A stretch of 32,971 nt of DNA from Myxococcales bacterium. GTDB taxonomy: Bacteria > Myxococcota_A > Polyangia > Fen-1088. A program made the translations under genes and the position numbers. The notes under the pieces were generated by a model. It did not search any database. It was not told the origin of the DNA and was given only the letters and a program-made list of their open reading frames with translations. Of this stretch, positions 1 through 32,971 are shown piece by piece. The DNA lies in the NCBI GenBank assembly GCA_003158455.1, contig PMJO01000141.1, forward strand, positions 1 through 32,971, in the 5' to 3' direction. Position 1 is the first letter of the stretch, and each line of letters begins with the position of its first letter.

Positions 1-1422
1 CACGCTGAAAGAGAAGTAGTACTCACCCCCGTTCTTCAGCAGGATGTGAATGTTGCCTTTCACCGGGCAAGGCACGCGACGGTACCGGGTTGGGATCACC
101 CCATCCACCATCATCCCGTTGGCATCGCCCGTCTGCAGGCGCGACATCGCGATGTCCGAGAGATCCAAATGGAGGCTCTCGTTGGGCAGAGGATCGTGGT
201 CAGCCGGCACCACCGATGTCTTCGTCGAAGGCGGGAGCGGACAGCCGTACGCGAAATCTGAAACCTCGCCGCAGTGGTCGCGCCCCGAGCCACAGCACCA
301 CTTGGAATTGGCCGAACAAGGGCAGGAATCCACAATTTGAAGCACGATCGGCGGCGTGTAACCGGTCTCTCCGGACTGATAGTCAGTGCCATCCTTCTTG
401 GTACGCACGAGCTGAAAGCATTCGCCGCAGCTTAGGTAGTTGTCGTTGTCGCCCGGAAGATCAGGCCAAAACTGCGTGTAGTAGTCGCCGTCAGGGGCCG
501 CGAAGTTTCCCCGCAGCGTGGTAGTGGCGGGGTCTTGGCAGAGATCCGGATAGGTCTTGCAGAAGGTGGCGCACTGGCCCCCGAGCTGCGTGTCCGTAAA
601 TGTGTAGGACGTGGTGCATAGCCCATAGAGACCGAACGCGCAGGCGCCGCCGTAGGTGAGTCCGAAATGCGTGGATCGGGAATAGTGCCAAGGCTCGCTG
701 TCGCTGACACAGTGGACTTCCGGCCATTGCCCCGAGGTACACGCCTTGCTGCTGACCACCGTACATTGAGCCGATCCCGGCCCCCCACACTTGCTGCAGT
801 CTTCAGACTTATCGTCGTTGTTGCAGTACTGGGCGCAGCACACACCGTTGGTCAACGCCCAGGCACCGCAGGAGCCTGCGCCGGCGTCGGGACGTGGTCC
901 AGGGAGACGCAGAGAAGGGTCCTCGGAAACGGTGGGACCTATGCAGACCAGGGGCGCATCCACGGGCGCGTCGCTGCCTGCATCGGGGGTCGGGGCGCTT
1001 CCCCCGCAGCCGCCTCCACCGCCGCAGGTCGAGCCAGTAGTCCCGCCTGAACCACTACCACCTCCGCCCGCCCCGCCCGAGCCGCCTATTCCCGTCGAGC
1101 CGCCCGACGCCAACTGGCCTCCGTCGCTCATCGTGCGTCCTCCACCGCTGGCCACGCGGCCCCCGCTGCTGGACGTGCCACCTGTTCTCGCCGTGCCACC
1201 CGCCGCCGACTGTCCCGCGGTTCCCGTCGAGTTGTTTCCGCCTGCTCCGCCAACCTGGACGCGGCCGCCTGCACCAGCAGTCGCGCTCCCGCCAGTCGCA
1301 CCCTCGTTCGTCGTAATCTTCGCGCAGCTTGCGGCGAGGAAACAGGCGAAAAGAAGAACGGCCATGACCCGCGCCGGCGGTTCGCCGGTTGGTCGAAAGC
1401 GTCTCTCCCCCTCACGTGGCAT
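1..1422 (-). CDS. Expansin-like secreted lipoprotein, 3' part outside window
   Basis: Reading the minus strand gives one open frame from the ATG at 1422 through the left edge of the window. It starts with a basic n-region, a hydrophobic stretch and a lipobox-like LAASC, so it is probably a lipoprotein. An in-frame ATG at 1365 is a second possible start, but the 1422 start supplies the positive n-region. A Gly/Ser/Thr-rich tether follows, then a Cys-rich domain with many WxxxxC-type pairs. The last part resembles the expansin / GH45-like double-psi beta barrel: PPIVLQIVDSCPC, HLDLSDIAMSRL and VIPTRYRRVPCPVKGNI, closely like the plant expansin HFDLS...VPVxYRRVPC pattern. Expansins loosen cellulose or other wall polysaccharide without hydrolysis. 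The C-terminal part, where a carbohydrate-binding domain would lie, is cut off. It follows the membrane glycosyltransferase-like gene by 90 bp on the same strand. Family is fairly sure; substrate is inference. Confidence 0.8.
   Translation of the reverse strand, partial: MPREGERRFRPTGEPPARVMAVLLFACFLAASCAKITTNEGATGGSATAGAGGRVQVGGAGGNNSTGTAGQSAAGGTARTGGTSSSGGRVASGGGRTMSDGGQLASGGSTGIGGSGGAGGGGSGSGGTTGSTCGGGGGCGGSAPTPDAGSDAPVDAPLVCIGPTVSEDPSLRLPGPRPDAGAGSCGAWALTNGVCCAQYCNNDDKSEDCSKCGGPGSAQCTVVSSKACTSGQWPEVHCVSDSEPWHYSRSTHFGLTYGGACAFGLYGLCTTSYTFTDTQLGGQCATFCKTYPDLCQDPATTTLRGNFAAPDGDYYTQFWPDLPGDNDNYLSCGECFQLVRTKKDGTDYQSGETGYTPPIVLQIVDSCPCSANSKWCCGSGRDHCGEVSDFAYGCPLPPSTKTSVVPADHDPLPNESLHLDLSDIAMSRLQTGDANGMMVDGVIPTRYRRVPCPVKGNIHILLKNGGEYYFSFSV
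1027..1302 (-). repeat. Gly/Ser/Thr-rich low-complexity tether coding region
   Basis: The coding strand is a run of Gly-Gly-X-Thr/Ser-type codons between the lipobox and the Cys-rich domain of the expansin-like protein. It is degenerate at the DNA level and looks like a flexible surface tether rather than a folded domain. A similar tether occurs in the esterase gene at the right end of the window. Confidence 0.75.
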
Positions 1423-1511
1423 TGAATCGTGTGCCGTCGTCGGGTGCATCTGGTTATTCTGGCACACACCATCGGGTGGCGCACTACGATCCAGGTCCGC
1501 CAGGCGCCTTG

Positions 1512-3899
1512 CTACCCGGGCTCGCCGCCCGACTTGGCCGGCTCGCCCCGAGCGCTGCCCCACAGGGGTGCGAGCCGCCAAGACTCACGCGCGAGTTCGA
1601 CCATGATGATCGCGAAGCCAATCAGCAGCAGGAAGCTCTGGTAGGTGTAGCGCGAATCGGTCCACCCCTCGGCCAGGGTGAAGTACTGGCCCACCGCCAT
1701 GAGCGCCAGCACAATGAAGACCACCGCGAAGCTGCGATTGCGTTCGGCATTCGGACCCGAAACCGCAACCGCCAGCGGCAACAGGAATACGAAGTGGCAG
1801 TAGTAGTTGGACGGATAGAAATAGAACGGAATAAGCAAGAGACCGAGCAGAGATGCCTGTTCCAGGCTGCGTCCCCGGCATGCAATCAGTACCAATGCCG
1901 TCACAATGAGGTTGATCAGATAGAACAGCGGGCGGCGGGCCGCGAAGGTCGAACGCTGGCTTTGCTCCCAAATGTCCGGGGCTTGCCTGCGCGCAAGGCC
2001 CTTGGCCGACAGGTCGGGATCGAACGCCAGGACATTGCGCAGACCCACGTTGTTCGAACTGGGGCCAGTCGCGTGCAGCTCGATCTTCTGATACCACTTG
2101 CCCCAAGAATCTTGCGCGCCAAATAGCGCCGAAGTGACGACAAGCGATGCGATTACGCAAACCGCTGCGCCGGAAAAGGCGCGCAAGGCCGGTCGCTCGG
2201 CCGCACGGAGATCCGCGATCTTGGGGATGCGTCGGTGCGCCCGCCAATAGTCGATGGCGAACCAGGCCATGGGCACGGCCAGGAAAAACGCAGCCATGGC
2301 AGGAAACGCACGGATGAGTCCGCCATAGGCGATGAGTGCCCCGCCCAGGAAAGGCCAGCGCCGCTTGATGGCGCAGGCCCCCAGCCCGAGGGCCACCAAC
2401 CAATCCTGGCGCAAGGTAGAGCCCATCAGATTCGAGCCGAAGTTGTAGAAGTCGCTGGCCCCCCACAACACCGCCACATAGAGCATCACTCGCAAGCCAA
2501 ACGTGCGTGCCACCACGAAGAAGAAGATGAGGACCAGCACCGGATCGATCAGCCCGGCGAGCGACAGGGTCCATTCGTTGGCGGGGGCGTGCCGGAAGAT
2601 GAAATAGGCGGGCAGGACCCAGACCGGTGTGGCATTGCCCCCGTGATCCACCATGCCACCGAGAAAGTCCCGATCCCCCATGGTTTCGGTGAAATACTTT
2701 ATGTCGCGCTTGAACTCCTCCCAACGTTCGGGGGTGAAGCGCGCACGCATCTTGGGCAACTCGTCGGCCAACTCGGCGCCTGATCGCATCTGGCTGTCGC
2801 GCAGATCGCGCAGGTGTATGTTGGGGAGCTGGCTGGGCGAGAACTTGGGGTCGTTGTCGATGTACGCGGCCAAGCTGGCCGCGTAGAGCCCGTCGAAGCG
2901 CAGCTCGCGGAAGTACTTGGCTACCGGGAAGTAGTGGCGCATGTCCCAGGTGTGCACCAGGGTGCGCCGGCCCTTGGCATGGTCGAGAAATTGCGGCATG
3001 CCGAAGTGATAGTAGGTGCCAAACGCGGTCACCGCACACACCGCTAGGGTGCCGATGACCACCGCGCGGTGGGGCTCCCCGAATCTCCTGAGAAACGCCT
3101 CTTTGATCACCACCAGCGTGGCAAGCGCAGCCACCAGGGCGCGAAGCGGGGGTTCTTGGTCGAAAAAGGGATACGCATTCGCCAACTCGACGGCGAGCAT
3201 CCAGCCGGCAGCAACCACCGCCAGAAGCAAAACGTAGTGGGCGCGCGCCAGCCTGCGGCGATGAAGCACGATGAATATCCCCGCCAGAATCCCGAAAATG
3301 ACCACCTTGATGCTGACGGTTTCGCTCACCGGCACTCCCCGGGTTCGCACCACCGCAGGCGGCCAGGCGTCCGGGCACTGCGCGTAGAGCGCGATCTCAC
3401 TCACGCTGTAGAGGGCGTCACCGCTTGTGGCGGAGAGCCGAACATAGCGGGCATGAGCATCCAGTCTCTGGCTGCGCACGCGCATGCCAGGACCGCCCTC
3501 GGCCTCCACCCGCCACATGGGCTGCCAGTGCACGCGGTCCTGCGATCCCGAGAGGGAATACACGTCGTTGTTGTCGGCCTGCACGATAGCGCAACGAAGC
3601 GGGGTATCGTCACCGAGGCTGTATTCAACGAAGGATTGCGCCGAGGAGAAGCGCGAAGTCACGTCGGTAAGCCACTCGTCGCCTTCATTGCTGTAGATGC
3701 CGTCGGTCAAGCGCCCAGCGTTTCGCACGCCCTCGCTGCGCGTGGGCTGCTTGCCCGCAATCAGGCTCGGCGCTTCGGCCAGTGCGGCGCTGGGAAGTGC
3801 GCCGGCCAGAAGAATAAAAACCGCGGGAAGCACGGAAAACCGACGCGAACCGCTTCGCACTACGCGAGTGGTGAAGCGCACATAGATGGTCTGGCACAT
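1512..3899 (-). CDS. Membrane glycosyltransferase-like (GT-C/GT87-type) protein with N-terminal discoidin-like domain
   Basis: Protein of 795 residues from ATG at 3899. A signal peptide ends near ALPSAALAEA. Residues about 40-185 resemble an F5/8-type C (discoidin) domain: it opens with a LTDGIYSN-like motif, ends with ARYVRLSA and SVSEIALY, and would lie outside the cytoplasmic membrane. The rest is a polytopic membrane protein with roughly ten or more hydrophobic segments and large loops, the layout of GT-C glycosyltransferases such as the GT87/DUF2029 group. No single catalytic residue can be named with certainty. The frame also opens at a TTG at 3908, but that base directly abuts the predicted -10 element, so ATG 3899 is preferred. 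It lies upstream of the expansin-like gene on the same strand and may be cotranscribed. The enzyme class is inferred from membrane topology and the general look of the sequence. Confidence 0.62.
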   Translation of the reverse strand: MCQTIYVRFTTRVVRSGSRRFSVLPAVFILLAGALPSAALAEAPSLIAGKQPTRSEGVRNAGRLTDGIYSNEGDEWLTDVTSRFSSAQSFVEYSLGDDTPLRCAIVQADNNDVYSLSGSQDRVHWQPMWRVEAEGGPGMRVRSQRLDAHARYVRLSATSGDALYSVSEIALYAQCPDAWPPAVVRTRGVPVSETVSIKVVIFGILAGIFIVLHRRRLARAHYVLLLAVVAAGWMLAVELANAYPFFDQEPPLRALVAALATLVVIKEAFLRRFGEPHRAVVIGTLAVCAVTAFGTYYHFGMPQFLDHAKGRRTLVHTWDMRHYFPVAKYFRELRFDGLYAASLAAYIDNDPKFSPSQLPNIHLRDLRDSQMRSGAELADELPKMRARFTPERWEEFKRDIKYFTETMGDRDFLGGMVDHGGNATPVWVLPAYFIFRHAPANEWTLSLAGLIDPVLVLIFFFVVARTFGLRVMLYVAVLWGASDFYNFGSNLMGSTLRQDWLVALGLGACAIKRRWPFLGGALIAYGGLIRAFPAMAAFFLAVPMAWFAIDYWRAHRRIPKIADLRAAERPALRAFSGAAVCVIASLVVTSALFGAQDSWGKWYQKIELHATGPSSNNVGLRNVLAFDPDLSAKGLARRQAPDIWEQSQRSTFAARRPLFYLINLIVTALVLIACRGRSLEQASLLGLLLIPFYFYPSNYYCHFVFLLPLAVAVSGPNAERNRSFAVVFIVLALMAVGQYFTLAEGWTDSRYTYQSFLLLIGFAIIMVELARESWRLAPLWGSARGEPAKSGGEPG

Positions 3900-3908
3900 G
3901 ACTGCCAA

Positions 3909-3937
3909 ACGCTACGTGGGGCACGCGGTGCCGTCAA
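3909..3937 (-). promoter_or_regulatory. Sigma-70-like promoter of the discoidin/GT gene
   Basis: On the minus strand TTGACG (3932-3937) and TAGCGT (3909-3914) are separated by 17 bp. Nine nucleotides lie between the -10 element and ATG 3899, so the mRNA would have almost no leader. No Shine-Dalgarno sequence is seen before the ATG. Confidence 0.5.
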
Positions 3938-4032
3938 CAGCGCAATCCCGCGACCAGCCCCAGAAGGTAGAGGCCCGGACGCAGAGGCAGCCTCGGTCGG
4001 GGTGATCGAAGTCTCCCCACTCCTTGGGAAGG

Positions 4033-4299
4033 CTACTGTCTGCCAGCCAAGCGCTCGAGGCGAGCACCACGCAAACGGGTCTCGCTCAGATACTGCCTGA
4101 TTGTGCTCTCGACGGATTCGTTGAACCGTACCTGCCCTTCCGCTATCTCGCGCAGCGCGGCTACGCCGGGCTTATTGTCGCACCTGACCAACGGCGTGGC
4201 GCCCCCTGAGAGCTGGCGCGCCCGCTCGGCGGCCAGAATCACCAAGGCGAACCGGTTAGGAACCCTGTCCAGGCAGTCTTCGACGGTAACTCGTGCCAC
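4033..4299 (-). CDS. rpoZ: DNA-directed RNA polymerase omega subunit
   Basis: Protein of 88 residues starting at GTG 4299. It has the omega hallmark near the N-terminus ([20 protein letters not shown]) followed by the helix [11 protein letters not shown], and a conserved segment around [14 protein letters not shown]. Length matches the family. Omega binds the beta' subunit and helps RNA polymerase assembly. A GGAGG ribosome site lies 4 nt before the GTG. The gene has its own promoter (TTGACA/TAGAAT) and stands alone: the downstream minus-strand gene has a separate promoter. The common bacterial neighbours of rpoZ (gmk, spoT) are absent here. Identity is secure. Confidence 0.93.
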
Positions 4300-4311
4300 G
4301 GGACCTCCGAA

Positions 4312-4326
4312 AGAACTTTAAGTTCT
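4312..4326. promoter_or_regulatory. Perfect 7-bp inverted repeat at the predicted rpoZ start point
   Basis: AGAACTT-T-AAGTTCT is a perfect 7-bp inverted repeat around one central base. It begins just downstream of the -10 element of rpoZ and covers the expected transcription start, before the GGAGG site. This is where a repressor operator would sit. It includes GAAC-N5-GTTC, which differs by one spacer base from the Gram-positive LexA core. No binding protein can be named. Confidence 0.4.
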
Positions 4327-4327
4327 A

Positions 4328-4355
4328 ATTCTATGTAGTCACCCTTCCGTGTCAA
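4328..4355 (-). promoter_or_regulatory. Sigma-70-type promoter of rpoZ
   Basis: On the minus strand TTGACA (4350-4355, full consensus) is 16 bp from TAGAAT (4328-4333, five of six consensus bases). The predicted start is near 4321, giving a leader of about 22 nt that contains GGAGG. Confidence 0.65.
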
Positions 4356-4392
4356 GGGTCAGACCACCAGATACTCGGCTGAGCCAAAGACG

Positions 4393-4421
4393 TTGCAATC
4401 CGAAGGCCATGATTCTAGGCT
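4393..4421 (+). promoter_or_regulatory. Possible sigma-70 promoter for the UPF0158 gene
   Basis: TTGCAA (4393-4398), a 17-bp spacer and TAGGCT (4416-4421) lie about 65 bp before the UPF0158 start. The match is moderate. A GAGGAG ribosome site at 4471-4476 precedes the ATG by 9 nt. Confidence 0.35.
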
Positions 4422-4485
4422 CTAGGTGTCTTCCTAACTTTCTGCGCACTCCATTGGGAGGGGGGCGCCAGAGGAGTTCCTAGCC

Positions 4486-5211
4486 ATGCCGCCAGTCACG
4501 ATCAATTGGAGCGATCTGGAGATCGCTTTCGAACGAAACTCTCCGGAGCAGGAAAGTTTTCTCGACCTCGAGAACGGAGACCTACTTTCCATCGTGGGAG
4601 GCGAGCCTGACGCCGCGGCCAGGCGGGCCAAGGTGGCCAACAACCCGGACCGCTACGTTCGGGTGGATCCCGCGTCGTCGCGCGAGCAGTACCGCTGGAT
4701 GGAACGGTTCGTTAATTCGGTGCAAGATCAGCCCTTGCGTGAGCGACTGCTGGTCGCCATAGACGGCAAGGGCGCTTTTCGGCGGTTCAAGGATGTGTTG
4801 CTGGCCTTCCCGGCCGAACGTGAGCGTTGGTTCGCACATCGCTCGGAGCTTCTGCACCTGCACATCCAGACCTGGCTCGAACACATGAAGATCGAGGTGG
4901 CTAGTCCTCCTCCCTGGGGTCAGGTGACGGCCCATGAGGAGACGGTCGAGATGCCGCGCTCCTCGCATGCCGGAGAGGCCCCGGGGGAGATCCTGCGACG
5001 CCAGGCCCGCGAAATACTTGACGAGATACCGGCCTCCGAGTTGCCCACCGCACTTGTATTTCTTCAATTCCTCCGCGAACGCGGCGCAGCCTCACTGCTC
5101 GGCGGGAATGCGCTTGAGCCTGCTTCCGAGTCTTCCTCGACGGACCAGGACAGCGACGGTCCTTCCGATGAGGATTTCGACCCGCCCGAAAAAGACGCGG
5201 CGGCCGAGTAG
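4486..5211 (+). CDS. UPF0158 family protein
   Basis: Protein of 241 residues. Residues about 5-140 follow the UPF0158 family plan: an N-terminal segment with a [10 protein letters not shown] strand, then [35 protein letters not shown] (about 85-103) and a helix with [14 protein letters not shown]. The function of this family is not established. The C-terminal 100 residues are an extra part rich in Ala, Glu and Asp that ends in an acidic tail ([14 protein letters not shown]). It starts at an ATG with a GAGGAG site 9 nt upstream. It converges on the DUF429 gene with a single base between the two stop codons. Family assignment is fairly firm; role unknown. Confidence 0.75.
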
Positions 5212-5212
5212 T

Positions 5213-6043
5213 TCAGTCGGCCATCGCACGCGGCGTCGCTGCCGTCTCCAGGTCTCCGGGCGGAACCCAGATCCAGCCCGCGCTCGGGAAAATAGACGCG
5301 AGTTCAGGTGATACAGGCCAGGCGTCCCGGCTGCGCAGGTAGCCGGTGTACGCGCAAATGACCGCGTCGAAGACGTGGTCGCTCTGGCGACATTCCTCGC
5401 GCCAAACCCCAGGCGCGAAGCTCAGATCACGCAGGCGAGCCAGGATCTCAATGCGTTTGTCGACTCGCTTCTTGTAGCGGTCGCGAAAACCAAGCAGCTC
5501 GAGCGTGGCGCGGGGAAAAACTTCGATGAGGCTGTCGTTCAACGTGAAGCGATCGGCGAGCGCGCGCGCCAGAAAGCAGGCTCGCGCCGTCAAGGGACCC
5601 ATACCCTGGCCCAAGGCTTCGCGGGGCACGATCCCGCGCCGTCGTAGGAGGTATGCCTCAGTCGCTCGCTGGGTGTAGGGTGTGACCGCGGGCTTGCCTC
5701 GACGGCCGACGCCGCTTTCACCATGGCCAGGTGCCAACAGGCGGCGCAGGGTGACCACTTCGGCGTCGGTACAGTTTTCCTGACGGGGGCAAACGGCCAG
5801 CTGGCATCGGACGCAAGGGGGTAAGGTCAGCGGTGCGTCCACGCAGACCGTGGCACCCGCAGCGCGATCACGCACAGCCGTGATCAGCGCAGCATCGTAG
5901 AGCGGCGGCTCGTCGGAACGTGGATGCAAGGCCGCAACCGTAACCCCGCCCTTGCTTCGCTCAAGCACGGCCAGGGCGGTCTTCTTGCCCTTGCCTCCTC
6001 CGAGGTCGATCCCGATGAACCGTTTGAATGGCTTGTTGGTCAC
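5213..6043 (-). CDS. DUF429 family protein (predicted RNase H-fold nuclease)
   Basis: Protein of 276 residues from GTG 6043. It begins with FIGIDLGGGKGKK, the first strand of an RNase H-like fold with a conserved Asp at about residue 13. A second acidic strand follows (VCVDAPLTLP), with a Cys-rich insert CVRCQLAVCPRQENC, and a late motif SDHVFDAVICAYTGYL supplies a further Asp. This is the DUF429 pattern, a group predicted to be nucleases but with no assigned substrate. The four-Cys insert could bind zinc. The frame stays open upstream to ATG 6106 (21 extra residues), with a GTG at 6067. GTG 6043 is preferred because family members begin just before the F-I-G-I-D strand. It diverges from panD. 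Confidence 0.65.
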   Translation of the reverse strand: MTNKPFKRFIGIDLGGGKGKKTALAVLERSKGGVTVAALHPRSDEPPLYDAALITAVRDRAAGATVCVDAPLTLPPCVRCQLAVCPRQENCTDAEVVTLRRLLAPGHGESGVGRRGKPAVTPYTQRATEAYLLRRRGIVPREALGQGMGPLTARACFLARALADRFTLNDSLIEVFPRATLELLGFRDRYKKRVDKRIEILARLRDLSFAPGVWREECRQSDHVFDAVICAYTGYLRSRDAWPVSPELASIFPSAGWIWVPPGDLETAATPRAMAD

Positions 6044-6244
6044 TGGCCCTGAATTCGGTTTGTCCACTTGAGCACGCTCGGCAGCGTCTCTCTGACATTG
6101 GGGCATGGCATTCCGACGGTCAATGCGAAAGGAGAAGTGGCTCGTCGCGGCTCGGAATTTGCCACGGGTGTTGACTCCGCGTTAGTTTGGTTCACGATTG
6201 ATGAAACTGCCTGGACCGGGAAACCGGCCGGGACGGAGAGTGCG

Positions 6245-6646
6245 ATGAAGCGAACGATGTTCAAGTCCAAGTTGCACCGGGTGACTGTCACCCACGCCGA
6301 CTTGGCGTACGAAGGCTCGGTCACGATCGACGAAGCCCTGATGCATGCAGCGAAGATTCTGCCCTATGAGCAGGTTCGCATCTGGAATGTGACCAACGGT
6401 AGCCGCATCGAAACCTACGCCTTGCCCGGGAAGGCCGCCTCGGGCGTCGTCTGCGTCAACGGCGCCGCTGCTCGTCACGCACATCCCGGCGACACAGTGA
6501 TCATCGCCACCTTTGCGGAAGCGGTGGACGAGGCCGAGGCCCGGAATTGGCGGCCCACCGTGGTTAGGGTGGACAGTCACAACCGCATCGTCGGCTGTGA
6601 CCTGGATGACGAGGTTCCAGGTCCGGCGCGACCGTCAGTGTCGTGA
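6245..6646 (+). CDS. panD: Aspartate 1-decarboxylase
   Basis: Protein of 133 residues. It makes beta-alanine and CO2 from L-aspartate for pantothenate and coenzyme A synthesis, in the cytoplasm. The N-terminus [20 protein letters not shown] and the self-cleavage motif YEGSVTID match the family exactly. Cleavage between Gly24 and Ser25 creates the pyruvoyl cofactor, at the same residue numbers as in the E. coli enzyme. [15 protein letters not shown] and the [16 protein letters not shown] segment are also typical. Start ATG 6245 was chosen over upstream in-frame codons because it gives the family N-terminus and has a GGAG site 6 nt before it. It is followed after 3 bp by a small TPR gene. No panB or panC is in the window. 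Confidence 0.95.
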
Positions 6647-6649
6647 GCG

Positions 6650-6976
6650 ATGCCGTCACGCCTGGAAACGCTGCGCGCGCTGGTGGCGCAGGGGAAGGCT
6701 GATACCTTCGCGCACTATGCTCTGGCCATGGAACTGCGAACCCAGGGCCAGTTTCAGGAGGCGTGGCAGATCTTCGAGGCGCTGCTACAAAGCCACGCCG
6801 ACTACATCGCGGCCTACGCTCCGGCGGCCGACACCCTAGTCGGTCTGGGCCGCAACCAGGAAGCCAAGGCCATCTTGCGCCAAGGAATCGAGCAGTGTGA
6901 GCGCAAGGGACAATCCCACGCCCGCGACCATTTGCAAACTGCTCTGGCCGCAGTCCGAATCTCGACGCCGACTTGA
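6650..6976 (+). CDS. Small tetratricopeptide-repeat protein
   Basis: Protein of 108 residues beginning 3 bp after the panD stop, so it is probably translationally coupled. It holds about three helix pairs of TPR type: YALAMELRTQGQFQEAWQIF, then YIAAYAPAADTLVGLGRNQEA with AILRQGIEQCE. It has no signal peptide and no membrane segment, so it is a cytoplasmic scaffold-like protein. Very short TPR proteins like this are common in myxobacteria. The partner is unknown; the linkage to panD may only reflect cotranscription. Confidence 0.75.
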   Translation: MPSRLETLRALVAQGKADTFAHYALAMELRTQGQFQEAWQIFEALLQSHADYIAAYAPAADTLVGLGRNQEAKAILRQGIEQCERKGQSHARDHLQTALAAVRISTPT

Positions 6977-7000
6977 GCGCGGCGCGGTTTGGACTAGGAT
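6973..7000 (+). promoter_or_regulatory. Possible promoter of the MIF-like gene
   Basis: TTGAGC (6973-6978), overlapping the stop of the TPR gene, is 16 bp from TAGGAT (6995-7000). Six nucleotides then precede ATG 7007, so transcription from here would give a leaderless mRNA. The AGGA within TAGGAT could instead act as a ribosome site 7 nt before the ATG, which makes this call uncertain. Confidence 0.35.
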
Positions 7001-7006
7001 GGGCCC

Positions 7007-7360
7007 ATGCCGCTGCTCCAGATCTTCACATCAGCCCCTCCCGCGGACGAACCCAAGCGCGCGCACTTGCTCAAGAGTCTGTCCGCGCTGGTGGCTCGTC
7101 TGCTGAGCAAGCCCGAGAGCTACGTCATGATCAGCCTCGCCGCTCGCGCAGAGATGAGCTTCGCCGGCGGCAGTGCGCCCGCCTGCTATGCGGAACTGAA
7201 GAACGTGGGCACGCTGACGCCCGACCAGGTGGAGAATCTTTCCAAGGTCCTTTGCCAAGAGCTGTCCTCCGGGCTCGGTATTCCCCAGCAGCGCATCTAC
7301 ATTGAGTTCACCAACGCCGACGGCGCTATGTGGGGCTGGAACGGCGGCACGTTTGGCTAG
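7007..7360 (+). CDS. Macrophage migration inhibitory factor (MIF) / phenylpyruvate tautomerase homologue
   Basis: Protein of 117 residues, about the length of animal MIF. It starts MPLLQIFTSAP, so Pro2 becomes the N-terminal catalytic proline after Met removal, as in the tautomerase superfamily. Lys35 in SKPESYVMI aligns with MIF Lys32. AEMSFAGGSAP and the C-terminal IYIEFTNADGAMWGWNGGTFG (residues about 97-117) match the human MIF segment that ends GWNNSTFA. The CxxC of human MIF (residues 57-60) is not present, so a thiol-oxidoreductase role is unlikely. The family forms homotrimers and tautomerises phenylpyruvate-like keto/enol substrates; the physiological substrate in bacteria is not clear. 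It has no signal peptide. It lies downstream of panD and the small TPR gene. Confidence 0.88.
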   Translation: MPLLQIFTSAPPADEPKRAHLLKSLSALVARLLSKPESYVMISLAARAEMSFAGGSAPACYAELKNVGTLTPDQVENLSKVLCQELSSGLGIPQQRIYIEFTNADGAMWGWNGGTFG

Positions 7361-7458
7361 TATTACTGCGTCAACTCTTCGATTCGCCGACGGCCGAAGG
7401 CGGACTTGGCTCAGTAGTGCTAACCCCTCATCAGCCGACTAGAACTCCCGTCTACAAG

Positions 7459-9000
7459 ATGCTCGTCGTCCTCCGACGCTACTGGCCCGTGCTGGCCGCC
7501 ACGGCGGTGCTGCTGCCGCATGCGCGGCTTTTCGATTTCGTGACCGACGACGCCTATATCTCTTTTCGCTACGCCGCCAATCTGGCCGAGCACGGCCAAC
7601 TGGTGTTCAACCTCGGTGAACGCGTGGAAGGCTTCACCAACTTCCTGTGGACCGTGCTGTTGGCCGCGGGAATCAAGCTGGGCCTAGGCCCGGTGGCGAC
7701 GTCGCGTTTTCTTGGCGTGGCATTTGGCGTCGGTACCTTGGCCCTGGTAGTGCGCATGTCCCTGCGCCTGTCGGGCCAGCGTCCGTCCGTCTGGCACCTG
7801 GTGGCGCCCACTCTCCTCGCCGCGACGGGCGCCTTTGCCTGCTGGTGCACCGGCGGGCTGGAGACGCAGCTCTTCACCTTCCTGTCTCTATTGGGATTCG
7901 ACTTGTTGCTGGCCGAGATCTCCTCGCAGCGCGGTTTTGCCAGCGCAGCGGTTTTTGCCCTGGCTGCCATGACTCGGCCGGAAGGCCTGCTGTTCTTCGC
8001 TCTTGGCGGTCTTTTCCGCCTGCTCACCGTGGTCGGTCGCGAACGCCGCCTACGTCCCCGCCGTGACGAATGGGCCTGGCTCGTGCTCTTCGCAGCGCTA
8101 TTCGTTCCCTACTTCGTCTGGCGCTGGCGCTACTATGGCTGGCCCTTCCCCAACACGTTCTACGTGAAGTCCTCGGGGGGCTCCGGCACCTTGGTGCGGG
8201 GCGGATACTACTTGCGCCGCTTTGCCGAGGACTACGGCGTGCCGTTCTTCGTCCTGCTGGGATTGCTGGGCAGGCCGGCCGCAACCGATCAACCGCGCCG
8301 CGATCTCTGGCGCCTGACTGGTGTGGTCTGGCTGGCGTTTGCTGTCTACGTGGTCAAGGTGGGCGGCGACTTCATGGGCCTCTACCGCTTCATCTTGCCG
8401 GTGCTGCCTTTCGGCGCCGTGGTCGTGCAGGAATCGCTGCGCCGACTGGCCCAACGCCTGCGGCCGGTCGTGGCCGGGCCGGTGCTGGCGCTGGCATACG
8501 CGGCTCTGGCGGTCGCATTCGTCGCGGGCAGCCTGCGCGTGACCCGGACGGCCCGTAGCTTCATCGGCGCGGACAATGGGATCGATACCCCTGGCTACCT
8601 GAAGAAGTACGCCGAGGATCGCATTCCGATCGGACAATGGTTCGGCAAGAACGCGCATCCCGACGACCTGATGACCGTCGGGGGCGCGGGCGTGATCCCG
8701 TACTACTCCGGTATCCCCGCCTACGATGTCTTCGGCCTGGTGGACGCGCGCATCGCCCACGACCCGCGCATGATCGCCTCTGACCGGCCCGGCCACCAGA
8801 AGTGGGGCAGTGACCAGTACATGCTGTCGCGCAACCCCACCCTCATCACGCATAAGTACTGCTTGCCGGGTCCTTGTGGCGAGGAACGCGCTTGGATTCC
8901 GACGGGCTACGAGTGGGTGGACGCCGCGATTCCAGGTCCGCGGCCAATCACATACAGCTTTCTGAAGCGGCGCGATCGTTCGTTCGGTCCGTTCAAGTGA
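7459..9000 (+). CDS. GT-C family membrane glycosyltransferase-like protein
   Basis: Protein of 513 residues from ATG 7459, with about nine or ten hydrophobic segments. The first periplasmic loop carries FVTDDAYISFRYAANLAEHG with paired Asp residues, followed by VFNLGERVEGFTNFLWT. This is the acidic-loop signature of GT-C enzymes that take sugar from a polyprenyl-phosphate donor, like the mycobacterial arabinofuranosyl/mannosyl transferase-like proteins. The C-terminal 110 residues form a soluble periplasmic domain. The acceptor cannot be inferred. The open frame extends upstream into the MIF-like gene, but the hydrophobic N-terminus fits the 7459 start. It follows the MIF-like gene by 98 bp on the same strand. 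Confidence 0.68.
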   Translation: MLVVLRRYWPVLAATAVLLPHARLFDFVTDDAYISFRYAANLAEHGQLVFNLGERVEGFTNFLWTVLLAAGIKLGLGPVATSRFLGVAFGVGTLALVVRMSLRLSGQRPSVWHLVAPTLLAATGAFACWCTGGLETQLFTFLSLLGFDLLLAEISSQRGFASAAVFALAAMTRPEGLLFFALGGLFRLLTVVGRERRLRPRRDEWAWLVLFAALFVPYFVWRWRYYGWPFPNTFYVKSSGGSGTLVRGGYYLRRFAEDYGVPFFVLLGLLGRPAATDQPRRDLWRLTGVVWLAFAVYVVKVGGDFMGLYRFILPVLPFGAVVVQESLRRLAQRLRPVVAGPVLALAYAALAVAFVAGSLRVTRTARSFIGADNGIDTPGYLKKYAEDRIPIGQWFGKNAHPDDLMTVGGAGVIPYYSGIPAYDVFGLVDARIAHDPRMIASDRPGHQKWGSDQYMLSRNPTLITHKYCLPGPCGEERAWIPTGYEWVDAAIPGPRPITYSFLKRRDRSFGPFK

Positions 9001-9014
9001 TCACCGTAGACACA

Positions 9015-9061
9015 CTGCGTTTCCACGCAGAACTATGCAACTTCGTTCCGGTATTGCATAG
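9015..9061 (+). terminator. Two consecutive hairpins after the GT-C gene
   Basis: CTGCGT-TTCC-ACGCAG (9015-9030) is a 6-bp stem. CTATGCAA and TTGCATAG (9033-9040 and 9054-9061) form a perfect 8-bp stem around 13 nt. They begin 14 bp after the stop codon. No U-run follows, so this is not a classical intrinsic terminator; mRNA 3'-end protection is also possible. Confidence 0.4.
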
Positions 9062-9101
9062 CCAGGCGGCATGTCCTGCAGGCGCCGGACAGGTCGAGAT
9101 C

Positions 9102-9137
9102 GGCGTGTCTCAAAGCCCGGCGCCACCGAGACACGCC
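9102..9137. other. Perfect 10-bp stem inverted repeat in intergenic DNA
   Basis: GGCGTGTCTC (9102-9111) and GAGACACGCC (9128-9137) are exact reverse complements around a 16-nt loop. It lies in the 314-bp gap between the GT-C gene and the next gene, where I see no convincing coding frame. It may be a terminator, a structured small RNA or a protein-binding site. Confidence 0.5.
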
Positions 9138-9280
9138 TCAGCAACGCCGTGAGCGCACCGGGAAAGGCCAGGGAGTTGCTTCCCGGGGATGGGGCGCGCG
9201 CGACTGCCACTGCCATATTCCCATCCTGGAGATCTCGCTCGCGCCGTCAAATTATTTTCGCCCGCATGCATCTGCGCAAC

Positions 9281-9308
9281 TTGGCAGCCCTTGCAAGCCC
9301 GATATACT
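9281..9308 (+). promoter_or_regulatory. Sigma-70 promoter placed for a leaderless mRNA
   Basis: TTGGCA (9281-9286), a 16-bp spacer and TATACT (9303-9308) are close to consensus. Only 6 nt separate the -10 element from ATG 9315, so the predicted start point is at or next to the A of the ATG. No Shine-Dalgarno sequence is present. Confidence 0.6.
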
Positions 9309-9314
9309 GGCGGC

Positions 9315-10604
9315 ATGGCCGGTCAGCTCTTTGACGTGTTCGTGGTGGGTTCGGCCGATCCCAGCCCCGCCGGGGAGACGCGCCTGGCGTCTGCGCTTTC
9401 GTCGAAACATGGCGTCCCCTTGGCCACGGTGGCCAAGGCGATATCCGCCAAGAACCTGCGCGCGGGTCAAAGCCTAGAGCAGGCGCAGGCGCAAGCTCTG
9501 GTGCGTCAGCTTCAGGTCATGGGAGCTGTCACGGTAATCAGGCCTGCGGCCGGCTTGCCGCGCGCTTCATCGCAGATGCCGTCCACGGCTGGGCCGGGCG
9601 CTGCCGCGCCCAAGCCGCCGGCTATGACCGTGTCCCGATCCGATCACCCTGCCGCTTCTCCTACGACGGGTTCTGCTCCATCGGCGCTTGCCGCCGCAGC
9701 CCCGGGCTTTGGGCCGCCTCTGGTTGCACCCCCTGATCCCGCTTCAGCCAGTGGCTCCTTCGCTCCCCTCCAGCCTGGCAGCGCCCCCGGTTCCCAGCCT
9801 GGTTCTGGCCGTGGTTCTTCGGCCCCGGGGTCCGACCCCTTCGCACCGCGCTCGGCTCCAACTCCAGGCGTGACGCGGCCGACCAGTGGCACGTGGCTGG
9901 CGCCGCCACCCGCTGGATCGCCAACCGGGCGTGCGCGTGCCGGCTCGCGCACACCGCCGCCCGCCAGCCAACAGACCAGCCCCGTGCCTGGCACGGATGC
10001 ATTCAGCACCGACGTCCTGTCGGGGCCCAGGCTTGAGCTGGCACGCGGCGATTCCACCCGTCCTTCTGACGACATGGTGCAGGCCCGCGCCGCCCCATCC
10101 GCGGGTAGTCTGCGCGACATCGGCGCCACCGAATCCTCGGGCGTCGCCGTGGACCAGGATCCCAAGGATCTGAACCTGGTGAGGTGCGCACAGCACGGCC
10201 TGTACTACGACAAGAGCAAGGCCTCGGGTTGTCGCAAGTGCTTGTCGCTGGCTCGCGAGGTGGCCATGAGCTTCGAGAGCCGCAACGCTCCCGCGAGCCT
10301 CAAGGTGGCCAACCTGCGCGATCAGCCGGCCAAGCGGGCCTTCATCGGCCTCGGCGTGGCTTTCCTTCTCGGCCTGCTTCCAGCAGCCTTGTACGCCTTC
10401 GGCCCCGGTTCCGCCGACGCCCGCGAACTCCGTGTGCGGCAGGAGGTTCTCTCGCGCCAGCCCGGCACCGAGGAGATCCTGCACCAATTTGACGAGCTGG
10501 ACGAGCAGGTAAACCGGACGCGCGACCGCTCGCTCCGCAACATTGCCCTGGTGTGGGCTGCCACCTCGGTGGCAGCAATGGCGGGCTGGTACAAGGTCAC
10601 GTAG
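9315..10604 (+). CDS. Unrecognised modular membrane protein with Pro/Ser/Ala linker and zinc-ribbon-like motif
   Basis: Protein of 429 residues from ATG 9315. Residues 1-80 look like a small folded alpha/beta domain (FDVFVVGSADPSPAGETRL at the start, then AKAISAKNLRAGQSLEQAQ). Residues about 85-280 are low-complexity, rich in Pro, Ser, Ala and Gly. C291-x2-H294-x11-C306-x2-C309 forms a likely zinc-binding site. One membrane segment lies at about 340-362 and another at the C-terminus (about 410-428), with a charged helical stretch between them. I do not recognise the family. The start was chosen because of the promoter just upstream and because the folded domain begins there; the longer open frame from 9189 has no support. 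It converges on tatC with an 8-bp overlap of the coding regions. Confidence 0.7.
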   Translation: MAGQLFDVFVVGSADPSPAGETRLASALSSKHGVPLATVAKAISAKNLRAGQSLEQAQAQALVRQLQVMGAVTVIRPAAGLPRASSQMPSTAGPGAAAPKPPAMTVSRSDHPAASPTTGSAPSALAAAAPGFGPPLVAPPDPASASGSFAPLQPGSAPGSQPGSGRGSSAPGSDPFAPRSAPTPGVTRPTSGTWLAPPPAGSPTGRARAGSRTPPPASQQTSPVPGTDAFSTDVLSGPRLELARGDSTRPSDDMVQARAAPSAGSLRDIGATESSGVAVDQDPKDLNLVRCAQHGLYYDKSKASGCRKCLSLAREVAMSFESRNAPASLKVANLRDQPAKRAFIGLGVAFLLGLLPAALYAFGPGSADARELRVRQEVLSRQPGTEEILHQFDELDEQVNRTRDRSLRNIALVWAATSVAAMAGWYKVT

Positions 10605-11583
10605 GAGCAGGCTCGCCGCGATCCAATGCCTCGTCTCGTTTGCGCCGCCCCCGCTCGATCAGCCAGACCACCAGGATCGACAAGTTGTAGAGCAGGAAGA
10701 TCGGGGTCGCCAACAGGCACTGGGTGAAAGGATCGGTGCTGGGAGTGAGGACCCCACCCAGGACCACGGCCAAGACAATGGCGTAGCGGTTGAATTTCCA
10801 CAAACCACGGCTGGAAATCAGCCCAATCCAACCCATGATCGACAGCACCACCGGCAGTTCAAAGGCAAGGCCACATCCGGCCAGGGTCAGCATCTGGAAG
10901 TTGGCCACCTCATCCATCATGATCATCGGCGCGAGATGGAAGTGCGCGTCACCTGGGAAGCTAGTGAGCAGCTTGGTGAGGACGTAGGCGGCCGGCTCGC
11001 ACAGCACGAAGTAGGCGAACACGGCGCCCCCGGCGAAACAGCCCGCGGTGGCCACGGTAATCAGCACGGCGAGCCGCCTCTCCTTGCGATAGAGGCCCGG
11101 CGCCACGAACCGCCAAAGCTCCCAGAACACGAAGGGTCCAGCGACGATGAGGCCTCCGATGATGGCCAGCTTCATGTAGACCCAGAAGGGCTCGGTCAAA
11201 CTCTTGGCGTAGAAATTGAGGCTGTCACCAGCTTCCTTGGGCAGGGCGGCCCGCATGCCCGTGCGCACCGGCCGGGTCAGCCAGTCGAAGTATCTCTCGA
11301 CCAGAACGAACGATCCGATCATGGCCAGGAGCAGGGCGATGGCGGCGTTGCGCAGGCGCGTGCGCAACTCGGACAGATGCTCAAGCAGGCTCATGCGCTT
11401 GCCGTCCAACGCCCCCCTTCCGCTCGGCTCGGACGGAGGAGTTTCCGCCGCTGGCGTGGGCGCGGGCGCTACTGGGTACGGCTCAGCTATTGTGGGCGCA
11501 GGGGCTTCCGCGGCGGGCATCACGTCCGTCGGCGGTTCGGTAATGATGGTCTTGTCGGAGGAGGATACGGCGTCGTCTGACAT
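10597..11583 (-). CDS. tatC: Sec-independent (Tat) protein translocase subunit TatC
   Basis: Protein of 328 residues. TatC is the integral membrane receptor for twin-arginine signal peptides. The core starts at about residue 64 with MSLLEHLSELRTRL, the conserved N-terminal TatC motif. It continues through six hydrophobic segments, including FVFWELWRFVAPGLYRKERR and a FELPVVLSIMGWIG segment. A hydrophilic N-terminal extension of about 60 residues, rich in Pro and Ala, is unusual. The ATG at 11583 lies 6 bp after the tatB stop; ATG at residue 64 is a possible internal start that would give the usual length. The C-terminus is Arg/Lys-rich. It is the last gene of a minus-strand cluster with tatB. 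Confidence 0.95.
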   Translation of the reverse strand: MSDDAVSSSDKTIITEPPTDVMPAAEAPAPTIAEPYPVAPAPTPAAETPPSEPSGRGALDGKRMSLLEHLSELRTRLRNAAIALLLAMIGSFVLVERYFDWLTRPVRTGMRAALPKEAGDSLNFYAKSLTEPFWVYMKLAIIGGLIVAGPFVFWELWRFVAPGLYRKERRLAVLITVATAGCFAGGAVFAYFVLCEPAAYVLTKLLTSFPGDAHFHLAPMIMMDEVANFQMLTLAGCGLAFELPVVLSIMGWIGLISSRGLWKFNRYAIVLAVVLGGVLTPSTDPFTQCLLATPIFLLYNLSILVVWLIERGRRKRDEALDRGEPAPT

Positions 11584-11589
11584 GCTCCG

Positions 11590-12897
11590 CTAGCCTTTCT
11601 TCCGCGGCAACGGGGGCGGGGCCGGCCGAGACGACTTGGCGTCGCCCCGTGGCGGCGGCAGATGGCTGGCCGGCGCGGACCGCAACGATGCCACCGGCAC
11701 AGGGGGCGGACGCTTTGCCACCGGAGCGGGCGGCGGCTCAAGCGACACCGGCTCGGGCGTCAAACTGAGAAGCTCGGGCTCGGGTGTGAGCGGCGGTCGA
11801 TTGGCGTCGGGCGGTGGGTTCATGACCATGGTCACGCCCGAGACCACGGTGCCGCCGGCAGCGGGGCCAGCCGCCGCGGCGCTGGCTGCGGGCGCAGGTG
11901 CCTCGTTCGCCTTGGGCTTTTCCTCGGCCTCCTCGCGCGGCTTGCGTTCCTGCTCCTCTTGTTCCGCGCGCTTCTTGGCCGCCAGCTCCTCGTCGCCACC
12001 CTTCTGCTCGTCGGCTTCGGCCTTTCCCTTTCCGGCCTTCGCACGCGCCTTGCGTTCCTGCTGCTCTTGTTCGGCGCGTTTCTTGGACTCCAACTCGCCG
12101 TCGCGCCGCTTCTGCGCCTCAAGCTCGGCTCGCTGCTTGTCCGCCTCCTCACGCGCCTTGCGTTCCTGCTCCTCTTGTTCCGCGCGCTTCTTGGCCGCCA
12201 GCTCCTCGTCCCGGCGCTTCTGCGCCTCACGCTCGGCACGTTGCTTCTCCGCATCTTCGCGCGCCTTGCGCTCTCGCTCCTCACGTTCCGCGCGCTTCTT
12301 GGCCGCCAGCTCCTCGTCCCGGCGCTTCTGCGCCTCGCGCTCTTCCCGTCGCTTCTCAGCCTCTGCGTTCGCCTTGCGCTCCTGCTCCTCGCGTTCGGCG
12401 CGCTTCTTGGCGGCTCGCTCCTCGTCGCGGAGCTTTCGCTCCTCGCTCTCGGCGCGGCGCCGCTCAGCCTCCTCGCTGGCCTTGCGCTCAGCCTCTTCGC
12501 GGGCCTTGCGCTCCTGCTCCTCGCGCTCGGCGCGCTGCTTGGCCGCCAGCTCCTCGTCGCGGCGCTTCTGCGCCTCGCGTGCGATCCGCTGTTTTTCAGC
12601 CTCCTCGCGCGCTTTGCGTTCCTGCTCCGCACGCTCGGCGCGCCGCTTGGCGTCTTGTTCGGCATCGCGACGCTTCAGTTCCTCGGGCGGAAGCATGGTT
12701 GCCTCGCGCAACTCCGCCAGAGGCTTGCGAATAGCCTCATCCAGTCCGATCTCGCTCTTGATGTCCGCCGCTGCCTTGCGCACTTCGCGAATCGCCTTGC
12801 CCAGCCCCGACGCGATCTCTGGCAGCATGTTGGGCCCAAGGAAGATCAACGCGACGAAGAGAATGACGAGGATCTCCTGAAAGCCGAGGTTCAACAC
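11590..12897 (-). CDS. tatB: TatB-type Tat translocase subunit with long charged repeat helix
   Basis: Protein of 435 residues; typical TatB proteins are about 100-200. The N-terminus MLNLGFQEILVILFVALIFL is the membrane helix with Glu8, a TatB feature, followed by the LGPNMLPEIASGLGKAIREV hinge and amphipathic helix. LGP rather than FGT also favours TatB over TatA. Residues about 82-330 are a highly charged Glu/Arg/Lys/Ala helix made of seven repeats of about 36 residues. The C-terminal 100 residues are Pro/Ala-rich. TatB partners TatC in binding Tat signal peptides. It is followed by tatC after 6 bp, so the pair is an operon. No separate tatA is in the window; this protein could do both jobs or tatA is elsewhere. 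Confidence 0.85.
   Translation of the reverse strand: MLNLGFQEILVILFVALIFLGPNMLPEIASGLGKAIREVRKAAADIKSEIGLDEAIRKPLAELREATMLPPEELKRRDAEQDAKRRAERAEQERKAREEAEKQRIAREAQKRRDEELAAKQRAEREEQERKAREEAERKASEEAERRRAESEERKLRDEERAAKKRAEREEQERKANAEAEKRREEREAQKRRDEELAAKKRAEREERERKAREDAEKQRAEREAQKRRDEELAAKKRAEQEEQERKAREEADKQRAELEAQKRRDGELESKKRAEQEQQERKARAKAGKGKAEADEQKGGDEELAAKKRAEQEEQERKPREEAEEKPKANEAPAPAASAAAAGPAAGGTVVSGVTMVMNPPPDANRPPLTPEPELLSLTPEPVSLEPPPAPVAKRPPPVPVASLRSAPASHLPPPRGDAKSSRPAPPPLPRKKG
11908..12654 (-). repeat. Tandem 108-bp (36-residue) repeats inside tatB
   Basis: Seven units, each starting around A/D-A-K-K/R-R-A-E. Most are 36 residues; unit 2 (residues 118-161) has 8 extra residues and the last is partial. 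Units 3-5 share long identical DNA blocks, pointing to tandem duplication. The composition predicts a single alpha-helix (ER/K-type) or coiled coil. Confidence 0.85.
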
Positions 12898-12972
12898 GGT
12901 GGCTGTTTCTAGATCGGAATCTCGCGCAGTTCTACTCTGGAACGACGGGAAGGCGGATGAAGAGCTGGGAAG

Positions 12973-14004
12973 CTACCCCCGAAACAGCTCCATCTGGCGC
13001 GGAGGGTCGATAGCGTAGGCGTCGTAGCCGCGCTTCCGCAAGATTGCGGCAAAGGGTTCGGCGAATCCCCGGTGGAGCGCGACCTCGTGCGCCCCGGTCG
13101 CTTCGAGATACCCAACCAGATCGGCGTATCCTGCTTGGTTGGATAGCGCGATGCCCTGGTCAGCGCGCATGCAATCCACGGCCGTGCGCTCGACGCTGAA
13201 ACCAGAAACGAAAGCAAAACTCGGCGAATCAAGGGCGCCCAGCGCTGGCGCCCCGCGCGCCTCCGGCGGCCAGAGCAATGCCTCGTGCGGGCCCAGCCTA
13301 CCGGCAAAGCGACGCAGCGGCGGAGGGGAGGCGCCAGCCCGAGCAAAGCGGGCCAGCGCCCCCACGATGGTGCCATGCGCACGGGCAGCAATGCCGGCAT
13401 TCTGCAGAGCCTCCGCGGTAGCCGGCGCTGGGCCGAAGGGGGACACAAGCAACACCGGCGCACGCCGCGCGGCCAGCGCTGCCTCGACGAACCTTTGCAG
13501 CGTCGCCTCGGCCTCCGCGCGCGGTGGCAACACAAAGCGCGGATCCCCAAAGGTGGCGTCCAAGCAAACGGCATCGGCCGAGCGAGGCTCAGCTGGACCC
13601 AGACTTGCGCAGGTGCGTTCGAGGCTGATGGTTCCGGCGTAGAGCACCCGGCGAGCGTCCACTTCGCAGAGCAGCGAAGCCGCGCCCGGCAAGTACCCCG
13701 CGGGCAGCAGCGCCAAGCGCAGCCCACCCAGATTGAATGCCCGTCCGAAAACAGCCGGCAAGGTGCGCGCACGCAGGCGTTCTCCGGCTGCGCCCATGAG
13801 CACCAGCGTGCCCTCGGTGGCCAGCAGTTGGCGCCGCCCGGCCCGGCGTGGCGAAAGACTGAACGATGACCCGGGCGCGAGCGCCTTGGCGTGCGAGAGA
13901 AACACGAGATCGGTGGCGAATCCCGCTGCATCGCAGGTGAGCTGGGTGCCATCCAAGGTGACACCCGCGTGGTAGCTGAAAGCGTGCTTCCGCCGCCGGG
14001 ACAT
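12973..14004 (-). CDS. Metallo-beta-lactamase/beta-CASP-like protein lacking the metal ligands
   Basis: Protein of 343 residues from ATG 14004, 25 bp after the stop of the upstream TPR gene; the frame is open to 14109 but that overlaps the upstream gene. The overall layout matches the beta-CASP branch of the metallo-beta-lactamase fold, the RNA/DNA exonuclease group of COG1236. The order is a first strand with LVFLSHAK, a GYLPGAASLLCEV segment, VLYAGTIS, LDATFGDPRF, a central domain, then FVSGFSVE, IALSNQAGYADLVGYL and a C-terminal strand. The catalytic HxHxDH position reads H38-A-K40-A-L42-A43. The GHxxG His is Tyr104, the Asp of the YTGD-like strand is Thr125, and the LSDHAD motif reads LSNQAGY (288-293). 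A dead enzyme or a new role is inferred. Lies between a TPR lipoprotein and tatB. Confidence 0.6.
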   Translation of the reverse strand: MSRRRKHAFSYHAGVTLDGTQLTCDAAGFATDLVFLSHAKALAPGSSFSLSPRRAGRRQLLATEGTLVLMGAAGERLRARTLPAVFGRAFNLGGLRLALLPAGYLPGAASLLCEVDARRVLYAGTISLERTCASLGPAEPRSADAVCLDATFGDPRFVLPPRAEAEATLQRFVEAALAARRAPVLLVSPFGPAPATAEALQNAGIAARAHGTIVGALARFARAGASPPPLRRFAGRLGPHEALLWPPEARGAPALGALDSPSFAFVSGFSVERTAVDCMRADQGIALSNQAGYADLVGYLEATGAHEVALHRGFAEPFAAILRKRGYDAYAIDPPRQMELFRG

Positions 14005-14029
14005 GACGAGATGTTTATACCCGCGATCG

Positions 14030-15307
14030 TCAGCCGCCGGGCGGGGTAAGATCGCGAACTTCGAGGGTTCGCACGATGCGCTCGCTCTCATCGACCAGAC
14101 CCGGGGCACGATCGCGCAAGAAACGCCTTGCGGTCACCAGCAAACCCTTGGCCCGCACGGCGGCCACCCACACGCGGACAAAGCCACCGGAATCCGCGGG
14201 CCGCACCCCAGGGTCGTCGGCGACAAAGGCGCGGCCTTCCAGGTCGCGACCGGTGAACGAGCGCACCTCTCCTAGTTTGGGAGTGCCTGGCAGGCTTCGC
14301 CGCGCTTCGACGATAAGTCGGTCAAGATCGGGCGCTTGTCGACTCTCCGTCACGGTCAGCAACCACAGGACGGGGCGTGGCCCACCGGCTTCCAGGCGGA
14401 TTTGGGCCGAGGCTGGCGGGCCCTTCCCTACCTCGAGGTTGTCGGTCCAGTCCGAGGGCAAATTGAGCGCGAGCACTTGCCAGCCCACGATGGGGTAGTA
14501 GCGCTCAGAGACCTCGTCAACCGCCAGGGCGAGGGCGTGGCCGTTGCCGGGATCCCGCCGCCAGAAGCGGTCGGGTAGGTGTTGTCCAGGCTCGGGCTGC
14601 GGCGGCCGCCTTGCGATGGGGTCGCCGTTGATGACCGATTCTGTCAGCGCCTTCATCGGTTCCAGGATCTCGACCATCTCCAGCGGCGGCCGGTCCTCCA
14701 GTACCCGGTCCACCACGTTGCGAAGTATCGTAGCCTCCGCCTGCGCGGTCGCAATTTTGCCCGACGCCGCGAACAACAATGTTCGGTCGTAGAGCAGCAG
14801 GGGATGCCCAGGCGCGATTTCCTCCGCGCGCGTGTAGGCGCGCATGGCGAGATCATCCATGCCCCATCGCCAGGCGCGATAGCCCAGGTTGAGAAAATTC
14901 TGCGCCGCCAGAAAACCGTCGTTGGTCTGCCGGCTTACCTCCTCGAAGGCGGCCATGGCACCTGTGGGGGCACCGCCCTGCATGAGCACGCTCCCGACTG
15001 AAGTCCACGATTCTGCCGAGGGAGCCAGCTCAACCGCGCGCCAAGCTGCGCGCGCCGCTTCCTGCAGACGGTTGGCCCGCCGCAATGCCGAGGCCAGCCG
15101 GCCCCATGTTTCTGCATCGTCAGGATGGTCGGCGGCTGCCTGCTCGGCGGTGGCGATTTCGGCCAGCAGGGGACTCGGCTGCGGGACCGGCGCGAGCGGT
15201 TTGGCGGGGGCAGCCACTGGGGCCGGGGCAGGTGGACGCGGGGCAGGGATTGGATGGGCGCAGGCACCCCAAAGAGTCAGGACTAGAAGCAGGCGATTTC
15301 GTGCCAT
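14030..15307 (-). CDS. TPR-containing putative lipoprotein
   Basis: Protein of 425 residues. The N-terminus has a signal-peptide-like segment ending LWGAC, a weak lipobox, so lipidation is likely but not certain. A Pro/Ala linker follows (about 20-45). Residues about 45-190 hold three or four TPR-like helix pairs (DDAETWGRLASALRRANRLQ and similar). The C-terminal half is a separate alpha/beta region with strands such as YYPIVGWQVLALNLP and GPRPVLWLLTVTES; I do not recognise it. It is the first gene of the minus-strand group that continues with the degenerate beta-lactamase-fold protein, tatB and tatC, though promoters inside the group cannot be excluded. Membrane-anchored TPR proteins often act as assembly scaffolds. 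No function is claimed. Confidence 0.72.
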   Translation of the reverse strand: MARNRLLLVLTLWGACAHPIPAPRPPAPAPVAAPAKPLAPVPQPSPLLAEIATAEQAAADHPDDAETWGRLASALRRANRLQEAARAAWRAVELAPSAESWTSVGSVLMQGGAPTGAMAAFEEVSRQTNDGFLAAQNFLNLGYRAWRWGMDDLAMRAYTRAEEIAPGHPLLLYDRTLLFAASGKIATAQAEATILRNVVDRVLEDRPPLEMVEILEPMKALTESVINGDPIARRPPQPEPGQHLPDRFWRRDPGNGHALALAVDEVSERYYPIVGWQVLALNLPSDWTDNLEVGKGPPASAQIRLEAGGPRPVLWLLTVTESRQAPDLDRLIVEARRSLPGTPKLGEVRSFTGRDLEGRAFVADDPGVRPADSGGFVRVWVAAVRAKGLLVTARRFLRDRAPGLVDESERIVRTLEVRDLTPPGG

Positions 15308-15606
15308 CGAAGTGACCTTTGTATCACTTCCAGAAACTCGTAGCTGCTCGAGTGACGGGGGGATGGGCGAAAGCGCGTGGGGTGGGACGGACGGGTGCTG
15401 GGCGCGGCAGCGTCATTTCATTGAGAAATCTGAGGGCACGTCCCCGCCAACGCCCCAATACCATTGAACACGAGCGACAGCTTGTCGGCATATCCGTCGT
15501 TTGCCGTGCCTTTCGCTTCGACAGCCGGGCGGCGCTCAATCCCTAGGGCGCACCGTGCGCCTAGCCGTGGCCACCGAACGTTGCAGTGTCTTCCTTACTG
15601 AGCTTC
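15308..15606. other. Intergenic region upstream of the TPR/tatBC cluster
   Basis: No convincing gene on either strand. On the minus strand a TGATACAAA motif (-10-like, 15317-15325) ends 10 nt before ATG 15307, with AAAGG as a possible ribosome site. A hairpin-forming sequence (GGCGCA-CCG-TGCGCC core, 15546-15560) lies about 45 bp after the stop of the upstream surface-protein gene and could help terminate it; no U-run follows. Confidence 0.35.
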
Positions 15607-16975
15607 TCAGTATGCCGCGTCGTTGATCACCAAGAGACTGGAACCGCCGTCGCTGACGGCGGTGCCGTTCTTGGTGAAGGAGCCCGAGATCGTGATGCCG
15701 CTGCGGTAGCCCGCCTCATTGCGCCAGACAGCACCCGCAGCGAGAACGACGTTGCCCGTGAACCTAATCTGGATGCCACCGGCACTGCGGCCGACCGTTC
15801 TGAACTGACCCGCAAGGGTTATCGCGCCCGAGGTGTTCGCGAAGGACGATTCCCAAATCATCGGATCGGTCGCAGTGTCGGGCGACGCTCCGGTAATACC
15901 GCCGACGTTGGTGAACGTGACTCTGGGCACATGGTTCGAGGTGTCGTCGCAGACGAAAGCGTTGTAGCCGCCGACGAGGACGAGCTTGTTCTGGCTCATG
16001 TCAATCGCAGTGGTGGTCGTGGCGTCGCCCACGGTGAATGTGATGTTCTCGACGGTCAGGTCGGACAGCGCCTTGAGCGTTCCGCCCGACTTGGCGTTGG
16101 CAAGGAAGATCGTCCCAGCGATCTTCTTGCCCGCGCCCATCGAAATCGTCTCGACACCGGCGCCGCTGAAGGTCGTCTCGGTAGCGGTGTAGACGTTGTT
16201 CTGTGTCAAGTTCTTCTTGACCTCGAAGCCGTATCCGCCCGAGCGACCGTTGACGCTACCGTTGTTGACGAGCGATCCGGTTACCACGACGCCGCTGTGG
16301 TAGTCCAATTCATTCTGCATCGTCGCGCCGGCATTGACCGTCAGGTCGCCTTCGAATGTTACCTGCGTACCGCCAGCGCTGCGACCGACCGTCGTGAGCA
16401 CGCCGTCGATGGTGATGGGAGCGGCCGAATTGGCGAAGATCGACTCGTAGATCGTCGCACCGTCGGCGCAGTTGATGCCGGCGATGTTCGTGTATTTGAT
16501 CCGTGGAACGTGGTTGGAAAGGTCGTCGGTGACCAGGGCCGAAGAGGCGCCGGTCACAAAGAGCTTGAATCCGTTCATGTCGAACGTGCCCGAAATGGTC
16601 GTGTCGGACATCGCAACGGTCACGTTCTCGAGATACACGTCCGAGGTTGCTTTTATCGACTGCGAAGTGTTCGATACCGTGATGGATCCCGTGATCTTCT
16701 TGCCCGCACCGCAGGCGATCGTCTGATCCGTCCCGCCCGTGAATGCGATACTTGGCCCCTCGTAGGTGCCATTCTGTGTGAAGCCTTTCTTCACTTCCAG
16801 CAGCACGCCCGAGGCGCTGTTCTTGATCGTGCCGCTGTTCGTGCAATTGCCCATGACGACGATGCGACTGCGGTAACCCGGCTCGTTCGTTAGCGTTCCG
16901 CCGGCTTCGATCGTCAGGTTGCCGTTGACGGTGGTCGGCGTCTGGCCGTAGGGGTCACCCCTGCCGACGTTCTGA
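15607..16975 (-). repeat. 2.3 copies of a ~195-residue protein repeat
   Basis: Repeat starts are marked by VGR(S/G) at about 16968, 16388 and 15797. Each unit contains a T/N-E-x-x-Y-x-S-x-I/V-x-V motif, EVKK-x-x-TQN, GAGKKI-x-G-x-I and SNHVPR. The third copy is cut short by the C-terminus. The DNA is diverged, so the duplication is old. Confidence 0.8.
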
Positions 16976-19104
16976 AGCGAGCCACCCGATTTGATCGTGA
17001 GACTATTGCAGGGCGTTTCGACAGCGATGACGACCGGTCCGTTTATTTCGACATCGTTCGCGGCTTTAGGAACAACATTCTCGATCCAGGTCGAGGTATC
17101 CGACCAGCTTCCGCCACTGGTGGTCGAGTGAATAACGGTAGGGCATGGTGTGGCGCCGCCGCAGCCGGGAGGCACGCCAGCATCGGAGCCGGTTCCGGCT
17201 GCGCTATCGAGCCCGGCCGCGCCGTCGACGGTGGGGGAGTCTGCGGCGCTGCCATCCTTAGCGTCAGCCTTGGCTCCCACGTCGCTCTGGACCAGGTCAA
17301 TCCCGCCGTCCTGGCCGCCGCCCGACAGCGAGTAGCCGTAAACCCAGGTCACGCCGCGGTTGCCAAGATCGGCCGTGTAGGCCCAGGTTGTCGGATCCGA
17401 ATCGATCACTTGGTAGGTTCCGGCCGGAACCGTCGCTCCAGGATAGGCCATCCAGTAGTTGTCAGGCGGACCGGGAATGTTCCCGGGATCGCTCCGGGTG
17501 GCGCCCAGCGTGCCTGCGTAACTGCTGTAGCCCACCTGGGCCCAGGGACCGTAAATGGTTCCACTGGTCGTGTCCTTGAACGCAACTGTCGGGCTCTTGG
17601 TGCCAATAGTCGCCGCGTAGTGATAGGTCCACACACGCGTGATGTACGACGCCGTGGGCAGGGTGAAGGTCGTGATCTGCGGCGGGTTGTACGACACGCC
17701 CGCAAGCGACTCCATCTTGAACAGTATGGTCTCTTGCCCGTTCCCGGTTCCGCCGACCTCCATCGTCGTTCCGGCCATGTCGGGCACAGTCCCGCCGCCG
17801 TCTCGGCCGCCATCCGCCCGGCTGCCATCGGCCAGACCGCCATCCACCCGGCTACCAGTGGGCGGGCCACCATCAGTCCGGCTGCCATAGGCGGGTCCGC
17901 CATCAGGCGTGGCGACCACCAGCGATGGCAGTACCTTGTAGTGAATGCGGGCCGTGACCCGTAGCGGAGACGCAACCGCGCCGACCGCGATATGATAGGC
18001 GGTGGCGGCAATCCCTTCGTTCTTGTCGGCCTGGTTCACGTAGGATTTCCAGTACTTGAATCCCTTTCCGTTTTCTTCGGGATGGAAGATGCTGCTCGAC
18101 GACTCTGTTATCGTGCTGGCGAAATAGTTACCGCTGGCCACTCCGAAATCCACAGTGGGCATGGGCTTGCTGTCGGTCTCAGCCTTGGTCTCGTCGACCC
18201 AGCGAAGCTCCAGCAACATGCTCGCATGCGTGTTGGCGTCGGCGGCATCATTGCCGTCGCAATCGTGGGTGTCGAGCCTGAAGGAAGACGACGACGAGTC
18301 CACCACGGCGACCTTGCGAATAGTCCGGTAACCAGAAGAGTCGACCGAGCCGCAGTCACTGGTATCGGTCATGACGGTCCCAATACCGAGGTTCGGTGCA
18401 TTGAAAGCCACAACCCCAAAACTGGGGTGATACCAAAGCTCTGCGCTGATTAGTTGATTCCTGAGGATCGCTGGAATGCCGACGCTGTCGCTCGATGCCT
18501 GGCCACTGTAGTGATTGCACCCGGACAGCGGCCCCACACCCGTCTGCACCGTTGCGTTCTTTTCTTCCAGCGTGTATTGCCCAGTTACGTTGGCGGTGCT
18601 GGTGGCGTGGGTATCGCCCTGCATGAGCGTCCCGCTGGTCGTCACCGATTGGGGCTTATTGAGGGGCGGTTCGAGATTGACCTTTATCGGCGTAGTGAAG
18701 GTCATACTGGCGGGCTGCAGAAAGCCGTTGGCCAAGCTGGTGTGGCGGTATCCGGCGAAATCTATGGTTTCATCGGAATTCTCCTTGATCCAATACTCGC
18801 CGCCCTTGCTCGAATCGTCGGCCCGCGTGGTCGCCAAGCGATCGTAGCTGGTTCCACCGACAGTCTGCCTCCCGACGACGGTTGTGACCTGTGAAATGTT
18901 GGTATCTGTGGACAAACTCCCCGCCAAAGACGACGGGGAAAGCGTGAGAGTGGAGCGTACTTGCGTGGTAGGCGTTTTGGGCCCGTAGGGTGCGGTCGCG
19001 CCGTCGAATTCCTCACCTTTGCTACACCCCGCGAATGCAAGGGCCAAGCACAAGCAGAACCATTGAGAGCGCAAGGACAAAGCAATGGACAGGATCTTCA
19101 TCAT
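15607..19104 (-). CDS. Large surface lipoprotein with Gly/Asp-rich linkers and repeated beta-solenoid-like region
   Basis: Protein of 1165 residues from ATG 19104, which has GAGG 9 nt upstream; the frame opens further upstream but without a ribosome site. The signal peptide ends in LALAFAGC, a good lipobox. Residues about 30-410 are an unrecognised Thr/Ser-rich secreted domain. A linker with repeated D-G-G-x-A/P-x-G-S-R motifs (about 405-450) follows, then a beta-sandwich-like domain to about 600. Next is an Asp/Ala/Gly linker with a CGGATPC segment. The last 470 residues open with a G8-like SGGSWSDTSTWIENVVPKAA motif and then contain 2.3 copies of a roughly 195-residue unit, read as a right-handed beta-helix or similar solenoid. 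It is likely exposed on the cell surface. No enzymatic residues can be identified; adhesion or polysaccharide binding is a guess. Confidence 0.75.
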   Translation of the reverse strand: MMKILSIALSLRSQWFCLCLALAFAGCSKGEEFDGATAPYGPKTPTTQVRSTLTLSPSSLAGSLSTDTNISQVTTVVGRQTVGGTSYDRLATTRADDSSKGGEYWIKENSDETIDFAGYRHTSLANGFLQPASMTFTTPIKVNLEPPLNKPQSVTTSGTLMQGDTHATSTANVTGQYTLEEKNATVQTGVGPLSGCNHYSGQASSDSVGIPAILRNQLISAELWYHPSFGVVAFNAPNLGIGTVMTDTSDCGSVDSSGYRTIRKVAVVDSSSSSFRLDTHDCDGNDAADANTHASMLLELRWVDETKAETDSKPMPTVDFGVASGNYFASTITESSSSIFHPEENGKGFKYWKSYVNQADKNEGIAATAYHIAVGAVASPLRVTARIHYKVLPSLVVATPDGGPAYGSRTDGGPPTGSRVDGGLADGSRADGGRDGGGTVPDMAGTTMEVGGTGNGQETILFKMESLAGVSYNPPQITTFTLPTASYITRVWTYHYAATIGTKSPTVAFKDTTSGTIYGPWAQVGYSSYAGTLGATRSDPGNIPGPPDNYWMAYPGATVPAGTYQVIDSDPTTWAYTADLGNRGVTWVYGYSLSGGGQDGGIDLVQSDVGAKADAKDGSAADSPTVDGAAGLDSAAGTGSDAGVPPGCGGATPCPTVIHSTTSGGSWSDTSTWIENVVPKAANDVEINGPVVIAVETPCNSLTIKSGGSLQNVGRGDPYGQTPTTVNGNLTIEAGGTLTNEPGYRSRIVVMGNCTNSGTIKNSASGVLLEVKKGFTQNGTYEGPSIAFTGGTDQTIACGAGKKITGSITVSNTSQSIKATSDVYLENVTVAMSDTTISGTFDMNGFKLFVTGASSALVTDDLSNHVPRIKYTNIAGINCADGATIYESIFANSAAPITIDGVLTTVGRSAGGTQVTFEGDLTVNAGATMQNELDYHSGVVVTGSLVNNGSVNGRSGGYGFEVKKNLTQNNVYTATETTFSGAGVETISMGAGKKIAGTIFLANAKSGGTLKALSDLTVENITFTVGDATTTTAIDMSQNKLVLVGGYNAFVCDDTSNHVPRVTFTNVGGITGASPDTATDPMIWESSFANTSGAITLAGQFRTVGRSAGGIQIRFTGNVVLAAGAVWRNEAGYRSGITISGSFTKNGTAVSDGGSSLLVINDAAY

Positions 19105-19349
19105 TTCGGTTTTCCTCAGGTTAGGAGCGGTTGGGCAACCCTGCCCCCGACGCACGCGCCACTAGTGGCAACATAGTAACATAGGCGCGACCGGAGGACT
19201 TGCGCCACCGGCACCAGTGACGCACTGAGGGCGGCTTTTCTTGCTGGCGGGGATCACGGGATAGGGGCCGCGGTAGGTCTGGGTGGGATAGCCGGCAACC
19301 TCAATCGCCACGCACTATGCGCTCGTGAACCGGGCGGACGCCGGCAATC

Positions 19350-20207
19350 CTACGCTACTGCAAGGAGGGCGCGCTCTGCCTGCGCCACATACGGTCCGCC
19401 AAACAGATTGACGTGAACCATGAGAAAGTACAGCTGATAGAGCGGCACGCGTTCCTCGGAGCCGGGGGAGAGCGGCCAAGCTTCTTCATAGGCGGCGAAC
19501 ACGTGGTGTCCGAAGCCGCCGAAGAGACGCATCATGGCCAAGTCGATTTCGCGGTGGCCGCCGTAAACGGCCGGATCGATCAGGCAGCCCGCGCCGTTCC
19601 TGTCTACGATCACATTGCCGCCCCACAGATCGCCGTGCAGGCGCGCCGGGGGCTCGGCCGGGCCCACGCGCTCGTCCAGCACGGCAAAAAGGCGGTCGAA
19701 TCCACGGGCCATGGCCGAGCTGCTCAGGCCGGCGTCGCGCGCCATGCGAAGCTGCGGTTCCAACCTGCGGCTGCGGTAGAAATCCGGCCAACTCGCCGCG
19801 GGCGTGTTGGACTGCGGCAAGCGCCCGATGAAGTTGTCGTGATCGAGGCCGAAGCCTGGCGCCCCAAAGCGATGCAGGGCGGCCAGATTGCGGCCGAGCC
19901 TCTCGTCGAAATCGGGGCGGCGTCGTGCAGGTGCGATGGCTTCGAGTACGAGGAATGTCTCGCCCACCGCCAGTACCTCGGGAACGCGCAAGGCACGCGC
20001 CTGCGCCAGCCAGGCCAGGCCACGCGCCTCGGCGGCGAACATGGTTGGATCCGCGACGGAGTTGCTCTTGACGAACACCACCCGCCCATCTGTCAACGTC
20101 ATCTCGTGCGCGCTGTTGATGTCGCCGCCGGACACCGCGCGCGACGATCGCACCGCGCTGCCCGTGACGCGCGCCACCGCCTCCTCCAGTTTCCGCCCCG
20201 CCATCAC
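19350..20207 (-). CDS. Fructosamine-kinase family protein
   Basis: Protein of 285 residues. The family phosphorylates ketosamine adducts (fructosamine, ribulosamine or erythrulosamine) on proteins so that they fall off, repairing glycation damage in the cytoplasm. Motifs seen are the Gly-rich start VSGGDINSAHE (residues 26-35), the ATP-binding Lys47 in VVFVKSN, Glu60 in MFAAEARGL, the catalytic loop RLHGDLWGGNVI (189-200) with Asp193, and the metal-binding Asp211 in CLIDPAVYGGHREIDLAM. The last two are characteristic of this family rather than of aminoglycoside kinases in general. Length is normal. Its ATG overlaps the stop of the low-molecular-weight phosphatase gene (ATGA), indicating coupled translation. 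In bacteria such pairs are thought to act on ribulosamine-type adducts. Confidence 0.9.
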   Translation of the reverse strand: MMAGRKLEEAVARVTGSAVRSSRAVSGGDINSAHEMTLTDGRVVFVKSNSVADPTMFAAEARGLAWLAQARALRVPEVLAVGETFLVLEAIAPARRRPDFDERLGRNLAALHRFGAPGFGLDHDNFIGRLPQSNTPAASWPDFYRSRRLEPQLRMARDAGLSSSAMARGFDRLFAVLDERVGPAEPPARLHGDLWGGNVIVDRNGAGCLIDPAVYGGHREIDLAMMRLFGGFGHHVFAAYEEAWPLSPGSEERVPLYQLYFLMVHVNLFGGPYVAQAERALLAVA

Positions 20208-20694
20208 CCAAGCCCGTGGGTGCGACGCAAATGATCGAGCAAGCCCCGGCAGGCCGCCTCGCAGATATCGAACACGCGCTCGAAACCGTCGATGTTGCCA
20301 TAGTAGGGATCGGGCACCTCCGCATGGGGCGGAGAGGCCGGATCGAACTCGCGCAGCAAATGCACCTTGGCGCGCGCTTCGGCGTCGGGTGCCAGCCTGA
20401 CCAGGTCGGCGAGATTCTCGCGGTCGAGCGCCAGCACATAGTTGAAACGCGCAAAGTCCGCGGGTCGGAACTGGCGCGCCTCGCCCAAAAGTGGCATGCC
20501 CCGTTGCGCTCCAACCGACTGGCTGCGCTCGTCGCGCACCTCGCCCACGTGCCAGGATCCGGTGCCCGCGCTGTCGATCTCGATCGCGCCGGCAAGACCC
20601 GCCTGCCGCACCAAGTGGCGCATGACCGCCTCGGCGGTGGGAGAACGGCAGATGTTGCCTGCGCAGACGAAGCTGACTGCGATGCGGGTCGGTT

Positions 20695-20698
<4 letters not shown>
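20204..20698 (-). CDS. Low-molecular-weight protein-tyrosine phosphatase family protein
   Basis: Protein of 164 residues. The active-site loop VCAGNICRSP holds the nucleophile Cys12 and Arg18 (C-x5-R), and the general acid Asp130 lies in EVPDPYYG; both are diagnostic. The expected length for the family is about 155-165. It is cytoplasmic. It starts with an ATGA overlap to the miaB stop and ends in an ATGA overlap with the fructosamine-kinase gene. Family members next to fructosamine-kinase homologues have been linked to dephosphorylating sugar 5-phosphate adducts (ribulosamine 5-phosphates) ahead of the kinase step, so the natural substrate here may be a sugar phosphate and not phosphotyrosine. 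That specific role is inferred from context. Confidence 0.92.
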
Positions 20699-22011
<1,313 letters not shown>

Positions 22012-22055
22012 GCAAGAATCTTCTTATCGCATCGAATCCCGTCTCGCTACGCTCT

Positions 22056-22487
22056 TCACGGCCGGGCGAGGGCAAGCGCGCTGGTAGGACTCAACCGTCT
22101 GATTTCCTTTAGCACATCGAAGTCGCGGTCGACCGAGACCAGGAGATGGACCGACGCACTCTTCATGACGGCGGCATGAAGGGCATCGCGTGCTCCCAGA
22201 CCGTGGTGCCGTTCGAGAAGTTTGCACGCCTCCAGAACATCCTCTCGCCTCACCGGGAGAACCTCGCGCACCAGATCGCTGGCAGAGCGAACTGCGACGA
22301 CTGCGTCCTTGATGTCCAGACGTCGAGAGCGTACGTGGAGAATTTCCTGCAGCACCTCGGTGTTGGTCACGGCTTCGAGTCCACCGTCGCCAACTGCTTG
22401 CAGGAGATCCCGGCACGGTTGTCGGTAGGGACCTTCCCCACCCACCGCGTAGAGAAAAACGTTGGCGTCAAGGAAGACGCGGGCCAC
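22056..22487 (-). CDS. vapC: PIN-domain ribonuclease toxin, VapC family
   Basis: Protein of 143 residues from GTG 22487; the open frame runs upstream through the antitoxin gene but the PIN fold starts here (ARVFLDANVFLYAVGG). The four acidic residues of the PIN active site are visible: Asp7, Glu44 (TNTEVLQEIL), Asp101 (GARDALHAAV) and Asp120 or Asp122 (SVDRDFD). VapC toxins cleave RNA, often tRNA or rRNA, and are held inactive by the paired antitoxin. The coding region overlaps the antitoxin gene by 20 bp, the usual VapBC arrangement. The subfamily target cannot be told. Confidence 0.85.
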   Translation of the reverse strand: MARVFLDANVFLYAVGGEGPYRQPCRDLLQAVGDGGLEAVTNTEVLQEILHVRSRRLDIKDAVVAVRSASDLVREVLPVRREDVLEACKLLERHHGLGARDALHAAVMKSASVHLLVSVDRDFDVLKEIRRLSPTSALALARP

Positions 22488-22725
22488 GACGTTCCTCAAT
22501 TTCCTTCTTGAGTGCGCGCCACGCGGGCAATCGCGTGTCAGGCAGCCGCAAGAACTGCTGCGTGGCGACGGATTGGCGTGCGCGATCGGCTGTGCACGCA
22601 TACTGGACGCACACAGCTTCGCGCATCAGACTGGCAATAGAGGTACCGCGGGATCGAGCGACGCGTCCCAGTGTGTCGAACGCACTCGGCTCCATGAGCA
22701 CCTGCACGCGTTTCGTCTTGGCCAT
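22468..22725 (-). CDS. vapB: Antitoxin of the VapBC pair, ribbon-helix-helix type
   Basis: Protein of 85 residues from ATG 22725. The N-terminal 45 residues have the look of a ribbon-helix-helix DNA-binding domain: the basic strand KTKRVQVLMEPSAF, then LGRVARSRGTS and the helix IASLMREAV. The C-terminal part is the likely toxin-binding tail. An upstream in-frame start at 22857 would lie inside the neighbouring TPR gene and is not used. A perfect inverted repeat sits 8 bp before the ATG and is the likely operator for autorepression by the complex. The gene ends 20 bp inside the toxin gene. Confidence 0.78.
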   Translation of the reverse strand: MAKTKRVQVLMEPSAFDTLGRVARSRGTSIASLMREAVCVQYACTADRARQSVATQQFLRLPDTRLPAWRALKKEIEERRGPRLP

Positions 22726-22732
22726 GGCCCTA

Positions 22733-22756
22733 GCATGCACATCTATATGTGCATGC
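22733..22756. promoter_or_regulatory. Perfect 10-bp inverted repeat, likely vapBC operator
   Basis: GCATGCACAT (22733-22742), spacer CTAT, ATGTGCATGC (22747-22756) form a perfect palindrome with 4 bp in the middle. It lies between the stop of the TPR gene (22763) and the vapB start (22725). Ribbon-helix-helix antitoxins bind such palindromes cooperatively. A clear -35/-10 pair was not found beside it. Confidence 0.7.
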
Positions 22757-22762
22757 GCAATT

Positions 22763-25700
22763 CTACTTGCTCGAAAGGCGCGCCACCTGCCGCATGGCCT
22801 CGGGCCGCGAGGGAGCATCCTGGGGCGCCAGCTCCACGTATTTCTTGAACGCAGCAAGTGCGGCCGGCTTGGAACCCGTCAGCAACTCGGCCTGGCCAAG
22901 CTGAAAGTACAATTCGCTTTCCCAGGGAGCCGACGCCGGCATCTTGGCAATGGCTTTGCGGAAGTGCTCGATGGCCTCCTTGGGCCGGCCGTGGTCCATC
23001 TCCTGCCGACCCAAACGATAGTGCGGTTCCGAAGCATCCGGGGCCACCCGAACCGCATTTCGCCACGCGTCCTCGGCCTTGGCTTGTTGACCCTCCTTGT
23101 CGTAGCAAAAACCTTGGAAGATGAGTGGCTCGGCTGAGTTGGGAAGCATCTTGGCTGCTTCCTTGAAGTCCGCCAGGGCCCTTTCCACGTCGCCGTGCCG
23201 GAAAAGCTCGCGCCCACGTTCCATGCGCGCCTCGGGCAGGCTGCTGGCAGCGTCCAGCGCAGCCTCGGCCTCTTGCTCCTTGCCCGCCTTCAAGAGAACC
23301 CGGCCAAAGGCATAGTTGTAGATGGGAAGCTTGTCCCACATCAGGGCCCGCCGATACTCGGCCAGCGCCGCCCCCAACTCGCCACGTGTCTCGTGGACGC
23401 GGGCAAGAAGATACGCGGCCTCGGCGCAACGTGGATTCTCGTCCTGGACTTTCTTCGCCTCACTCTGGGCCAGCTCCAGCTTGCCCAGGTCGAGTGCCAG
23501 CCGCGCCAGCGCCAAACGCAAGCCCGGCGTCACTCGGCCGGTATTCAGTTCCTCTTGATAGCGGGCCAGTGCCTCGTCTTTCTGGCCCAAGGCGAGACAG
23601 ACTGTCGCCAGCCGTTCGCGCAGCCCAGGCGTGTCCGGCATCTCCTTGAGCGTGTCTTCGAGATAGGCCTTTGCCTCCTTGAGCTTGTCCTGCGCCTGCA
23701 AGGCGGCAGCCACGCCCACGCGCGCCCGGGCGGAGTTGGGATCTGTTTGCAACGCCTTACGAAAAACCTCCTCGCCCTTCACTGGCTCTTTCGCCACAAT
23801 CAGTGCGTCACCCCAGGCGAGCTGCAGAATTGCCGCGGGCGCCCCAGCCTCTTCCGCTTCCCGTAGTACGGCCAGCGAATCCTGCGCCTTGTTCTGCTGC
23901 TGCAGGAGCGCGGCCAGTCTCAGCGATGCGGGCAAGAACTTCGGATCGCGCTTGAGTGCTTCGCGATAGCCCTGTTCCGCGCCCGCCAAGTCGGGGGACT
24001 GTCTGGTGGCTGCGGCGAACCCGTTCCAAAAAGACTCCCTCGGGTCGTTGGGTGCGGCCTTGGCAGCCAGGGCGATGAGCGTTCCGCCTTGTTCCGCTTT
24101 CCTCGTGGCCAGATAGGCACCGCCCAAAGCGAACTTGCCAGCCGTGACCGCCTCCAGCGGGGCTCCCGCAGCCTGGAGTGTGCTCAGCGCCTCTTCATAG
24201 CGTCCCGCATAGAGCAACGACTCGCCCAGCGCCAGGTACGCGGCGATCAAGCGCGCATCCAGCGCAATTGCCTTGCGCAACATCACCTCGGCGTCGTGGC
24301 TGCGTCCCAGCTCCAGTGCGGCTTGGCCCAGGAGGAAATTGGCTTGTGCCAGTTCATGGGGCGAACCAGCCGGCTGCTTCCTGTCGAGCAGGGCCTGGGC
24401 AGCCGCCAGGCGCAGTTCCGGTGTCGCCGCCATCCGCGCTAGCCCCAGGGCTGCGCCAAAGTGCTCGGCGTTCTTGCTCAGAACCTTCTCGTACTCCAGA
24501 CGCGCTTCGGGCTTGCCGGCTTCCTCCAAGGCCCGTGCCACCATGTACTGGGCGACTAATTCCTTGGGGCGGGCGGCCGCGTACCGCCGCAGCGGCTCGA
24601 CCGCAGCGGCGGCCTTGTTATTGCCCATCCTCGCCAACGCCACCGCCAGTTGGCTCTCGGCGGCTCCGGCCTCCGGTCCGAGGGCAGGCTCGGCGTCATT
24701 CGGCCTACCCTTGGCAACGGCCAAGAGGGCCTTCACCCGGTAGAGCCCAGCGACGGGTTTCTGCGACGGCTTGATGGTTTGCACGAGTTGCTCGGCGCGA
24801 ACCGTCTTGGACGGATCCCCGCCGTGGACAAGGACGTCGAGAAGCGTGATCTCGGCGGCTTCTCTCCGCAAAGCATCGCCCTCTTCCTGCAAGGGACCAA
24901 TGGCTTGCGCAAGCTGATTCTCGGCCGATTGGTAGGCTGCGGGACGGTCGTTGAGCAAGCCTTCAGCCATCGGCCCGATAACCTGATCGAGCGCGGGTGC
25001 CTTGCGCGAGGATTGCAAGAAGACGGCGGCAGCAACCCCCGCCACCACCACCCCACCGCCGACCGCAATAGCCCACTTGGGAACCCGAGCCCTCTTGGCC
25101 ACTGGCCGCAAAGCGCCTCCCCGCATGGGCGCTCGCCCCGCGACGGGCTGCAGCGCGGGCAACTGGTCTGCGGCTGCCGCCTCGGCCAATCCCTCGCTGG
25201 CCACCCGAGCGCCGGGGAAGGGTAGGACCGCAGGCCCCGCTTTTGAGCCAGAATCGCCCTCCAACTCCAGGCTGAACCCGAGGTCCGTTCCAGTCGTCGG
25301 TCGCTTGCTGCTCGCCGGGGAAGACTCGGGCGAGGCCGACGACGGGCTGAGCGGCGCCAGCGCAGAAGGGGGCGCTCCGGCCGGGGTGAGCGGCGACAAC
25401 TTGGGCGCAAGCGCCCCGGTCGGGGCCAGTGGCGGCACGGTGGGTGACGGAGACCCTCCGGGCGGCAAGCGCGCTGATGCGGGAATCGGGGGCGGAGCTG
25501 CGCCGCTGCGGCCCGTGCTAGGCCCGGCAGCGCCGGCCAGCTTCGGTGCCCCAGCTACGAGCGGTGACTTGGGCAATCCTGCCGACGCCTGGCTTGGGGC
25601 TGGTGGCGTGCCGGCAGACCCTCTCAAGTCCAGCGACAAGCCAGACGGTGGTGGGCCAGAAGTGGACACCGGCGAGGGCGATGAGTCCAGGTCCAAACTC

Positions 25701-26212
25701 AGCGGGGGCCCGCCGCCCGCCGCGCGGACGGCCGACGCCAAAGACAGATCGAGCGCCAATCCGAGCGGAGGTGTCTTGCTGGAACCCCGGTCCGAACCGG
25801 GCAGCCACCCGGGCCGTGCCCAACCCTTGGATTGGGGAAGATCTTCGGGACGCGGGGCCGCGTCGCGCGACACTGGCAAGTCCCCAGGCCGCGGGACTGC
25901 GTCGCGCGACACTGGCAAATCCCCAGGCCGCGGGACTGCGTCGCGCGACACTGGCAAATCCCCAGGCCGCGGAACTGCGTCGCGCGACACCGGCAAGTCC
26001 CCAGGCCGCGGAACTGCGTCGCGCGACACCGGCAGGTCGTCGGCCAATCGGCTGGCAGGCGGTCTGACCTTGAAGACGGTGCGGCAGTAGACGCAGACGT
26101 GGTCAACCCCGCCGGCCGGAACATCGCCGCCGACTTCCTGAGCCTTCGCACATTTTGGACAGATGACTTTAAGAGCGGACAAGCAGAATCCCCCGGCCCG
26201 CCATTGTACCAT
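22763..26212 (-). CDS. Large zinc-ribbon, Pro-rich, TPR membrane protein
   Basis: Protein of 1149 residues counted from ATG 26212. A TTG at 26182 is an alternative start that fits the usual opening of zinc-ribbon proteins better. The zinc ribbon is C18-x2-C21-x18-C40-x2-C43 (ICPKC, VCVYC), typical of MJ0042-like N-termini in myxobacteria. Next come five 13-residue repeats (59-123), a Pro/Ser/Ala-rich cytoplasmic region, one membrane helix near 378-400 (PKWAIAVGGGVVVAGVAAAVFL) and then about 720 residues of tetratricopeptide repeats. The TPR part is therefore on the far side of the membrane, probably periplasmic, and may organise a complex. A small membrane protein gene ends 27 bp upstream and a Cys-rich lipoprotein gene precedes it. 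The partner is unknown. Confidence 0.78.
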   Translation of the reverse strand: MVQWRAGGFCLSALKVICPKCAKAQEVGGDVPAGGVDHVCVYCRTVFKVRPPASRLADDLPVSRDAVPRPGDLPVSRDAVPRPGDLPVSRDAVPRPGDLPVSRDAVPRPGDLPVSRDAAPRPEDLPQSKGWARPGWLPGSDRGSSKTPPLGLALDLSLASAVRAAGGGPPLSLDLDSSPSPVSTSGPPPSGLSLDLRGSAGTPPAPSQASAGLPKSPLVAGAPKLAGAAGPSTGRSGAAPPPIPASARLPPGGSPSPTVPPLAPTGALAPKLSPLTPAGAPPSALAPLSPSSASPESSPASSKRPTTGTDLGFSLELEGDSGSKAGPAVLPFPGARVASEGLAEAAAADQLPALQPVAGRAPMRGGALRPVAKRARVPKWAIAVGGGVVVAGVAAAVFLQSSRKAPALDQVIGPMAEGLLNDRPAAYQSAENQLAQAIGPLQEEGDALRREAAEITLLDVLVHGGDPSKTVRAEQLVQTIKPSQKPVAGLYRVKALLAVAKGRPNDAEPALGPEAGAAESQLAVALARMGNNKAAAAVEPLRRYAAARPKELVAQYMVARALEEAGKPEARLEYEKVLSKNAEHFGAALGLARMAATPELRLAAAQALLDRKQPAGSPHELAQANFLLGQAALELGRSHDAEVMLRKAIALDARLIAAYLALGESLLYAGRYEEALSTLQAAGAPLEAVTAGKFALGGAYLATRKAEQGGTLIALAAKAAPNDPRESFWNGFAAATRQSPDLAGAEQGYREALKRDPKFLPASLRLAALLQQQNKAQDSLAVLREAEEAGAPAAILQLAWGDALIVAKEPVKGEEVFRKALQTDPNSARARVGVAAALQAQDKLKEAKAYLEDTLKEMPDTPGLRERLATVCLALGQKDEALARYQEELNTGRVTPGLRLALARLALDLGKLELAQSEAKKVQDENPRCAEAAYLLARVHETRGELGAALAEYRRALMWDKLPIYNYAFGRVLLKAGKEQEAEAALDAASSLPEARMERGRELFRHGDVERALADFKEAAKMLPNSAEPLIFQGFCYDKEGQQAKAEDAWRNAVRVAPDASEPHYRLGRQEMDHGRPKEAIEHFRKAIAKMPASAPWESELYFQLGQAELLTGSKPAALAAFKKYVELAPQDAPSRPEAMRQVARLSSK
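25844..26038 (-). repeat. Five tandem 39-bp repeats coding for DLPVSRDAVPRPG
   Basis: Five in-frame 39-bp units, four almost identical in DNA and the last with A/E changes. They encode DLPVSRDA-V/A-PRP-G/E between the zinc ribbon and the Pro-rich region of the TPR protein. Near identity indicates recent slippage or unequal exchange. No spacers exist, so this is not a CRISPR array. Confidence 0.92.
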
Positions 26213-26239
26213 CTACCCTTTCCCACCGAGGCCACACAA

Positions 26240-26680
26240 TCATTGGCCAGACTCCGTGGAACCTGGGCCCTGCTGCTGGATGCGCCTGAGATGACCCAGC
26301 ATCGCTCGGATCCGCGAAAAATCGTGCTCGCTGAGAGTTCGGACCCCGGAATCGGGTGGTTGGTCCTTGGCTGGTAGAGGGGATTTGACCGATAGCGCCA
26401 TCCGCCCACTCTGATCCATCCCTGTGGCCTGCTGCGTGAGCCCGGATGTCGCCACGCTCCGCTCTGGGGGTGGCGCCCGCTTTACCGCGAGCTTGGGCAC
26501 TTTGCCGTCTCTCTTGACTGCGGCAAGGTTATCCGCCCAATCGCTAGACGGCGGCGGCGGCGAGACATGAGAAGGATCCGGTTTCCTCGCAAGCACTATT
26601 GCGACCGTCAAACTGATTCCGACCGCAATCGCCAGTGCACCAAGCAACAGCGGCCATCGGCGGCGTGCCGGTGCGCTCAT
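26240..26680 (-). CDS. Small bitopic membrane protein, function unknown
   Basis: Protein of 146 residues with a basic N-terminus (APARRRW) and one membrane helix (about residues 9-31, LLLGALAIAVGISLTVAIVL). The rest is hydrophilic and Pro/Ser-rich, with a short helical C-terminus (FSRIRAMLGHLRRIQQQ). No family is recognised. It starts within the stop of the Cys-rich lipoprotein gene (ATGA) and ends 27 bp before the TPR gene, so the three form one unit. The ATGA coupling and biased codon use support it as a real gene. Confidence 0.62.
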   Translation of the reverse strand: MSAPARRRWPLLLGALAIAVGISLTVAIVLARKPDPSHVSPPPPSSDWADNLAAVKRDGKVPKLAVKRAPPPERSVATSGLTQQATGMDQSGRMALSVKSPLPAKDQPPDSGVRTLSEHDFSRIRAMLGHLRRIQQQGPGSTESGQ

Positions 26681-27168
26681 TGACAGGAAACGGAGCAGTT
26701 CGCGTTCACGCAGTCGTCAACGCTCGTGAATGCGGATAGCCCGGCCGAGTACGTGGTGGCGCAACCGTCCATGCACGAGGAGGAGTCTCCGCAGGTTTGA
26801 AGGCAAGCGACAAGGTTGTGGCAAGAAGTGTCGTCGTAGCAAGCCGCGAGCTCGGTGCAGCAACAACTGCCCAAGCATGTGCCGCACGCATCGCTCGCAA
26901 CCAAGGCCGCGCACTGCGACCTGACAGCGCCACATGTGCCGCTGTTGCCTGTCGCGCCGCCCGAGCCGAATGTGGGGCCCATGACTACGCAAAGACCAGA
27001 CGCACACGTGAGGCCATTGTTGCAGGTCTCGTTACCATAGCAAGGGCACTTCTCGTTGCCGGGCTGGCAACTCGTACCTCCGCAGCCAGAAGTGATAGCC
27101 AAAGCAGTTCCCAACGCGAGCGCGAGAAATCCCTTCAATGACATAATACATCGCGTCCACAATTTCAT
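26677..27168 (-). CDS. Cys-rich putative lipoprotein
   Basis: Protein of 163 residues from ATG 27168, with GGAGAG 8 nt upstream; an in-frame TTG at 27186 is not needed. The signal peptide ends at ITSGC, a lipobox-like sequence. A Cys-rich module follows (SCQPGNEKCPCYGNETCN, then GLTCASGLCV), a pattern common in myxobacterial secreted proteins. The second half has a further Cys framework with SDACGTCLGSCCCTELAACY and later C-x3-C pairs, likely making many disulphides. It is probably secreted to the cell surface. It overlaps the next gene by 4 bp (ATGA), so it is the first gene of the three-gene unit with the small membrane protein and the large TPR protein. Function unknown. Confidence 0.75.
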   Translation of the reverse strand: MKLWTRCIMSLKGFLALALGTALAITSGCGGTSCQPGNEKCPCYGNETCNNGLTCASGLCVVMGPTFGSGGATGNSGTCGAVRSQCAALVASDACGTCLGSCCCTELAACYDDTSCHNLVACLQTCGDSSSCMDGCATTYSAGLSAFTSVDDCVNANCSVSCQ

Positions 27169-27426
27169 TACTAACTCTCCTTTCAATTTATTGCCGCGCC
27201 TCCCCGCTTCTGATCAATGCGTGACGACGCGCTAGGTCGGTGCGGCTTTCACGGCTAGATCTGAGTCGTTCGAGTGGCTCGGGCGTTGTCCGATCGGTCT
27301 CGGATCTGGGGCGACAAAACAACGTGAACAAGTGCAACAGCACCATGCGACCTGCGGTGCGCCGTTGCCTCATGATAGGTGGTCCAGTGCGTCAGTCAAG
27401 CGGAAAGAAGGCCTGCGGACAAGACT

Positions 27427-27435
27427 TGATACAAT
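27427..27435 (+). promoter_or_regulatory. Extended -10 element before the EndoQ-helicase gene
   Basis: TGATACAAT is an extended -10 (TGN followed by a TATAAT-like hexamer, TACAAT at 27430-27435) ending 9 nt before GTG 27445. No good -35 is seen 16-18 bp upstream, which is usual for extended -10 promoters. The mRNA would have at most a few leader bases. Confidence 0.45.
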
Positions 27436-27444
27436 CCCTCCGCC

Positions 27445-30400
27445 GTGCGGTTCGTAGCTGACCTGCATATCCACTCCTATCTATCGCGAGCAACCAGCAA
27501 GGAGCTGAACCTGGAACAACTCCAATGCTGGGCCCAGCGCAAAGGGATTGCCGTGGTCGCCACCGGCGACTTCACCCATCCGCGTTGGTTCGCGGAGCTG
27601 CGCGAAAAGCTGGTGCCTGCCGGCGACGGCCTCTATGCCCTGCGCGAGGAATCGGCCAGGGCAGTGGATGCCGAGGTTCCTGCCGCCTGTCGCGCGCCGG
27701 TGCGTTTCATGTTGTCGGTCGAGGTCAGCAGCATCTACAGCCGCGGCGATCGGGTGCGCAAGGTACACAATCTCATCTACGCGCCCGACTTCGAGTCAGC
27801 GGCGCGCGTGTCGTCACGCCTGGCCCGCATCGGCAACATCGAATCCGATGGGCGCCCAATCCTCGGCGTCGACTCACGCGACCTCTTGGAGATCACGCTC
27901 GCATCCTCGCCGGATGCCTTCTTGATCCCCGCGCATATCTGGACTCCCTGGTTCTCCGCCTTGGGCTCGCAATCGGGTTTCAATTCGATTTCCGAGTGTT
28001 TTGCCGATCTCGCGGACCACGTCTTCGCGGTCGAGACCGGTCTCTCGTCCGACCCGGCCATGAACTGGCGCCTTTCCGCCCTGGATCGCTATGCCCTCGT
28101 GTCCAGCTCCGATGCCCATTCGCCGGACAAGCTGGGTCGCGAGGCCAACCTGTTCGACTGCGATCTCTCCTACTTCGCCATGCGCGACGCGCTCCGCGCG
28201 CGCGGGGCAGGCTTTCTCGGCACGCTCGAGTTCTTCCCCGAGGAGGGCAAGTACCACGCCGACGGCCACCGCAAGTGCGAGGTGGTGATGACACCGGAAG
28301 AGTCGGCGGCCTGCGGGAAGACCTGTCCGCGCTGCGGAAAGCCTCTCACCGGCGGCGTGTTGGGACGGGTGGCTGCGCTGGCTGACCGGCCCGCGGGTTT
28401 TCGGCCCGAAGGTGCCAAGCTCTTTGCCAGCCTGGTGCCGCTGCCCGAGGTCTTGGGCGAGGTGCTGGGCGTGGGGGCAGGCAGCAAGAGCGTACGTAGC
28501 TCCTGCCAAAAACTGGTAGAGCGGGTCGGGCCCGAGCTGACCGTCTTGCGAGACGCGCCGCTGGAGGACCTGGACCGCGAGGGTCCACCGCTGCTTGCCG
28601 AGGCTCTGCGCCGCATGCGCGCGGGCGAGGTAATACGGCAAGCTGGCTATGACGGCGAGTACGGCGTCGTGCGCATGTTCAATGAAGAAGAGCGCCTCCG
28701 TTTGCTCGCGCAAACTGCCTTCGCTTTCACCGGCGTGGCGGTCGCTCCCGCCGAAAAAACCAAGGCCGCTTCAGCGATGCGTCCGGCTAGCGAAGAAACT
28801 GCGACGGACCACCTCGGCGGTCCCAACCTCGAACAGGAGGCGGCTATTGCCCACGACGAGGGACCGCTGCTCGTCGTTGCGGGCCCGGGCACCGGCAAGA
28901 CCCGCACCCTGGTGGAGCGGATTGCGCGCCTGCTGCGTGACCGCGCGGCCGCGCCGGCTGAGATCACCGCCATCACCTTCACGCGCAAGGCAGCGACCGA
29001 GTTGCGTGAGCGCCTGGCCGCGCTCCCGGGCACGCGCGCCAGCGGCATCTCGGTGCAAACCTTCCACGCGCTTGGTCTCGATCTGCTGCGGACGCACGCC
29101 GCTGCGGCCGGGCTGCCACCGCACTTCGCGATCCTCGACGAGGTGGGGCGGCAAGCCCTGCTCGCTCGCGTGCACGCGCAGGTGGGCGCGTGCACGCTGT
29201 CGCCGGCGCGGGCGGGCAGTGCGATCTCGGCGGCCAAGGCCGCGCTGATCGCGCCCGCCGATGCGACGCCAGAATTGGCAGCGGTCTACGCGGCCTATGA
29301 AAAGGCACTGGCAAGTGCAGCTTCGGTGGATTTCGACGATCTGGTAGGTCGTGCTGTCCATTTGCTGCAGACCGATCAAGCTGTACTCGCTTCCGCACGC
29401 CGTCGCTGCCGTCACCTCCTGGTAGATGAGTATCAGGACATCAATGCGGCCCAGTACCGATTGGTGCGCCTGCTCGCGCCCGCGGAGCGGTTGACAAATC
29501 TGTGTGTGGTCGGCGATCCCGATCAGGCCATCTACGGCTTTCGTGGGTCGGACCCGTCGTATTTCGCCCGCTTTGCCGCTGACTATCCCGGGGCTCGCAC
29601 CCTCACGCTCGCCCGCAACTACCGTTCCGTCGCGGCGGTCGTGCGCCTGGCCACTGCCGTCATCGAACGCACTCCCGGGCGGGCCGGGCGTCCGCTGCAG
29701 CCGCTCCACGCGCGCGGGAGCAAGGTCATCGGCCAGGTTCTTGCCGATGAGCGAGCCGAGGCGGACTACATTGCCGCCGAGATCGAGGCGCAGGTTGCAG
29801 GCACCAGCTTTCTTTCCATGGACGCGGGCCGCGCTGCCGACGGGCACGGACTCGCCTTCCACCAAATCGCGGTGCTGGTGCGCTTATCGGCCCAGGCTGA
29901 TGTCATCGAAGAGGCGCTCGACCGAGCCGGGATTCCCTGTCACCGCCGGGGCGACGACGCCTTCGCCGCGCGCCCGCACGTGGCAGACATCCTGGCAAAG
30001 CTGCGCCGGCATGTCGAACACCACGCCGTGGACAAGGATTGTGAGCCGGTCGCCGAGTTGCTCGCCACCCTGGTTCCCAACGCCGCGGCCGATCAGCGCC
30101 GCCTGCGCGCGCTCGATCTCCTGCGCGCCTTCGCCGTGCCCTTTGCCTCCGATGCCGCCGCCTTCCTGTCCGAGATGGCGTTGGCGCGCGAAACCGACCT
30201 GCAGTATCTCCCGCAAAAGGTGGCGCTCTTGACCCTGCATGCCAGCAAGGGCCTGGAGTTCCCGCTGGTCTTCATCGCCGGATGCGAAGATGGCCTTCTT
30301 CCTCTGCGTCTGCCCTGGCTGCCGCCTGCCGACGTGGAAGAAGAACGTCGTCTGCTCTACGTGGGTGTCACCCGGGCGCAGCAGCGCCTGATCTTGACTG

Positions 30401-30546
30401 CGGCTTCCCACCGCACCCTGGCCGGCCGTGCGGTCGAGAATCGCCCCTGCCCGTTTCTCGACGACTTGCCGTCCGATCTGCTCGCCACCTCTCGCTCAGC
30501 CCCGCGTCGCCGCAAAGCGCGCCAACTGTCCCTATTGAAATTCTAA
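27445..30546 (+). CDS. EndoQ-like PHP nuclease fused to UvrD/PcrA-type helicase
   Basis: Protein of 1033 residues from GTG 27445. Residues 1-~435 match the endonuclease Q / TIGR00375 group of PHP-fold proteins: DLHIHS with Asp6, His8 and His10, ATGDFTHP (39-46), SVEVSSIY with Glu93, PAHIWTPWF (162-170), SSDAHS with Asp223 and His225, and a four-Cys zinc motif C278/C290/C294/C297. EndoQ cuts DNA on the 5' side of deaminated bases and abasic sites. Residues ~455-1015 are a superfamily 1A helicase: Walker A AGPGTGKT (479-486), Walker B DEYQD (661-665), DPDQAIYGFRGS, LTLHASKGLEFPLVFI and the motif VI YVGVTRAQQRL near 972. All motifs look intact. A lesion nick followed by unwinding is the obvious combined role, but this is inference. 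No accessory repair gene is adjacent. Confidence 0.85.
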   Translation: MRFVADLHIHSYLSRATSKELNLEQLQCWAQRKGIAVVATGDFTHPRWFAELREKLVPAGDGLYALREESARAVDAEVPAACRAPVRFMLSVEVSSIYSRGDRVRKVHNLIYAPDFESAARVSSRLARIGNIESDGRPILGVDSRDLLEITLASSPDAFLIPAHIWTPWFSALGSQSGFNSISECFADLADHVFAVETGLSSDPAMNWRLSALDRYALVSSSDAHSPDKLGREANLFDCDLSYFAMRDALRARGAGFLGTLEFFPEEGKYHADGHRKCEVVMTPEESAACGKTCPRCGKPLTGGVLGRVAALADRPAGFRPEGAKLFASLVPLPEVLGEVLGVGAGSKSVRSSCQKLVERVGPELTVLRDAPLEDLDREGPPLLAEALRRMRAGEVIRQAGYDGEYGVVRMFNEEERLRLLAQTAFAFTGVAVAPAEKTKAASAMRPASEETATDHLGGPNLEQEAAIAHDEGPLLVVAGPGTGKTRTLVERIARLLRDRAAAPAEITAITFTRKAATELRERLAALPGTRASGISVQTFHALGLDLLRTHAAAAGLPPHFAILDEVGRQALLARVHAQVGACTLSPARAGSAISAAKAALIAPADATPELAAVYAAYEKALASAASVDFDDLVGRAVHLLQTDQAVLASARRRCRHLLVDEYQDINAAQYRLVRLLAPAERLTNLCVVGDPDQAIYGFRGSDPSYFARFAADYPGARTLTLARNYRSVAAVVRLATAVIERTPGRAGRPLQPLHARGSKVIGQVLADERAEADYIAAEIEAQVAGTSFLSMDAGRAADGHGLAFHQIAVLVRLSAQADVIEEALDRAGIPCHRRGDDAFAARPHVADILAKLRRHVEHHAVDKDCEPVAELLATLVPNAAADQRRLRALDLLRAFAVPFASDAAAFLSEMALARETDLQYLPQKVALLTLHASKGLEFPLVFIAGCEDGLLPLRLPWLPPADVEEERRLLYVGVTRAQQRLILTAASHRTLAGRAVENRPCPFLDDLPSDLLATSRSAPRRRKARQLSLLKF

Positions 30547-30559
30547 CTTCTTCGCACTC

Positions 30560-30577
30560 CAGGCACGAGACTGCCTG
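30560..30577. terminator. Possible bidirectional terminator between convergent genes
   Basis: CAGGCA-CGAGAC-TGCCTG is a 6-bp perfect stem in the 59-bp gap between the helicase gene and the esterase gene, which converge. There is no clear U-run, so the call rests on position and symmetry. Confidence 0.35.
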
Positions 30578-30605
30578 AATGTTGCGTCTTGTTGACACCA
30601 GCTAC

Positions 30606-32063
30606 CTAGAGCGACGTCAACCACGGCCATAGGTCTCCCGGAACCCAGGAGGATCCGCCGGGACCGTATAGGGACGAGTTCCCATCTATTGGAGCGGGGG
30701 TGTGACCCGAGCCGTGCACGCACCAACGGAGGGGATGCCCGGCCGAGCATCCGGAATAGCTCGTACACGTATGCGTCAAACTGCCTGCAGCCGGTTGGGG
30801 CGGGTTCTGGGTGGTGCAGGCGTTGTTCTTGACGAACTTGTCGCGCAGCGGTGTTGCCATGGCCTCAGTGCATGTGGTGTCCGCAGTTCCGACCATCTGC
30901 CAATATGCGATGGGGTCGTTGCCGCCGTCGCACCCGCTGAGCTGCGCTCCTTCGAAGATCGCGACCGCACGGAAGACTTTCGCGCGGGCACATGCGATTT
31001 CGTAGCTCATGCCACCGCCGTAGCTGAAACCCGTGGAGATGATGTGCGTCGTGTCGACACAGTAATTCTTCTCGATGAGCGCGACCATGTCGTCGGTGAA
31101 GGTCAGGTCTCGTCCGCCGGAATTCGCCCAACCGGCGCTGAGCCCATCGGGCGCCACGAAGATCGCGCCGTTCTTCGAGGCCTTCTGGAGTCCGTAGTAG
31201 GACCAGTCGTACCCAGAGGTTCCGCCATTGTCGACTTGGGCGGAGTTGCCGCCATTCCAGTGGAACCCGAAAATCAACCAATACGGTTTGTTGTTGTCGT
31301 AGTTGTCGGGAAGCCTCAACGCAAAGCCCCGGCTCTGGCCGCCGCTCTGAATCGTAAGATAGCCTCCGGTACCGAAGCCCACACCGTTCCCCGACCCCGC
31401 AGCAGCAGACGCACTCTCGTTCGGGACCGACGCAAATTTCAGCGTCGAAGTCGTGCCGCAACCGGTACTCCCCACAGCGGTGCCACCTGGCGTGGTTCCG
31501 CTCGTGCCGCCAGCGCCCGCCGTGCCACCACCGCTGGAGCCTCCGTTTGCGGAGCCGCCACTGCCAGCGCCGCCGCTGCCCGAGCGGCCACCCGAACCGG
31601 TTGCGCCGCCGGAAGCGGTTGCCCCGCCGCGTCCCGTGCTACCACCCGAACCGGTTGCGCCACCGGAACCGGTTGCGCCACCCATGCTCGTTGCCCCACC
31701 GGAAACGGGCGGGCCGCCGAAGAATCCCGTGCTGCCACCGGAAGCCATTGCGCCGCCAGAGCCGGTCGTCCCGCCACTCTGAGTGGTGCCGCCACTGCCT
31801 GGCGCGCCCCCCGCGCTGGTCGTGCCGCCGCTAGCGGTCGTACCACCGCTGCTTTGCGCTCCGCCTGAGCCAACGGCGCCGCCGGTGCTCCCACCGCGGC
31901 CGCCCGAGAGTTGGCCGCCGCTACTCGTGGTTCCGCCCGTCGGCGTCGGTTCTCCCGAGACATTGTTGCATCCCGCGACCGCCATCAAGGCGAGGTACAC
32001 AGGCAATTGCGCCAGCGCTGCGTAGCGCCACGCGCGGGCAAGAACTCGATCATGGTTCGTCAT
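30606..32063 (-). CDS. Secreted CE1/LpqC-type alpha/beta-hydrolase esterase lipoprotein
   Basis: Protein of 485 residues from ATG 32063, with GGAGG 9 nt upstream; the open frame extends to 32444 but lacks a ribosome site. The lipoprotein signal ends in MAVAGC with Cys32. A Gly/Ser/Thr tether covers about 42-199. The catalytic domain, about 230-480, has the nucleophile Ser347 in GFSYGGG, an Asp near 395 in GTADTTC and His454 in GSGHTPAP, with a FGFHWNGGN-like oxyanion region. This is the pattern of feruloyl/acetylxylan esterase and PHB-depolymerase-like family 1 carbohydrate esterases. C-terminal Cys pairs may form disulphides. It likely removes acyl groups from plant-type polysaccharide at the cell surface; substrate is inferred. 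It converges on the helicase gene. Confidence 0.82.
   Translation of the reverse strand: MTNHDRVLARAWRYAALAQLPVYLALMAVAGCNNVSGEPTPTGGTTSSGGQLSGGRGGSTGGAVGSGGAQSSGGTTASGGTTSAGGAPGSGGTTQSGGTTGSGGAMASGGSTGFFGGPPVSGGATSMGGATGSGGATGSGGSTGRGGATASGGATGSGGRSGSGGAGSGGSANGGSSGGGTAGAGGTSGTTPGGTAVGSTGCGTTSTLKFASVPNESASAAAGSGNGVGFGTGGYLTIQSGGQSRGFALRLPDNYDNNKPYWLIFGFHWNGGNSAQVDNGGTSGYDWSYYGLQKASKNGAIFVAPDGLSAGWANSGGRDLTFTDDMVALIEKNYCVDTTHIISTGFSYGGGMSYEIACARAKVFRAVAIFEGAQLSGCDGGNDPIAYWQMVGTADTTCTEAMATPLRDKFVKNNACTTQNPPQPAAGSLTHTCTSYSGCSAGHPLRWCVHGSGHTPAPIDGNSSLYGPGGSSWVPGDLWPWLTSL
31461..31940 (-). repeat. Long Gly/Ser/Thr-rich tether in the esterase gene
   Basis: About 158 codons of GG-T/S/A units, with several copies of GSGGATGSGG-like blocks. 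At DNA level short units recur (a gccaccggaaccggttgc-like block near 31640-31680), so the region is slippage-prone. It separates the lipid anchor from the esterase domain. Confidence 0.8.
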
Positions 32064-32380
32064 GTCTGCAGTCCTCCGCAAGCAGGACATAGACAAACCA
32101 GCCCCGCGTTTCGGGTCAACAATCGACCGCCGAATGTTCGAAACTGAGCTTGAGCTGATTCCCCGCAGCATCCCCCCGATCGCGCCCCACCAGGGTTGCC
32201 CTTGTGAATGTGGCGCTGGTGACCCGGATCTGGCGACGGCCAGCGTGCCGATCGCCCCAGCGCCCATGATTCTCGGCGTTTCTCGACGGAGAGCAGACGT
32301 GAGCGCAGCTACGTCTGCGCGTCGAGAACAGAGGTCGGCCCTGGCGAGGCGCCGCGGAAGAACTGGGGAGCCGCAGCTGG
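32064..32380. other. Intergenic region upstream of the esterase gene
   Basis: I find no convincing gene here. On the minus strand a TTGACC element lies about 60 bp before the esterase ATG but lacks a clear -10 partner at normal spacing. GGAGG at 32073-32077 is the esterase ribosome site. Open frames across this stretch look like shadows with ordinary composition. Confidence 0.4.
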
Positions 32381-32524
32381 TCAGCTCGGCGGGGCCGTGG
32401 CACCCAGCTCGGCGCACTTCACGCCGGCAAAGCGATGCAACCACCAGGTGCCGGCGGGGAAGATGGCCTTGCGGCCAGCCAGGTGGTCGGAGCGGGCTTC
32501 CTCACACACGACGACCGTGCTCAT
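32381..32524 (-). CDS. Small 47-residue protein, function unknown
   Basis: Short open frame read directly from the sequence: begins MSTVVVCEEARSDHLAGRK and ends in GATAPPS. Its ATG overlaps the stop of the upstream open frame (ATGA), which suggests coupled translation. Third codon positions are strongly GC-rich, as in the clear genes here. Nothing in it is recognised. Confidence 0.4.
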   Translation of the reverse strand: MSTVVVCEEARSDHLAGRKAIFPAGTWWLHRFAGVKCAELGATAPPS

Positions 32525-32971
32525 CGGTGAGACAGCTTGGTCGACTCTCCCCATGCGAACCGGACCTCGACCTGACGGGGCTCGTCTATGCCGGTGTCTA
32601 CGACAACGGTGCCCAACCCGGCCGTTGTGACATGACCTCTAGGCGACAAGTCGATGCCTGCGGATTCCACTCCATCGACAAGCTCTCGGAAAGGCTTCGC
32701 GCGCACGACTTCGCCGGACGACGGTATGGCATCGATCGACGACACGGTCGGGTGGACGTCCTGCGCAAAGCGGCCGACGAACCGAACGCGCTGCGCGGAG
32801 GCTGCGGGATCTCCCCACCACGATCGCTCCTCTGAAGACAGGGTGGACTGTCCGTCCAGAAACCCCCGAGGGGTGCACGGCAGGCGGCACGCCTTCCGCG
32901 CACCCCACACGAACGCGCTCACCCTCACGCCGGCGCCCACGCCCACGCGACCCGCGAGCCGCGGGCCGGCC
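32521..32971 (-). CDS. C-terminal part of an unrecognised protein, start outside the window
   Basis: The minus-strand frame is open from the right edge to TGA at 32521, at least 149 codons. The last 90 residues look protein-like (RVRFVGRFAQDVHPTVSSID and GLGTVVVDTGIDEPRQVEVR), and the stop overlaps the next small ORF in ATGA fashion. A competing plus-strand frame covers 32581-32835 with similar quality, so confidence is modest. No family can be named. Confidence 0.4.
   Translation of the reverse strand, partial: AGPRLAGRVGVGAGVRVSAFVWGARKACRLPCTPRGFLDGQSTLSSEERSWWGDPAASAQRVRFVGRFAQDVHPTVSSIDAIPSSGEVVRAKPFRELVDGVESAGIDLSPRGHVTTAGLGTVVVDTGIDEPRQVEVRFAWGESTKLSHR

Follow-up and report, generated by a model that had tools for sequence, protein, structure and literature searches.

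In the Pyrococcus furiosus endonuclease Q (PfuEndoQ) the substitutions E76A, H84A and H139A each abolish cutting, and normal bases are excluded by H139, G169 and S171 (PMC8307549; the functional roles of PfuEndoQ residues referred to below are taken from this review). A C-terminal PIP box mediates both the binding of archaeal EndoQ to PCNA and its stimulation, and the presence of clamp motifs in the C-termini of bacterial EndoQs has already been pointed out (PMC4858679). In bacteria the consensus for clamp binding reads QL[S/D]LF or QxxLF, and the affinity for the clamp may be weak even for a motif that conforms to the consensus (PMC12309361). For the step after EndoQ incision, removal mediated by a helicase is one of two models put forward for archaea (Shiraishi, PMC4357722). 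Among the superfamily 1A (SF1A) helicases, deletion of the 2B subdomain turns the Rep monomer into an active helicase (PMC13238157).

We report that the window, i.e. the whole stretch of 32,971 nucleotides of Myxococcales DNA that was analysed, carries an uninterrupted open reading frame (27445..30546, + strand; GTG start) for a 1033-residue product with homology both to EndoQ and to UvrD/PcrA-type helicases, and that fused relatives of it occur in over 12 phyla. The sequence-only reading of the two halves as one polypeptide is thereby confirmed. Along the protein, the EndoQ homologue (residues 1-413) is followed by a disordered linker (residues 414-460; 28684..28824, +) and the SF1A helicase (residues 461-1004), and the domain searches proposed in that reading returned TIGR00375 in the N-terminal half and Pfam UvrD and UvrD_C in the C-terminal half. 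An AlphaFold model, based on an alignment of 44 fused sequences, has a mean pLDDT of 86.3 and two confident modules; pLDDT values below 50 are confined to residues 428-457 (in the linker), 788-800 and 1021-1033, and at a pTM of 0.56 the relative placement of the EndoQ and helicase modules is not defined by the model. Using Foldseek, the model matched PfuEndoQ (5zb8) with a TMt of 0.89-0.90 and solved UvrD with a TMt of about 0.77-0.78, and the C-terminal half matches PcrA, UvrD1 and UvrD structures. A chimera generated by misassembly or a frameshift was ruled out on the basis of the approximately 100 independent fused loci and the same architecture in the close relatives L020 and L021.

The EndoQ module (27445..28683, +), assigned by homology to PfuEndoQ, comprises a PHP domain, a zinc module and a C-terminal domain, and its residues 5-413 align with residues 5-384 of PfuEndoQ (phmmer E 1e-44), covering the full EndoQ length. 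For residue comparisons, 240 EndoQ domains were aligned, namely PfuEndoQ together with 99 fused, 22 split and 118 standalone domains. The Pfu residues H8, H10, D42, E76, H84, H139, D193 and H195 correspond here to the PHP metal ligands H8, H10, D42, E93, H108, H164, D223 and H225 (27466..28119, +), and the base-pocket residues H139, G169 and S171 of PfuEndoQ to H164, G199 and S201 within the same interval; both sets are essentially invariant in the whole alignment, the 99 fused proteins included. The PHP metal ligands noted in the sequence-only reading are thus all kept on the PfuEndoQ alignment. The four-Cys zinc motif of that reading, however, has to be revised, as the ligands predicted by homology to PfuEndoQ are H275-x2-C278 ... 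C294-x2-C297 (28267..28335, +), i.e. a His-Cys3 set. PfuEndoQ has four Cys at this site, and the position of its C249 is His in 97 of the 99 fused proteins, the remaining three Cys being invariant; the His-Cys3 set is also present in most bacterial standalone homologues.

The placement of the N-terminal half in the EndoQ/TIGR00375 group is upheld by the similarity to PfuEndoQ, although its TIGR00375 score of 147.3 bits is under the cut-off of the model (326.6). This cut-off is narrow, since in four other phylum samples it is passed by just one of the 394 genomes that have a match. Roles of PHP domains in proofreading-like reactions or end trimming are known elsewhere, and the low score would be compatible with a PHP half that has drifted to another phosphoesterase activity, e.g. 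a proofreading-like one or the trimming of 3' ends, which would prepare ends for the helicase instead of incising lesions. We regard such a drift as improbable, given that the metal ligands and the lesion-pocket residues are conserved in the fused proteins, that EndoQ is retained in its entirety, zinc module included, and that standalone EndoQs of Desulfobacterota and Omnitrophota likewise score under the TIGR00375 cut-off. As a separate observation, two Omnitrophota standalone EndoQ genes (L227:3587-5908, -, in genome G1179; L228:1759-4089, +, in genome G1135) have, adjoining the base pocket, an in-frame insertion of approximately 360 residues. The intein N-terminal splicing signatures of these insertions score 25.0 and 21.2 bits, respectively (cut-off 24.5), and the insertions are apparently inteins.

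The SF1A helicase module (28825..30456, +) matches Pfam UvrD-helicase (E 8e-70) and UvrD_C (E 2e-36), and the complete motif set earlier ascribed to the C-terminal half is present. Specifically, Walker A (AGPGTGKT, residues 479-486; 28879..28902, +) is found in 93 of 93 fused proteins and motif II (DEYQD, residues 661-665; 29425..29439, +) in 91 of 93, while motif III (GDPDQAIYGFRG, residues 690-701; 29512..29547, +), motif V (TLHASKGLEF, residues 930-939; 30232..30261, +) and motif VI (LYVGVTRA, residues 971-978; 30355..30378, +) were identified in the alignment of fused helicases. The scores are under the equivalog cut-offs of pcrA, uvrD and rep (412.7 bits compared with 911; the remaining models score lower). 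All sequence features predicted to be required for EndoQ-type incision and SF1A unwinding are accordingly kept, here and in approximately 100 relatives.

A gap in the UvrD1 alignment and the spacing between motifs IV and V mark a reduced 2B region (residues 855-905; 30007..30159, +). On direct alignment the 2B subdomain has approximately 43 residues here compared with 140 in UvrD1, and the motif IV-V spacing is 208 residues, with medians of 219 in 81 fused proteins and 279 in canonical helicases. The spacing is approximately 147 residues in most Omnitrophota split helicases, and in some members it is up to 300 residues, corresponding to a nearly full 2B, and therefore the truncation is not essential. 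Judged by alignment and spacing, this protein and most EndoQ-linked helicases have a truncated form of the autoinhibitory 2B subdomain. Moreover, there is a clade-specific insertion, AGTSFLSMDAGRA (residues 785-797; 29797..29835, +), with the consensus GGxSFFSLDSGR. Its GG is kept in 95-98% of the fused and split helicases, and the insertion is mostly a gap in canonical UvrD/PcrA and largely disordered in the AlphaFold model; at the level of the alignments it is a marker of EndoQ-linked helicases.

The protein terminates with a clamp-binding-like motif, QLSLL (residues 1027-1031; 30523..30537, +), followed by KF and the stop codon, and in the AlphaFold model this motif is part of a disordered tail. 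Q1027 is invariant in the 44-sequence alignment; the fifth residue is Leu rather than the consensus Phe, and in terms of sequence QLSLL is a poorer match to the clamp consensus than QLSLF. Most relatives have a QLxLF-type C-terminus. Of 76 complete fused proteins, 46 have the strict form, QLxL[FL], and 66 a loose form within their final 12 residues. The corresponding counts among 3193 other reading-frame ends are 0 (strict) and 8 (loose), the shuffle rate is 0.0014, and the motif is absent from the C-termini of all 11 canonical helicases tested. A QxxLF-like copy is also often present at the EndoQ-helicase junction of the fusions, where EndoQ is expected to end, e.g. QLSLF (L083), QTSLF (L090), QADLF (L072) and also QMNFF; the junction sequence in the present protein is degenerate (QTAFAF, residues 423-428; 28711-28728). 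In the split pairs described below, the majority of the EndoQs, and likewise the majority of the helicases, terminate in a clamp-like motif of their own. Relative to PMC4858679, the novel elements are the clamp-like motif at the C-terminus of the helicase half and its duplicate at the junction. The proposal of a self-contained repair initiator is refined accordingly, since the clamp-binding-like tail suggests that the fusion works with the sliding clamp and is not fully self-contained.

How often the two halves are fused, a survey suggested by the sequence-only reading, was addressed using approximately 100 fused loci from more than 12 phyla and samples of several phyla. Nearly all of the best 80 relatives in a genome scan cover both halves, and these 80 include Actinomycetota, Myxococcota, Bacillota, Melainabacteria, Pseudomonadota, Planctomycetota, Thermodesulfobacteriota, Elusimicrobiota, Chloroflexota, Binatota, Bacteroidota, Verrucomicrobiota, Fibrobacterota and Gemmatimonadota, among others. 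In evenly drawn samples a gene was scored as fused when the TIGR00375 match was inside an open frame of at least 850 residues; frame length is a proxy for fusion, which agreed with the fetched loci where the two were compared. By this proxy the fusion is present in 12 of 284 Myxococcota, 4 of 247 Actinomycetota and 8 of 193 Omnitrophota genomes; in the Bacillota-group sample it is present in approximately 27 of 250 genomes, and in the Geobacter-phylum sample in 51 of 198. In three genomes of the Bacillota sample (G443, G476 and G296) a fused EndoQ-UvrD coexists with a standalone EndoQ, which suggests that the two have different duties.

At 22 loci (12 in Omnitrophota, six in the Desulfobacterota sample, two in Myxococcota and one each in Nitrospirota and Bacillota) EndoQ and the helicase are encoded by separate adjacent genes on the same strand, always with EndoQ upstream. 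The nearest possible helicase start overlaps the EndoQ stop by 4 nt at one extreme and is several hundred nucleotides downstream of it at the other; the overlaps, ATGA or GTGA, were found in L007, L008, L216 and L222 (ATGA in L007 and L008). For most of these pairs we rejected sequencing errors as an explanation, as EndoQ's own clamp motif usually comes just ahead of the stop and some have 4-nt overlaps, while the pairs in L200 and L246, which are in frame and lack the clamp motif at the EndoQ end, may be broken fusions. That no partner gene is beside the fusion, as noted earlier, is correct for this locus and not for its relatives, in which the halves themselves are neighbouring genes. The two halves are fused in some genomes and adjacent in others, and this therefore constitutes independent evidence of joint action.

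To follow the ancestry of the two halves we used quick trees without bootstraps. In the EndoQ tree the linked (fused or split) members cluster, their distinction from standalone members requiring only four changes, and that between fused and split requires six. In the helicase tree all 55 linked helicases are separated from the 11 canonical UvrD/PcrA-type helicases (SH-aLRT 98), and the earliest branches within the linked clade are split pairs (L234, L236, L241, L242 and L075) with near-canonical 2B spacing. With moderate support (84-93), this branching order suggests an ancestral state of two genes, which later became fused while 2B was reduced. Together with the adjacent gene pairs, the parallel clades formed by the two halves lend independent support to the coupling of nicking and unwinding first proposed from the sequence. 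Three EndoQs within the linked clade (L198, L239 and L249) have no detectable adjoining helicase, and here the helicase may have been lost secondarily or relocated elsewhere.

Comparison of the surroundings of these loci across phyla gave no recurrent neighbours beyond generic families (ABC, dehydrogenase) and synteny in Micromonosporaceae. Elsewhere in the window, a tatC gene adjoins a gene for a 435-residue protein with a TatA/B domain in its first 50 residues and a long C-terminal extension (10600-12897, -), and a reading frame of 1182 residues (15610-19155, -) has no Pfam match at E 0.001. The host genome also carries a UDG-family gene scoring above the cut-off and another, separate UvrD, and the predicted repair route would therefore be redundant in this host, with the fusion enzyme as an extra route rather than the sole one.

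The neighbourhoods also bear on whether the protein might be an anti-phage nuclease-helicase, analogous to Gabija and directed against modified (e.g. dU-containing) phage DNA. An antiviral role has been suggested for Bacillus EndoQ (PMC8307549), and the helicase half does score on the PADLOC GajB and DRT helicase models, but these match UvrD-like helicases generally. None of 72,556 plasmids gave an EndoQ match, and among phage records there was likewise none covering 80% of the fusion protein, which argues against a mobile defence system; nor does a neighbourhood of defence genes or mobile elements recur, and the co-inheritance in many phyla resembles that of housekeeping repair. Taken together, a role in phage defence appears very improbable.

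We favour, with some confidence, the fusion as a clamp-tethered nick-and-displace enzyme that initiates excision repair independently of a glycosylase. The observed C-terminal tail would tether the protein to the beta sliding clamp, and the EndoQ module, by analogy with characterised EndoQ and in view of its conserved pocket residues, would flip a deaminated base or an abasic site into the pocket and cut the phosphodiester 5' of the lesion. The fusion would then pass the nick straight from incision to unwinding: the SF1A motor would load onto the intact strand at the nick and, with the polarity of the UvrD/PcrA family, move 3'-5'. Since a motor on the intact strand runs 3'-5', geometry predicts displacement of the 5'-ended strand that carries the lesion. 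The truncation of 2B should permit unwinding by a monomer, as in Rep lacking 2B, and a DNA polymerase would extend the 3'-OH, after which repair would be completed by ligase together with a flap or 5' nuclease.

The order of events could also be the reverse, with the motor translocating on or opening the DNA before incision and EndoQ cutting the lesions encountered, unwinding from the nick being secondary. EndoQ cuts dU and dI in single-stranded DNA (PMC6202378, PMC11354406), and the long disordered linker of the model would permit either order; single-strand abasic sites are, however, poor EndoQ substrates (PMC6202378), and truncation of 2B favours unwinding rather than translocation alone (PMC13238157). 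We therefore consider scanning before incision rather unlikely and retain nicking followed by strand displacement as the preferred reading. Whether this extends to an unrecognised glycosylase-independent route in bacteria of many phyla, with a clamp-tethered EndoQ that nicks 5' of deaminated bases and a dedicated fused or adjacent SF1A helicase that displaces the lesion strand, has mostly lost 2B and belongs to a clade that evolved specifically for this purpose, is in our judgement evenly balanced.

Both halves are of known kinds. We found no description of an EndoQ-helicase fusion in the literature, of which few subscription papers were covered, and the co-inherited, 2B-reduced and clamp-tagged combination is not described in the papers found. 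How the DNA is processed after EndoQ incision has been a question since the discovery of EndoQ in 2015, and a fused, co-inherited helicase with a clamp-like tail offers a concrete, testable candidate answer for bacteria. Moreover, the EndoQ-linked lineage provides natural SF1A helicases in which the autoinhibitory domain has been reduced repeatedly, a point of relevance to the regulation of UvrD-family motors.

Compared with the known endonucleases Q (PfuEndoQ, TkoEndoQ and Bacillus pumilus EndoQ; TIGR00375/COG1379), which are approximately 400 residues long and have no helicase, the fusion keeps the ligands, the base pocket and the zinc module, and its C-terminal clamp motif parallels the PCNA-binding PIP box of archaeal EndoQ, whereas its first zinc ligand is His and not Cys and the members with a fused or operonic helicase form a cluster distinct from the standalone type of Bacillota. 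With PcrA, UvrD, Rep and UvrD1 it has the core motifs and core fold in common, and 3'-5' polarity is expected; however, its helicase belongs to a separate clade with a mostly truncated 2B, an N-terminal nuclease, a C-terminal clamp motif and the insertion, located between motif IV and the FYRTNAQ-like stretch. Gabija (GajA-GajB) likewise combines a nuclease with a UvrD-like helicase, but the fusion has an EndoQ nuclease, no TOPRIM/ATPase GajA in or beside it and no defence neighbourhood. In RepD-PcrA and MutL-UvrD a partner activates an SF1A monomer at a nick, which may be analogous, although there the partner rotates 2B while the fusion has 2B reduced and the lesion nickase in the same chain. 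Finally, the excision repair model for P. furiosus EndoQ/EndoV (PMC4357722) would share with the fusion the incision chemistry and the later removal by a helicase, which in the bacteria studied here is attached covalently or operonically, with no EndoV seen beside the fusion.
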